A model generated the notes under the pieces. The model saw only the letters and a list, made by a program, of their open reading frames with translations, ran no database searches and was not told where the DNA came from. A program made the translations under genes and the position numbers. Positions 1 through 52,952 of a stretch of DNA of 52,952 bases are shown one piece after another; position 1 is the first letter of the stretch; each line of letters starts with the position of its first letter. The DNA is from Thiotrichales bacterium (GTDB taxonomy: Bacteria; Pseudomonadota; Gammaproteobacteria; Thiomicrospirales; Thiomicrospiraceae). Where the stretch lies: positions 1 to 52,952 of the forward strand of contig JAFGXP010000009.1 of assembly GCA_016936535.1 (NCBI GenBank), in the 5' to 3' direction.

Positions 1-11
1 ACACAACGCAA

Positions 12-105
12 CCCCCAAAACCCTCTTTTTTTCACTTTTTTACCCTTTTTTTAGCCTTTTTTTCAATCCAATCACTTATACACCCCAGTCCACATCTTAT
101 CCACA
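12..105. other. T-tracts with two DnaA-box-like 9-mers
   Basis: The left edge carries four long T runs separated by short CAC/ACCC/AGCC spacers, followed by TTATACACC at 76-84 and a perfect DnaA box TTATCCACA at 97-105. The two 9-mers are in the same orientation and 21 bp apart, about two helical turns. DnaA boxes beside an AT-rich tract are typical of origins and of DnaA-regulated promoters. The window starts here, so I cannot see whether more boxes or dnaA lie further left. Confidence 0.35.
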
Positions 106-158
106 GGGTTACTCACTTCTCTTCTCAACTGAACACTCTTTATCGCTGTTATAAACTG

Positions 159-186
159 AAAAGCCGCATCCATTGGTGCGGCTTTT
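159..186 (-). terminator. Intrinsic terminator after tyrS (bidirectional form)
   Basis: A perfect 10-bp stem (AAAAGCCGCA with TGCGGCTTTT) closes an 8-base loop. It gives a U tract on either strand and lies 35 bp beyond the tyrS stop codon, so it most likely ends tyrS transcription. It could also stop a rightward transcript entering from outside the window. Confidence 0.8.
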
Positions 187-221
187 CGGTAAGAAGACTT
201 GGCAACGGTTTAAGTTTTGTC

Positions 222-1412
222 TTATTGCAAAGTCACTCGAGCAAATTTACGTTTACCAACTTGATAAACGGATGTTGTGCCGATTGGCATCAGCTGTTTT
301 GAGTCCTCGACTTTTTCACCGTTAATTTTAACCGCGCCTTGTTGAGTCATCCGATGGCCTTCAGAAGTCGTTGCTACCAAACCGGCTTCTTTTAAAAGAT
401 TTGCCAGGGGCATCTCACCCTGCAAGGTGACTTCTGGCATTTCATCCGGAATTGCATTTTTAGAGAACTTGGTTTCAAAATCATTTAATGCTGCATGCGC
501 GGCTTCTGGGGAGTGGAATCTTTCAATCAGCTCTAGGGCTAATTTCACTTTTACATTACGTGGGTTTTCACCTTCCGAGACAGCCTGCTTCAATCCCTCA
601 ATCGTTTCAATTGACTCAAAGGAAAGCAACTCGTAGTAACGCCACATCAATTCATCAGAAACTGACATGACCTTACCGAACATATCATTCGGTTCATCTT
701 TAATGCCGATGTAATTACCTAATGACTTCGACATTTTCTGCACGCCGTCTAATCCTTCCAAAATCGGCATGGTCAAAGTACACTGCGGCTTTTTCCCAAA
801 ATAGCTTTGCAGTGTGCGTCCCATTAGCAAATTGAACTTCTGATCCGTGCCACCAAGCTCAATATCTGCGTCCATAGCTACAGAGTCATAGCCTTGAACC
901 AATGGATAAAGAAATTCATGGATGGCAATCGGGGTACCTGATTTATAACGATCCTCAAAATCGTTACGCTCCAGCATACGCGCTACGGTTTGTGATGCAG
1001 CAAGCTTAATCATATCGGCTGCCGTCATTTGTCCCATCCAATCTGAGTTAAACAGTACCGTGGTTTTGGCTGGATCGAGGATTTTAAATACCTGCTCTTT
1101 ATAAGTCTCGGCATTTTTAGCAATGGCTTCTGGCGACAAGGGTGGCCGGGTTGCACTTTTGCCGGTTGGGTCACCAATCATCGCTGTAAAGTCACCAATT
1201 AAAAACAGGATTTCATGCCCTAAGTCTTGGAACTGTTTCAACTTATTAATAAGTACGGTGTGACCCAAATGCAAATCGGGCGCGGTTGGATCAAAACCGG
1301 CTTTGACTCGCAAAGGTCTGCCGCTCTCCAGTTTTTCGATTAACTCTTTTTCAACCAGAAGTTCTTCTGCACCACGCTTAATGATGGCTAATTGTTCTTG
1401 GACTGTTTTCAT
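222..1412 (-). CDS. tyrS: Tyrosyl-tRNA synthetase
   Basis: Class I aminoacyl-tRNA synthetase that charges tRNA-Tyr with tyrosine in the cytosol. At 396 residues it has the length of the TyrRS form common in many proteobacteria. The HIGH-type motif HLGH is at residues 48-51 and the KMSKS motif at 226-230. The C-terminal 65 residues (from about 'GEMPLANLL') form an S4-like RNA-binding domain with a KINGEKV segment. The start follows an AAAG-containing leader. The gene is downstream of pyrD on the same strand with a 59-bp gap and ends at a strong terminator. No motif residue is missing. Confidence 0.97.
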
Positions 1413-1471
1413 ATCGTTTTTCTTTGGTTAGAAGTGCATACAGCACAATGGCATTGAGTTTGGGCAGGAGC

Positions 1472-2416
1472 TTAACCGCACAACACAGTGTCGGTATTTA
1501 ATTGCAACTTGCCGGTAAGCTCTGAAACGGATTGAAGATTATGTTGCTGTAAATATTTAGCAATTCCCTGATTCACCTTCTTTACGATAAGTGGATCTTT
1601 TGCAATCGCTGTACCGATGGCCACCATAGAAGCGCCGGCGAGAAAAAATTCAATCGCATCTTCTGCACAGGCAATCCCGCCCAAACCGATAATAGGAATA
1701 TTATGCTGTTTCGCAACTTGGTAAACTTGATGCACTTTTAACAGGGCGATCGGTTTTATCGCTGGGCCAGACAAGCCTCCCTGGTTATTTCCCAGAGTCG
1801 GTTTCTGGGTTTGAATGCTGATTTGCATCCCCATTAACGTATTAATTGCGGATAGCGCATCGGCACCGGCATCAATCACCCGTCGTGCACCCTCAGCAAT
1901 GTCGGTTTGATTTGGGGACAACTTGACAATGAGCGGCTTGCTCGTCTCGGCTCGGCAGGCTTCAACCACGCGCGCGGCCATATCAGGATCATTTCCAAAC
2001 GCAGCGCCCCCTTTTTTGACATTTGGGCAGGAGATATTAATCTCCATTGCCGGAAGCGACGTCTGGTCAAACAATCGCACAACTTGGGCATACTCTTCAA
2101 TGCTTGAACCCGATACATTAATGATATAGCGTGTTTCATCGAGATTTAATTGCGGCAAATACTTTGCTATCACCTCATGAGCGCCTGGATTTTGCAAACC
2201 AATTGAATTCAATAAACCGCTGGGCGATTCCATGACGCGTTCAGGCTTGTTGCCTAGCTTGGGTTGCAAGGTAGTCCCTTTTAAGAAAACCGCACCAACG
2301 TCCTTATTAGAAAAGCCATAGACAGACGGGTATTCTATGCCGTATCCTGCGTTGCCCGATGCCATCGCCACCGGAGATTGGCATTGAATGCCACAAATAT
2401 TGACTGACAAATCCAT
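1472..2416 (-). CDS. pyrD: Dihydroorotate dehydrogenase, class 1B-like catalytic subunit
   Basis: FMN-dependent oxidation of dihydroorotate to orotate in pyrimidine synthesis. The 314-residue TIM barrel carries the NISCPN loop with a cysteine at residue 130; class 1 enzymes use this cysteine as base, while class 2 enzymes such as E. coli PyrD use serine. There is no N-terminal membrane-binding extension. The C-terminal phosphate-binding segment includes GLGGIACAEDAIEFFLAGASMVAIGTA-like residues. A Shine-Dalgarno AGGAAG precedes the ATG. Class 1B enzymes normally work with the iron-sulfur flavoprotein PyrK, and no pyrK is visible within this window. The gene starts only 16 bp from the divergent trmL. 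Assignment to class 1B rather than 1A is by motif and needs a tree. Confidence 0.88.
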   Translation of the reverse strand: MDLSVNICGIQCQSPVAMASGNAGYGIEYPSVYGFSNKDVGAVFLKGTTLQPKLGNKPERVMESPSGLLNSIGLQNPGAHEVIAKYLPQLNLDETRYIINVSGSSIEEYAQVVRLFDQTSLPAMEINISCPNVKKGGAAFGNDPDMAARVVEACRAETSKPLIVKLSPNQTDIAEGARRVIDAGADALSAINTLMGMQISIQTQKPTLGNNQGGLSGPAIKPIALLKVHQVYQVAKQHNIPIIGLGGIACAEDAIEFFLAGASMVAIGTAIAKDPLIVKKVNQGIAKYLQQHNLQSVSELTGKLQLNTDTVLCG

Positions 2417-2432
2417 AAAGACTTCCTAAATT

Positions 2433-2900
2433 ATGTTGCATATTATTTTGTTTGAGCCGGAAATCCCGCAGAACACCGGCGCACTGATTCGCTTGAGTGC
2501 CAATATGGGTGCACACTTACACTTAATTCATCCCATCATGTTTGACTTGAGTGAAAAAAAAGTACGCCGTGCTGGACTGGATTATGCGGAATTAGCAAAT
2601 GTCCATGAACATCCAAATTTGACCGACTGCTTGGCCAAGATTCAACCCAATCGGGTCTTTGCCCTCACCACCAAAACCACTCGCTATTATACCGATGAGA
2701 AATTTCTAGACGGCGATGCGTTCTTGTTTGGACCAGAAAGTCGCGGCCTACCAAAGGAAATCGTTGAAAGTCTACCGTTTGAACAGCGTCTTACCATTCC
2801 TATGGTGCCGGGTGGACGAAGCTTGAACCTAGCCAATGCGGTTTCGGTTGTAGCTTATGAAGCTTGGCGTCAGCTGGACTTCAATAAGAACCTTTCCTAA
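2433..2900 (+). CDS. trmL: tRNA (cytidine/uridine-34 2'-O)-methyltransferase TrmL
   Basis: SPOUT-fold enzyme that methylates the wobble ribose of tRNA-Leu isoacceptors using S-adenosylmethionine. It has 155 residues, as in E. coli TrmL. Family hallmarks are the N-terminal EPEIPQNTG, the central FGPESRGLP and the C-terminal knot segment IPMVPGGRSLNLANAVSVV-like residues. The start is set by this N-terminus, yet no clear Shine-Dalgarno precedes it, and pyrD begins 16 bp away on the other strand. In E. coli the gene also lies near gpsA-secB-grxC-yibN, which supports the call. Confidence 0.95.
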   Translation: MLHIILFEPEIPQNTGALIRLSANMGAHLHLIHPIMFDLSEKKVRRAGLDYAELANVHEHPNLTDCLAKIQPNRVFALTTKTTRYYTDEKFLDGDAFLFGPESRGLPKEIVESLPFEQRLTIPMVPGGRSLNLANAVSVVAYEAWRQLDFNKNLS

Positions 2901-2909
2901 CCCAGTTCA

Positions 2910-2969
2910 ACCACGGAGCCCGCGACGAGGCATTCCATAAAACGCTTTGGTACTTTGCCTCTCCGTGGT
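2910..2969. other. Two-tier hairpin between convergent trmL and gpsA
   Basis: ACCACGGA (2910-2917) pairs with TCCGTGGT (2962-2969), and inside it GAGGCA (2927-2932) pairs with TGCCTC (2956-2961). The structure fills the gap between the two converging stop codons. There is no U tract on either side, so it is not a textbook intrinsic terminator, but its position suggests a 3'-end structure for one or both transcripts. Confidence 0.45.
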
Positions 2970-2980
2970 GCAGTAAGCGA

Positions 2981-4015
2981 TTAGGACTGAGCTTCCGCTT
3001 TTCCATCCCGTGCGAGCAAAGCTCTCGCGGCTTGCTGAGGACGAATACTGCCCTCTACCAGATGATAAACCTGTTGCATAATCGGCAAGTCCAGCGCTAA
3101 CTGTTCAGCGAGCTGATGCACGGCTCGAACCGCTTTCACCCCCTCGACGACCTGACCAATCTTGTCAATGACCGCTTCAACTTGAGCACCTTCCTGCGCC
3201 AATTGAAAGCCAAAACGTCGATTACGCGATAAATCATCGGTACAGGTTAAAACCAAATCCCCTAAACCCGCTAAACCCATCATCGTTTCATTCTGCCCCC
3301 CAAGCGCATGGCTGAGACGCATCATTTCAACCATACCACGGGAAATCAAAGCGGCACGTGCATTCGCCCCTAACCCAAGGCCATCCGACACGCCGGTGGC
3401 AATTGCCATGATGTTTTTGTAGGCCCCTCCTACTTCAACACCAACCACATCATTCTGAGTGTACATCCGAAAATTCTCATGATGAAAAACTTGCGCCCAG
3501 AACTCCGCTTGCACAAGCTTTCGTGACGCGCTAACCATTGCCGTTGGCAATCCTTTGGCAACTTCAGTGGCAAAAGTTGGGCCAGAGAGCACCGTTAAAC
3601 CGGCGTCAACCCCAAAAACCTGCTCAGCAACCTGATGCAACAAACACAAGGAATCCGGTTCAAATCCCTTGGTAGCCCAAGCAATCGGTATTTGATGGGA
3701 CGGCGGTAACACGGTGGACAACGCCTTCAGCACCTCGCGAAATACATGGCTTGGCACCACAACTAATACCGCTTGCGCCTGCTGAACAGTCTCGGATAAA
3801 CATTCAGTTACTCGCAAGGAATCGGGAAAAGGAAAGTCTTTCAGATAACGATGGTTTTGGCGCGCGACTCGCATTTCCTTTGCGGCTTGAACACTGTGTG
3901 TCCAGAGATTAACTCTATAACCGACACGGGACAAATGGATAGCCAAAGCCGTGCCCCAAGCGCCCGCACCCAAGACCGCAATTGGCGCGGAAACTGTATT
4001 TATTGGCGAATGCAT
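2981..4015 (-). CDS. gpsA: Glycerol-3-phosphate dehydrogenase [NAD(P)+]
   Basis: Makes sn-glycerol 3-phosphate from dihydroxyacetone phosphate for phospholipid synthesis in the cytosol. The N-terminal Rossmann motif AVLGAGAWGTALA is followed by the central LSGPTFATEVAKGLPTA-type segment and the family's catalytic-domain run GGAYKNIMAIATGVSDGL. I chose the ATG at 4015 (344 residues); a TTG at 4027 would add four residues, but the AAGG stretch is too close to it. The gene follows secB after 21 bp, the same order as in E. coli, so the two are probably co-transcribed. Confidence 0.96.
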   Translation of the reverse strand: MHSPINTVSAPIAVLGAGAWGTALAIHLSRVGYRVNLWTHSVQAAKEMRVARQNHRYLKDFPFPDSLRVTECLSETVQQAQAVLVVVPSHVFREVLKALSTVLPPSHQIPIAWATKGFEPDSLCLLHQVAEQVFGVDAGLTVLSGPTFATEVAKGLPTAMVSASRKLVQAEFWAQVFHHENFRMYTQNDVVGVEVGGAYKNIMAIATGVSDGLGLGANARAALISRGMVEMMRLSHALGGQNETMMGLAGLGDLVLTCTDDLSRNRRFGFQLAQEGAQVEAVIDKIGQVVEGVKAVRAVHQLAEQLALDLPIMQQVYHLVEGSIRPQQAARALLARDGKAEAQS

Positions 4016-4036
4016 TTTCGCTGACAAGCCTTGATG

Positions 4037-4480
4037 TTATTGCGCGTTGGCTTGTTGCGCTTGCAAATGCTCGTGGTACATTGCTTCAAAATTAACGGGC
4101 TCCAGTAGCAACTGAGGAAAGCCTCCACGGGCAACCAAATCAGACACCGTTTCACGAGCGTAAGGGAACAAAACGGTTGGGCACTGCACCCCAAGAAGAT
4201 AATTCAACTCTTCTTCACGAAAGCCTTGTAATGTGAAGATACCCGCCTGCTCCACTTCACACAAGAATGCGGTTGTCTCTTCAACCTGAGTGGTAGCTGT
4301 GACACGCAAAATAACATGAAATACGTTTTCAGTTAAACCCGTGCTCTCAACATTAAGATCGACGGCTAACTTTGGCTGAAACTGAGTAGTAAAAAGAGCA
4401 GGGGTGTTCGGCGATTCAAATGAAATATCCTTGGTATAAATTTTTTGGATAGAAAACACCGGTTGCGCTTGTTCAGACAT
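4037..4480 (-). CDS. secB: Protein-export chaperone SecB
   Basis: Cytosolic tetrameric chaperone that keeps preproteins unfolded and hands them to SecA. The 147-residue length and the opening FSIQKIYTKDISFESPNTP are typical, as are the middle EVEQAGIFTLQGF and the run CPTVLFPYARETVSDLVARGGFPQLLLEPVNF. A good Shine-Dalgarno (AAAGGAAG) precedes the ATG. A terminator-like hairpin separates it from grxC upstream, so secB-gpsA may have its own promoter in the 150-bp gap. Confidence 0.97.
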   Translation of the reverse strand: MSEQAQPVFSIQKIYTKDISFESPNTPALFTTQFQPKLAVDLNVESTGLTENVFHVILRVTATTQVEETTAFLCEVEQAGIFTLQGFREEELNYLLGVQCPTVLFPYARETVSDLVARGGFPQLLLEPVNFEAMYHEHLQAQQANAQ

Positions 4481-4523
4481 GGAACTTCCTTTAGATAAAG
4501 ATCGATTTAATGAGGGTGGTACA

Positions 4524-4550
4524 TATAAAAGAGCAGGCCAAAAGGCCTGC
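4524..4550 (-). terminator. Intrinsic terminator between grxC and secB
   Basis: On the reverse strand GCAGGCC and GGCCTGC form a 7-bp stem around a TTTT loop, followed by CTCTTTTATAT. It follows the end of grxC and precedes secB on the same strand, so it would end, or partly attenuate, the yibN-grxC transcript before secB. Confidence 0.65.
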
Positions 4551-4631
4551 CGATGCGATTCATATCGTTAAGCGTAAAATCCGCCAGCCAAACTGACAGC
4601 ATGCCAGAATGACTAAAAATCAATCTCACCT

Positions 4632-4886
4632 TTACGCGCGAAGCAATTGATCCAACTGGCCGGAGCGATCCGCCGCAGAAAGATCATCAAACCCCCCAAC
4701 ATGATGCTCACCGATAAAAATCTGCGGCACCGTGTTGCGGCCAGTTTTCTCTTCCAGAGCGGCCCACGCATGACGATCATTGCCAATATCAATCATCTCG
4801 TAAGAGACCCCTTTACTGTCTAACAGGCGCTTCGCCATATTGCAAAAGGGACATGTACGAGTTAAATAAATCACTACCTTGGGCAT
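4632..4886 (-). CDS. grxC: Glutaredoxin 3
   Basis: Small cytosolic thiol oxidoreductase that uses glutathione to reduce disulfides. The dithiol active site is TCPFC, cysteines 12 and 15, in an 84-residue protein. The glutathione-binding residues TVPQIFIG and the GG-D segment (HVGGFDDL) follow. The open frame extends upstream to 4985, but the ATG at 4886 has a good AAAGGAA leader and gives the normal length, and the longer frame would overlap the rhodanese gene. It lies 29 bp after that gene, matching the E. coli yibN-grxC order. Confidence 0.96.
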   Translation of the reverse strand: MPKVVIYLTRTCPFCNMAKRLLDSKGVSYEMIDIGNDRHAWAALEEKTGRNTVPQIFIGEHHVGGFDDLSAADRSGQLDQLLRA

Positions 4887-4915
4887 AGAAGATTCCTTTT
4901 CTGCAGAATGGACGG

Positions 4916-5365
4916 TTATGACTGGGGATTTTTGCGGTTTTTTTTCGAGCGCTCTCGCCCTACGGGCAGACCGCCCGCTTTCCAAGCGGTAATTCCACCA
5001 CTGAGATTAAAAACGGATTGATAACCGTTCTTCGCCAAGATGCCAGCCGCACGCGAAGAGCGTCCACCACTGAGGCAATAAACCAAGATTGGCTGTGTTT
5101 TATCTGCTGGCAACTGACTCAATTTGGCCGGCAATTCCGAAACCGAAATATTCAAGGCATTGCCAATATACCCTTCTCGATACTCACCTGCGGAGCGCAC
5201 ATCGAGCACAAAAGCCTCGTCGTTATACAGACGAATCGCCTCGTCTGTGCTGACCGTTTTAAACCCCGAAATTTTATCGCCTACATAGCTGTAAACCAGC
5301 ATCAGCACGACAACCAGTAGCGCAATAAACAGCAACAGCTGCTCTTGCATAAATTCAACAAACAT
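4916..5365 (-). CDS. yibN: Membrane-anchored rhodanese-like protein (YibN type)
   Basis: An N-terminal transmembrane helix (residues about 9-27, LLLFIALLVVVLMLVYSYV) anchors a single cytosolic rhodanese domain. The active-site loop is VYCLSGGRS with cysteine 97, and LDVRSAGEY and GGITAWKAGGLPV are the other family signatures. Physiological substrate is unknown; rhodaneses carry sulfane sulfur on this cysteine. The basic C-terminus (GRERSKKNRK) is a tail beyond the domain. It is the first gene of a grxC operon and starts after AAGGAAG. Divergent from gpmM, as in E. coli. Confidence 0.92.
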   Translation of the reverse strand: MFVEFMQEQLLLFIALLVVVLMLVYSYVGDKISGFKTVSTDEAIRLYNDEAFVLDVRSAGEYREGYIGNALNISVSELPAKLSQLPADKTQPILVYCLSGGRSSRAAGILAKNGYQSVFNLSGGITAWKAGGLPVGRERSKKNRKNPQS

Positions 5366-5463
5366 TTGTCTTCCTTTTCAGAGTGGCCAATCAAACCTCG
5401 TGATTTTAACAGTGTAAATCGCTACAATAAACGCAATTTTTGCAATTTTTAAACGGAACAATC

Positions 5464-7041
5464 ATGGCCCAAGAACAAAAAAGTAAGAGTCTTGTCAAAT
5501 ATCGTCCAACTGGCCTCATCATTCTTGATGGCTGGGGACACCGCGAAGAAACCGCTTTCAATGCTATTGCACAAGCTAATACGCCAAACTTCGACAAGCT
5601 GATGGCCGAAAACCCCAACACGCTTATCAGCACTTCAGGTCTGGACGTTGGCCTACCACACGGACAAATGGGGAACTCTGAAGTTGGGCACCTTAACTTA
5701 GGCGCTGGACGGGTGGTCTATCAAGACCTCACTCGAATTCAAAAAGACATTGATGACGGCCGTTTTTCCCAAAACAACGCTCTTTTAAACGCCATCGACA
5801 AATCGGTTGAGCGCGGACGTGCTGTTCACATTATGGGCTTGCTTTCCGATGGCGGCGTCCATTCGCACATCAGTCATCTAAAGGCTGCCATGACCTTGGC
5901 TGTGCAAAGGGGCGCAAAAGCCCTGCTGCACATTTTTACCGATGGCCGCGATACCGCGCCACAAAGCGCCCTGCAATACATTGAAGAGATGGAACAGCAT
6001 CTTGAAGCGATTGGCGGTGGCCGCATTGTTACCGTTACCGGTCGTTTCTACGCGCTCGACCGCGACAATCGCTGGGAGCGCATCCAAGAAGCTTACAATG
6101 TGATCTGTTGCGGGGAAGCGCAATTCAGCGCCAACTCAGCCAAAGAAGCGGTCGAAATGGCCTATGCTCGCGGGGAAACCGATGAATTTATCCAACCAAC
6201 AGTCATCTTGAGTAAAAAAGGCAAGACGGCACGAGTCAAAGATGGCTCATCGATGATTTTCATGAACTATCGCTCCGATCGCGCACGTCAAATCACCAGT
6301 GCATTTATTATGAGCGACTTTGGTGATTTTCATCGCTGCAAGGTACCGGTACTCTCCGCTTTTGTCACGCTGACCGAATACAACAAAAATTTTGAAAATT
6401 TCGGTGCCAGCATCGCCTACCGTCCTAACAAGCTGAAAAACACTTTTGGTGAATACGTCTCCAACTTAGGACTGACACAGTTGCGAATTGCTGAGACCGA
6501 AAAATATGCTCACGTCACCTTTTTCTTAAATGGCGGCATTGAAGCCCCCTATAAAGGCGAGGAGCGTATCCTTGTTCCCTCACCTAAAGTACGAACTTAT
6601 GATTTACAACCGGAAATGAGCATTGTTGAACTCACCGAAAAACTGATTGAAGCGATTGAATCGGATAAATACGACACCTTTATTTGCAATATTGCCAACC
6701 CCGATATGGTCGGACACACGGGTAATTTCCCTGCCTGTATTAAGGCGGTTGAGGCCGTGGACTTAGCGCTCGGAAAAATCCTAGCCGCGATTGAAAAGGC
6801 TGGTGGACAATGCATTGTTACCGCAGACCATGGCAACATGGAAATGTTGCAAGACCCGATTACTGGTGAACCTTTCACCTCGCACACCACCTTTCCGGTG
6901 CCTTTTGCTTACTTTGGCCCACGTAAAGAAATCGCTTTGCGAAGCGGAGGGCGCTTGCCGGATGTCATTCCAACCCTACTGGATATGATGGAAATCCCGC
7001 AACCGGAAGAGATGGATGGGGTCAGCCTTATCCAAAAATAA
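5464..7041 (+). CDS. gpmM: 2,3-bisphosphoglycerate-independent phosphoglycerate mutase
   Basis: Interconverts 3- and 2-phosphoglycerate in glycolysis and gluconeogenesis. Alkaline-phosphatase superfamily enzyme with two metal ions: metal ligands in LDGWG near the N-terminus, the phosphoserine nucleophile in MGNSEVGHLN (Ser72 from the chosen start), and late metal motifs NPDMVGHTG and TADHGN. The ATG at 5464 follows GGAA and gives 525 residues, close to the 514 of E. coli; an in-frame TTG at 5440 has no ribosome site. A strong terminator follows. The gene is divergent from the rhodanese gene with about 100 bp for both promoters. Confidence 0.97.
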   Translation: MAQEQKSKSLVKYRPTGLIILDGWGHREETAFNAIAQANTPNFDKLMAENPNTLISTSGLDVGLPHGQMGNSEVGHLNLGAGRVVYQDLTRIQKDIDDGRFSQNNALLNAIDKSVERGRAVHIMGLLSDGGVHSHISHLKAAMTLAVQRGAKALLHIFTDGRDTAPQSALQYIEEMEQHLEAIGGGRIVTVTGRFYALDRDNRWERIQEAYNVICCGEAQFSANSAKEAVEMAYARGETDEFIQPTVILSKKGKTARVKDGSSMIFMNYRSDRARQITSAFIMSDFGDFHRCKVPVLSAFVTLTEYNKNFENFGASIAYRPNKLKNTFGEYVSNLGLTQLRIAETEKYAHVTFFLNGGIEAPYKGEERILVPSPKVRTYDLQPEMSIVELTEKLIEAIESDKYDTFICNIANPDMVGHTGNFPACIKAVEAVDLALGKILAAIEKAGGQCIVTADHGNMEMLQDPITGEPFTSHTTFPVPFAYFGPRKEIALRSGGRLPDVIPTLLDMMEIPQPEEMDGVSLIQK

Positions 7042-7063
7042 GCGCGCTACCCAGCAGTTTCGC

Positions 7064-7099
7064 AAGACCATGACGATTGACGAATCGCATGGTCTTTTT
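7064..7099 (+). terminator. Intrinsic terminator of gpmM
   Basis: AGACCATG pairs with CATGGTCT, with a further CGATT/AATCG pairing inside, and is followed by TTTTTG. It starts about 22 bp after the gpmM stop codon. Confidence 0.85.
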
Positions 7100-7167
7100 G
7101 CTTTTCTGAGTCGGTCTTTTCGGGCTAAATGATTGATAAAATCGGCATGGCATGCGCAGATTTCAAT

Positions 7168-7196
7168 TTCCAATAAAACGGCGTTTACAGTATAAT
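7168..7196 (+). promoter_or_regulatory. Candidate sigma-70 promoter of gltBD
   Basis: A perfect -10 TATAAT at 7191-7196 has TTCCAA 17 bp upstream at 7168-7173, a weak -35. The leader to the gltB ATG would be about 100 nt and is AT-rich, with short inverted TTAATATTGA-type repeats. It is the only good -10 in the 260-bp gap. Confidence 0.5.
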
Positions 7197-7304
7197 CTGC
7201 CGCCCAATTTTTTATTTTTAACGCGTCCTAATAAATAAATCGCTTACAAATCAACTTATTAATATTGATTTGATTAGACTTGATGTCAAAACAGGGAACT
7301 GATT

Positions 7305-10300
7305 ATGAATCCATTACAATCGCATCCGGGCCTGAATATTTCCGGCCTCTACTCTCCAGAGTTTGAAAAGGAGAACTGTGGTTTTGGTTTGATCGCCAAT
7401 ATGGACGATAAACCAAGCCACTGGGTGGTCCAAACGGCTATTCTATCCCTTGCCAATATGACGCACCGAGGCGGGGTCGCCGCAGACTGCTGTACTGGCG
7501 ATGGTTGTGGACTTCTAATCAAAAAACCGCACAACTTTTTGACCAAAATTGCGCAAACGCTCGATTTTGCGCTGGCACCCATCTATGCCGTAGGCATGGT
7601 GTTTTTAAACAAAGACATTCAGAAAGCCGATTTAGCACGCGCCACACTTGAAAAACACCTTGCTGAAAAAGGCCTTCAAGTAGCGGGCTGGCGTGAAGTG
7701 CCTGTACGTTCCGAGGTGTTAGGCGCACAAGCCTCCGGTATGGAGCCCAAAATTGAGCAGATTTTTGTCAATGCCGCCAACGGGATGGATGAAGCGGAAT
7801 TCAACCGCATACTGTTTACCGCACGGCGTAAAACCGAGATGGACATCGAACCACAGGACGCAACCTTTTATGTCGCCTCATTGAACAGTCAATTACTGGC
7901 CTATAAAGGATTGGTCATGCCGCGTGAGCTGCCTGAATTCTTCCTGGACTTAAAAAATGAAGACTTCACCTCCTCGGTGATTTCGTACCACCAACGGTTT
8001 TCAACCAACACCACGCCACAATGGCGCTTGGCGCAACCTTTCCGCTTTTTAGCGCATAATGGCGAACTCAATACCATTAAAGGTAACCGTAACTGGGCTT
8101 TGGCACGTCAGAAGAAATTTGTCACGCCTCTGCTGCCTGAACTGCCCAACCTAAAGCCTCTCGTTGCACAAACAGGCTCCGACTCCAACTCGCTAGACAA
8201 TATGCTTGAAGTCTTGATGATGGGCGATATGCATATTTTCCAGGCATTACGTCTGCTCGTTCCTCCGGCTTGGCAGAATATTCCGCACATGGACCCCGAT
8301 AAAAAAGCTTTCTTGGAATACAACTCCATGCACATGGAACCATGGGATGGCCCAGCCGGGATGGTATTGAATACAGGCAAATACGCCATTTGTGGCGTTG
8401 ATCGTAACGGACTGCGTCCAACTCGTTATGTCATCACCAAAGATCGTCATATTACCTTTGCGTCTGAAATCGGGGTCTATCCTTACGCACCCGAAGACGT
8501 GGTTGAAAAAGGCCGTCTAAAACCTGGGCAGATGATTGCAGTGGATTTAGAAACAGGAACACTGCTTAAACCGGATGAAATCGATCACCAGCTGAAAACC
8601 GCCAAACCCTACCGTGAGTGGATGGATAAGGGGTATATGCATCTGGAAGAAAAACTGCAAGACGAGCAGCCAACGCTTAACTGGGACGAAGCCACATCCG
8701 ATACGTATCAAAAGTACTTTCAAGTCACTTTTGAAGAGCGCGACTCGGTCCTGCGTGTTCTGGCCGAAGATGCACAAGAGCCGGTGGTGTCCATGGGTGA
8801 CGATGCGCCCCTGCCTGTTTTCTCGAAAAACAGCCGTAATCTGTACGACTACTTCCGTCAAATGTTCGCGCAGGTCACCAACCCTCCGATTGACCCGCTG
8901 CGTGAAAACATTGTTATGTCGCTCAACACCTGTTTTGGTCGCGAATTAAACATGTTTGAAGAAGGGCCTGAGCACGCACGCCGCCTTGAAGCCAGCTCGC
9001 CGATTCTCAGCCCCGCAATGATGCAGCAGCTTAAATCTTTACGCGATGCCGACTATCGTCATCAGGTGATTTCATTGCATTATGCTCATGAAGAAATGGG
9101 GCTGGAACAAGCGATCAAAGCGGTCTGCCAAGCCGCTGAAGAGGCCGTTAACCAAGGCACTACCCTGCTAATTTTGAGCGACAATGAGATTCAGCCAGGG
9201 CTCACCACCATTCCGGCCTTGATGGCAACGGGCGCGGTGCACCACCACCTCATTACCGTTGGCTTGCGTACCGAAGCCAACATTATTGTTGAAACCGGTT
9301 CAACCCGTGACCCACACCACTTTGCCGTGCTGTTCGGTTACGGGGCCACTGCGGTTTACCCCTATTTAGCCTACGAAGCGATTGCGGATTTGCGTCGTAC
9401 AAAAGAGCTAAACCCCGAGATTAGCATGACCAAATACATTGCCAACTTCCGTAAAGGAATTAACAAAGGCTTGTACAAAATCATGTCAAAAATGGGGATT
9501 TCAACGATTACGTCCTATCGCGGCTCTCAGTTATTTGAAGCGATTGGCTTGAGCACTCCCATTATTGACCTGTGCTTTAAAGGCACCCCGTCTCGAATCG
9601 AAGGGGCAATTTTTGAACACCTCGAACTGGACCAGCGTCGCCTGGCTTGGGAAGCCTTCAACCCACGCAAAGCCCTAAAACAAGGTGGCATTTTCAAATT
9701 TGTGCATGGCGGTGAATACCACGCTTTCAACCCAGAAGTGGTGAACACCATCCGTGAAGCGGTGCAAAAAAATGATCAAACGGCTTATGACAAGTTCCGA
9801 GATCTTGTGAATCATCGTCCCGCGATGACGGTCCGCGATCTCTTTACTTTCAAAGACGGGATTCAAGGCATTGATCTTTCCGAAGTTGAGCCGGTAGAAA
9901 GTCTGTTTAAACGTTTTGACTCGGCAGGTATCTCATTAGGTGCTTTGTCACCGGAAGCTCACGAAGCACTTGCAACCGCAATGAACCGTCTGGGCGCACG
10001 CTCTAACTCCGGAGAAGGTGCCGAAGATCCAATTCGTTATGGCACCGAGCGAATGTCAAAAATCAAACAGATTGCTTCTGGACGCTTTGGCGTAACTGCG
10101 CATTATTTGCGCAATGCAGAAGTCTTGCAGATTAAGGTAGCGCAAGGTGCAAAACCGGGCGAAGGTGGCCAGTTGCCAGGGCATAAGGTTGACTTAACAA
10201 TTGCCAAACTGCGTCATTCCGTTCCTGGCGTCACTCTGATTTCGCCTCCACCGCACCATGACATCTACTCCATTGAGGATTTAGCGCAATTGATTTTTGA

Positions 10301-11795
10301 CTTAAAACAGGTCAATCCAAATGCCTTAGTGTCGGTCAAGCTGGTAGCGGAGCCGGGAGTAGGAACCATTGCGGCCGGTGTTGCGAAAGCCTATGCGGAT
10401 TTGATTACCATCTCCGGATACGATGGTGGAACCGGAGCTTCACCGATGACCTCTGTTAAATACGCAGGTAACCCGTTTGAAATGGGATTGGCCGAAGCCC
10501 ATCAAGTCTTACGTGCTAATGACTTGCGTGGCCAGGTCATTTTACAGGCTGATGGCGGCTTAAAAACCGGTTTGGACGTCATCAAAGCCGCCATTCTTGG
10601 CGCAGAATCCTTTGGATTTGGTACGGTACCCATGATTGCTCTAGGCTGTAAATACCTACGTATTTGCCATCTAAACACCTGTGCGGTTGGCGTAGCAACG
10701 CAAGATGCGCGCTTGCGTAAAGAGCACTTTATTGGTTTACCCGAAATGGTCATGAACTATTTCCATTTTGTGGCCGAAGAGACGCGTGAATGGCTAGCCA
10801 AACTTGGGGTACGTACCCTTGGTGAGCTCGTCGGTCGAGTCGATTTGCTCAAAATGATCGACACCCCCTTGACCGAAAAACAGAAAAATATCGATTTGTC
10901 GGCATTTATCGGCGATGCGGGGATTCCGGCGGACAAACCGCATACGGTTCAGGTCACTCGTAACCAACCTTGGGACCAAGGCTTTATTGCGGAGACCATG
11001 GTAAAAGAAACCCTCAGTGCGATTGAAAATAAAACGGGTGGCACTTTCAGCTTTAATCTAGTCAACACTGGCCGCTCGATTGGCGCACGTGTTGCAGGTG
11101 AAATTGCACAACGTTATGGCAACAATGGCATGAAAGATCGCCCAATCACCTTAAAGTTAACAGGCATTGCTGGGCAATCTTTCGGTGTCTTTAACGTTGA
11201 TGGCCTCAATCTGTACCTTGAGGGCGACGCGAACGATTATGTGGGCAAAGGGATGGCCGGTGGTGAAATCGTAATTCGTCCACCACAAGGCTCTGTTTTT
11301 GATGCCAAGACCACACCGATTGTCGGTAACACTTGTTTGTACGGTGCGACGGGCGGCAAACTGTTTGCAAACGGAACCGGTGGTGAACGTTTTGCCGTTC
11401 GTAACTCTGGCGCTACTGCGGTGGTAGAAGGCTTAGGGGATCACGGTTGTGAATACATGACTGGTGGAACCGTGGTCAGTCTTGGACCCGTTGGCGTTAA
11501 CTTTGGCGCGGGTATGTCCGGTGGTATGGCGTTCATTCTGGATACAGAGCGCACTTTGCCTGATCAAATTAACCCAGAGATGGTTGAAGCGATTCGGATT
11601 GATACTGAGCAGACAGAAGCCTATCGCCTCTACCTGCGCGAACTTTTGACCGAGTTTGTGGAAAAAACCCAAAGTCCTTGGGGTCGAGAAGTGCTTAGCC
11701 AGTTTAGCCGCATGATCGGTGATTTCTGGTTGGTGAAATCGCGAGCCATTGATATTGAACGTCTCTTTGAACTCTTCGCCAAAAAAGCCGACTAA
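7305..11795 (+). CDS. gltB: Glutamate synthase (NADPH) large subunit
   Basis: Converts glutamine and 2-oxoglutarate to two glutamates; with GltD it forms the cytosolic GOGAT complex. The 1496 residues include an N-terminal class II glutamine amidotransferase. Its nucleophile should be Cys25 in ENCGFG, exposed after removal of a 24-residue propeptide. Then come the central domain, the FMN-binding synthase domain (GEGGQLPGHKV, GYDGGTGASP), the 3Fe-4S cluster motif GCKYLRICHLNTC with Cys-x5-Cys-x4-Cys, and the C-terminal beta-helix (GGxxGxxxAGG-like repeats, NTCLYGATGG). GGGAA precedes the ATG. gltD follows after 21 bp, so they form an operon. Confidence 0.98.
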   Translation: MNPLQSHPGLNISGLYSPEFEKENCGFGLIANMDDKPSHWVVQTAILSLANMTHRGGVAADCCTGDGCGLLIKKPHNFLTKIAQTLDFALAPIYAVGMVFLNKDIQKADLARATLEKHLAEKGLQVAGWREVPVRSEVLGAQASGMEPKIEQIFVNAANGMDEAEFNRILFTARRKTEMDIEPQDATFYVASLNSQLLAYKGLVMPRELPEFFLDLKNEDFTSSVISYHQRFSTNTTPQWRLAQPFRFLAHNGELNTIKGNRNWALARQKKFVTPLLPELPNLKPLVAQTGSDSNSLDNMLEVLMMGDMHIFQALRLLVPPAWQNIPHMDPDKKAFLEYNSMHMEPWDGPAGMVLNTGKYAICGVDRNGLRPTRYVITKDRHITFASEIGVYPYAPEDVVEKGRLKPGQMIAVDLETGTLLKPDEIDHQLKTAKPYREWMDKGYMHLEEKLQDEQPTLNWDEATSDTYQKYFQVTFEERDSVLRVLAEDAQEPVVSMGDDAPLPVFSKNSRNLYDYFRQMFAQVTNPPIDPLRENIVMSLNTCFGRELNMFEEGPEHARRLEASSPILSPAMMQQLKSLRDADYRHQVISLHYAHEEMGLEQAIKAVCQAAEEAVNQGTTLLILSDNEIQPGLTTIPALMATGAVHHHLITVGLRTEANIIVETGSTRDPHHFAVLFGYGATAVYPYLAYEAIADLRRTKELNPEISMTKYIANFRKGINKGLYKIMSKMGISTITSYRGSQLFEAIGLSTPIIDLCFKGTPSRIEGAIFEHLELDQRRLAWEAFNPRKALKQGGIFKFVHGGEYHAFNPEVVNTIREAVQKNDQTAYDKFRDLVNHRPAMTVRDLFTFKDGIQGIDLSEVEPVESLFKRFDSAGISLGALSPEAHEALATAMNRLGARSNSGEGAEDPIRYGTERMSKIKQIASGRFGVTAHYLRNAEVLQIKVAQGAKPGEGGQLPGHKVDLTIAKLRHSVPGVTLISPPPHHDIYSIEDLAQLIFDLKQVNPNALVSVKLVAEPGVGTIAAGVAKAYADLITISGYDGGTGASPMTSVKYAGNPFEMGLAEAHQVLRANDLRGQVILQADGGLKTGLDVIKAAILGAESFGFGTVPMIALGCKYLRICHLNTCAVGVATQDARLRKEHFIGLPEMVMNYFHFVAEETREWLAKLGVRTLGELVGRVDLLKMIDTPLTEKQKNIDLSAFIGDAGIPADKPHTVQVTRNQPWDQGFIAETMVKETLSAIENKTGGTFSFNLVNTGRSIGARVAGEIAQRYGNNGMKDRPITLKLTGIAGQSFGVFNVDGLNLYLEGDANDYVGKGMAGGEIVIRPPQGSVFDAKTTPIVGNTCLYGATGGKLFANGTGGERFAVRNSGATAVVEGLGDHGCEYMTGGTVVSLGPVGVNFGAGMSGGMAFILDTERTLPDQINPEMVEAIRIDTEQTEAYRLYLRELLTEFVEKTQSPWGREVLSQFSRMIGDFWLVKSRAIDIERLFELFAKKAD

Positions 11796-13226
<1,431 letters not shown>

Positions 13227-13247
13227 CACTTCGCTTCCTGAGCCTCT

Positions 13248-13282
13248 AAAGCCCGCTTGCTTCTCCCGCTGCGGGCTTTTTT
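13248..13282 (+). terminator. Intrinsic terminator of gltBD
   Basis: AAAGCCCGC pairs with GCGGGCTTT across a 14-base loop and runs into TTTTTTG. It lies 22 bp after the gltD stop codon. Confidence 0.85.
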
Positions 13283-13370
13283 GTTTGGCGCATACGGCCC
13301 TAGGAAAATTTCACCTTTTCTTCACTTTGGGTTTGTTTTAATAAGAACCTCAACTGAAAGGAGAAAATCT

Positions 13371-13733
13371 ATGTTCCGCTATTCCACTGCTCTTATCGCC
13401 TCTACCGCAATGCTTTTCATTACTGGCCTCTCGCCAGTACACGCTCAATACCAAGGGCCAGGTGCTTATGTTGAGACCAACCTAGAACGAATTTTGAACG
13501 CACCACAAGACGATCAACAGGTTCAACTGGAAGGGTTTTTGGTTAATAAAATTCGTGGAGATAAATATACTTTCTCAGATGGCAAACAGACCATTCGGAT
13601 AGAAATCGACAGCGATGCGTTTCCCAGCGAACCTTTCAATGAAAAAACGCGTATTCAAATTCACGGTGAAGTCGAAAAAGACTTTATGGAAACGCCAGAA
13701 ATCGATGTTGACCGTATCCAGATTCTTCGTTAA
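13371..13733 (+). CDS. Periplasmic OB-fold stress protein, YgiW/YdeI (BOF) family
   Basis: A 120-residue exported protein. The signal peptide is about residues 1-24 with cleavage after VHA. The mature part fits the bacterial OB-fold (BOF) family: GAYV near the start, then LEGFLVNKIRGDKYTFSDGKQTIRIEIDSD and a terminal INVDRIQ-like strand (IDVDRIQILR). The upstream frame extends to 13257, but that region is the gltD terminator; AAAGGAG before the ATG at 13371 decides the start. In E. coli ygiW precedes qseBC, and here too an OmpR-type regulator and kinase follow. Role in stress tolerance is known only for relatives. Confidence 0.9.
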   Translation: MFRYSTALIASTAMLFITGLSPVHAQYQGPGAYVETNLERILNAPQDDQQVQLEGFLVNKIRGDKYTFSDGKQTIRIEIDSDAFPSEPFNEKTRIQIHGEVEKDFMETPEIDVDRIQILR

Positions 13734-13754
13734 AACTCAACGTATCTCTCTGCT

Positions 13755-14429
13755 ATGCATATTTTATTAGTTGAAGACGACACAAAGATTATGGCGACTT
13801 TGGTGGATTATCTAGAGCTGGATGGATTCACTTTTGATTGCGCTTATCATGGTCAGGCGGCGATTGAACTCTGCCGCCAGCATCACTTTGATGTCATCGT
13901 CATGGACATCATGATGCCCAGACTTGACGGCATTCAAGCCGCTAAGGTATTACGTGAAACGCTTAAACTTGATACCCCTATCCTATTTTTGACCGCCAAG
14001 GATTCGATTGAAGATAAAACCTTGGCGTTTCAAGCGGGCGGTGATGATTATTTGGTCAAACCCTTCTCTCTTGATGAGCTGCGCCTTCGACTTTTGGCAC
14101 TTAACAAAAGACGACGCTCCCCTGAGCAAAGTGCGCTACAGGTTGGCCCTCTTTGTTTCAACCTCCAAACCGAACAGCTGTTTTTTCATCAAAAATCCAT
14201 CAAACTCGCCCCCAAGCAATTAGCAATTGTTCGTTTTCTGCTCGAACAGCACCCGCAACTGATCAGTCGCGCCCGTCTGGAACAGCATCTCTGGGGGGAA
14301 GACGTTCCCAATAGCGACGCTTTACGCAGTCACCTTTACAGCATTCGCCAAGCCCTGAGTGACGAACAAGGGCCTTTTTTACAAACCCTGCCTACCAAAG
14401 GTTACCGCTTACGAGACCCCAATGCATAA
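13755..14429 (+). CDS. OmpR-family response regulator (QseB-like position)
   Basis: A 224-residue two-domain regulator. The receiver domain has the acidic pair ED at 7-8, the phospho-acceptor Asp51 in VMDIMMPRLDG, and the conserved lysine in DYLVKPF. The winged-helix DNA-binding domain follows from about residue 125, ending with the wing LQTLPTKGYRL. No strong Shine-Dalgarno precedes the ATG, so translation may be coupled to the upstream gene 21 bp away. The kinase start overlaps its stop by 8 bp. The position after ygiW recalls E. coli qseB, but the signal and targets here are unknown. Confidence 0.93.
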   Translation: MHILLVEDDTKIMATLVDYLELDGFTFDCAYHGQAAIELCRQHHFDVIVMDIMMPRLDGIQAAKVLRETLKLDTPILFLTAKDSIEDKTLAFQAGGDDYLVKPFSLDELRLRLLALNKRRRSPEQSALQVGPLCFNLQTEQLFFHQKSIKLAPKQLAIVRFLLEQHPQLISRARLEQHLWGEDVPNSDALRSHLYSIRQALSDEQGPFLQTLPTKGYRLRDPNA

Positions 14430-15708
14430 CCCAACTACATCCACAGCCCCGACCAAATTGTTTAATCGTCTATTGGTCATGGGCGGCAGTTTGGTGGCGA
14501 TTTTTACCGCGTTGTTTATTGTCGTGGTGGTGGTCGCGGAAGATCAGATGGAGCTGCTGAGTTTGCACCATTGGCTCGATGCCGAAGCCAGTCGTTATGA
14601 GCGCGATTATCAGCAAAAAGGGATCACCGATGCTTACCCCAATCCCTATGAATTTGATTTTTATCACAGCCAAAAATCGGTACCTGCATGGCTGAGTCAT
14701 TACCAAACACCGGGTTTTTATGAACATCATCTAGGGCCAGAGGACAAACATTTTTTAGTCCGCCGTGCACCCGATGGACAAGGTTTTTTCTATGTTGTCT
14801 TTAAGGACAATGCCGACGATTATCTCGATCACTATGAAAGTAAACTGCAATTATTTGTCATTGGTTTAGGCAGTTTGATTTTACTGATTGCTGCACTTTA
14901 TGCTTATTTTACCTTGCGTCAAATTGCCCACCCTCTGCAGCAAGTCTTACAAAAAATCCGCCAGATGCCGCCCGATTTTGCCGATTTTTCAGTGAGCAAT
15001 CAATACCAAGAACTGCAACAAATTGAACAAGCGCTACTCCATAGCAAACGCCAAATTGCCGACTTTTTTCGACGCGAACAAGAATTCAGTCGCTTCTCTG
15101 CGCATGAAATCCGGACGCCCTTAATGGTCTTACAAGGCTCAGCCGAACTGCTCGCACGCTTGCCCAATCCCGACCCTCGCGCGACAAAAGCGCAACAGCG
15201 CATTACCCAAAGTTGCGATGAAATTCGCTTACTGACTGATACGTTCTTGCTGTTAGGCAAATCTCGGTTGGAAGCCGAGCGCCTCGAACTCTGTCACCTC
15301 AATCACCTGATTGAAAAACAGTTGGCACAATTACCTTCCCAACACTCAGATGGACCGGTCTTTGAGTTTTTACCGAGCAGTGACGTTTGGTTAGAGAGCC
15401 CGCCGAGTTTTCTTATCATAATCATCCGTAACCTCCTCAAAAATGCCGCCAGTTACAGCGAAGGGACTGTTCGCATTCAATTGGATAACCAACAGTTAAG
15501 AATGAGCAATCCTTCTGGCAGTCAAGCTCACAGCATACTCAAACAAAACCAGGGTTATGGTTATGGACTGATTATTGTCGAACGTATCTGCAACCTGATG
15601 AATTGGCACTTTCATGCTCAAGAACGTGCTGAACACTTTGAGGTGGTCTGGGGCTTTTCGCCAGAAAAACAGCCGACAGATAGCCAACATATAGATAACC
15701 AACATTGA
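14422..15708 (+). CDS. Sensor histidine kinase
   Basis: Partner of the preceding response regulator; the ATG overlaps its stop codon (ATGCATAA). The 428-residue protein has a transmembrane helix near residues 17-39, a periplasmic sensor region of about 110 residues, and a second helix (LFVIGLGSLILLIAALYAYF). A linker and the H-box FSAHEIRTPL follow, then the ATPase domain with N-box IIRNLLKNA and G-box GYGYGLIIVERI. The linker is short for a HAMP domain. No DxGxG G1 box is obvious (the region reads RMSNPSGS), so the ATP lid looks reduced. The periplasmic part is not a family I recognise. Confidence 0.9.
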   Translation: MHNPTTSTAPTKLFNRLLVMGGSLVAIFTALFIVVVVVAEDQMELLSLHHWLDAEASRYERDYQQKGITDAYPNPYEFDFYHSQKSVPAWLSHYQTPGFYEHHLGPEDKHFLVRRAPDGQGFFYVVFKDNADDYLDHYESKLQLFVIGLGSLILLIAALYAYFTLRQIAHPLQQVLQKIRQMPPDFADFSVSNQYQELQQIEQALLHSKRQIADFFRREQEFSRFSAHEIRTPLMVLQGSAELLARLPNPDPRATKAQQRITQSCDEIRLLTDTFLLLGKSRLEAERLELCHLNHLIEKQLAQLPSQHSDGPVFEFLPSSDVWLESPPSFLIIIIRNLLKNAASYSEGTVRIQLDNQQLRMSNPSGSQAHSILKQNQGYGYGLIIVERICNLMNWHFHAQERAEHFEVVWGFSPEKQPTDSQHIDNQH

Positions 15709-15740
15709 GTCTAAGAAAAAACCTTTAACCTTAAATTAAA

Positions 15741-15763
15741 CCAGAAGAACCACTTTCTTCTGG
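15741..15763. terminator. Hairpin between the kinase gene and the convergent peptide gene
   Basis: CCAGAAGA pairs with TCTTCTGG over a 7-base loop. On the reverse strand it is followed by TTTAATTTAA, which would let it end the outer-membrane protein/peptide transcript. On the forward strand the downstream U content is weaker. Confidence 0.55.
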
Positions 15764-15789
15764 CTTGTTCGGTTTTAATCTTCCCTAGC

Positions 15790-15918
15790 TCAACGGATTT
15801 GTTGCTGCATCCACTCAAAATAGGTCTCTATCGTAAAGTCCGCTGGCATCGGACAGGCAAAAAGAGTGTTGGACCACAACAAAATGCCCCCAACCATCAT
15901 GAATTGAAACGATTTCAT
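15790..15918 (-). CDS. Secreted 42-residue peptide with CPMPAD core (copy 1)
   Basis: Short ORF of 42 codons starting with ATG after GGGAG. The first 20 residues look like a signal peptide (MKSF, then MMVGGILLWSNTLFA), and the mature part would start at Cys22 and read CPMPAD, then IETYFEW, ending QQQIR. A second ORF of exactly the same length at 20604-20732 shares ACPMPAD, Ile30, Thr32-Tyr33, Glu35 and the terminal QIR, at the same positions. LFAC could be a lipobox, or signal peptidase I could cut after the alanine. It lies 46 bp downstream of the outer-membrane barrel gene on the same strand and is probably co-transcribed. No function can be assigned. Confidence 0.72.
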   Translation of the reverse strand: MKSFQFMMVGGILLWSNTLFACPMPADFTIETYFEWMQQQIR

Positions 15919-15964
15919 CTTGCTAAGCTCCCAAGTAAGTGGCCTATTTCTTTTTTATGCGCGC

Positions 15965-16618
15965 TTAAAAAGCGTAGTAGGCGCCCAAAAAAAGCTGATG
16001 TGCACGTGCAAAATCCGAGTCACGGTACTGATATTCACCTCGTAAAGCGATCGAGTCCATAAGCTGATAATCGGCACCTGCTCCTACTATTAGCCCGTTT
16101 GTCTTATCGGAAGAACTTTGTCCGCTCTGGTTGCGGTCTGCACCGTTTTCAATATCGGTTTGGCTCGATTGGCTTTGCTTGAGTGTTTCAAAGGTCAAAC
16201 CTGCCTTTACAAAAAAACGCAAATCAGACGAGTACGCATGGTAGTAAACGGGTGTCAACGCCCATACTTGATGGTCAATTTGCGCATTCCACTCATGCTC
16301 ACCCGACTCGGTGCCATTAATAAAGGGTTGCTCAATCCCGCTTTCCTGTTCCGTTTCAGAAAACTGTAATTCCAATCCCCAACGAGGGGAAAACTGATAT
16401 CCCATAAACAGAGCCGCCACGGTTTCACTTGGCGAGCGATCCAAACTGAGGTCGCGAGAACCTTCTGTTTGATGAGTAACCGAATATTCGGTCACAACCG
16501 AGTTATCCCATTTTTGCTGAGTATATAAACCACCAACGCCCAGATAAAAGTCGGCTACGGCCTGCCCAGATAAGGCGCAAAAAGCCCCCATCACAACACT
16601 TCTTACTTGCCAATTCAT
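15965..16618 (-). CDS. Small outer-membrane beta-barrel protein
   Basis: A 217-residue exported protein with signal peptide 1-22 (cleavage after AVA). It has alternating-hydrophobicity strands such as WALTPVYYHAYSS and ALRGEYQYRDSDF and ends in YYAF; a C-terminal aromatic residue is the signal for BAM-mediated insertion. The size and the pattern GVGGLYTQQKWDNS fit the OmpA-like/OmpW-like 8-strand barrel group, but I cannot name the family. AAAGGAG precedes the start. It converges on the two-component system and is followed by the CPMPAD peptide gene, so it may be regulated with it. Confidence 0.75.
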   Translation of the reverse strand: MNWQVRSVVMGAFCALSGQAVADFYLGVGGLYTQQKWDNSVVTEYSVTHQTEGSRDLSLDRSPSETVAALFMGYQFSPRWGLELQFSETEQESGIEQPFINGTESGEHEWNAQIDHQVWALTPVYYHAYSSDLRFFVKAGLTFETLKQSQSSQTDIENGADRNQSGQSSSDKTNGLIVGAGADYQLMDSIALRGEYQYRDSDFARAHQLFLGAYYAF

Positions 16619-16846
16619 GACATGTCTCCTTTTTGTAAATTCCTCCGTACTCTAAACAATCGCTCGTGAACATTTTGTGAAATCCAAAATACGCTTTAAT
16701 ACTTGCTTAATACTCTTGAGGCTTTATGAACAAAAGATTGAACTCTACAAATATAAGAAAATATTAATATTAATTACTTGCAAAAAAGCAACAATATACA
16801 TAAATTAGCATATGCCAATAAATTTAATTAATATAAGGTAATCATT

Positions 16847-18103
16847 ATGCAAATCATCGCACAACAGAAATGGCACCCTCGGCATTGGTTAATGCCACTG
16901 GGTATGATGGGCACCAGCATTATGCTGGTTTTCATTCTCAATGTATTTATTCCACACAAAGGGTATTTTCTTCCCTCTATCACTCAATACCAGACCCACA
17001 TCGCCTCATTGGACGGGGCTTCGCAACTTGGCTTGATGCTGGCTTGGTATGGTTTCTGGCTCCTGTTTATCCTCGGCAGTTTGTTGATTCCGTATTTCAT
17101 TTACAAATCGGTACAATTTTTAAAGGCGGGTGCTCATCAACTCTCTGATCAGGATCCTATGGAAACCGCAGGCTGGTTTGGAATTCCCCTGTCATTAGCA
17201 ATGTATGGCAATGTATCAGCCTTCGCCACCATCATGTTTTTTGAACTCAATGGCAAACAAGACGATGTCTTGTGGCCTTTTTGGCTGGCCTACAACACCG
17301 CAATTGCCTTGATGGCTTTTGCACAATTTATTTGGTATCACCAAAACAAAAAAGCACTCGCCAAGTCAAAACACCCTGCCGCCAATAACCATTCCATGGT
17401 TGTGCCCTTTGCACTCGGTTTTATGGGTTTAAACCTTGCTGGCCCTGGCGCACTTGGCAGTCACAATGAAGTGGTTACACTCTCGCTGATCCTTTCGATG
17501 AGCTTTATCGGCTTATCTGTGGCGGTGTTTTTTAGTAAATTTTCGACTTTCAAACGGGATGCTGCCGCACTTTGGCTCAAACCTTCCGACAACGAGAGCG
17601 CACAGGTAAATAAAAACTGGGGACAAATTCTCAATTTTGGTACCGCCATCACCACCTTCAATGTTTGGATGATCACGTCGGTGCGAAACTATCTCAATTA
17701 TTCACACAACTTTGCCGGGTTTGAACTGGCAACCAAAAATATGATTACATGGGGCGGCGGCATCACTGTCACCTTGGCATTCTTGGTAATAATTACCCTA
17801 GCGCGTAGAGGCTTTTTTGCCCACCTTTTCCAAGCACAACGGCCGCTGATTTTTTCCTTAGGTCTGGTTTGTATGCTGGTCTCCAGCTTTGTGTTAACCG
17901 CCTTGTTTGGTATGACCGCTTTAAAACTGGGAATTATTGAAGCCTATAGTCTTGAACTTTATGCCTTACTCACCTTAGAAGCTGTGTTGTTGAGCCTCAA
18001 TTTATTCGTGGTCTCGGCTTTGGTTTATCGCATGGTTTTGCGTGGCAACATTCAGTGCTGGCAAACGCATGAGATTCGCCAGCTCACTCAAAGCCAGGTG
18101 TAA
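16847..18103 (+). CDS. Polytopic inner-membrane protein, TsoY-like
   Basis: A 418-residue protein with about ten transmembrane helices, for example MLVFILNVFI, YGFWLLFILGSLLIPYFI, AYNTAIALMAFAQFIW, VTLSLILSMSFIGLSVAVFF and LYALLTLEAVLLSLNLFVVSALVY. Conserved-looking polar spots are NLAGPGALGSHNE and the N-terminal HPRHWLMPLGMMG. The overall look fits the TsoY family of sulfur-oxidising gammaproteobacteria, some members of which are selenoproteins; I recall this family rather than prove it. The transport or enzymatic role is unknown. It is preceded by a 228-bp AT-rich region shared with the divergent outer-membrane gene and has an AAGG ribosome site. Confidence 0.6.
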   Translation: MQIIAQQKWHPRHWLMPLGMMGTSIMLVFILNVFIPHKGYFLPSITQYQTHIASLDGASQLGLMLAWYGFWLLFILGSLLIPYFIYKSVQFLKAGAHQLSDQDPMETAGWFGIPLSLAMYGNVSAFATIMFFELNGKQDDVLWPFWLAYNTAIALMAFAQFIWYHQNKKALAKSKHPAANNHSMVVPFALGFMGLNLAGPGALGSHNEVVTLSLILSMSFIGLSVAVFFSKFSTFKRDAAALWLKPSDNESAQVNKNWGQILNFGTAITTFNVWMITSVRNYLNYSHNFAGFELATKNMITWGGGITVTLAFLVIITLARRGFFAHLFQAQRPLIFSLGLVCMLVSSFVLTALFGMTALKLGIIEAYSLELYALLTLEAVLLSLNLFVVSALVYRMVLRGNIQCWQTHEIRQLTQSQV

Positions 18104-18136
18104 ACAGCGCTTTTTGTAGCGACTCGTCCGGAGAAA

Positions 18137-18166
18137 ACAGGGTTTCCGTTTCACGTGAAACCCTGT
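18137..18166. repeat. parS-like palindrome inside a 10-bp hairpin
   Basis: The 14-mer GTTTCACGTGAAAC at 18148-18161 is the exact inner core of the bacterial parS site bound by ParB. It sits inside a longer inverted repeat, ACAGGGTTTC (18137-18146) with GAAACCCTGT (18157-18166), which could fold as a hairpin after the preceding membrane-protein gene. No U tract follows, so a simple terminator is less likely. parA and parB are not in this window. Confidence 0.6.
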
Positions 18167-18276
18167 TCTTGCGCCATTTGCTCATCAAAAAAGTAATCAT
18201 CATTACACTCTCTAGACTTCCCATCCCTCGCCTTGCCTGTTAACCTCTAAACGTTTGTTTACTGCAAGAGGTCACA

Positions 18277-18513
18277 ATGTTTCCAGCCAAATATCAACCG
18301 GTCGTTTTTGCCTTTTTCATGGCGCTATTTATGTCTTTTCTGATGTCTGGGGTAATCAGTCTGATTAATCTCGGGCTAACCGAACATTTCCTCGCAATCT
18401 GGTGGCAGGCTTGGTGGAGCGCTTTTATTGTCGCCTTTCCAGCCGTTCTGGTAGTTGCGCCACTGGTTCGACGCTTAACAGCCAAACTCTTGCGTCCAAC
18501 CGGCACCGTTTGA
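18277..18513 (+). CDS. DUF2798 family small membrane protein
   Basis: A 78-residue protein with two transmembrane helices: residues about 9-31 (VVFAFFMALFMSFLMSGVISLIN) and 44-64 (QAWWSAFIVAFPAVLVVAPLV). The pattern with PxxVxxLVRRLT at the end is that of DUF2798 proteins, whose function is unknown. The start follows AGAGGT. It stands alone between the parS-like element and the chemoreceptor gene. Confidence 0.88.
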   Translation: MFPAKYQPVVFAFFMALFMSFLMSGVISLINLGLTEHFLAIWWQAWWSAFIVAFPAVLVVAPLVRRLTAKLLRPTGTV

Positions 18514-18558
18514 AATTACCAGAGCGCAAGTTGGCATAAGATTCCCTTGCAGAAAGAT

Positions 18559-18585
18559 TTGATTTTTCTGGCAACTGGCCGACAA
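18559..18585 (+). promoter_or_regulatory. Sigma-28-like promoter of the chemoreceptor gene
   Basis: GCCGACAA at 18578-18585 matches seven of eight bases of the FliA -10 consensus GCCGATAA. The 8-mer TTGATTTT lies 11 bp upstream at 18559-18566 and matches the -35 TAAAGTTT at five positions. FliA promoters commonly drive chemoreceptor genes. Confidence 0.4.
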
Positions 18586-18619
18586 TAAAAAACACTGTCC
18601 CTTTTTCGAGAGTAACCTT

Positions 18620-20311
18620 ATGTTTGTTTCTCAAAGCCGCTTTCTTGCTCTACAAAACCTTGCCCTTCAACAACAACAAGCTTTAGACGCATTACACCGT
18701 TCCATGGGCATTATTGAGTTTGACTTGCAAGGCACCATTTTGCACGCCAACCCTAACTTTCTAGCGGTAATCGGCTATGACCTTATCGAAATTCAAGGCC
18801 AGCACCATCGCCTGTTTGTCCCAGCAGAAGAACAGGCCACCCCTGAATACCAGCGATTTTGGCAGCGCTTGCAACAAGGCGATTTTTTCTCGGGGCAATT
18901 CCAACGGCTCGCCAAAGGTGGCAAACGCATTTGGATTGAGGCCACCTACAATCCCATTTTTGATGATAGCGGCCGTCCTTATAAGGTGGTGAAATTTGCC
19001 AGCGACATTACCCAACGGGTAGAAACACAAATCGAAAGCCAGGCCAAGCTGCGGGCAATTGATCAAACCTTTGCGACCATTGAATTCGATCCCAAAGGAA
19101 ATATCCTCACGGCTAATTCCAATTTTTGCAACGTAATGGGCTACAGTGCCGCTGAACTCAAAGGCCAGCATCACCGCTTGTTTGTCGCTGAAGACGAGCG
19201 TAATCGGGCAGAATATCGCGATTTTTGGCAGCAGCTTGCCCAAGGGAAAGAACAAACTGGTCAATTTAAACGACTGGGAAAACAAGGACAGGCCGTGTGG
19301 ATTCAAGCCTCCTACATTCCAATTGCCGCCCCAGGGCAACTGCCCCACAAAGTAATTAAGGTTGCCACCGATATCAGCGCACAAAAAGAGCAGGAATTAA
19401 ACCTGAATCGGATGGTAAGTGAAGCCGGTAACGTGTTACAAGGCATGGCACAAGGTGATTTAACACAAAGTGTGCAAGGCGAATACCTTGGCGGATTAGA
19501 ACGGTTAAAAGCGGATCTTAATGCAGGGGTCGCCAACTTGGCCAATGCACTTGCGGAAATCAACAGTGCCGTCGGCTCGGTTGCCAATTCGGCAGCGGAA
19601 GTCTCGAGTGCCTCAAGCAGCTTATCGCAACGCACTCAAGAAACCGCCCACTCGGTAGAACAAACCCGAAGCCTAATGCAAGAAACCGCTCAACAGGTCC
19701 ATCAAACCCGTAATCAAGTGCAACAGGCCCGAACCGCAACCCAACAGCAGCAAGTACTGATTGATTCTGAAAATCAACTCATGAGCCGTTCTTTAGTGTC
19801 GATGGAAGAGATTAAAAACTCCTCGGAACAGATCACCCACATTGTCAGCCTGATTGACGGCATTGCCTTTCAAACCAATCTTCTCGCATTGAATGCCGCA
19901 GTAGAAGCCGCCCGCGCCGGTGAGCATGGGCGTGGTTTTGCGGTAGTTGCTGGGGAAGTACGCAACCTAGCACAAAAATCGGCCGATGCGGCTAAAGACA
20001 TCAAGAAACTGATCGAGCGCGCTGTAGAGCAATCACAAACTGGGGTAGAGGTCGTCGGTAAACTGGCTGAGAACTTAGAAAAAATTCGGGAAAAATCGAC
20101 CGAGGTTAGCGAAATTGTTGATCTGGTTGGTACCTTGGCCGACCACCAAGCAGACAGTGTGACTCGCATTGGTCGTGAAATTGCCAATATTGATAGCTCA
20201 ACTCAAGAAAATGCAGCCTTTGTTGAACAGACCTCTGCCACGGCAGAAAGTCTTTCCGGACAAGCATCGGACGTATTACAAGTACTAAGACAATTCAAAA
20301 TCGGTCGCTGA
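18620..20311 (+). CDS. Cytoplasmic methyl-accepting chemotaxis protein with two PAS domains
   Basis: Chemoreceptor of 563 residues without transmembrane segments. Two tandem PAS domains (about 25-130 and 145-255) each contain the block FDxxGxILxANxNFxxVxGY and GQHHRLFV, so they look like an internal duplication. A short HAMP-like region (GMAQGDLTQSVQGEYLGGLERL) leads to the signalling domain. The hairpin tip is SLIDGIAFQTNLLALNAAVEAARAGEHGRGFAVVAGEVRNLAQ-type sequence, which contacts CheA and CheW. PAS sensors of this kind usually follow redox state or oxygen through flavin or heme, but the cofactor cannot be told here. No C-terminal CheR pentapeptide is present. Confidence 0.93.
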   Translation: MFVSQSRFLALQNLALQQQQALDALHRSMGIIEFDLQGTILHANPNFLAVIGYDLIEIQGQHHRLFVPAEEQATPEYQRFWQRLQQGDFFSGQFQRLAKGGKRIWIEATYNPIFDDSGRPYKVVKFASDITQRVETQIESQAKLRAIDQTFATIEFDPKGNILTANSNFCNVMGYSAAELKGQHHRLFVAEDERNRAEYRDFWQQLAQGKEQTGQFKRLGKQGQAVWIQASYIPIAAPGQLPHKVIKVATDISAQKEQELNLNRMVSEAGNVLQGMAQGDLTQSVQGEYLGGLERLKADLNAGVANLANALAEINSAVGSVANSAAEVSSASSSLSQRTQETAHSVEQTRSLMQETAQQVHQTRNQVQQARTATQQQQVLIDSENQLMSRSLVSMEEIKNSSEQITHIVSLIDGIAFQTNLLALNAAVEAARAGEHGRGFAVVAGEVRNLAQKSADAAKDIKKLIERAVEQSQTGVEVVGKLAENLEKIREKSTEVSEIVDLVGTLADHQADSVTRIGREIANIDSSTQENAAFVEQTSATAESLSGQASDVLQVLRQFKIGR

Positions 20312-20338
20312 GGGAAATCACGCGGGACCATGCCCCAT

Positions 20339-20362
20339 AAAAAAGGCTGCCAAAAGGCAGCC
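20339..20362 (-). terminator. Intrinsic terminator of the DUF6502-DUF5666-peptide operon
   Basis: On the reverse strand GGCTGCC-TTTT-GGCAGCC is followed by TTTTTT. It lies just past the end of the chemoreceptor gene on the opposite strand. It is the first terminator reached by a leftward transcript through the peptide genes. A second small dyad (AAAGAGTC/GACTCTTT, about 20388-20404) lies upstream of it. Confidence 0.85.
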
Positions 20363-20434
20363 AAGCGAGGATGCTTATCGGCTCGCAAAGAGTCGGACTC
20401 TTTACCTACCAATAAGAGAGTGCAGGGTGAGCAA

Positions 20435-20554
20435 TTAGCGGGCTTCGGGTTGGATGCTCTGGATTTGCGTACCCATGACATCCACTCCAAAACACACCAA
20501 GCATTGATATAAAAACTTAAGCGCCTTGAGATAAACCGCCGCGTCAATAGACAC
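20435..20554 (-). CDS. Possible 39-residue small protein with CxxC
   Basis: An open frame of 39 codons between copy 2 of the CPMPAD peptide and the operon terminator. With a GTG start at 20554 it encodes a partly hydrophobic protein with a Cys-Leu-Val-Cys motif (residues 18-21) and the C-terminus SIQPEAR. The ribosome site before GTG is weak; an internal ATG (20476) has GGAG eight bases upstream but leaves only 13 residues. Codon use looks like neighbouring genes. It could be a real small protein, a leader peptide, or chance. Confidence 0.35.
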   Translation of the reverse strand: MSIDAAVYLKALKFLYQCLVCFGVDVMGTQIQSIQPEAR

Positions 20555-20603
20555 AATTGATTTACCAACTCTGTGCGCCTTAAAAACGACTTAAGTTCGT
20601 TGT

Positions 20604-20732
20604 TTAGCGAATTTGTGCAATCCACTGTTCGGTATAGGTATCTATCTCAAGATCCGCAGGCATTGGACAAGCCAGCGCATTCGCAGATCCAATCAATAAA
20701 CTTCCAATAAAAACATGCTTCAATAGGTTCAT
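20604..20732 (-). CDS. Secreted 42-residue peptide with CPMPAD core (copy 2)
   Basis: ORF of 42 codons with an excellent AGGAGG five bases before ATG. Residues 1-21 form a signal peptide (hydrophobic VFIGSLLIGSANALA), with ALA before Cys22, so signal peptidase I cleavage or lipid attachment is possible. The mature part begins CPMPAD and ends in WIAQIR. It matches copy 1 (15790-15918) in length and at ACPMPAD, Ile30, Thr32-Tyr33, Glu35 and the terminal QIR, whereas the signal peptides differ. It is the third gene of an operon with DUF6502 and DUF5666, 91 bp after the DUF5666 stop codon. Function unknown. Confidence 0.78.
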   Translation of the reverse strand: MNLLKHVFIGSLLIGSANALACPMPADLEIDTYTEQWIAQIR

Positions 20733-20823
20733 GCTGGCCTCCTGATTGGCCGCCACCCTCAGGGGCGGCAATCTTTTTTTAAGGGCACCGCCGGTTTAAA
20801 ACGGTTCGGCTCCCTTAAAGGGA

Positions 20824-22341
20824 CTAATCGTCGTTGTCATCATCGTTGTCATCCGTATCTTCGACCTCAATGCTCAACACATTTCCACTGGCATCGTGCT
20901 CAATTTCAAGGAGCAATTTCGGCTGATTCGCTGTGTTGTATGCCAACAGTTCTTGAAGCGTGCGTGGCCCAAAGCCCTCGTCATTTTCAAATCGAGTGGA
21001 GCTGCTGGTAGTAAAGTTTAAACCTGAAACACGAATCACCTGGTCTGTTGCCCCTTCATAAATACCTTTAAGCTCAGAGCCATTCCCCTGATTGTTGTCG
21101 TCACGATCATTATCATCGTCGTCGTTACGATCAATTTCTAAGGCAAAAATGCCATCGGCGGTTTGATAGCCTTCTACTTCAACTTGCTCGCCCACATTCA
21201 AGCGGCGCTGATTCACACGGTCATCATCATCGTCAAAAGACGTTTCAAACCCAGTAAAAATCGTCACATTATTGCCCGCAACACTCATCACAAAAGAGCC
21301 ATTACCATTGGCATCCAGTGCAACTGATTGCACAGCTCCCTTTAAATCGATTTCACTGCTACGCAATTCAATCTCGGTGGCAATCAAGCGATTATTGGTG
21401 CGGTCATAAAAACCCTCTACCTCAACCCAGACATTGTCGCCAAGCGTAATAAATCCGGACGTCAAGTTAACACCGGACGCATCCACATTTACCCCACGCA
21501 AGTTAAAGGTTTTGTTAGCGCTGTTGAAATTGGTGATATAGCCTTCGATATCAAAATCATCATTATCGACTCGGCCAACAAATAGCGCCTTGGCATCATT
21601 TTCGTCGTCAATTTCTTCGGCGATAAAATTGCCATTCTCGATTCGACCTTCTACCTCAACCGTCTGGCCGTTTTGCAGGCTTCCCAAATCGTCATCGATA
21701 TCGGTCTGCGCACTGTATCGAATGGTTTGGCCATTCAAACTAAAGGTCTGGAGCGAGGAGTTTAAATTGCTAATCACACCTTTGAATTTAAAATCATTCA
21801 GGTCATCATCGCGGTCGTCTTTATCATCAACATAGGTGGCCACCAATTGATTGTTGGCATCGTAATAACCGCTTATTTCAACAATTTGGTTATCTGCCAA
21901 GGTGACAAAACTCAAATCATCGTCGTACTTGGTTCGGGTACGGCTCACCACCACTTGGGTGCCATAAATCGTAAAACGTTTGATATCCGGATCATTTGCA
22001 TCAACGGTTAAACCCGTGATTGGGCCTTGTAAATCATCATCAAATGTAATGCGCGATGCCTTACCGGTTTTGCGGTCAGCGTTAATTTCGCCTTCTACCT
22101 GCACAACCATTCCCACCCGCAAATCTTGTTCACTGGCCACGCGGCCATCAATTTCAAATTGCGTGCTGTTGGTATCATATTTGACACCACCCACCAAAAC
22201 ACTTCCGAATCCACTGATGGTTCCAGTCGACGTAAAGCCCGTGCCGCTGATGCCAGCAATATCACCGCCTCCACCGCCGCAGCCGCTTAGTCCAAGAACT
22301 AAAGAAGTGCTTAATAACGTTAATTTAAATGTCTGTTTCAT
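20824..22341 (-). CDS. DUF5666-repeat lipoprotein
   Basis: A 505-residue exported lipoprotein: signal peptide with lipobox LSGC, then a glycine run. The body is built of at least five related segments with the core VxVEGxxxxxxxxAxxI, for example VEVEGRIENGNFIAEEI and VEVEGYQTADGIFALEI, as expected for repeated DUF5666 domains. It is strikingly rich in Asp and Asn, with runs such as DDDDDR and a C-terminal tail DTDDNDDDNDD; cation binding is possible but not shown. It starts within the last codons of the DUF6502 gene (17-bp overlap), so translation is coupled. AAGGTGAG precedes the ATG. Confidence 0.88.
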   Translation of the reverse strand: MKQTFKLTLLSTSLVLGLSGCGGGGGDIAGISGTGFTSTGTISGFGSVLVGGVKYDTNSTQFEIDGRVASEQDLRVGMVVQVEGEINADRKTGKASRITFDDDLQGPITGLTVDANDPDIKRFTIYGTQVVVSRTRTKYDDDLSFVTLADNQIVEISGYYDANNQLVATYVDDKDDRDDDLNDFKFKGVISNLNSSLQTFSLNGQTIRYSAQTDIDDDLGSLQNGQTVEVEGRIENGNFIAEEIDDENDAKALFVGRVDNDDFDIEGYITNFNSANKTFNLRGVNVDASGVNLTSGFITLGDNVWVEVEGFYDRTNNRLIATEIELRSSEIDLKGAVQSVALDANGNGSFVMSVAGNNVTIFTGFETSFDDDDDRVNQRRLNVGEQVEVEGYQTADGIFALEIDRNDDDDNDRDDNNQGNGSELKGIYEGATDQVIRVSGLNFTTSSSTRFENDEGFGPRTLQELLAYNTANQPKLLLEIEHDASGNVLSIEVEDTDDNDDDNDD

Positions 22342-23173
22342 GGTCGCTCACCTTGGTTTGTAAGGCCTGAGATTCAGGCAGAATGTGTTGATAAAAATAA
22401 ATTCCTAAGCTGACATAACAGCTCTGTTGCGGATCTTGAACTTCATGTTCGATCAGCCAACCATCCAGTGATTCCAATAACGCTTGCGCCTGACTGGCAC
22501 TAATCTGTTTAAAAGCCTCAAGCTGTGCCGCATCTAAATGCTTGGTCGAAACCTTGCGTTGAAAACGTTTGGCAGGCACTTGATCACACAAAATATTGTG
22601 CTCAATAGTACGCAATAGCTCTGAACCATCCTCACCTAAAATCGCCACCATTTCGCTCTGGTCGCGACTGGGTAAATAGGCTACTTTTTGTAAAACCACC
22701 TGCTCACCTTCTACGGCTACGCAATTGGCTTCAATCAGTAAATCCAGCATCGCCTTCACCGTCATATCCCCACTGTAGCTCTTAACTAATTGGGCAAAGC
22801 TCGGCTCCCCTCCATTCAAACTCAGCGGTTGCGGTTTGCCTTTCGCATCCGCAAACGGTGAATGATTGTGCCAAGCACTCAATACACGGGTGGCACGGTT
22901 AAATTTTTGTAAACTTTCTAAGGCTTCTTCCGCGGGTTCTTCCAAAAGGCGTTTCACCTCTTTGCGTGCTAAACCGGTGCGTGCCGCAATTCGGCTGATG
23001 GTGGTTTTTCCTTCCTCTTGTTGGCTTAACGCGTGCGCCTCCTCAACAAAGACCTTGCGTACCATGTTTTCCATGTAAGCACTGGCCACCCCATTACGAA
23101 TCAAAATTCTCACCAAGGGACGGAGCAGTTTTTGCACACTCAAATTCAAAAGCTCTAAGGTTTCGGTTTTCAT
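22325..23173 (-). CDS. DUF6502 family protein
   Basis: A 282-residue soluble protein without signal peptide. The N-terminal third resembles a winged-helix or HTH unit: RPLVRILIRNGVASAYMENMVRKVFVEEA, then TTISRIAARTGLARKEVKRLLEE. It is therefore a candidate DNA-binding protein; the family has no established function. Its overlap with DUF5666 and its strong promoter with a dyad over the -10 suggest autoregulation of the operon, which is an inference. Confidence 0.82.
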   Translation of the reverse strand: MKTETLELLNLSVQKLLRPLVRILIRNGVASAYMENMVRKVFVEEAHALSQQEEGKTTISRIAARTGLARKEVKRLLEEPAEEALESLQKFNRATRVLSAWHNHSPFADAKGKPQPLSLNGGEPSFAQLVKSYSGDMTVKAMLDLLIEANCVAVEGEQVVLQKVAYLPSRDQSEMVAILGEDGSELLRTIEHNILCDQVPAKRFQRKVSTKHLDAAQLEAFKQISASQAQALLESLDGWLIEHEVQDPQQSCYVSLGIYFYQHILPESQALQTKVSDHETDI

Positions 23174-23195
23174 TGGCGTTTTCTCTTCTTGTTGA

Positions 23196-23228
23196 TTGGG
23201 ATTATATTCCCAAAAATAGCCAAGTCAA
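23196..23228 (-). promoter_or_regulatory. Strong sigma-70 promoter with overlapping dyad, DUF6502 operon
   Basis: Reverse-strand TTGACT (23223-23228) and a perfect TATAAT (23201-23206) are 16 bp apart. The inverted repeat TTGGGA-N6-TCCCAA (23196-23213) covers the -10 box. The 12-mer TATTTTTGGGAA occurs here and again upstream of the -35, making a likely pair of operator half-sites. Confidence 0.75.
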
Positions 23229-23687
23229 CAGATTTGGTATTTTTTTCCCAAAAATATCTCCATTCCGTCAAATTTCATCAAAAAACCTAAAAATGACGAA
23301 AAAAGGCTCAAAACTATTTTTTTGTAATGGGGTATACCGGCGAGGAGATACACCTCAAAGCAGACAAAAAGCACACATTCACGATTCAAAGCACCAAACA
23401 CACGAACAATGTCGTCTGTTTAGCGCCGTCAAACCAACCCAGGTCGCAGGTGTTAATGAGATTAAGGCGGATAAAATAAGAGGAAAGCCGATTCGCAGAA
23501 TCAATTTGTGGAAGCTTCGAAGCCTTAATGGGCCTCGTAGTTCAATCAATAAACCATTGAAGTGAAGATGTCCGCGCTTGGCCTAACAGTGCGCTAAGGA
23601 AATCTGGAACAAGTCCTTACAAAACACGCGGAACAGCGGGTAATGAGAGGTTTGAGTTTCAGCAGTCAAGCGACATGAAAACTCAAA
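23229..23687. other. Gene-free stretch between DUF6502 and the patatin gene
   Basis: About 460 bp with no gene I can support. A 130-codon forward frame that starts inside the DUF6502 promoter has no ribosome site and no recognisable domain. Base composition is uneven: T/A-rich to 23330, then mixed, with a short palindrome AAGCTTCGAAGC near 23512 and an imperfect GGGGTATA/TACACCTC pairing near 23332. It could be remains of a lost gene. Confidence 0.4.
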
Positions 23688-24656
23688 TTAGGGTTTTGAT
23701 TGCACAGGCGTTGAGCGAGAAGGCTCATTAAGCCCTTGCACATACTGCAGAATTTCTGGAAGGCGTTGTCGCGTTGCCTGATAACCCGCTTCAATCGCTG
23801 CTTGCCGATTTTCTAAACTCCGTGGGTTTTCGGGTTCAAAATTGGGTTGAATTAAAATATCTGCCGCCTGTTGATCGCTTTGCGTTAAGGCACAACTTTG
23901 CAAACGGGTACTAGCAAACAGAACACCAAATGCATTGGTAGCAGGATAGTTTTGTGCGCCACAATAAATATCAATTGCAATCACCCGCTCAGCGCCCATC
24001 GCTTTCGCAAAACGCACAGGCAAATTATTGAGAACCCCACCATCGACCAAAATCGAATTTGTCGTTAAGGTCGGAATAAAGCTTCCAGGAACACTACTGG
24101 ACATCTTCACCGTTTCGCCCAAAGGTCCAGACGTAATCAATAAGGGCTCGCGACGCTGTAAATCGGTAACGGTAATACCCAAAGGGATTGGCAAAGCCTC
24201 AATGCGTTGAAAACCGGTAGCCTGTTCAACCCAATCCGCTAGGGCTTGGTGCTCTAAAAAACCAAATTTTTGCGGCGAAAAATCCACCAAGTCGCCCCTA
24301 TCCAATGCATTGATTAAGCTTTCGATTTGCGCATAAGACAAACCCGCCGCATAGAGTGCTGCCGCCATGGCACCAACCGAGGTTCCCGTGACCAAATCGG
24401 CACGAACACCGGCTTCATCCAAAGCTTTAATTACCCCAAGATGCACATAACCGCGTACCCCTCCTCCGCCAAACGCAAGCGCCAAGGGCCGCCCTGATAA
24501 ACGTTTATCCACTGGGGATTGCTGAAGTTCAGCCAAGGTTTGCAAGGCCGGCACATAATCCAAGCGCGGAGGTTGACTGCTGCAAGCGGTTAATCCAACT
24601 GTTAGTGCGATAAGGCCCCATCGCCAAGCAACCCTTTTTCTTAACACACCCTGCAT
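23688..24656 (-). CDS. Patatin-like phospholipase lipoprotein (RssA-like)
   Basis: A 322-residue lipoprotein with lipobox LTAC in the signal peptide, so it is probably membrane-attached on the periplasmic side. The patatin domain has the oxyanion-hole run GGGGVRG, the nucleophile serine in GTSVG, and the catalytic aspartate in DGG of LVDGGVLNNLPV. Such Ser-Asp dyad enzymes hydrolyse acyl esters of lipids; the substrate here is unknown. AGGAG precedes the start. It is divergent from selD. Confidence 0.93.
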   Translation of the reverse strand: MQGVLRKRVAWRWGLIALTVGLTACSSQPPRLDYVPALQTLAELQQSPVDKRLSGRPLALAFGGGGVRGYVHLGVIKALDEAGVRADLVTGTSVGAMAAALYAAGLSYAQIESLINALDRGDLVDFSPQKFGFLEHQALADWVEQATGFQRIEALPIPLGITVTDLQRREPLLITSGPLGETVKMSSSVPGSFIPTLTTNSILVDGGVLNNLPVRFAKAMGAERVIAIDIYCGAQNYPATNAFGVLFASTRLQSCALTQSDQQAADILIQPNFEPENPRSLENRQAAIEAGYQATRQRLPEILQYVQGLNEPSRSTPVQSKP

Positions 24657-24824
24657 GACCGACTCCTAAATGGCAAAATCTGACTGAGCGATGAAGCAAT
24701 CCATTGCCAATGCATTGAACTCTCGCACCCAGTGGCCTTAGCCACTAAAATACCAACTTTTCAGCGAACAACATACCGCCTGCCAGCGTTGCCGGCAAAC
24801 CCACTCAATGACAAAAGGATGACA

Positions 24825-25913
24825 ATGGCCATGCTGAACGATTGCTCGAGCGCTTCAATTAAATTAACTGAGTACAGCCATGGCGCTGGGTGCGGCTGTA
24901 AAATATCGCCAAAAATTTTAGACCACATTTTAAAAAGCTCGCTGCCCACTGCGGCTCACCCAGCACTGTTGGTTGGTAACAGCACCAAAGATGATGCCGC
25001 TGCTTACGATTTAGGCAACGGCACCTCGGTTTTAAGTACTACCGACTTCTTTATGCCCATTGTCGATGACCCTTTTACCTTTGGTCAAATCGCTGCCACC
25101 AACGCCATCAGTGACATCTACGCCATGGGCGGAAAACCGCTGATGGCAATTGCGATTTTTGGTTGGCCAATTGATAAATTGCCGCCAGAAGTCGGGCAAC
25201 AAGTCATAGAAGGCGGGCGCGCAACCTGTGAAGCCGCTGGAATTCCTTTGGCCGGAGGCCACTCAATTGATGCACCCGAACCGATTTTTGGTCTGGCGGT
25301 GACCGGTTTAGTCGAAAACCAACACCTCAAGCGCAATGCTTCCGCACAAGCCGACTGTCTGCTTTTTCTGAGCAAACCGATTGGAATTGGCATTTTAACG
25401 ACCGCGCAAAAGCAAAAGAAAATCACGGAAGAACATCTAAAAATGGCCATCACCGCCATGACCACACTCAACCAAGCCGGCAGTGAGTTTGCCAAGTTAG
25501 CTGGGGTTACCGCCTTAACCGATGTTACCGGATTTGGACTGCTTGGCCATCTGATCGAAGTCTGCGAAGGCAGTGGTATCTCTGCCGAATTAACGCTGGC
25601 CAAAGTCCCGCTGCATGAACACGTTCTGGATTACTTAGACCAAGGCTGTACGCCAGGCGGCAGTCATCGCAACTGGGATAGCTATGGCCATAAGGTCACC
25701 GACCTTGCAGGCAAACCGCTGGAGCACACCGCAAAAATGCTACTGTGCGACCCCCAGACTTCTGGTGGTTTGCTGGCTGCGGTACAACCGGATGCGGTCA
25801 ACGATTTTCTGGCCATTGCGGCACAGTTTGGTCTCCAGCTTCAACCGATTGGCCGGACCTGCCAAGCACAAACCGATGGCATCATGGTCCGAGTTGACAC
25901 AACACTACTTTAA
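24825..25913 (+). CDS. selD: Selenide, water dikinase
   Basis: Makes selenophosphate from selenide and ATP for selenocysteine and 2-selenouridine. The catalytic loop is [13 protein letters not shown]; its first cysteine is the position that is Cys17 in E. coli and Sec in some species, so this is the cysteine form. Glycine-rich ATP-binding segments ([17 protein letters not shown]) follow. The open frame extends to 24732, but AAGG six bases before the ATG at 24825 gives the usual start and 362 residues. selU follows after 10 bp, so the pathway supported in this window is tRNA selenation; selA and selB are not seen here. Confidence 0.97.
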
Positions 25914-25923
25914 GGATGCACGG

Positions 25924-27036
25924 GTGCTGACCGAATTTACCGCTAACCTGCCACAAACCGATAATTTTGCCGAGTTAATTTGCCAAAAAACTCCATTAAT
26001 TGATCTGCGTGCGCCAATTGAATTTCAACAAGGCGCTTTTCCAAACAGTACTAATCTGCCATTAATGGATGATGAACAGCGACAAAAAGTGGGGATTTGT
26101 TACAAGCAGCACGGCAACCAAACCGCGGTCAAACTCGGGCATAAGCTAGTCAGTGGTGCGGTTCGAGAAGCACGCATTCAATCTTGGATAGATTTTCTAA
26201 ACCAACATCCAAATGCCCATTTGTACTGCTTTCGTGGCGGCATGCGCTCTAAGATTGCCCAACAATGGTTACACGATGCTGGGTACAGCGTTCCGCGCTT
26301 GCGAGGCGGCTACAAGGCGTTGCGCCAAATGTTGCTGCAATTTTTAGACCAGGTTCCAACTCAATTTACGCAAGCCGGAATCCAGTCCTTATTGTTGTGT
26401 GGTCGAACCGGCAGTGGCAAAACTCAACTGTTGAATCAATTACCCCAGCCTCTCGATTTAGAAGCGCTCGCCAATCATCGAGGATCAGCTTTTGGACGAC
26501 AGATCACCAATCAGCCGACACAAATTGATTTTGAAAACCGTTTGGCCGCACAACTTCTGGAGTTTCTCCAGCACCCTCTCACCTATTTAGTGTTAGAAGA
26601 TGAGGCACGGAATATTGGCAGTGTCTATCTGCCTCAAAGTCTGTTTGATTACCTAAGAAGTGGCCCCCGTGTGATTTTGCACACCACGCTGGAAAGCCGA
26701 TTGCAGATTACCTTGCAGGAATATGTGTTGGACGCGCAGCAGGCCTATCCCAGTCTTGCCGCTTGGGAAGCTTTTATGCACAAAGCACTGCTACGCATTC
26801 AAAAACGGCTTGGCGGGGAACGTTATCAACGAGTCATCCAGCAGCTCAATCAGGCGATGGAACAGCAACGCACGCAAAATCATGTCGATGGTCATTTAAA
26901 CTGGATTCACATTTTATTGGTTGAATATTACGACCCAATGTATGACTACCAGCTGAGCAAACGACAAACACCGATTTTATTGCAGGGTTCAGAACAGGAA
27001 ATTCGCGAGTTTTTACAGGAAAGAATGGCGCGCTAA
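25924..27036 (+). CDS. selU: tRNA 2-selenouridine synthase
   Basis: Replaces sulfur by selenium in 2-thiouridine at the wobble position of certain tRNAs (also called MnmH). The N-terminal rhodanese domain has LIDLRAPIEF and the active-site cysteine in YCFRGGMRS. It is followed by a P-loop domain with GRTGSGKTQ, then HRGSAFG, and the C-terminal EEYYDPMYDYQL-type motif (VEYYDPMYDYQL). I chose GTG at 25924, seven bases after AAGGA that overlaps the selD stop, giving 370 residues against 364 in E. coli. An ATG at 25876 inside selD is the alternative. Confidence 0.95.
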   Translation: MLTEFTANLPQTDNFAELICQKTPLIDLRAPIEFQQGAFPNSTNLPLMDDEQRQKVGICYKQHGNQTAVKLGHKLVSGAVREARIQSWIDFLNQHPNAHLYCFRGGMRSKIAQQWLHDAGYSVPRLRGGYKALRQMLLQFLDQVPTQFTQAGIQSLLLCGRTGSGKTQLLNQLPQPLDLEALANHRGSAFGRQITNQPTQIDFENRLAAQLLEFLQHPLTYLVLEDEARNIGSVYLPQSLFDYLRSGPRVILHTTLESRLQITLQEYVLDAQQAYPSLAAWEAFMHKALLRIQKRLGGERYQRVIQQLNQAMEQQRTQNHVDGHLNWIHILLVEYYDPMYDYQLSKRQTPILLQGSEQEIREFLQERMAR

Positions 27037-27039
27037 GGC

Positions 27040-27070
27040 AAAAAAACCTGGAGCGAATGAAAACTCCAGG
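27040..27070 (-). terminator. Intrinsic terminator, reverse strand
   Basis: CCTGGAG and CTCCAGG form a 7-bp stem around a 10-base loop and are followed by seven T on the reverse strand. It ends a leftward transcript just beyond the selU stop codon. The only reverse-strand candidates upstream are the short units described at 27075-27505. Confidence 0.85.
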
Positions 27071-27074
27071 GAAG

Positions 27075-27209
27075 CTATGAGTCAACGTAAACACCGTCAA
27101 GATTTAACAGGTTATCAGGCAACTCATCGGAGGAAAGAATCTTGTCTGTTTGTGCTGAAATGGCGGTCAGTTTAAACCATAAGCAGCAGAAAAAGTGCGT
27201 TATCTTCAT
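27075..27209 (-). CDS. Possible 44-residue exported peptide, or a small RNA
   Basis: A 44-codon ATG frame ends five bases before an intrinsic terminator. It could encode a signal peptide (MKITHFFCCLWFKLTAISA) and a 25-residue acidic mature part ending in VYVDS. The lysine in the hydrophobic stretch makes the signal peptide imperfect, and the ribosome site (AAAAGA) is weak. A promoter at 27250-27278 and the terminator define a transcript of about 200 nt, so a non-coding small RNA is an equal explanation. In-frame ATG 27233 and TTG 27299 are alternative starts. Confidence 0.35.
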   Translation of the reverse strand: MKITHFFCCLWFKLTAISAQTDKILSSDELPDNLLNLDGVYVDS

Positions 27210-27249
27210 CAAATCTTTTTGCACATCCTTCATATCGACAAAGAAATTT

Positions 27250-27278
27250 CTTATAGCCCTGCATAAAATACGCAGCAA
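27250..27278 (-). promoter_or_regulatory. Promoter of the 200-nt reverse-strand unit
   Basis: Reverse-strand TTGCTG (27273-27278) and TATAAG (27250-27255) with a 17-bp spacer. It begins just beyond the preceding terminator (27287-27310), so this unit is insulated from upstream transcription. Confidence 0.55.
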
Positions 27279-27286
27279 GCGCGCAT

Positions 27287-27310
27287 AAAAAAGCCGCAAA
27301 AAATTGCGGC
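27287..27310 (-). terminator. Intrinsic terminator of the frameshifted small gene
   Basis: Reverse-strand GCCGCAA-TTTT-TTGCGGC followed by TTTTTT. It lies 31 bp beyond the end of the small reading frame at 27342-27505. Confidence 0.85.
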
Positions 27311-27341
27311 AAGCAAGGATGAAAAGTAACGGTAAATGGCA

Positions 27342-27505
27342 TCAAACCGGTCTTTTCTTCATCAATTCGGTATCCAACCAATGCAATTGGTTGTGTGCAG
27401 AATTTACACGGCGTTCAAGCAATACCAAGCCCAGACCGTCTGCCAAAGATTTGGCGATGCCTCATTGAAAAGGGATTGCAGGGAAGGGCGAGAAATATTT
27501 TGCAT
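27342..27505 (-). pseudogene. Small DUF1127-like gene with an apparent -1 frameshift
   Basis: ATG at 27505 follows AAAGG by nine bases and reads MQNISRPSLQSLFNEASP before the frame closes early after 33 residues. An overlapping frame then reads LLERRVNSAHNQLHWLD and ELMKKRPV to a stop at 27342. That pattern (ERR, QLxxLDxxLMK) resembles DUF1127 (YjiS-like) proteins. One additional A in the AAA run complementary to 27450-27452 would join both parts into a 54-codon gene with a terminator 31 bp downstream. Either a real indel mutation or a sequencing error is possible; the family match is by eye. Confidence 0.4.
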
Positions 27506-27875
27506 AACAGGCAACCTTTGTAGGTGAAACAGCCTGCTTAGAATAAACGCGATGGTTTGATAGGCGCTAATTGTATTTTACAAAGCGATTGATAGTTTTT
27601 TTGTAACCATATGAATCACTGAGTATCCAAATAAGAAGCCGTATCCCCCAGTAGGTTACCCAACTGGAATACGGCTCTGTTTACGCGAAGATTAATTAAC
27701 GGATAATCACCCTTAATAGACCAGATTAACGGTTTATTAAGAATTTATAACCCTAGTTCTGTTAAAACTAGAATAATTAATCGTTCCGAATCATATAGCC
27801 AAACTTGGCAAATTGCTAATAAATCCTAGCAATTTTGTTGATAGTTTACGTCTTTCGTAAGAGTGAGAAAAATCG
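27506..27875. other. AT-rich intergenic region with hairpins upstream of the ChaN-like gene
   Basis: No gene is supported in these 370 bp. A bulged hairpin at 27637-27676 pairs AGCCGTAT with ATACGGCT and CCAGT with ACTGG. A second at 27810-27835 pairs AAATTGCTA with TAGCAATTT, 40 bp before the ATG of the next gene. A third small one (TAGTT/AACTA) lies near 27755-27770. The region probably holds the promoter and a structured leader of the ChaN-like gene, but no regulator site is recognisable. Confidence 0.45.
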
Positions 27876-28889
27876 ATGCGTCAACGCTTAAAACAATCTG
27901 AATGGTTCGCTCTATTGGCATTTTCGCTCTTGATCAATGCGCCACTCATCCAAGCGCAAAACCCAGAAAAACCCTCGGCTGTCGCGCCCTTATTGCACGC
28001 TTACGATTACCGACTCATTGATCGACATGGGCAGTCGTTGGATTTGGACACCTTGGTCGAACAACTGCTCGACTACGATGTCATTTTTATTGGTGAGTTT
28101 CATGGTAACAATGCATCTCATCTGCTGCAAATGCAGCTTCAAAGCGCGCTTTATCAAAAACGGCCGCAACAAATTTTAAGCCTGGAGATGTTTAATCGCG
28201 ACCAACAAGCGATTTTAAATCGCTATATAGACGACGAAATCGGTGAAAAATACCTCGTTAATGAAGCACCAGCTTGGCCAAACTACACCGGATCTTACCG
28301 GCCGATGATCGAGTTCGCCAAAGCGCATTTTTTGCCAGTCATCGCAGCCAATGCGAGTGCCAACATTGTGCGCTGCATCGGTCAAATAGGTGAGGATTAT
28401 CCACAACGATTACCTCCATCTGAGCGGATATGGCTGGCAAAACAGCCGTTTCTGAATGATGCCGCTTATGAAGAAAAATTTACGCAATTGATGAAAACGA
28501 TGCGCAGCCAACCCGGCGATCAAATCGCAAAAGCCTATGCCGCTCAGTTAGCGCGTGATAACACCATGGCCGAATCGATTCTTCAGGGGCTAAAAAACCA
28601 CCCAAATCATCAACTCCTGCATCTCAATGGCACCTTTCATAGCGAAAGTCATTTGGGGACTGTTGCCCTTTTAAAAGCGCGACACCCCAATTTAAAAGTG
28701 GCCGTGATTACTCCACTACAACAAGAAAATCCTCAGCAACCAACTTGGCAGGCCAGTGATCTAGCCTTAGGCGATTACTTGTACTTATTGATGCCTCAAC
28801 CCGTTGAGTTTCGCGGTGCCCAGTATCGGCTCAAACTTCAAAAAAAACGTTTTGAGAACGCAAAACAGAAAGCTCAAGAATGCCAATAA
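27876..28889 (+). CDS. ChaN family exported protein
   Basis: A 337-residue exported protein; the signal peptide ends near LIQA-Q at residue 28. The ChaN (DUF399) domain is marked by VIFIGEFHGNNASH, LSLEMFNRDQQ and LHLNGTFHSESHLGT, which supply conserved acidic and histidine residues. Studied ChaN proteins bind heme and are linked to iron uptake, so a role in heme or iron handling is plausible, not shown. No lipobox is seen, unlike many members. The neighbouring ldhA is convergent, so the gene stands alone behind a structured leader. Confidence 0.88.
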   Translation: MRQRLKQSEWFALLAFSLLINAPLIQAQNPEKPSAVAPLLHAYDYRLIDRHGQSLDLDTLVEQLLDYDVIFIGEFHGNNASHLLQMQLQSALYQKRPQQILSLEMFNRDQQAILNRYIDDEIGEKYLVNEAPAWPNYTGSYRPMIEFAKAHFLPVIAANASANIVRCIGQIGEDYPQRLPPSERIWLAKQPFLNDAAYEEKFTQLMKTMRSQPGDQIAKAYAAQLARDNTMAESILQGLKNHPNHQLLHLNGTFHSESHLGTVALLKARHPNLKVAVITPLQQENPQQPTWQASDLALGDYLYLLMPQPVEFRGAQYRLKLQKKRFENAKQKAQECQ

Positions 28890-28909
28890 TTTAATTCAGC
28901 CGCGTTACC

Positions 28910-29905
28910 TCAACCCTGTGTTAGTTGGTTGAGTAACGCTTGGCCTTGATGCCAAGCATCAATATTTTCGCGCGTGGTTTGAGCAATATGCTGCAAAGCC
29001 TCTTGTGTGAAATACGCTTGGTGGCCAGTAATCAGCACATTTGGAAAACTTAACAGCCGCTCAAAATCGTCGTCTTGAATAATTTCACAGGAATGGTCTT
29101 CAAAAAACAGCGCCCCCTCTTTTTCGTAAACATCCATGCCCAAATACCCAATTTGCCCGGATTTTAAACCCGCAATCAACGCACGAGTCTCAACCAAAGC
29201 CCCACGGCCGGTGTTAATCAACATCACACCATGTGGCATTTTTGCCAAGGCAGCGGCATCAATCAGATGTTCGGTCTGCTCCGTTAAAGGACAGTGCAGA
29301 CTGATGACCTGACTTTGGGCATAGAGTTGGTTTAACTCAACGACTTCAAGCCCTAAGGCTTGGCATTCGGCACAGGGCTGCGGATCATAAACCAACACAC
29401 GGCAGCCAAATGCTTTGAGCATCTTAGCCACCAGCATGCCGATTTTACCCGCACCAATAATGCCTACTGTTTTGCCGTGAAAATCAAATCCCAACATTCC
29501 TTGCAACGAGAAATTGCCTTCACGCACGCGATTGTAGGCGCGATACAGTTTGCGATTGAGCGCTAGCATTAAACCCAGCGTATGCTCGGCCACCGCATAG
29601 GGCGAATAGGCCGGAACCCGAGTAACCACGAATCCTAAGCGCTCAGCGGCAGCCAAATCAACCTGATTAAAGCCCGCGCAACGCAAAGCAATCATTCGCA
29701 CACCGTAAGCGGCCAAGCGCGTCAAAACAACCGCGTCCAAACGATCATTGACAAAAGCGGTTATCACCTGCGCACCTTCTGCATAAACTGCAGTATGTTG
29801 ATCCAATCCAACCTCAACATATTCGGATTGCCAATCGGCTGGAAAGCTTCGACACAATTGCTGACGGTCATACAGCTTGCAACTAAACGAAACAACCTTA
29901 AGCAT
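28910..29905 (-). CDS. ldhA: D-lactate dehydrogenase, fermentative type
   Basis: NAD-dependent reduction of pyruvate to D-lactate. The 331 residues follow E. coli LdhA closely: ALRCAGFNQVDL, RVPAYSPYAVAEH, the NAD-binding GIIGAGKIGMLVAKML, the catalytic region INTGRGALVET and the distinctive GMDVYEKEGALFFED and GHQAYFTQEAL with the active-site histidine. AAAGGAGG precedes the ATG. If the host is an autotroph, it may use this enzyme for endogenous glycogen or sugar fermentation under low oxygen. A related 2-hydroxyacid dehydrogenase activity cannot be excluded. Confidence 0.9.
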   Translation of the reverse strand: MLKVVSFSCKLYDRQQLCRSFPADWQSEYVEVGLDQHTAVYAEGAQVITAFVNDRLDAVVLTRLAAYGVRMIALRCAGFNQVDLAAAERLGFVVTRVPAYSPYAVAEHTLGLMLALNRKLYRAYNRVREGNFSLQGMLGFDFHGKTVGIIGAGKIGMLVAKMLKAFGCRVLVYDPQPCAECQALGLEVVELNQLYAQSQVISLHCPLTEQTEHLIDAAALAKMPHGVMLINTGRGALVETRALIAGLKSGQIGYLGMDVYEKEGALFFEDHSCEIIQDDDFERLLSFPNVLITGHQAYFTQEALQHIAQTTRENIDAWHQGQALLNQLTQG

Positions 29906-30010
29906 TCTCCGCCTCCTTTATCCGATCTTTTTCAGTGCCAAACCGATACCATCTGCTGAAAGTACCGTGGGTTAAAACGCGACTTGCCGCTGTGTACAAA
30001 TGGGGCCAAT

Positions 30011-31117
30011 TTACAGAGCGCGGGCCCGCAAATAGGCGAATTCAGAAACCTCGGTCCATTGCATCACCTGTTCTTTAAAGGTTTTTTGCGAGGCCCAAAC
30101 TTTCGCCGACAAGGCGTCCGCCTTAGCCGCTTCCTCAACCACTTCTTGCGACAAGGATTTTAACGCACGCAATACCTCGTCTGGAAAATGGCGTAATTCA
30201 ACTTTATGCTCATGAACTAGGGTATGCAACGCTTGCTGATTGCGTGCCGTATATTCCGCCAGCATTTCCGCATTGGCGGCTTTGATTGCCGTACGCACAA
30301 TCGCTTGCAAATCTTTTGGCAATTCATTAAAGGCTTGTTCATTAATCATACACTCCATGGTGGTTCCTGGCTCATGCCAACCCGGCGTGTAATAATATTT
30401 GGCCACCTTGTAGAGGCCAAACGCCAAATCATTATAAGGTCCGACCCACTCAGTGGCATCCAAAGCGCCAGACTGTAACGAAGGAAAAATTTCGCCGCCG
30501 GCTAAGGTCAAAGGCACGCCTCCAGCGCGCTTGAGCACCTCACCCCCTAGGCCAGGTATCCGCATTTTCAAACCTTGCAAATCTTGCAAAGATCGAATTT
30601 CTTTATTAAACCAACCGCCCATCTGGGTACCGGAATTGCCGCCTGGATTCGGCAGCAAACCAAACGGCTTATAGGCCTCTTCCCACAGGGCCATGCCACC
30701 GCCGTAATAAAGCCAAGCGTTCATTTCTTGCGCAGTTAAACCAAAAGGTACGGAGGAAAAAAAGGACGCGCAGGGAATCTTGCCGCGCCAATAATAAGCA
30801 CCCGCATGCCCCAACTGCGCATTGCCTTGCGACACTGCATCAAATACCTCAAACGCTCCTACCAACTCACCCGCACCAAACACCTTCACCTGAATACGGC
30901 CACCAGACATGGCTTCAATCAATTGCGCAATGTGATTTGCGCCAGTCCCTAAACCGGGGAAATTTTTTGGCCAAGTGGTGACCATTTTCCATTGATAAGT
31001 CTTTTGTGGCTGCATGACCGCTGCTGCCGCGGCATTGTCTTCATTTGAACCGCAAGCGGTCAGCGCCGTGGCTGCGCCTGCCCCGGCCATCGCGCCTAAA
31101 AAATCTCTACGTTTCAT
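30011..31117 (-). CDS. TRAP transporter substrate-binding protein (DctP/TakP family), orphan
   Basis: Periplasmic receptor of TRAP transporters, which take up organic acids. The ATG at 31117 follows AAGGGA and gives 368 residues; the longer frame to 31165 has no support. The signal is of Tat type (KRRDFLGAMAG) followed by LTAC, so it may also be lipid-anchored. The TTWPKNFPGLGTGA start and the WVGPYNDLAFGL/GWHEPGTTMECMIN region are typical of receptors related to TakP, which binds 2-oxo acids. No DctQ or DctM membrane subunit lies next to it, so it must use subunits encoded elsewhere or have another role. Confidence 0.9.
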   Translation of the reverse strand: MKRRDFLGAMAGAGAATALTACGSNEDNAAAAAVMQPQKTYQWKMVTTWPKNFPGLGTGANHIAQLIEAMSGGRIQVKVFGAGELVGAFEVFDAVSQGNAQLGHAGAYYWRGKIPCASFFSSVPFGLTAQEMNAWLYYGGGMALWEEAYKPFGLLPNPGGNSGTQMGGWFNKEIRSLQDLQGLKMRIPGLGGEVLKRAGGVPLTLAGGEIFPSLQSGALDATEWVGPYNDLAFGLYKVAKYYYTPGWHEPGTTMECMINEQAFNELPKDLQAIVRTAIKAANAEMLAEYTARNQQALHTLVHEHKVELRHFPDEVLRALKSLSQEVVEEAAKADALSAKVWASQKTFKEQVMQWTEVSEFAYLRARAL

Positions 31118-31163
31118 CGGGTCTTTCCCTTTATTAGAAAAAATTAACTGGCTCATTTTAAGC

Positions 31164-31186
31164 AAAAAAACCGCCTTGCGGCGGTT
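31164..31186 (-). terminator. Intrinsic terminator after the cbpA gene
   Basis: Reverse-strand AACCGCC-GCAA-GGCGGTT followed by TTTTT. It separates the cbpA-like gene from the TRAP receptor gene downstream on the same strand. Confidence 0.85.
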
Positions 31187-31212
31187 AAGTTCAAAACGTC
31201 AAGAGTCAGCGG

Positions 31213-32124
31213 CTATTCTTCAAATGCTGCACGCGGCTGAAAGTCTGCCATGAGCTGCGCCATCTGCGTATAGAACGCTTGCTCTTGAGGGGTTTGCGCT
31301 GGGGGGGTATGAATTTGCACAATCACATACTGGTTACCGGCTTCTTTACCCAAGCCCCGCTCTTTTAGACGCAGTTTTGTACCCGATTGCGTTCCAGGAG
31401 CGATCGCTAACTTTACCGAACCTTTCAAGGTAGGCACGGCGATTTTGGTTCCCAAAGCCGCTTCCCAAGGTGTAATTGGCAACTCTAAGATAACGTCTTT
31501 TTCTTCTACCTTAAACAACGGATGCTTTTGCAGATTAATCTCAATAATCACATCACCCTGTGGCCCGCCGCTCACCCCTTGAAAGCCCTTCTCTTTAACT
31601 CGAATTTTTTGCCCTTGTAAAACACCGGCCGGAATTCTTACTTTGATTGGCGTAGTATCGTAAGCATGGCTGCGGGAATCGCTCTGGCCAGTTTCAACAT
31701 TCAACACCCTCTCGCAGCCCTCAATCGCTTCCGTTAAGGTAACCATAACCTTAAGCAACTGCTCTGGACCTTTACGAGGCCGAGCCTGACGTTGACCGCC
31801 AAAACCGCCTGCCCCCGCAAAGCCACCGGCTCCGGCACCCCCAAACATTGAGCTAAAAATATCGCTGAAATCGGCATTGTTAAACCCACCGCCGCCAAAC
31901 CCTGCACCCTGCTGCTGATAATTGGCACCAAATTGGTCATACAGACTGCGTTTTTCCGGATCACTCAAGGTTTCGTAAGCTTCGGACAGCTCTTTAAACT
32001 TTGCCTCATCTCCCGTCTTTTTGTCTGGATGGTATTTGGCGGCTAACTTACGATAGGCCTTTTTAATTTCGGCATCGCTGGCGGCGCGCGACACCCCCAA
32101 AATATGATAGTAATCTTTGCTCAT
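31213..32124 (-). CDS. cbpA: DnaJ-type co-chaperone, CbpA-like
   Basis: A 303-residue J-protein. The N-terminal J domain has the essential HPD (residues about 32-34, KYHPDKKTG), then a G/F-rich linker ([25 protein letters not shown]), and the C-terminal substrate-binding and dimerisation domains. The zinc-finger CxxCxGxG repeats of DnaJ are absent, so it is the CbpA class, which stimulates DnaK and in E. coli also binds curved DNA. AAGGA precedes the start. No cbpM gene is adjacent. Confidence 0.9.
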
Positions 32125-32209
32125 TACGGTTCCTTAAAAAATGAGTTTGCTGCAACTATGGGGATAAACTGGCCTAAATTCAAGACCAGTTTATCCAGAT
32201 TTTGCCCAG

Positions 32210-34390
32210 TTAAAACCGCATCTGCACTGCGACACTAAAATGGCGGGCTGGCGCAAGGGTGTATCCTTTATAGGTATCTAAAAAGTCAACATAAGCGCGA
32301 TCAAACAGGTTTTCGATGGCCATATTCAGCTGCATCTGTTGCGAACCCTCGGCAAAAAGCGTGGCGGAATAACGCAAATTGCACAGGAAATGTCCTGCCG
32401 TTGAGGCTCGACCAACCGAAAGCGCGTCAAACTGTGCAAAAGGCTCATAAACACCCGCGGCCTGTTGTGCCGCGACCCATTTCGTTTCCAAGGTCCATTT
32501 TTGCTGCTGCAAACCTTGCCAATCGCTTGGCAAATAGCTATTGGCCAACAAGAGATTATTTGCCGGAATCAAAGGCAAATCCCGCTGATTTTGTTCATCT
32601 AGGCCCTGCAGCCACTCAAACGCCAAATAGGTTTGCCATTGTGCATTCCAACGGTGATTGGCACTGAGTTCAAGGCCCCGCAAAGTGGCTTTTGTTTGTT
32701 GCGCCTGCATCTCTACAAGCGCACCCGGTGCCGTTGCATCCACGCGTTCTCCCTCATTGGGCGCCCCTTCTTTAGCGCGATAAAACCCTGTATTGGCTAA
32801 ATATATATAGTTATCAATTCGGTTTTGATACAGAACCGCGCTAAACTGTGTCTGTGGACTCTGCCAACGTAAGGCAAGATCCGTATTCCATGCCGTTTCA
32901 GCCTTAAGAAGCGGGTTGCCGATTTGATAGGCTTGCACCCCGCCATGTTCACCGCCGGCATAGAGTTCAAAAATACTTGGCGCACGAAACCCACGCGCGA
33001 GATTGGCGGCGAGAGACCAACGCTCATTCAGACGATACGTTGCTCCAAACGAACCTGACCAAACCGCAAAATCTCGCTGATGATTGGACGCATCAAAAAT
33101 GCCCAAATCGACAAAATGCTGATTGGTTCCTCCCAAAGGCGCTTTCACTTCAGACCAATCGTAGCGCGCGCCCAGTTGCAACAACCAACGGTCATAATCC
33201 GCCTCTTCAAATAAATAAAGTGCTTGACGGTTTTCATCCGCGCTGGGCGTTAAATGACCGGAATACAATTGCTGAGCCTTACGGCTGATTTCCACGCCAA
33301 TTTCCCCAGAAAAATCACCAATTGGTGGATGCTCTGCCGCCAACTTCCATTGCTGCCGCCGAACCGTTAAGTCTAAATATCCTTCTTCGCCCTTTTGGGT
33401 AGCCATGGTCTCATAGGGCAGATCATGTGCGGCTTCACGTTCGTTACGTAAAAAATTCCAACTCGGCTTAATCACCCAATCTTGAGTATAAAACTCAGCC
33501 GCAAGCTGAGTTTCGGCATTGCGTAATTGCTGGCCCGTTGGGGTAGCGACAAAGGCGCTATTTGGATTGGCGGCCTCAATTCCCAAAAAGTTCTGCCGCA
33601 TCTGCCAAACTTGATGACGCAAACTGATCTCACCCCAAGTGTCACGCCAACCAATGCCGAAATTCGCAGCTTGGCTCTGATAGTTGGTAAAGGGCACTTC
33701 ACCCACAAAAAGAGGACGGTTATCAGGAGGGGATTTTGGCGTTGGGCTGCTGGCCAAGGCGCTGCCCGCGGCCGTAAAAAGATCGGCATCACGCCAACTG
33801 GCTCCTGCTTGAATTGCCAAATTTTTCGAACCACTACCTACCTTCACCCCAAGATGCGTTTCTTGGTTATTGCTGTTGTAGCCAAAAGCCGCCTGCCCCT
33901 GCGCATCTCGTGCAAAAGGCAAGGGTTCGGACAATAGGTTGACCACGCCGCCTAAAGCCTCGGAGCCATAAAGCACGCTTTGTGGGCCGCGAATCACTTC
34001 AATCCGGTTTGCCAAATAAGGATCCAACGCCGGTTGGTGACGGGTGCCGTAAGCTTGATAATCGCTGGAAACGCCGTTAGACAAAATCTTTACCCTTTCT
34101 CCGCCTAAACCGCGAATCACTGGTTTACCAGCTTGCGCACCGGTTCCCTGATTATTCACCCCGGGCAGATGGCTGAGCATTTCCCCTAATGAACCGGTGG
34201 ACTGCTCGGCTTTTTGTTGGGCATCGATAAGATCAATCTGCGAAGGCACTTCGTGAGCTTCATGCTCATGCACGGGCGAGGCTGAAACAGTCACCGAATC
34301 TAAAAACGTGGTTTGCTCAGACACTTCGGCATAACTCAGACTTGGTATGGCCCCCAGTAGGGCCGTCAATAAAATATTCAAACGCAACAT
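32210..34390 (-). CDS. TonB-dependent outer-membrane receptor (ZnuD-like)
   Basis: A 726-residue ligand-gated porin energised by TonB. The signal peptide ends after SYA. The plug domain has VTVSASP as TonB box region, then LGEMLSHLPGVNNQGTG, PVIRGLGGERVKILSNG and VYGSEALGGVVN; the barrel ends with VAVQMRF, with the C-terminal Phe. A histidine-rich VHEHEAHE just after the TonB box and the small His-containing upstream protein suggest a metal substrate such as zinc or copper, as in ZnuD-type receptors; this is inference. ATG at 34390 has AAGGA. It is the last gene of a run beginning at fetA or uvrD. Confidence 0.9.
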   Translation of the reverse strand: MLRLNILLTALLGAIPSLSYAEVSEQTTFLDSVTVSASPVHEHEAHEVPSQIDLIDAQQKAEQSTGSLGEMLSHLPGVNNQGTGAQAGKPVIRGLGGERVKILSNGVSSDYQAYGTRHQPALDPYLANRIEVIRGPQSVLYGSEALGGVVNLLSEPLPFARDAQGQAAFGYNSNNQETHLGVKVGSGSKNLAIQAGASWRDADLFTAAGSALASSPTPKSPPDNRPLFVGEVPFTNYQSQAANFGIGWRDTWGEISLRHQVWQMRQNFLGIEAANPNSAFVATPTGQQLRNAETQLAAEFYTQDWVIKPSWNFLRNEREAAHDLPYETMATQKGEEGYLDLTVRRQQWKLAAEHPPIGDFSGEIGVEISRKAQQLYSGHLTPSADENRQALYLFEEADYDRWLLQLGARYDWSEVKAPLGGTNQHFVDLGIFDASNHQRDFAVWSGSFGATYRLNERWSLAANLARGFRAPSIFELYAGGEHGGVQAYQIGNPLLKAETAWNTDLALRWQSPQTQFSAVLYQNRIDNYIYLANTGFYRAKEGAPNEGERVDATAPGALVEMQAQQTKATLRGLELSANHRWNAQWQTYLAFEWLQGLDEQNQRDLPLIPANNLLLANSYLPSDWQGLQQQKWTLETKWVAAQQAAGVYEPFAQFDALSVGRASTAGHFLCNLRYSATLFAEGSQQMQLNMAIENLFDRAYVDFLDTYKGYTLAPARHFSVAVQMRF

Positions 34391-34420
34391 GCGGTTTTCC
34401 TTAACAATCAAGAGGCTACG

Positions 34421-34453
34421 ACACGATGAGGGCGAACCCTCTTTTCATCGTGT
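34421..34453 (-). other. Nested hairpin in the leader of the TonB receptor gene
   Basis: ACACGAT (34421-34427) pairs with ATCGTGT (34447-34453), and GAGGG/CCCTC forms an inner stem with a CGAA-type tetraloop. It lies between the DUF2946-like gene and the receptor ATG, 31 bp from that ATG. No U tract follows, so an mRNA-stability or translational element is more likely than a terminator. Confidence 0.45.
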
Positions 34454-34471
34454 ACGGTTTAAAAATGAGCT

Positions 34472-34774
34472 TTACGGAAAACAACAAATAGGGGGCGCTC
34501 GGCCTTGATACCACCAGAAAAACGTCAGATTTTGCCAAGCCGTTGCCGCAAAATCTATGACAAAAGGCGCTAAGCCGAATGGTTGTGGAAATAACAAACT
34601 TGGCAGTATGATTCTGGGTTCGGCCGCTTGGTCAAGCGCGTGACATGCAATTGTATGTTGATGCTCACTGTGGTCAGTGGCATAGGCATGCCATAGACCC
34701 AGCGCCTGAGCACCCAACACCACGAGCAGCAACAGCACTCGTGACAGATACAAAAATGCTAATCGACTCTGCAA
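34472..34774 (-). CDS. DUF2946-like small membrane protein with His/Cys segment
   Basis: A protein of about 100 residues: a hydrophobic N-terminus (LSRVLLLLVVLGAQALGL), then HAYATDHSEHQHTIACHALDQ, and a C-terminal WYQGRAPP segment. The His/Cys run followed by a distal RAPP resembles DUF2946 proteins, often found beside metal-linked TonB receptors. The frame also allows TTG at 34792, overlapping the upstream stop as TTGA, but only TTG at 34774 has a ribosome site (AGGGGA). No ATG is available. Function unknown; metal sensing or binding is a guess from composition and context. Confidence 0.6.
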   Translation of the reverse strand: MQSRLAFLYLSRVLLLLVVLGAQALGLWHAYATDHSEHQHTIACHALDQAAEPRIILPSLLFPQPFGLAPFVIDFAATAWQNLTFFWWYQGRAPPICCFP

Positions 34775-34788
34775 CCCATTCCCCTGGT

Positions 34789-36030
34789 TCAAGGGGCTGG
34801 CGCTAGGAGCGAATCGATAATCTGTCGATGCGCCGCGTCTTGCCAGTCCGTCGCTCCGAACAGTGCAGAATGAATTCGTCCCGTTTTATCAAGTAAATAG
34901 CTACTCGGATAAGCAAATACGCGCCAATCCTTTACCACTTGACCAGTAGGGTCCAGTGCCATGAGAAAATTCAGACGGTGCTGTTTCTGAAACTGCATGA
35001 CCGTTGCCCAATCTTCGCCCAAATTAACCGCAACAATTTCAAATGGCTGATCTTGATAATGCTGTTTTAAGGCGGCCATGGACGGCATTTCATGAACGCA
35101 AGGAGGGCACCAACTGGCCCAAAAATTAACCAAAACCACACGACCTTTAAGCTGGGTTAAATCAATCTCGCCCCCTTCCAAGAGCGGCCGTTTTAGCGGC
35201 AGAGACTGTGGGCCTTGATACGGTTGCAGGAACCCTCCCTTTTTGGGGCTAATCGGCACAGCCTCACTCAAATGCGCCACGGTTCTAGCAAGACTGAAAT
35301 CGTCCAATTGCCAGCGCATGGCGGCCAAAAGTTGCTGCGCTAAGTCCTCACGTTTCTCACGTTCATAAGCCTGCGCATCTGCCCGAAAATAAAAACGATC
35401 ACGCACTTGCGGTAATAGCTTGAGAAAAACCCGACTGCCATTTTTTCCAAGTTGTTGTTGCAAGTCGGCCAGATGCCACCGCCACGGTGATAGCTCTGCC
35501 TGTAATACCGAAATTGGTAAATTACTGTTGGCAACTTGCGGCCAATAGCTCGGCATTTGTCCGGGTTCCGGCGTGCTCAGATAAAGGTTTGGATTCAACA
35601 AAATTAACCCAATATTTTGCGTCGGCGCTTGCCACTGGAGCTGCTCTAAAGCACGCAGGGCGAGAATCCCAGCTTGGTTGGGGGCAATAATCCAAATGGG
35701 CTGAGGGTTGGTCTGCAACTGCTCAAGCGCTTGTCGCAACCAGCTGGGCGGTATCTGTAACAGGGCCTCGCTGCTAGGGGCCAAGAACTGCGCTTCAAAA
35801 GGGTCAAACATCGTCACGCTCATCTTGTGAGAAACCAACTGTTCGGCCAAGCGCTTTTCCTCTGCCAGCACGCCGTATTCGGAGGGCACCCAAAGCACTT
35901 GAGCCACCGGCTCTGTGGCTAAGGCTTGATAAAAAGGGACTTCAACCCCGTCCAACACCCGCGTTTGCGTCTGCCAAGCGTGGGCCGGCGGCCAAAAACT
36001 CAACAGCAAAACGAACCCAAACCAACGCAT
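34789..36030 (-). CDS. Exported fusion of an alpha/beta-hydrolase-like domain and a TlpA-type thioredoxin
   Basis: A 413-residue exported protein with signal peptide (cleavage after HAW or AHA near residue 18). Residues about 20-245 look like a degenerate alpha/beta-hydrolase of the DUF3530 kind: VLWVPSEYGVLAEEKRLAEQL, PIWIIAPNQAGILALRAL with no clear GxSxG, and LLNPNLYLS. Residues about 270-410 form a TlpA/ResA thioredoxin domain with active site WASWCPPC and the cis-Pro loop YPSSYLL. It begins one base after the fetB stop codon (AAGGA in the overlap). A periplasmic thiol reductant or metallochaperone partner role is possible; the fusion is unusual. Confidence 0.8.
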   Translation of the reverse strand: MRWFGFVLLLSFWPPAHAWQTQTRVLDGVEVPFYQALATEPVAQVLWVPSEYGVLAEEKRLAEQLVSHKMSVTMFDPFEAQFLAPSSEALLQIPPSWLRQALEQLQTNPQPIWIIAPNQAGILALRALEQLQWQAPTQNIGLILLNPNLYLSTPEPGQMPSYWPQVANSNLPISVLQAELSPWRWHLADLQQQLGKNGSRVFLKLLPQVRDRFYFRADAQAYEREKREDLAQQLLAAMRWQLDDFSLARTVAHLSEAVPISPKKGGFLQPYQGPQSLPLKRPLLEGGEIDLTQLKGRVVLVNFWASWCPPCVHEMPSMAALKQHYQDQPFEIVAVNLGEDWATVMQFQKQHRLNFLMALDPTGQVVKDWRVFAYPSSYLLDKTGRIHSALFGATDWQDAAHRQIIDSLLAPAP

Positions 36031-36031
36031 C

Positions 36032-36841
36032 TTAGTCCTTTGTTTTTTGCAAAACCGTCAACTGTAAGCGCGAACGCGCATCAAACAGACGACGACTGGC
36101 CAACTCCACCGCAATCAAACTGCCGGCTGCGGTTGAAGTGGCAATTAAAAGCATAATCATAATTTGGTATTTGACCGCTTCCATTGGACTGGCGCCGGCC
36201 AAAATTTGCCCCGTCATCATTCCGGGTAAGGACACAATTCCTGCAGCGACCAACATGTTAATCACCGGAATCATTGCCGCATGCAAACTTTGTTGCTTAA
36301 CAAACTGCATCGATTCCTGAGCGGAATAGCCCAGAGCCAGCTGCGCCTCGATTTGCGCCTTGAGCTGCTTACTGTTGCGCGTTAAGTTATCCAAGCCCAC
36401 ACCAATGGCCGTCATGCTATTACCAAGCAACATCCCCAGCAAGGGAATCGCGTACTGCGGTTGATACCAAGGTTCCGGTTGAATAATCAACGTTAAAACG
36501 CCGACCAGCAACACCAAAGCCGTGAGCGACAAAGACCACAAACCGATTAAAATTGTTTGATAACGGGCAAAACGATAGTGTTGGCGCTTGGCAATTTCGT
36601 AACCGGCCGCGAACAGCATCACCATCCCGACCAAAAACACCCAAAACGGATTTTGTGCATAAAAAACCCAACTCAGCCAGATGCCCATCAACGACAACTG
36701 CAAAACGGTACGCAGATTCGCCCAATAAAACTGACGGACATGGCTAAAACCGTGCAGCCACAAAACCCCGCCCATTAAGACCACCAATACCGATAACACG
36801 GCTAAATCCGCATAACTGATTAAAATCATTTCGGTCTGCAT
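36032..36841 (-). CDS. fetB: ABC exporter permease FetB
   Basis: Membrane subunit of the FetAB (YbbLM) transporter, in E. coli linked to iron export and peroxide resistance. The 269-residue protein has about seven helices and the UPF0014 signatures LLGMLLGNSMTAIGVGLDNL and IPVINMLVAAGIVSLPGMMTGQILAGASPMEAVKYQI. The ATG at 36841 overlaps the fetA stop codon (TGATG) and has GGAG nine bases upstream, deciding the start against the longer frame. Substrate here might be iron or another metal, given the TonB receptor gene downstream. Confidence 0.93.
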   Translation of the reverse strand: MQTEMILISYADLAVLSVLVVLMGGVLWLHGFSHVRQFYWANLRTVLQLSLMGIWLSWVFYAQNPFWVFLVGMVMLFAAGYEIAKRQHYRFARYQTILIGLWSLSLTALVLLVGVLTLIIQPEPWYQPQYAIPLLGMLLGNSMTAIGVGLDNLTRNSKQLKAQIEAQLALGYSAQESMQFVKQQSLHAAMIPVINMLVAAGIVSLPGMMTGQILAGASPMEAVKYQIMIMLLIATSTAAGSLIAVELASRRLFDARSRLQLTVLQKTKD

Positions 36842-37473
36842 CAAAACTCCGAAGGGGCTGCTGCAATAAGCGCAGATTCTCTTGGTGACAGGTCGCGACA
36901 AAATCCTGAACCGCCCAAACGTTGCTGTTGTGCCACATCGTGACTAATCCAAATTGCTGCCGCCTGCTGTTGTTCAAGATAGTCTTTCACCAAAGCCTCC
37001 AAACGTTGCGTACTCTCAGGATCTAAATTGGCACTGGTTTCATCTAACAACAAGACCTTTGGTTGCCAAGCCAAACCGCGCAACAGCGCCAATCGCTGCT
37101 TTTGTCCGCTGGACAACTGCTCTATCGGCTGGGTCAGCACCGAAGGCTCTAGGCCTAAAATCGCCAGCTGCTGCTCACTGGGTGGATGGCGAAAGTGCAG
37201 CGCAACGGTTTCGCGCCACCACGCTGTTTCTGCCGAAAAATACATCACCTGCCGCCGCCAGAGTGGCGCAGGAATTTGCGCGGCTTCGACCCCGTTCAAA
37301 AAGACCTGTCCCTGATGAGGAATCAAATCGGCAACCGCTTTTAACAGCTGGGATTTTCCGCTACCAGACCGACCAAACAACAGCCAGAGTTGCCCCGCTT
37401 GCAAGCACCAATCCATTGCCATCTTCATTCCTGGAGCCGAGAGTTGTTCAATCTGTAACAAAGCTGTGCTCAT
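36841..37473 (-). CDS. fetA: ABC exporter ATP-binding subunit FetA
   Basis: ATPase partner of FetB, 210 residues. Walker A is GRSGSGKS (about residues 34-41), the signature is LSSGQKQRLALLRGL, Walker B is VLLLDETSANLD and the H-loop is WISHD. It is short, as usual for this family. The start follows GGGAGAGG, 24 bp after the uvrD stop codon on the same strand, so read-through from uvrD is likely. Its stop is fused to the fetB start. Confidence 0.93.
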   Translation of the reverse strand: MSTALLQIEQLSAPGMKMAMDWCLQAGQLWLLFGRSGSGKSQLLKAVADLIPHQGQVFLNGVEAAQIPAPLWRRQVMYFSAETAWWRETVALHFRHPPSEQQLAILGLEPSVLTQPIEQLSSGQKQRLALLRGLAWQPKVLLLDETSANLDPESTQRLEALVKDYLEQQQAAAIWISHDVAQQQRLGGSGFCRDLSPRESALIAAAPSEF

Positions 37474-37497
37474 ACCTCTCCCACCGCTTTGGTTTTC

Positions 37498-39738
37498 TCA
37501 ACGTTTTTCCAAACGCGCATACGCCAGAACCAACCATTTTGACCCTACAGCGGCAAAGTTAACCTGCACTCGGGCATGCTCATCGCTGCCCTCATAGTTC
37601 AGCACAATCCCTTCACCAAATTTTGGGTGCATCACCCGATCGCCTACCGCAAAGCCGGTTTGATTCACACGATGACTGGCCGCAACACGAGATTCACCAT
37701 GCCCTTGGCTATTGCCCAAACGCACCTCTTGTAGGGATTCCGCTGGAATCTCACCAATAAAACGCGAACGCAGCGGAAAAAACTCCGCTCCATGCAAACG
37801 CCGTCGCTGAGCATAGGTCAGCACCAGCTGCCGTTCCGCTCGGGTAATGCCAACATAGGCTAAACGCCGCTCTTCTTCTAGACGCGCGGCATCTTCTTGC
37901 GACTGTTGAGAGGGAAATAAGCCCTCTTCCATACCAATCATAAACACCAGCGGAAATTCCAACCCCTTGGCCGAATGCAAGGTCATCAATTGCACACAAG
38001 ACTCCCAAGCTTGCGCTTTCTGTTCGCCAGCTTCTAATGCCGATTGCGCCAAAAAAGCCGCCAAAGGATCGGCCTCAGGTTGCTGCAAATCAAAAGTGCC
38101 ATCCCTTTGCGCCAATACAGAATCCGCCGCCATGACGCTCTCTTCAGAGTTGACGCCACTTGCGACCTGCTGCCAGCGTTGTTCAAACTGCGCGGCGGCG
38201 CTGATTAACTCATCTAAATTCTCCAAGCGGCCTTCGCCCTGTTCGGTCTTGTCTTTTTCAAAATAGACCTGCAAGCCCGAAAGATGAATCACTTTGGTGA
38301 ACTGCTGCTCCAGCGTTTGCTCAGCCAGAGTTTGCTGCAACTGCATAATCAAATCCACAAAACTCTGTAGCGCCGTTTTGGCTCGTGCAGGCAAGGTATG
38401 TTGCAGCAAAGCCTGTGCCGCTTGCCACAACGAGAGTTGTTGATCACGCGCCACCTCACGCAGAGCATCGGCTGTCTTCTGGCCAATGCCGCGCGGGGGA
38501 TGGTTATAGATGCGTTCAAAAGCGGCGTCATCTTGCGGATTTATCACCAAGCGCAAGTAAGCCAATACATCTTTGATTTCAGCACGGTCATAAAACCGCA
38601 AGCCACCATAAACCCGATACGGAATCTGTGCCTGCATCAGTGCCTGCTCAATCATGCGCGATTGAGCATTTGAACGGTACAGCACCGCCACCTGATCGCG
38701 CTGCCCACCCTGTTCCATCCATTTTTCGATTTGGGCGCAGACATATCGCGCTTCATCAAATTCGTTAAACGCTTGGTAGAGCAAAATGGGCGCGCCCACC
38801 TCGCCGGCACTCCACAGGTTTTTGCCCATACGACTGTCATTGTGAGCAATCAACGCATTGGCCGCCTGCAAAATGGTGCTGGTCGAACGATAATTCTGCT
38901 CTAAACGCACCAGCTCTGTGCCCGCGAAATCCTCGGCAAACTGACGGATATGCTCAATTCGCGCACCGCGCCAACCGTAAATAGATTGGTCGTCATCTCC
39001 CACCACAAACAATTTGCCACTGGCACCGGCCAGCACCCGCAGCCAAGCGTATTGCAATCGATTGGTATCTTGAAACTCGTCCACTAAAATATACTTAAAA
39101 CGCGCCTGATAATGCGCCAACAAATGGGGTTTACTCAGCCAAAGTTCATGCGCACGCAATAATAGCTCCGCAAAATCCACCAAACCACCGCGCTGGCATA
39201 CCTGTTCATACTCTTGATAAATTTCGACCAACTTGGCAACAAAAGGATTATGCCCAACATCAATATGATGCGGACGACGCCCTTCTTCTTTCTCACCATT
39301 AATAAAGGCCTGCACCTGCTTCACTGGCCACTGAGTCTCATCCAGTTCGAGCGATTTCAATAATCGTTTGAGCACGCGCTTTTGATCTTCGGCATCCAAA
39401 ATTTGAAACTGGCTAGGCAAACGCGCTTCTTGAAAATGCTGACGCAAAAGACGATAAGCAATGCCATGAAAGGTTCCCATACTCAGACCGCTTGCCTGAG
39501 TACCGATTAAAGACTCAATTCGACCCCGCATTTCACTGGCGGCTTTATTGGTAAAAGTCACCGCTAAAATATTGTAGGGTGATAAACCCAAAACTTGGGT
39601 CAACCAAGCGATGCGATGCACCAAAACGCGGGTCTTACCGCTGCCGGCACCGGCTAAAATCAAAGCATGGCGCTCTCCCAAGGTTACCGCTTGGCGCTGA
39701 GCGTCGTTTAAATCCTCTAACAAATACGAAATATCCAT
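37498..39738 (-). CDS. uvrD: DNA helicase II
   Basis: Superfamily 1A 3'-5' helicase for nucleotide-excision and mismatch repair. From MDISYLLEDLND it follows E. coli UvrD; motifs include AGAGSGKTRVLVHRIAW (Walker A), VDEFQDTNRLQY (motif II), GDDDQSIYGWRGA (III), LEQNYRST (IV) and MTLHSAKGLEFPLVF (V). The C-terminal part GDRVMHPKFGEGIVLNYEG is the Tudor-like domain that contacts RNA polymerase. The ATG at 39738 matches the family start; the frame to 39756 adds six residues without a ribosome site. 746 residues. Confidence 0.97.
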   Translation of the reverse strand: MDISYLLEDLNDAQRQAVTLGERHALILAGAGSGKTRVLVHRIAWLTQVLGLSPYNILAVTFTNKAASEMRGRIESLIGTQASGLSMGTFHGIAYRLLRQHFQEARLPSQFQILDAEDQKRVLKRLLKSLELDETQWPVKQVQAFINGEKEEGRRPHHIDVGHNPFVAKLVEIYQEYEQVCQRGGLVDFAELLLRAHELWLSKPHLLAHYQARFKYILVDEFQDTNRLQYAWLRVLAGASGKLFVVGDDDQSIYGWRGARIEHIRQFAEDFAGTELVRLEQNYRSTSTILQAANALIAHNDSRMGKNLWSAGEVGAPILLYQAFNEFDEARYVCAQIEKWMEQGGQRDQVAVLYRSNAQSRMIEQALMQAQIPYRVYGGLRFYDRAEIKDVLAYLRLVINPQDDAAFERIYNHPPRGIGQKTADALREVARDQQLSLWQAAQALLQHTLPARAKTALQSFVDLIMQLQQTLAEQTLEQQFTKVIHLSGLQVYFEKDKTEQGEGRLENLDELISAAAQFEQRWQQVASGVNSEESVMAADSVLAQRDGTFDLQQPEADPLAAFLAQSALEAGEQKAQAWESCVQLMTLHSAKGLEFPLVFMIGMEEGLFPSQQSQEDAARLEEERRLAYVGITRAERQLVLTYAQRRRLHGAEFFPLRSRFIGEIPAESLQEVRLGNSQGHGESRVAASHRVNQTGFAVGDRVMHPKFGEGIVLNYEGSDEHARVQVNFAAVGSKWLVLAYARLEKR

Positions 39739-40117
39739 CACACTTAACAAGGTCATTTAAAAATAATCGTTATATCCTACGCCAATTTGTTGCGCTTTGC
39801 CGCGCTGCGCGGTCTTGGAAAAGCTCCTTACCTGAAAAATCGCCGAATCCACCGTAGAAAAATTTCAAACAACAGCACTTGCATTTTAATTTTAAATAAT
39901 GTAATAATTACCAAATTCAAAAATTTCCAAAGGTTCAGGGCATTCTTTAGCGCCCGTTTTTGAATCCTGTTTACGTCATATCAGACTCAATTTAGCTCCG
40001 CAACTCCCCACATAAGCTGTTGATTTCATTTCAAGCCATCTATGATGGGCGAAGACCATTTGCGCAAGAGCCAATAAAGTACAAAAGTACATACATAATA
40101 AAAGAGAAGGAGAAACC
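39739..40117 (+). promoter_or_regulatory. Intergenic region with trxA and uvrD promoters
   Basis: No gene is visible in these 380 bp between divergent uvrD and trxA. The middle (39880-39940) is very AT-rich. Close to trxA, TTGATT and TATGAT are 15 bp apart near 40020-40046, a poor-spacing promoter candidate. GGGC/GCCC near 39939-39956 followed by GTTTTT could be a weak terminator. The trxA ribosome site is AAGGAG. Confidence 0.35.
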
Positions 40118-40432
40118 ATGATCTCAACAAGCGACGCCAATTTTGAAGCGGAAGTACTAAACTCAGACGTACCCGTACTGGTCGATTTTTGGGCAGAATG
40201 GTGTGGGCCTTGCAAAATGATTGCCCCCATTCTGGATGACATTTCGGCAGAATTTGATGGCCGCGTAAAGGTCGCCAAACTGAACATTGATGAAAACCCA
40301 ACCACACCACCTAAATACGGTGTTCGCGGGATTCCAACCCTTATGCTTTTTAAAAATGGTGAGGTTGATGCGACCCAAGTTGGCGCTCTATCCAAATCAC
40401 AACTGGTTAAGTTCCTAGAAGACAACCTGTAA
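40118..40432 (+). CDS. trxA: Thioredoxin 1
   Basis: Main cytosolic protein-disulfide reductant, 104 residues. The active site is WCGPCKM in the block [21 protein letters not shown], and the cis-proline loop is RGIPTLMLF. All catalytic features are present. AAGGAG lies eight bases before the ATG. rho follows on the same strand after 127 bp, a common gammaproteobacterial arrangement. Confidence 0.98.
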
Positions 40433-40441
40433 TATCCTCTA

Positions 40442-40468
40442 CGTCTCTGGGCGCAAAGCCCAGAGACG
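40442..40468 (+). other. Perfect 11-bp hairpin between trxA and rho
   Basis: CGTCTCTGGGC (40442-40452) pairs perfectly with GCCCAGAGACG (40458-40468) around a GCAAA loop, ten bases after the trxA stop codon. No U tract follows. It could protect the trxA mRNA 3' end or take part in the rho leader, which in E. coli is autoregulated by Rho. Confidence 0.6.
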
Positions 40469-40559
40469 GCCCCTTCACCAGCTCACCTGATACTTGTCTG
40501 CGATTGCAGCTTCCCAGCTACACGCTTTACGCTTATCCACTAACGATCGAACTTGAAGT

Positions 40560-41816
40560 ATGCATCTATTAGATTTGAAAAAACGCTCTGCCGCTGAGTT
40601 GATTGACTTGGCTAACTCCATGGGCCTTGAAAACCTCGCTCGCTTACGCAAACAGGATATGATTTTTGCTATCCTCAAAGCGCACTCCAAAAACGGTGAA
40701 GACATCTACGGTGAAGGGGTTCTCGAAATTCTGCCGGATGGCTTTGGTTTTTTAAGAACCGAAGACAGTTCTTACTTGGCCGGCCCAGATGATTTATATG
40801 TCTCCCCTAGCCAAATTCGCCGTTTTGGTCTGCGCAAAGGCGACACCATCAAAGGCAAAATTCGCCCACCAAAAGAAGGCGAGCGTTATTTTGCTTTGCT
40901 CAAAGTTGAAAAAATCAACTTTGAAGACCCCGAGGTCGCCCGTAAAAAAATCGCTTTTGAAAACCTAACCCCACTGCATGCCAATCAGCGTTTACGGATG
41001 GAGTTAGGAAATGGCTCAACCGAAGACATCACATCGCGAATTATTGATCTGGCAGCCCCTTTCGGTAAAGGTCAGCGTGGTCTGATTGTTGCGCCGCCTA
41101 AATCCGGTAAAACGGTAATTCTGCAACAAATGGCTCAATCCATTGCGGAAAATTATCCCGACTGCTATTTGATTGTATTGCTGATTGACGAACGTCCAGA
41201 AGAAGTGACCGAAATGCAGCGCACGGTTAAGGGCGAAGTGATCTCCTCAACCTTTGATGAGCCGGCTGCCCGCCACGTTCAAGTCGCCGAAATGGTGATT
41301 GAAAAAGCCAAACGCTTAGTTGAGCACAAAACCGATGTAGTGATTTTGCTTGACTCGATTACCCGTCTGGCTCGTGCCTACAACACCGTAACCCCGGCCT
41401 CTGGCAAAATTTTATCCGGTGGTGTCGATGCCAATGCACTGCATCGCCCAAAACGCTTTTTTGGTGCCGCCCGTAATATTGAAGAAGGCGGTTCTTTGAC
41501 CATTATTGCCACGGCACTGGTTGAAACCGGCTCTAAAATGGACGAAGTCATTTTTGAAGAGTTTAAAGGGACCGGTAACATGGAGTTGCATCTGTCACGC
41601 GCCATTGCCGAACGTCGTACCTTCCCTGCCATCAGCGTCACTAAATCTGGCACGCGTAAAGAAGAATTATTGATGACCCAAGAAGAGTATCAAAATATTT
41701 GGGTATTGCGCCGCTTCTTGGGCAGCATGAATGAAGTGGAAGCCGTGGAAACACTTATCGATCAAATGAAAGTTTCCAAAACCAACGCCGTGCTGTTTGA
41801 TGCGATGAAACGCTAA
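40560..41816 (+). CDS. rho: Transcription termination factor Rho
   Basis: Hexameric RNA helicase that ends transcription. 418 residues, close to the 419 of E. coli. The N-terminal helical part [19 protein letters not shown] leads into the RNA-binding cold-shock-like domain ([30 protein letters not shown]). The ATPase part has Walker [24 protein letters not shown], and [13 protein letters not shown]. The Shine-Dalgarno before the ATG is weak (TTGAAGT). Confidence 0.98.
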
Positions 41817-41883
41817 GGATTCTTGCTTGGCCGGCCTTGCGCCCTAAGCTCTTGATTCCTTTTACATAAACCAGAAAAGAAAC

Positions 41884-41911
41884 TTGCATTTGAGGTTTGA
41901 ATCCATATAAT
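41884..41911 (+). promoter_or_regulatory. Sigma-70 promoter of rpmE2
   Basis: TTGCAT (41884-41889) and perfect TATAAT (41906-41911) with a 16-bp spacer, 43 bp before the rpmE2 ATG. No Zur-type dyad is evident around it. Confidence 0.6.
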
Positions 41912-41954
41912 GCATTTTTCTTTTGAAATTAACTATTATTAACGGACCGTCATC

Positions 41955-42209
41955 ATGCAAGCAGACATTCATCCAGTGTATAAGGACGTGGTTTTCCAAG
42001 ATATCTCTACTGGACAAACTTTCGTAACCCGTTCTACCTTAAAGAAAACTTCTGGCGAAACGATTACGCTAGACGGTAAAGATTACCCACTAGTTCGTGT
42101 TGAAGTTTCAAGCGCTTCTCACCCTTTCTATACTGGTCAACAAACCATCGTTGATACCGAAGGGCGTGTTGAGAAGTTCAAACAAAAATACGCTCGTCGC
42201 CGCGCTTAA
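41955..42209 (+). CDS. rpmE2: 50S ribosomal protein L31 type B
   Basis: An 84-residue L31 of the zinc-independent type: [20 protein letters not shown] opening, HPFYTGQQ motif and a basic C-terminus KYARRRA, with no cysteines. Type B genes are often Zur-repressed and used when zinc is scarce; here the promoter looks constitutive and no Zur box is visible, so it may be the main L31, which needs checking elsewhere in the genome. A bidirectional terminator follows. Confidence 0.95.
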
Positions 42210-42235
42210 TTGCCGACTTCGTATTTTCTGTTGCC

Positions 42236-42264
42236 AAAAAACGCGGTCAATCCGCGTTTTTTTA
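42236..42264 (+). terminator. Intrinsic terminator of rpmE2 (bidirectional form)
   Basis: ACGCGG pairs with CCGCGT, flanked by AAAAAA and TTTTTTT. It lies about 27 bp after the rpmE2 stop codon. Confidence 0.85.
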
Positions 42265-42388
42265 TGTCCCGTCATTTTGTTTCTGTCCCTTCAAGCACAC
42301 GGCTGGTCGTACCGCCATACACCCAAAAAAATCCTCTCAAAAAATGCTAGAGTAAGATTCCTTTCGCCAGTTTGGAACCCTGCCCGCC

Positions 42389-43255
42389 ATGCAAACTTTT
42401 ATTACGCAAGCTGTCATTAAGCAAGCCCTTATTCCGCAAGCCATTACTCTGCGAACTTTTTTGACTTTTGTCCTGCTGAGTGGATTTTCTGCGCCACTTT
42501 GGGCGGCCAATCCGGATAATTGCCAAAATAGTCAACCGGATCTCTGGGTCGATGCCAGCTATGCCTTGGACGGCTCAACCCTTTTAATTCAAAACCAACG
42601 GGTACAGCTGATTGGCGTCTATGCCCCGCAAAAAGGCAAAACCTATAAATTCAACAGCCCCAGCGAACCCATGGCCGAGGCCGCGCAAACCTACCTCAAT
42701 CGCCTATTGGCCAATAATGATTTAAAAATCGGGATTGTGTACGATCAATCGCAAACCAATGCCAATCGCGTCCAACAGGTGCATGCATTTTTACAGGATG
42801 GTCGCAATCTGAACGCCTTAATGCTGAGCTCCGGATTGGCACTCAACCGAACGCAAAACGCCAACCTACTTTATGCCGAATGCTACTATGCCGCCGAACA
42901 ACAAGCGCGGCAACAAGGACGTGGTCTTTGGGACTTGGCGGCCACACAGCCTGAATTACACTTTCCGCTGATTCAAAGCCACGAAATTACCGCCGAAGAT
43001 CAAGGTTTTCGGATTGTGCGTGGCAAGATTGTTGAAGTGCTTAAATCCGACACCTACTACCTGTTAAATATGGATACTACTGGCATTCGCATCCCCAAGC
43101 GCGCTTGGTCGGCATTTGATTTTGCCCAACTGCAAACCTTACTGGGGCAGGAAGTCGAAGTGCGTGCTTACGCCTATTTATTCAAAGGGCACATCTATAT
43201 GCTGGTTGAACACCCTTATGCATTTGACCGCTTCCAGCCGCAAAGCGGTTCCTAA
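42389..43255 (+). CDS. Exported thermonuclease-like (SNase-fold) protein with altered active site
   Basis: A 288-residue exported protein; signal peptide to about residue 39 (LLSGFSAPLWA). Two OB-fold-like parts follow: an SNase-like domain (LDGSTLLIQNQRVQLIGVYAP, DGRNLNALMLSSGLAL, EQQARQQGRGLWD) and a C-terminal domain (RIVRGKIVEVLKSDTYYLLN). In staphylococcal nuclease catalysis needs Arg35, Glu43 and Arg87; the matching places here read Gln (VQLIG), Gln (APQ) and Val (NRVQQ). It may therefore not be a nuclease. Alignment is by eye. Confidence 0.75.
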   Translation: MQTFITQAVIKQALIPQAITLRTFLTFVLLSGFSAPLWAANPDNCQNSQPDLWVDASYALDGSTLLIQNQRVQLIGVYAPQKGKTYKFNSPSEPMAEAAQTYLNRLLANNDLKIGIVYDQSQTNANRVQQVHAFLQDGRNLNALMLSSGLALNRTQNANLLYAECYYAAEQQARQQGRGLWDLAATQPELHFPLIQSHEITAEDQGFRIVRGKIVEVLKSDTYYLLNMDTTGIRIPKRAWSAFDFAQLQTLLGQEVEVRAYAYLFKGHIYMLVEHPYAFDRFQPQSGS

Positions 43256-43315
43256 TCTGCTGCACTTTGGGCTAGAATAGGCGCTTATTTTTTATCGCGA
43301 CAGAAGGCTTAAATC

Positions 43316-44380
43316 ATGGCAGAACTACAAAACGACCGCTTTTTACGTGCTTTATTACGAGAGCCGGTGGATCGCACCCCTGTATGGATGATGCGCCAAG
43401 CAGGTCGTTATCTGCCAGAATACCGCGCCACCCGCACTCAAGCCGGTTCTTTTATGGATTTATGCCGCAATGCCGACTTGGCTTGCGAAGTGACTCTGCA
43501 ACCTCTTGAGCGCTTTCCGTTAGACGCCGCGATTCTGTTTTCCGACATTCTGACCATTCCCGATGCGATGGGCTTAGGCCTGCGTTTTGAAACCGGTGAA
43601 GGTCCTGTTTTTGATCGACCCGTACGCTCAATGGCCGACGCCAAAAAACTGTTTGTTCCCGACATGGCCAGTGATTTGGGCTATGTGATGAATGCGGTCA
43701 GCACCATCCGTAAAAATCTCAACGGTCGCGTCCCGCTCATTGGCTTTTCTGGTAGCCCTTGGACCTTGGCAACCTATATGGTCGAAGGGGGGTCTTCGAA
43801 AACCTTTTCGAAAGTCAAAGCGATGATGTACGACCAGCCTGCTACTTTGCATCATATTCTGGACGTATTAGCCGACTCGGTTATTCAATACCTCAACGCT
43901 CAAATCGAAGCCGGTGCACAAGCGGTGCAGGTATTTGACACCTGGGGCGGCGTGCTGACACCACGTGATTACCACGAATTCTCTTTGCGCTATATGCACA
44001 AAATTGTTGATGGGCTTAAACGCGAGCACGACGGCCGCAAAGTGCCGGTGATTCTGTTTACCAAAGGCGGCGGACAATGGTTAGAAGCCATGGCAGCTAC
44101 GGGCTGTGATGCGCTCGGCTTGGATTGGACCACCGACATAGATACCGCCCGTGCTCGGGTTGGCGATAAGGTCGCACTGCAAGGTAACATGGATCCTTCT
44201 ATGCTTTACGCCTCGCCGGAACGTATTCGCCAAGAAGTCGGTTATATTCTCGAAAAATTCGGCAAAGGTTCCGGTCATGTCTTTAACCTAGGCCACGGCA
44301 TTCATCCGGAAGTCAAACCGGAGCACGCTGAAGCTTTTATTCGAGCGGTCGTGGAACTGTCAGGCACCTATCACGCCTAA
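43316..44380 (+). CDS. hemE: Uroporphyrinogen decarboxylase
   Basis: Decarboxylates uroporphyrinogen III to coproporphyrinogen III in heme synthesis. 354 residues with both signatures: [16 protein letters not shown] near the N-terminus and the central [17 protein letters not shown]. The catalytic aspartate is in [16 protein letters not shown] precedes the ATG and an intrinsic terminator follows. hemW at the right end of the window belongs to the same wider pathway. Confidence 0.98.
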
Positions 44381-44396
44381 AACACAGCTACCTTAA

Positions 44397-44432
44397 CAAG
44401 GCTCGCTCTGTTTGAGAGCGGCCTTGCTTCTT
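44397..44432 (+). terminator. Intrinsic terminator of hemE
   Basis: CAAGGC pairs with GCCTTG and GCTCT with AGAGC inside, followed by CTTCTT. It lies 17 bp after the hemE stop and isolates the cluster downstream. Confidence 0.7.
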
Positions 44433-44464
44433 AAAAAATCCTTTAAAAATAACGAGTTAACTTA

Positions 44465-44482
44465 ATAGGACATCTGTCCTAT
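44465..44482. promoter_or_regulatory. Perfect dyad operator upstream of the TlpA-DUF4266-DUF3570-ApbE cluster
   Basis: ATAGGACA-TC-TGTCCTAT is an 18-bp perfect inverted repeat about 95 bp before the tlpA-like start codon. A further TGTCCT half-site occurs near 44512-44518. The dyad length suits a dimeric repressor or activator. The LuxR-type gene at the end of the cluster is one candidate binder; nothing proves it. Confidence 0.55.
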
Positions 44483-44576
44483 CCCATCCATTACGGTGCT
44501 TTGAAGGCATTTGTCCTCTGGTACTCTGTCTCCGCTCGATTAGACTCAAGCTTTCTTTTCGCTTGGGGTTTTCGTT

Positions 44577-45050
44577 ATGGGCATCGGCATTTTTCGACTT
44601 TTCAAAGTCATCTCATTGCTTTGCGGTTTTTGGCTGACATTCGGCTTGAGTTCTTCCGTTCAGGCACAAACTGCACCTTCGCTCTCCCCCTATCAAGGGC
44701 AATGGGTTTATCTGGATTTTTGGGCCTCATGGTGCGCGCCTTGCAAAGCGTCTTTTCCGTTTATGAACGATTTACAACGCCAATTGCAGAATCAAAATTT
44801 TACTGTTGTGGCGGTAAACCTTGATGAAGACCTTTCTGCAGCCAAACAATTTCTAGAACAAACCACGGCAGGCTTCCCTGTTCTCTATGATCCAGAAGGG
44901 CGCTTGCCCACCCAATTTTCGGTACAAGCGATGCCAACCTCTTTCTTGCTCAATCCTCAAGGAAAAATCGTTTGGCAGCATCAAGGCTTCTTACCCAAAG
45001 ATGCCGCAAAAATTCAGCATATCATCCAACAAAAAATGCAGGGGGCATAA
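44577..45050 (+). CDS. Exported TlpA-family thioredoxin
   Basis: A 157-residue periplasmic thiol oxidoreductase. Signal peptide to about residue 30 (SSVQA), then the thioredoxin fold with active site WASWCAPCKA, the cis-Pro loop AMPTSFLL and the C-terminal helix. First gene of a tightly packed cluster; its TAA overlaps the next ATG (TAATG). TlpA proteins next to DUF4266-DUF3570-ApbE genes recur in bacteria and may keep cysteines of the DUF4266 protein reduced; this is inference. The ribosome site is weak (GGGG). Confidence 0.9.
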   Translation: MGIGIFRLFKVISLLCGFWLTFGLSSSVQAQTAPSLSPYQGQWVYLDFWASWCAPCKASFPFMNDLQRQLQNQNFTVVAVNLDEDLSAAKQFLEQTTAGFPVLYDPEGRLPTQFSVQAMPTSFLLNPQGKIVWQHQGFLPKDAAKIQHIIQQKMQGA

Positions 45051-45277
45051 TGCAAAAGCACCTTTTTTATTACTTGGCATTGTCATCAATGCTGGTCTTG
45101 AATGGCTGTTCCAGCCTGAGTGATCTGGGGGCAAAACCTTGGGAAAAAGGCACTCTCGCCAAGGCAGAAATGCAAACCAATGCGTTGGACCAAGCTTTTG
45201 ATGATCACATTTATTTTTCTAAAGAAGCCAGTAGTGGCGGTGCTGGTTTCGCAGCGGGAGGTTGTGGATGCAACTAA
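45050..45277 (+). CDS. DUF4266 lipoprotein
   Basis: A 75-residue lipoprotein: signal peptide with lipobox LNGC, then the DUF4266 block KPWEKGTLAKAEM, DDHIYFSKEASSGG and a glycine/cysteine tail ending GGCGCN. Start is ATG at 45050, fused to the tlpA stop; an upstream frame extension is spurious. It overlaps the DUF3570 start by 10 bp, so the proteins are translationally coupled. The conserved C-terminal cysteines suggest metal or thiol chemistry, possibly with the TlpA protein. Function unknown. Confidence 0.93.
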   Translation: MQKHLFYYLALSSMLVLNGCSSLSDLGAKPWEKGTLAKAEMQTNALDQAFDDHIYFSKEASSGGAGFAAGGCGCN

Positions 45278-46506
45278 AATCAAACACCATACTGGCGCAA
45301 TTAACGGTCGCGTCTTTAAGTTGTCTTGGCGTCAGCGGAGCCTTTGCCGCTGAATGGGAACTCGATTCCGCCGTCTTATTATACAGTGAAAAAGATCGTG
45401 TGAATGCCGTTGAACCTGCGGTCAACTTAAAGCGCACCGCAGAAGATGGCTCGGTTCTGGGCATCAAACTGGTGGTCGATAGTCTAACCGGCGCTTCACC
45501 AAACGGCGCTACCGCTGCCAACCAGCCGCAAACCTTTACCACACCCAGTGGCAAGGACACCTATACTACTCCAGCTGGAGAAATACCATTAGATGACACC
45601 TTTAAAGACACTCGCGGTCAGCTCAGCTTAAGTTACGATGCACCGCTTTCTTCAGGAAACCGTTACACCCTCGGCGCGAATCTTTCTTCGGAATATGACT
45701 ATGCATCTGCCAGTCTCTCTGGCGGCATGACCCATTACTTTAATCAGAAAAACACCGCCCTTAACTGGGGACTGTCTTTAGCATTTGACCAAGCCGATCC
45801 CGTCGGTGGTGTGCCGGTCGGATCCACAGACACCCAGCTGAGATTGCGCGACGGCCAGAGTGACACGCGCACCAGTGTTGAAGCCCTGTTCGGCATTACC
45901 CAAATACTTGATAAAAACAGCTTAATACAATTGAATTTCGGGCTGGCGTCCTCTTCAGGCTATCACACCGATCCCTACAAATTGGTTAGCCTTTTAGATG
46001 CCAATGGAGATCCAACGGCCTACTATTATGAAAATCGTCCAGACAGTCGTTTACGCGCCTATCTTTACGCCAATTACCGACGGCACCTGAGCTGGGGAGA
46101 TACCGTAGAAACCGCTTATCGCCTCGCTTCTGACGACTGGGGTATTCTGTCGCACACCCTAGATGCAAAATATCGCTGGAACCTCAGCGAACGCTGGGCT
46201 TTAACCCCGCGCCTACGCTTTTATCAACAATCTGCCGCCGATTTTTACACTCATCATTTGAACAGTGTGCCAAGCGCTGGCGAAACCCTAAGTGCCGACA
46301 GTCGCTTAGCCAGCTTGCAAGGCATCACCGTAGGTGCCAAGCTCAGCTACCAACTCAGCAGCAAGCAGGAGTTGAGTCTGCGTTTAGAGCAATATGAGCA
46401 AAGTGCAGACGATTCAGCCGACCAACCAGGCGTACAAGCGCAACTGCCTCAAAGCAGCGATTTGTCGGCAACGATTGTGCAATTTGGTTATAAGTTGCGG
46501 TTCTAA
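45268..46506 (+). CDS. DUF3570 outer-membrane-type protein
   Basis: A 412-residue exported protein; signal peptide ends AFAA near residue 28. Repeated amphipathic strands (YTLGANLSSEYDYAS, RLRAYLYANYRRHLSW, SDLSATIVQFGYKLRF) and the final Phe suggest an outer-membrane beta-barrel, as expected for DUF3570. Residues 71-77 read DSLTGAS, close to the D-x-x-S/T-G-A-S/T motif whose Ser/Thr is flavinylated by ApbE in NqrC- and RnfG-type proteins. The ATG at 45268 has GGGAGG six bases upstream. The apbE gene starts in its stop codon (TAATG). Confidence 0.92.
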   Translation: MQLKSNTILAQLTVASLSCLGVSGAFAAEWELDSAVLLYSEKDRVNAVEPAVNLKRTAEDGSVLGIKLVVDSLTGASPNGATAANQPQTFTTPSGKDTYTTPAGEIPLDDTFKDTRGQLSLSYDAPLSSGNRYTLGANLSSEYDYASASLSGGMTHYFNQKNTALNWGLSLAFDQADPVGGVPVGSTDTQLRLRDGQSDTRTSVEALFGITQILDKNSLIQLNFGLASSSGYHTDPYKLVSLLDANGDPTAYYYENRPDSRLRAYLYANYRRHLSWGDTVETAYRLASDDWGILSHTLDAKYRWNLSERWALTPRLRFYQQSAADFYTHHLNSVPSAGETLSADSRLASLQGITVGAKLSYQLSSKQELSLRLEQYEQSADDSADQPGVQAQLPQSSDLSATIVQFGYKLRF

Positions 46507-47402
46507 TGTCTGCGCAACGAACGCTCGCTCTATCGCCCAATCCAATCGGCTATCGAGCAACATTTTTTGCAATGGGCAGTGATTGCGAAGTTTTACTGCA
46601 AACTCCAGACCCCACCTTGGCTCAAACTCTTGCAATGCGTGTAGCCAACGAGGTCTGGCGCTTGCAAGATACCTACTCGCGCTATCAACCTAATGCCTGG
46701 TTATGGCAACTGAATCATGCTCAAGGACAATGGTGCGAACTGAGCGCAGAAACCGCAGGATTGTTTGCCTTCATTGATCAGATTTATCAGCTCAGTGAAG
46801 GCTTATTTGATCCCACCAGTGGCATCCTAGGTCAAGTTTGGCGCTTTGACCCGCACGCCGCTTTACCAAAAGAAGAAGCGATTTCTGCCTTATTGCCGTT
46901 TATTGGTTGGCCAAAAGTTGAACGCCAAGGCCACCGAGTTCGCTTACCAAAAGGCATGGCGCTCGATCTGGGCGGATTGGTCAAAGAGTGGGCGGCAGAC
47001 AAAGCCCTGAGCCGAATCGCCGCAACACACGAAAATCTTCCGGTTCTGATTAATCTCGGCGGTGACTTACGGGTATCAGGCCCCATGCGTCAAGACCAGC
47101 CTTGGCAAGTTGGCGTGCGTCAACCTGAAACCCCTCAGGCAACCGCCCTCTTGGCTTTACATCAAGGCGGACTGGCGACCAGTGGGGATGAACACCGTTT
47201 TATTCTGCATCAAGGCAAGCGCTACGGCCATTTGCTCAACCCCTTCACTGGCTGGCCGGTTGACCAAGCCCCGCGAAGTGTTACCGTGGCCGCGCCAACC
47301 TGTTTACTGGCAGGGGTTCTTTCAAGTCTGGCACTCTTAAAAGGCGAAAAGGCCGCTTCGTTTCTTCAGCAGCAACAGGTACTCTATTGGATGATTGAAT
47401 GA
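46506..47402 (+). CDS. apbE: ApbE family FAD:protein FMN transferase
   Basis: Transfers FMN from FAD to a Ser/Thr of a target protein, usually outside the cytoplasm. 298 residues with MGSDCEVLL at the start, GLFDPTSGIL, DLGGLVKEWAADKA, LINLGGDLRVSGP, ATSGDEHRF and LLNPFTGWPV; the Mg-binding late region TCLLAGVLSSLALLKG is present. There is no signal peptide or lipobox, unlike many ApbE proteins, although a downstream in-frame start would not create one either. So it may act before export. Fused to the DUF3570 stop; DUF3570 is the most obvious candidate target. Confidence 0.93.
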   Translation: MSAQRTLALSPNPIGYRATFFAMGSDCEVLLQTPDPTLAQTLAMRVANEVWRLQDTYSRYQPNAWLWQLNHAQGQWCELSAETAGLFAFIDQIYQLSEGLFDPTSGILGQVWRFDPHAALPKEEAISALLPFIGWPKVERQGHRVRLPKGMALDLGGLVKEWAADKALSRIAATHENLPVLINLGGDLRVSGPMRQDQPWQVGVRQPETPQATALLALHQGGLATSGDEHRFILHQGKRYGHLLNPFTGWPVDQAPRSVTVAAPTCLLAGVLSSLALLKGEKAASFLQQQQVLYWMIE

Positions 47403-47446
47403 ACCGTAAAATCATGGATAATGCAGGCTCATTAGGAGGATTGAGC

Positions 47447-47980
47447 ATGCAGATGATGTATGGTTTAGCCGCGATTTTTATCTATATGACGCTATTTTTA
47501 AGCGTGGATATCTACGAAGATCAGCAAATAAGCGGCAATAATTGGCACGTGACCTGGGAATTAATTGGCGCGCTCGTTTCATTGATTGGCGCCGGCATTC
47601 TCATTCGGCAAATCTTACTCCAACACGCCCAGCTTAAACACACCCGGCAACAATTGGACGCGCACCAACATCAACTGTCGCATCTCGATGCTCGCTATCA
47701 GCAGCTTGCCCATGACTTCTCAAACAGCATAGACCAGCAATTTGAAGCGTGGCAACTGACCGACTCAGAAAAGCAAGTGGCTCGCTTACTGATAAAAGGG
47801 CTGTCCTTGGCTGAAATCGCCGCACTGCGCGAAACCAAAGAAAAAACCGTACGCCAACAAGCCTCGAACTTGTACACAAAGTCCGGACTCGATGGACGCC
47901 ATGCCCTCACCGCCTACTTCCTTGAAGACTTGTTGACACCCACCACCGCAGAAACTGATCGTATCAATACCAGCCCATGA
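47447..47980 (+). CDS. Membrane-anchored LuxR-type HTH regulator
   Basis: 177 residues from the ATG at 47447, which has AGGAGG seven bases upstream. Starts at 47399 (overlapping apbE) and 47414 lack a ribosome site. Two transmembrane helices (about 4-21 and 37-58) form a hairpin. A coiled coil (HAQLKHTRQQLDAHQHQLSHLDARYQQL) then leads to a LuxR-type HTH (LTDSEKQVARLLIKGLSLAEIAALRETKEKTVRQQASNLYTKSGLDGRHAL). No receiver domain is present. Tethered regulators of this layout are seen beside DUF3570 clusters; signal and targets are unknown. Confidence 0.85.
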   Translation: MQMMYGLAAIFIYMTLFLSVDIYEDQQISGNNWHVTWELIGALVSLIGAGILIRQILLQHAQLKHTRQQLDAHQHQLSHLDARYQQLAHDFSNSIDQQFEAWQLTDSEKQVARLLIKGLSLAEIAALRETKEKTVRQQASNLYTKSGLDGRHALTAYFLEDLLTPTTAETDRINTSP

Positions 47981-48329
47981 ACAAATAAATTCAAGAATTT
48001 AAGGCATGAATAAAACCCGTTCGATAAAGAGGGTTAACTGACTGTAATTCTGATGAGTCGGGATAACGCCTTCTCGGTTTAACGTCGTCACTTGGCCCTC
48101 ACCTCGCCGCCACTTCGACGCATGCTAAAACCAACTCCCTACAAATCCGGCATATCGACTGGTGAACGCATTTGCATTGACTCGACACTGGGTTTTGTAG
48201 AGTGCTCAGCATCGTTAAAGTGACGCTAATTGGCATTTTAAAATCGATTGCCATCACTAAAATCCCCATCAATCCCTCAAAGCGCAGGGCACATCCATTT
48301 TTGCAAGGGAATCCAACCTAGACAGAAAA
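47981..48329. other. Unassigned intergenic stretch with a doubtful 56-codon frame
   Basis: This gap separates the LuxR-type gene from convergent yggX. A reverse-strand frame from ATG 48269 (after GAGGG) to a stop at 48099 could encode 56 residues beginning MGILVMAIDFKMPISV and containing three CxxC-like cysteine pairs. A second, overlapping reverse frame ends SMQMRSPVDMPDL near 48160. Neither has a recognisable domain; a decayed gene is possible. No terminator or RNA gene is recognised. Confidence 0.3.
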
Positions 48330-48599
48330 TTAAAGCGCCTTAAACTCTTCTGGCATATCAATATCTTCGTCATTGAATAGGAACTTCTGTAATTCTTCCA
48401 TCAAAAAGCTGCGGGCTTTTGGATCTAAGCTAGAGAGACGGTATTCATTAATTAAGATGGTTTGCTGGGCTAACCACTGTTTCCAAGCCTCTTTCGAAAC
48501 CTGTTCAAATACCTTCTGACCAAGCTCGCCAGGAAAAGGGGCAAAATCCAAACCATCTAGTTCTTCACCTAATTTCACACACTGTACTTTACGCGACAT
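48330..48599 (-). CDS. yggX: Fe(2+)-trafficking / oxidative damage protection protein YggX
   Basis: An 89-residue cytosolic protein that in E. coli and Salmonella protects iron-sulfur proteins and DNA from oxidants. It starts MSRKVQCVKL with the conserved Cys7, then LDGLDFAPFPGELGQKVFEQVSKEAWKQWLAQQTILINEYRL, typical of the family. AAAGGAG precedes the ATG. It follows mutY after 11 bp, the same operon as in E. coli; MutY carries a 4Fe-4S cluster, which fits the pairing. Confidence 0.97.
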   Translation of the reverse strand: MSRKVQCVKLGEELDGLDFAPFPGELGQKVFEQVSKEAWKQWLAQQTILINEYRLSSLDPKARSFLMEELQKFLFNDEDIDMPEEFKAL

Positions 48600-48610
48600 T
48601 TTATTCTCCT

Positions 48611-49708
48611 TTAGTAATCCTGTAGTTGGCTAACCAGTTTTTGCACTGGCGCCGGGACGCCGATTTGGCCATTAATCACGGCCGTTAAATCCATCCAGTT
48701 GCCGTTTGATGTCAAGGCCAGCTCTGTAGCATAACCACCTTCCCCTTCACTTATGCCCTCGTTTGCCGATGATTGTTGCACCAGCACTGGAGTAATTTGC
48801 AAATGATAATGCGAAAAGGTATGTCTAAAAGGTTCCCATTTTAGCAAACTTGATGCCTTACCAAACCGGCTTTGTGCCAGTTCCGTACACGCCTGCCAAT
48901 CCATACATTCCGGCACAGACCACAAGCCACCCCAAATCCCTTTGGAGGGACGCCGTTCAAGCCACAACTGTCCTTGCTGATTTTGTAACAGCATCAAATA
49001 CACCGATTTTTCCGGCTTAACTTGAGTCGGTTTTTTAAAGGGAAAGTCTGCCACCCGATTTTGCGCCAGCGCCGAGCACCCTGTCGCCACTGGGCAGCGA
49101 TGACATTGAGGCTTGCTGCGAGTGCACAGAGTGGCACCCAAATCCATAATTGCCTGGGTATAGTCGGCAAATCGCTGCACTGGCGTCAGTTCCTCGGCAC
49201 GCTGCCATAGCCAGTTTTCCGCCGCCTTTTCGCCCGGCCATTGCTCTAAGGCGTACACGCGCCCTAATACCCGCTTAACATTACCATCCAAAATTGGCTG
49301 ACGTTCGCCGCAAGCAATCGACAAGATTGCGCCGGCCGTGGAGCGCCCAACCCCCGGCAATGTCATCATGGCCGCCAAACTGGTTGGAAACTGACCGCCA
49401 AAATCCTTAACAATCTGCTGCGCCGCCTTATGCAGATTTCGCCCGCGAGCATAGTATCCCAGCCCAGCCCAATGGGCGAGCACCTGCTCTTGGCTGGCTT
49501 GCGCCAATGCCTCTAAGGTTGAAAAAGTGGTCATAAATTTTTGGTAGTACGGAATCACAGTGGTGACTTGGGTTTGCTGGAGCATGATTTCGGAAACCCA
49601 TACCCGATAGGGCGAAATCTCCTGCTGCCATGGCAAGTCATGGCGACCATGCTGGTCAAACCACTGCAACAAATGGGTACTAAACTGCTCTGACGAAAGA
49701 CTCACCAA
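48611..49708 (-). CDS. mutY: A/G-specific adenine glycosylase
   Basis: Removes adenine mispaired with 8-oxoguanine. 365 residues. The helix-hairpin-helix LPGVGRSTAGAILSIA and the catalytic Asp (residues ILDGNVKRVLGRV) are present. The 4Fe-4S cluster loop is CTRSKPQCHRCPVATGC with spacing Cys-x6-Cys-x2-Cys-x5-Cys. The C-terminal MutT-like domain (WLERRPSKGIWGGLWSVPE) recognises 8-oxoG. The start is not ATG: TTG at 49708 or GTG at 49705, both after AGGAG. Divergent from trmB, as in E. coli. Confidence 0.97.
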   Translation of the reverse strand: MVSLSSEQFSTHLLQWFDQHGRHDLPWQQEISPYRVWVSEIMLQQTQVTTVIPYYQKFMTTFSTLEALAQASQEQVLAHWAGLGYYARGRNLHKAAQQIVKDFGGQFPTSLAAMMTLPGVGRSTAGAILSIACGERQPILDGNVKRVLGRVYALEQWPGEKAAENWLWQRAEELTPVQRFADYTQAIMDLGATLCTRSKPQCHRCPVATGCSALAQNRVADFPFKKPTQVKPEKSVYLMLLQNQQGQLWLERRPSKGIWGGLWSVPECMDWQACTELAQSRFGKASSLLKWEPFRHTFSHYHLQITPVLVQQSSANEGISEGEGGYATELALTSNGNWMDLTAVINGQIGVPAPVQKLVSQLQDY

Positions 49709-49784
49709 TCTTACTCCTGTTAAATTTCGGCTATACTATGCGGCTGTTAGATTCCAGTCAATTTCGTCAGTTTAGGGACCCCAG

Positions 49785-50543
49785 ATGAGCCAACCGACCG
49801 ATCGTCCAATTCCGTCAGCCGCTGAGCTGCCTGCCGAGCCGAGTACAGCACCGGAAAAATACAGTACGCGAATTCGAAGCTTTGCCTTACGCCAAGGACG
49901 TTTAACCGCTTCTCAGGAACGCGCATTAAACGCACTTTGGCCGCAGTTTGGCCTGACCGTTGAACAGGGCGTTATTGACTTTGCCAAGCTGTTTGGACGT
50001 CAGGCACCGACCCTTGTTGAAATCGGGTTTGGCATGGGCAAAAGCCTTGCCGAGATGGCACAAGCGAATCCTGAGAATAATTACATTGGCATTGAGGTGC
50101 ATAAACCCGGCGTTGGCGCACTGTTGCGTCTTATTGAAGAAAAACAACTCAGCAATGTACGAATTTTTAATCATGACGCCATTGAGGTGCTCGAACAGTG
50201 CATTGCGCCCAATTCGCTCGACGCGGTTTATCTGTTTTTTCCAGATCCTTGGCATAAAGCTAGGCATCACAAACGACGCATTGTTAAACCGGAATTTGTC
50301 GCGAATATTGCCAAACACCTCAAGATAGGCGGACAATTCCACATGGCGACCGATTGGGAAAACTATGCCGAACAGATGCTTGAAGTCATGAGTGCTGCGC
50401 CAGATTATGTCAACTTCAGTGGGGTTGGAAATTATACGCCGCGCCCCGATTATCGTCCTTTGACCAAATTCGAAGCGCGTGGCCATCGCCTAGGTCACGG
50501 CGTATGGGATTTGATTTTTACCCGCGTTGAACGCAACGGATAA
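49785..50543 (+). CDS. trmB: tRNA (guanine-N7-)-methyltransferase
   Basis: Methylates G46 of tRNA using S-adenosylmethionine. 252 residues with the motif [31 protein letters not shown], and the family motif [19 protein letters not shown], then [17 protein letters not shown] at the end. The N-terminal 35 residues are a Pro/Ala-rich extension ([16 protein letters not shown]) before the conserved [18 protein letters not shown] precedes the ATG. 76 bp separate it from divergent mutY. Confidence 0.96.
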
Positions 50544-50595
50544 ATGAACGACCTTACTGAACGGAACCCTTAAAATGCGGTCTTCCTGCCGTGCC

Positions 50596-51780
50596 TTAAG
50601 GAGACTGCGGTAAGGGTTTTTCCGTCGAAGCCGCATCAATCGGCAAGCGCTGCGGCGTTTCAGTGTAGCTTAATAACTCAATCTGATCATTCACCCAGCG
50701 CCAACGATAATCCCCATTGACCTCCTGCCATTTTGGATCGGCACTCTGTGCAATCGGCAAAGCCAAATGCTTAGCCCAAAGCGGCAAATTCAGCTGACTG
50801 GCATTCAACTCGCCCTGCCAATCAAAATGCGCACCAAAGCGGCCGGTAAAATGGGTTTGGATTTTGCCGTTCAACCCTTCTAAACGCAGCGCTTCAACCT
50901 GAAGCCGCTGGCTTGGCAAATCAAATTTCAAAACCGAACCCCGTGTGGTGATATGCACCGGCGGCAAATCGTGTGCTTGCGGTAAACTCACTGTCAACAC
51001 GCCTTGCCAATCACTGAGCCGATAACTCAATAAATTTGTCGCCACATCCAAATTACTGGTCACACGCGCTGCCACCGTCCGCGGAGATTCACTGTGCTGA
51101 TAGAGAAAATCCGTACGAATTTCAAATGGCTGATCAGGCTGCAAATTCAACGCAAACAGATTCCAATTTTCCAAGCCAACATGATAATTTTCACTCTCAT
51201 CCTGTAATTGAATTTGCCCTTTGCTCAGCACCAAGCTGTCCAAACGCCAAGACCGTATTGGTGCTTCGGTTTCGGCATAGGCCGCCACACCCAATGACAA
51301 CGGCATCGTAATTGGCAAGGACGATTGCACCGACTCTAACGGCGCAATATGGCTAGGCAGTAAAGCGCGCAACGCCGAAAAATCCGACCAGTTATCTCGC
51401 CCTTGTGCATCCTTCATCAGCTTTAAAACCGGCTCGATGAGTTCGATCGAGCGAACTTGCAACTGTCGTTGCCAAAGTAAAGACCACGCATCGAGCTCAA
51501 TCTCTAAACTTTGAAAGCGGGCTTGCACGCCGGTTTGACTAAAGTTGGCCGGCTGCGCCAGCGTAGATGAGCCAACAGAAAACACCAGCGGAAACAGCGA
51601 CACATCAATCGCGCCTTCGATTTTGAAGGCTCGGCCGGTCAATTGCGTGACTTCACGCTCAATTTGCGGCTTATAACCATTAAAATCGATGTAATGCACC
51701 GCGCCAACAAAGGCGAGAAAGATCAACATCGGCACAATTGCCAGCAGCAATACCAGCATTTTCACGCTTTTTTTTACCAT
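50596..51780 (-). CDS. AsmA family protein
   Basis: A 394-residue inner-membrane-anchored protein with one N-terminal helix (VKMLVLLLAIVPMLIFLAFVGAV) and a long periplasmic part. The opening IDFNGYKPQIEREVTQLTGRAFKIEGAIDVSLFPLVFSVG is the AsmA N-terminal signature. AsmA-like proteins are linked to phospholipid transport to the outer membrane. At under 400 residues it is shorter than E. coli AsmA (about 617), so the C-terminal domain may be reduced. I prefer ATG 51780 (GAAGAG ten bases upstream); a GTG at 51819 overlaps the end of hemW and would add 13 residues. Confidence 0.8.
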   Translation of the reverse strand: MVKKSVKMLVLLLAIVPMLIFLAFVGAVHYIDFNGYKPQIEREVTQLTGRAFKIEGAIDVSLFPLVFSVGSSTLAQPANFSQTGVQARFQSLEIELDAWSLLWQRQLQVRSIELIEPVLKLMKDAQGRDNWSDFSALRALLPSHIAPLESVQSSLPITMPLSLGVAAYAETEAPIRSWRLDSLVLSKGQIQLQDESENYHVGLENWNLFALNLQPDQPFEIRTDFLYQHSESPRTVAARVTSNLDVATNLLSYRLSDWQGVLTVSLPQAHDLPPVHITTRGSVLKFDLPSQRLQVEALRLEGLNGKIQTHFTGRFGAHFDWQGELNASQLNLPLWAKHLALPIAQSADPKWQEVNGDYRWRWVNDQIELLSYTETPQRLPIDAASTEKPLPQSP

Positions 51781-51805
51781 CACAGGACGACTCTTCTTGC
51801 TCGAT

Positions 51806-52951
51806 TTATAAAAAGGCACTGACCACGTTATTTAAATATACCTTGCCGCGCAACGTCAGCGACAAATGTCCCTCTTCGACCACAATCCACTGCTGCTGTT
51901 GTAATTTCTGCAAATAGGGTGTCAAAGCCGCCAGTGCCAGACCGGTTCGCTCGCTAAACAAAGATAAAGCAAAACCTTCTTGCAAACGCAAAGCATTGAG
52001 CATGAACTCAAAAAGAATCTCTTTATCGTCAACCGAGGTTGTTCGGCCAAACTGTCCTGCATGGACTGCCTGCACATAGGCACCCGGGGATGCTGGCATT
52101 TGAGTACGCAGCACCCGCCCTTCTGGAGCAAGCGTGATTTTGCCATGCGCCCCTGCGCCCAAGCCAAGGTAATCGCCAAACTGCCAATAATTGAGGTTAT
52201 GGCGACACGATTTGCCCTCTTTGGCATAAGCCGAGACTTCATAATGCCGATAGCCGGCGTTGGCGATGATTTTCTGACAGGCTTCCTGCATCTCCCAAGC
52301 GGCATCGTCATCGGGCAAAGGCGGCGGCTGTTTGAAAAACGGCGTGTTCGGCTCCAAGGTTAATTGATAGTGCGACAGATGCGGCGGCGCAAACGCCAAT
52401 GCCTGCTCGACATCGGCAATCGCTTCCTCCAGCGTTTGATTGGGCAAGGCAAACATCAAATCCAGATTGAAGTTCTCAAACCCGGCGTCTTTCGCCGCCG
52501 CTATCGCCAATTTGGCTTCCGCCGCCGAATGAATCCGTCCGAGCGCGGTTAATTTTTCATCGTCAAAACTTTGAATGCCCATCGACAAACGGTTAATCCC
52601 TGCTTGACGAAACATCGTAAATTTTTCAAAATCCACCGTGCCAGGATTCGCTTCCAAGGTAATTTCAATCTGCGGGTTAAAGCCTAACAGTGCCCGCGCC
52701 TGCGACAGAAAGCGGTTTAATCCTTCCTCAGAAAACAGACTCGGCGTACCGCCACCGAAAAAGATACTTTTAATCGGCCGCCCCCAGATTTGAGGTAAGC
52801 TTTGCTCCAGTTGCTTAAGCATTGCCTCAATGTAAGCAGCCTCGTCCAGTTCAGGTTTTAAGGTATGCGAATTAAAATCGCAATAGGGACATTTTTGAAT
52901 GCACCACGGATAATGCACATACAAGCTTAAAGGCAGCGGTTGAGAAAATTG
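51806..52951 (-). CDS. hemW: Radical SAM heme chaperone HemW (5' end outside window)
   Basis: Radical SAM protein that binds heme and is thought to insert it into respiratory enzymes; formerly called an oxygen-independent coproporphyrinogen oxidase. The cluster motif is CIQKCPYCDF (Cys-x3-Cys-x2-Cys). Then FFGGGTPSLF, LEANPGT, and RLSMGIQSFDDEKL follow, with HemN-type C-terminal domain (LGLGAGAHGKI, RTTSVDDKEILFEFMLNALRL). The cysteine that marks true HemN before the cluster is absent. The frame stays open to the window edge with LPLSLYVHYPWC, so the true start lies to the right of 52952. The TTG at 52924 is not the start. Confidence 0.94.
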   Translation of the reverse strand, partial: QFSQPLPLSLYVHYPWCIQKCPYCDFNSHTLKPELDEAAYIEAMLKQLEQSLPQIWGRPIKSIFFGGGTPSLFSEEGLNRFLSQARALLGFNPQIEITLEANPGTVDFEKFTMFRQAGINRLSMGIQSFDDEKLTALGRIHSAAEAKLAIAAAKDAGFENFNLDLMFALPNQTLEEAIADVEQALAFAPPHLSHYQLTLEPNTPFFKQPPPLPDDDAAWEMQEACQKIIANAGYRHYEVSAYAKEGKSCRHNLNYWQFGDYLGLGAGAHGKITLAPEGRVLRTQMPASPGAYVQAVHAGQFGRTTSVDDKEILFEFMLNALRLQEGFALSLFSERTGLALAALTPYLQKLQQQQWIVVEEGHLSLTLRGKVYLNNVVSAFL

Positions 52952-52952
52952 C

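Follow-up and report, generated by a model that had tools for sequence, protein, structure and literature searches.

Gene neighbourhoods of the two peptides

Two reverse-strand open reading frames of 42 codons plus a stop codon, encoding peptide 1 (15790..15918) and peptide 2 (20604..20732), are found in the window, i.e., the whole 52,952-nucleotide stretch of DNA that was analysed. Both lie where the original prediction had placed them, with the ribosome sites that it named recognized by eye (GGGAG, 9 nt 5' of the peptide 1 ATG, and AGGAGG, 5 nt 5' of the peptide 2 ATG), and each is located 3' of a gene for an exported protein as had been proposed, namely an outer-membrane beta-barrel for peptide 1 and a DUF5666 protein for peptide 2.

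The barrel gene (15965..16618, reverse strand) matches OMP_b-brl (PF13505, 8.7e-16) and OmpA_membrane (PF01389, 1.4e-9), and scores 91.4 bits against the AcfA family model NF033908, under the cut-off of 100. A TsoY-family membrane protein (16847..18103, forward strand; NF047644, 6.6e-62) is encoded divergently from this barrel-peptide 1 unit, and a hairpin 3' of peptide 1 (15738..15766, reverse strand), which is absent from a consensus terminator scan, is a possible terminator. Convergent with peptide 1, and ending 80 bp away from it, is a forward-strand operon encoding an exported protein of the BOF / NirD-YgiW-YdeI family (13371..13733; PF04076 1.6e-17 and NF033674 2.1e-28, both scored on a longer ORF), an OmpR-type response regulator (13755..14429, from family searches) and a sensor histidine kinase (14359..15708, probable ATG at 14422). 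The sensor region of this kinase is conserved with Thiomicrorhabdus marina, and a structural model of it (mean pLDDT 74.9, from two input sequences) found no counterpart in the PDB with an E of 0.001 or lower.

Peptide 2, 5 kb from the kinase, follows overlapping reverse-strand genes for a DUF6502 protein (22325..23173), which has a sigma-70-like promoter match at 23228-23201 (11 of 12), and for the DUF5666 protein (20824..22341, from a family search). The leader between DUF5666 and peptide 2 (20733..20823, reverse strand) is predicted to form two stable hairpins, and a third hairpin carries the ribosome site in its loop; the fold of 20714-20823 has a z of -2.47, and 5 of 200 shuffles were equally stable. 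No Rfam family reached its gathering score across the window.

Paralogy and constraint on the core

Peptides 1 and 2 align without gaps and are identical at 18 of 42 positions (43%). These comprise all the identities claimed before (A21-D27, I30, T32, Y33, E35 and Q40-I41-R42) and, beyond them, M1, G10, L13 and S16. In an all-against-all comparison of 572 window ORFs of 25-80 amino acids, this pair ranked top with 37.5 bits, followed by a runner-up at 24.0 bits, and in 20 first-order Markov re-samplings the respective top pairs reached 22.3-27.8 bits. The likeness is therefore not a product of chance and, judged by these scores, the two peptides are true paralogues.

The N-terminus is signal-peptide-like, as judged by eye and from a predicted helix at residues 3-19; the same model (mean pLDDT 69.9) places the core in a loop, followed by a helix at 30-41. 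The mature part of the window peptides would be 21 residues, with Cys-Pro-Met-Pro and then the short predicted helix. Together with the third peptide described below, the mature parts are acidic (charges -2, -3 and -6) and carry a single Cys each, the invariant Cys22, which is preceded by Ala in all three.

Codon counts indicate that the ACPMPAD core is under constraint: between the two peptides, residues 21-27 show 4.0 synonymous changes at 4.7 sites and 0 non-synonymous changes at 16.3 sites, compared with a pS of 0.88 and a pN of 0.48 for residues 1-20. It had been proposed that selection acts on the mature part while the signal part has diverged. Core constraint and signal divergence are borne out by the counts, but much of the mature part has diverged too, in its C-terminal half (residues 21-42 as a whole: pS 0.64, pN 0.28). 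The core is also incompletely fixed when compared with the T. marina homologue, which has A26S and D27E (pN 0.20).

Distribution of the peptides

A profile search recovered one additional homologue, in T. marina, among 59 other genomes of the family; with the window's own genome, the search covered 60 of the 62 genomes on the family list. The matches returned from samples of the class (369 genomes searched) and the phylum (398 genomes searched) were all judged spurious by eye, and strict patterns searched against genome contigs recovered the T. marina locus alone. Outside the window's genome the family is thus met in one homologue, and wide conservation is unsupported. The statement in the original prediction that no described family with this core is known agrees with our searches, in which neither window peptide matched NCBIfam (at 0.001) and none of the three peptides matched Pfam (E up to 1). 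Likewise, no match was obtained for the peptides in a PDB profile search or for peptide 2 in plasmids (tblastn, E up to 1), and the best E against PHROGs was 0.13.

Several candidate members were rejected. Three (L006-L008) are weak profile matches that we consider spurious by eye, as is L005, which sits in the long frame of another gene; others lie within a hydrolase-like frame (L009), close to the beginning of a protein of 419 aa (L011) or inside a 180-aa frame (L135). One 29-aa ORF (L010) reads SACPMPSS after a hydrophobic stretch, with an immediate stop, and is antisense to a 284-aa gene. The idea that a peptide accompanies every DUF6502-DUF5666 pair was also discarded, as a CPMP ORF occurred in the T. 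marina neighbourhood only (20 neighbourhoods in 18 genomes); DUF5666 itself is present in 38 of the 62 family genomes. The peptides, three sequences in two genomes, appear to be genuine genes that form a small family, seen to date in Thiomicrorhabdus alone.

Linkage to a two-component module

In T. marina, a compact operon encodes, in this order, a DUF5666 protein, the peptide, a BOF/YgiW protein, a response regulator and a histidine kinase. The overlap between the peptide and DUF5666 genes is 11 nt, or 8 nt with the second ATG as start, and 20 bp separate the peptide gene from the BOF gene, which is followed by the regulator at 0 bp and then by the kinase. An exported PF04076 protein adjoining an OmpR-type regulator and a kinase is found in both the window and T. 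marina, with identities of 31% for BOF, 41% for the regulator and 39% for the kinase.

Of the 4 family genomes that have this kinase (kinase search at E 1e-40), 2 contain the peptide; among the kinase-less family genomes that were searched with the peptide, it occurs in 0 of 56. However, 8 of 10 kinase loci (the second T. marina copy and those in G023, G024, G203, G824, G759, G660 and G636) have no adjoining peptide, and therefore the module works without it. A uniform scan of these eight loci for ORFs of 30-100 aa with a hydrophobic start and C[PAS]xP flagged a single ORF, in locus L062, which reads CAKP and is antisense within a 702-aa ORF. The genome-wide profile searches described above covered genomes other than G824. 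Further, the kinase of the T. marina peptide operon is the least similar to the window kinase among nine others (39% vs. 41-51%), so that peptide and kinase have not simply been inherited together. Overall, the peptides appear to be a rare accessory, peculiar to this lineage, of a DUF5666/BOF two-component module.

A tandem site at the kinase loci

The sequence TTCAC-N6-TTCAC adjoins all 10 kinase loci, exactly in eight and with one mismatch in two, and its TTCAC reading is directed at BOF or DUF5666 in 8 of the 8 loci with such a neighbour. One exact window copy (TTCACCTTTTCTTCAC, 13310..13325, forward strand) begins 61 bp 5' of the ATG at 13371 taken as the BOF start, inside a mechanical TTG-start ORF (13257-13733). 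The other (TTCACAAAATGTTCAC, 16666..16681, reverse strand) has its first base 63 bp before the barrel ATG. The peptide 1 unit and, with one mismatch in the preceding site, the T. marina peptide operon may belong to the regulon; the peptide 2 unit has no such site. Neither the BOF-regulator-kinase operon nor the site that it shares with the barrel-peptide 1 unit figured in the original prediction.

A script flagged the motif in the promoters of four kinase loci (G203, G023, G024 and the second T. marina copy), after which it was spotted by eye in the window and the T. marina operon, while the sites in G824, G759 and G660 played no part in defining it. A matrix ranking of the window sites is circular because the matrix included both. 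Kinase neighbourhoods totalling 186,960 bases hold 12 exact sites within regions that sum to 2,350 bp and were chosen by the analyst as intergenic. Exact sites in the window genome number 5, with 3 in coding sequence and the remaining 2 before BOF and before the barrel-peptide 1 unit; additional exact intergenic sites occur in T. marina (two, near an amidohydrolase-like gene and a 480-aa gene) and in G023 (two). In 4 of the 5 genomes counted, the motif is no commoner genome-wide than a reversed control: at up to one mismatch the window genome has 119 sites vs. 139, and exact counts are 7 vs. 9 (G012), 16 vs. 3 (G023), 4 vs. 9 (G024) and 6 vs. 4 (G203). The evidence from this site is its position, not its number.

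Possible roles of the peptides

Taken together, we hypothesize, with a probability of roughly 40%, that the peptides act in an MgrB- or DbfQ-like feedback as modulators of an envelope-stress module of the two-component type, made up of the DUF5666 protein, the exported BOF/YgiW protein, the OmpR-type regulator and the histidine kinase. Counting against this reading are the small number of sequences, the eight kinase loci that have no peptide, the low similarity of the T. marina operon kinase, the genome-wide frequency of the site and its absence from the peptide 2 unit. The paralogy, the core constraint, the operon linkage in T. marina and the presence of one site at both the module and the unit of barrel and peptide 1 are established at the sequence level. 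In such a scheme, the hydrophobic N-terminus would carry the peptide to the periplasm, TTCAC-N6-TTCAC would be the putative binding site of the regulator, and the acidic mature part might tune the kinase, as MgrB does PhoQ or DbfQ does DbfS, by binding either the BOF protein or the sensor domain of the kinase.

Alternatively, the peptide might be an effector of the envelope-stress response, acting with the barrel and BOF at the periplasm or outer membrane, for example by neutralising cationic peptides or by binding metal via Cys-Pro-Met-Pro. The acidic mature parts and the shared unit of peptide 1 with a site-bearing OmpA-like barrel would suit this role, as would the binding of antimicrobial peptides and OmpA by a V. 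cholerae BOF protein (PMC6370654). However, the T. marina peptide is within a sensor operon, and that species has no homologue of the window barrel at E 1e-5, so we regard an effector role as somewhat unlikely.

The invariant Cys22 after Ala raises another possibility, which we consider unlikely, that signal peptidase II cuts before this Cys, and that the resulting 21-residue peptide is lipidated and serves in membrane stress or as a structural element. Entericidins and colicin lysis proteins are small lipoproteins with a short precursor and a Cys after a hydrophobic segment, and the peptides are alike in both features. However, they have no family match and an apparently weak lipobox: by eye against the usual pattern, NALAC, TLFAC and SASAC have A, L and A at -3, with a poor Asn at -4 in peptide 2, and signal peptidase I fits equally well.

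A rather improbable idea is that the peptide is a self-made acidic plug, a ligand of the BOF protein or the kinase sensor, that cationic intruders would displace, such that envelope attack is read as peptide release; the two differently controlled copies, one with DUF5666 and no site and one behind the site, might set and reset the threshold. Small size, an export-type N-terminus and a conserved mature core would also fit a released extracellular signal or bacteriocin-like peptide, which is highly improbable, as an unsystematic look at the identified neighbours revealed no exporter, peptidase or immunity gene. Finally, chance ORFs, for which one could cite their shortness and occurrence in only two genomes, are scarcely credible given a pair score above the Markov re-samplings, exclusively synonymous core changes between the paralogues and a homologue packed into an operon of another species.

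Comparison with known systems

By analogy, the role that we favour is that of a periplasmic modulator, acting on the kinase or on the BOF protein, MgrB/DbfQ-like and unrelated in sequence. Kinase-tuning small proteins are known from few systems, with examples in PMC10576120 and PMC12714742. Members of the candidate family are short enough for synthesis of the whole peptide; two copies occur in the vicinity of a single kinase, and a defined promoter site ties the family to the BOF/DUF5666 module, which is also met elsewhere in the class, in other families. The peptides would thus allow a direct test for endogenous peptide partners of BOF proteins or such kinases. DUF5666 would gain a first signalling context; a full-text literature search on DUF5666 returned four papers, with no title on DUF5666 or two-component systems among them.

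In the YgiW/VisP and SipA (VCA0732) systems, as here, a BOF gene occurs with a regulator and a kinase, and SipA, which is induced through VC1638/39, binds antimicrobial peptides and OmpA (PMC6370654, PMC5636140); the window similarly has an OmpA-like barrel behind the module's site. However, no comparable peptide or DUF5666 partner was seen in the available excerpts of these two reports. V. cholerae DbfQRS shares with our loci a small exported protein (export being predicted here) encoded beside a regulator and a kinase. DbfQ, which binds the sensor domain of DbfS, is a 135-aa protein with a PepSY domain (PMC12714742), whereas the peptides have no domain match.

MgrB, a 47-aa PhoQ inhibitor, is one of the small proteins that tune PhoQ, along with SafA and UgtS, and it represses this kinase and mediates antimicrobial-peptide sensing (PMC10576120). 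It retains its transmembrane segment and needs C28 and C39 (PMC8404706), whereas cleavage is possible in our peptides, which have one Cys in the mature part rather than two periplasmic ones and share no sequence homology with it, as reflected in the lack of a Pfam match. On the other hand, the peptides resemble MgrB in size and in the predicted arrangement of a hydrophobic N-terminus and a short periplasmic part; their genes, in the case of peptide 1 and T. marina, may also belong to the regulon of their own system.

Coding Status of the Peptide Pair

The original prediction of two reverse-strand ORFs of 42 codons apiece, at 15790..15918 (peptide 1) and 20604..20732 (peptide 2), with ribosome sites, was borne out. 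The two sequences align without gaps, with 18 of 42 residues identical (E 1e-12, two-sequence BLASTP), and are the top-scoring pair by a wide margin among the 572 small ORFs in the window; their score was never attained in 20 re-sampled windows. Selection had been claimed for the mature part as a whole. This holds for the ACPMPAD core, which shows approximately four synonymous and no non-synonymous changes between the paralogues, but the remainder of the mature part is less constrained. Based on the pair score and the core substitution pattern, peptides 1 and 2 therefore appear, at the sequence level, to behave like constrained protein-coding genes.

Distribution of the Peptide Family

A profile built from the pair was applied to the window's own genome and to 59 more from its family and 35 from its class (95 in all). 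It found one further true homologue, in Thiomicrorhabdus marina, with a core differing at two residues from that of the window peptides; no other match was accepted. Strict patterns run against a collection of 84,980 species matched 91 stretches, of which only the T. marina locus was confirmed. Four further weak matches, in samples of 369 class and 398 phylum genomes, were all judged spurious. A 419-aa protein (L011:799-2058) carries SACKMPADL after a signal-like segment, probably a chance resemblance to the core. The family is either narrow or diverges too fast for detection.

In line with the original proposal, no described family with this core was found: searches of Pfam, NCBIfam, PHROGs, and PDB sequences gave no match to the peptides that could be accepted. 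Full-text searches with partial literature coverage returned one paper for CPMPAD, which was unrelated, and no title on a Thiomicrorhabdus two-component system with a peptide. Taken together, the peptides are small export-type proteins tied to a two-component system and lie outside every family tested.

Gene Neighborhoods and the Kinase Module

Each peptide was expected to be downstream of an exported-protein gene, and this is the case: peptide 1 follows an OmpA-like outer membrane barrel gene (15965..16618, reverse strand), and peptide 2 follows a DUF6502-DUF5666 pair. The main rival to the role favored below is that the peptide is an effector acting together with the barrel. Two of the three peptide copies lie directly 3' of DUF5666. 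In T. marina, DUF5666 is followed by the peptide, BOF, response regulator, and kinase genes in turn; DUF5666 and peptide overlap by 11 nt, and the next two gaps measure 20 and 0 bp. The window BOF, regulator, and kinase genes (13371-15708; 31, 41, and 39% identical to those of T. marina, respectively) are convergent with peptide 1, and neither window peptide is more than 5 kb away from the kinase. A PAS-PAS-MCP chemoreceptor gene (18620-20311) lies between the two peptide units.

Kinases of the window type are rare, being found, with the window's own genome included, in 4 of 62 family genomes (E 1e-40), at least 2 of 369 class genomes (E 1e-50), and at least 4 of 398 phylum genomes (E 1e-60), the latter two counts being lower bounds because at most four candidates were scored among the genomes listed; in the family of genome G203 there were 2 in 48 (E 1e-60). 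Ten kinase loci were examined (window, both T. marina copies, G023, G024, G203, G824, G759, G660, and G636). DUF5666 is in the operon or is the adjacent divergent gene at six (T. marina first copy, G023, G203, G759, G660, and G636), and BOF is present at five (window, T. marina first copy, G023, G203, and G824) and was not seen by tblastn in the 14-16 kb neighborhoods of the other five. At the eight loci where no peptide is known, no small ORF combines CP-x-P with a signal-like N-terminus. The kinase encoded in the T. marina peptide operon is the least similar to that of the window, whereas nearer kinases (G024, 50%; second T. marina copy, 51%) have no peptide, which counts against a simple story for peptide and kinase. 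The peptide may often have been lost, or may have moved.

The Tandem Site

The promoters of the kinase loci were seen to carry an 11-bp tandem, TTCAC-N6-TTCAC. It is exact at eight of ten and has one mismatch at two (T. marina first copy and G636). The ten neighborhoods (186,960 bases) hold 12 exact sites, all within regions scanned as intergenic, which total 2,350 bp. The site is oriented towards BOF or DUF5666 at all eight loci having such a neighbor; at the remaining two loci (G024 and the T. marina second copy) it faces a divergent gene and points away from the regulator gene. The divergent genes so faced are large (L068:5283-7577 and L069:7989-10253), and the one in G024 has matches to hybrid kinases, TorS and ArcB among them. 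In intergenic regions of other families (L140, L141, L142, and L143), DUF5666 or BOF is divergent from the kinase with the tandem site, a recurring module; among the literature titles listed, none concerned a DUF5666/BOF-kinase module with this site.

The window genome (2.12 Mb) has five exact sites. Three of them are coding, including one that spans the overlap between two genes. The other two, at 13310..13325 (forward strand) and 16666..16681 (reverse strand), are 61 bp before BOF and 63 bp before the barrel-peptide 1 unit, and are oriented alike with respect to their genes. A TsoY-family membrane protein gene (NF047644, 16847-18103) is divergent from this unit across its site and possibly shares it; T. 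marina has an exact site 151 bp before a TsoY-family gene, and other sites near unrelated genes. Of the five genomes counted, G023 had more sites genome-wide than the control, and the other four were at the level of the control. We infer that the regulator binds the tandem site.

Peptide 2 differs from peptide 1 in its upstream signals, as no tandem site precedes its unit. The sigma-70-like match before DUF6502 was the best of its scan, although such matches were equally frequent in shuffles; by eye, a palindrome, TTGGGA-N6-TCCCAA (within 23174-23240, reverse strand), overlaps its -10 and is possibly an operator. The leader before peptide 2 (20733-20823, reverse strand) is predicted to form two stable hairpins, plus another that contains the ribosome site, a modeled fold that might allow translational control or mRNA processing.

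Proposed Role of the Peptides

Structure prediction, at low to middling confidence, gave two helices, the second one short, with a loop across the core between them. The mature parts are acidic. Because of analogy with the Vibrio cholerae BOF system and MgrB, we favor a peptide that would act in the periplasm as a modulator of the kinase or the BOF protein. The V. cholerae two-component pair is VC1638/39, which we take to be DbfRS. In V. cholerae, polymyxin B induces a BOF protein via VC1638/39, and this protein binds both OmpA and antimicrobial peptides (PMC5636140, PMC6370654). MgrB, of 47 residues, represses a kinase and mediates antimicrobial-peptide sensing (PMC10576120, PMC8404706).
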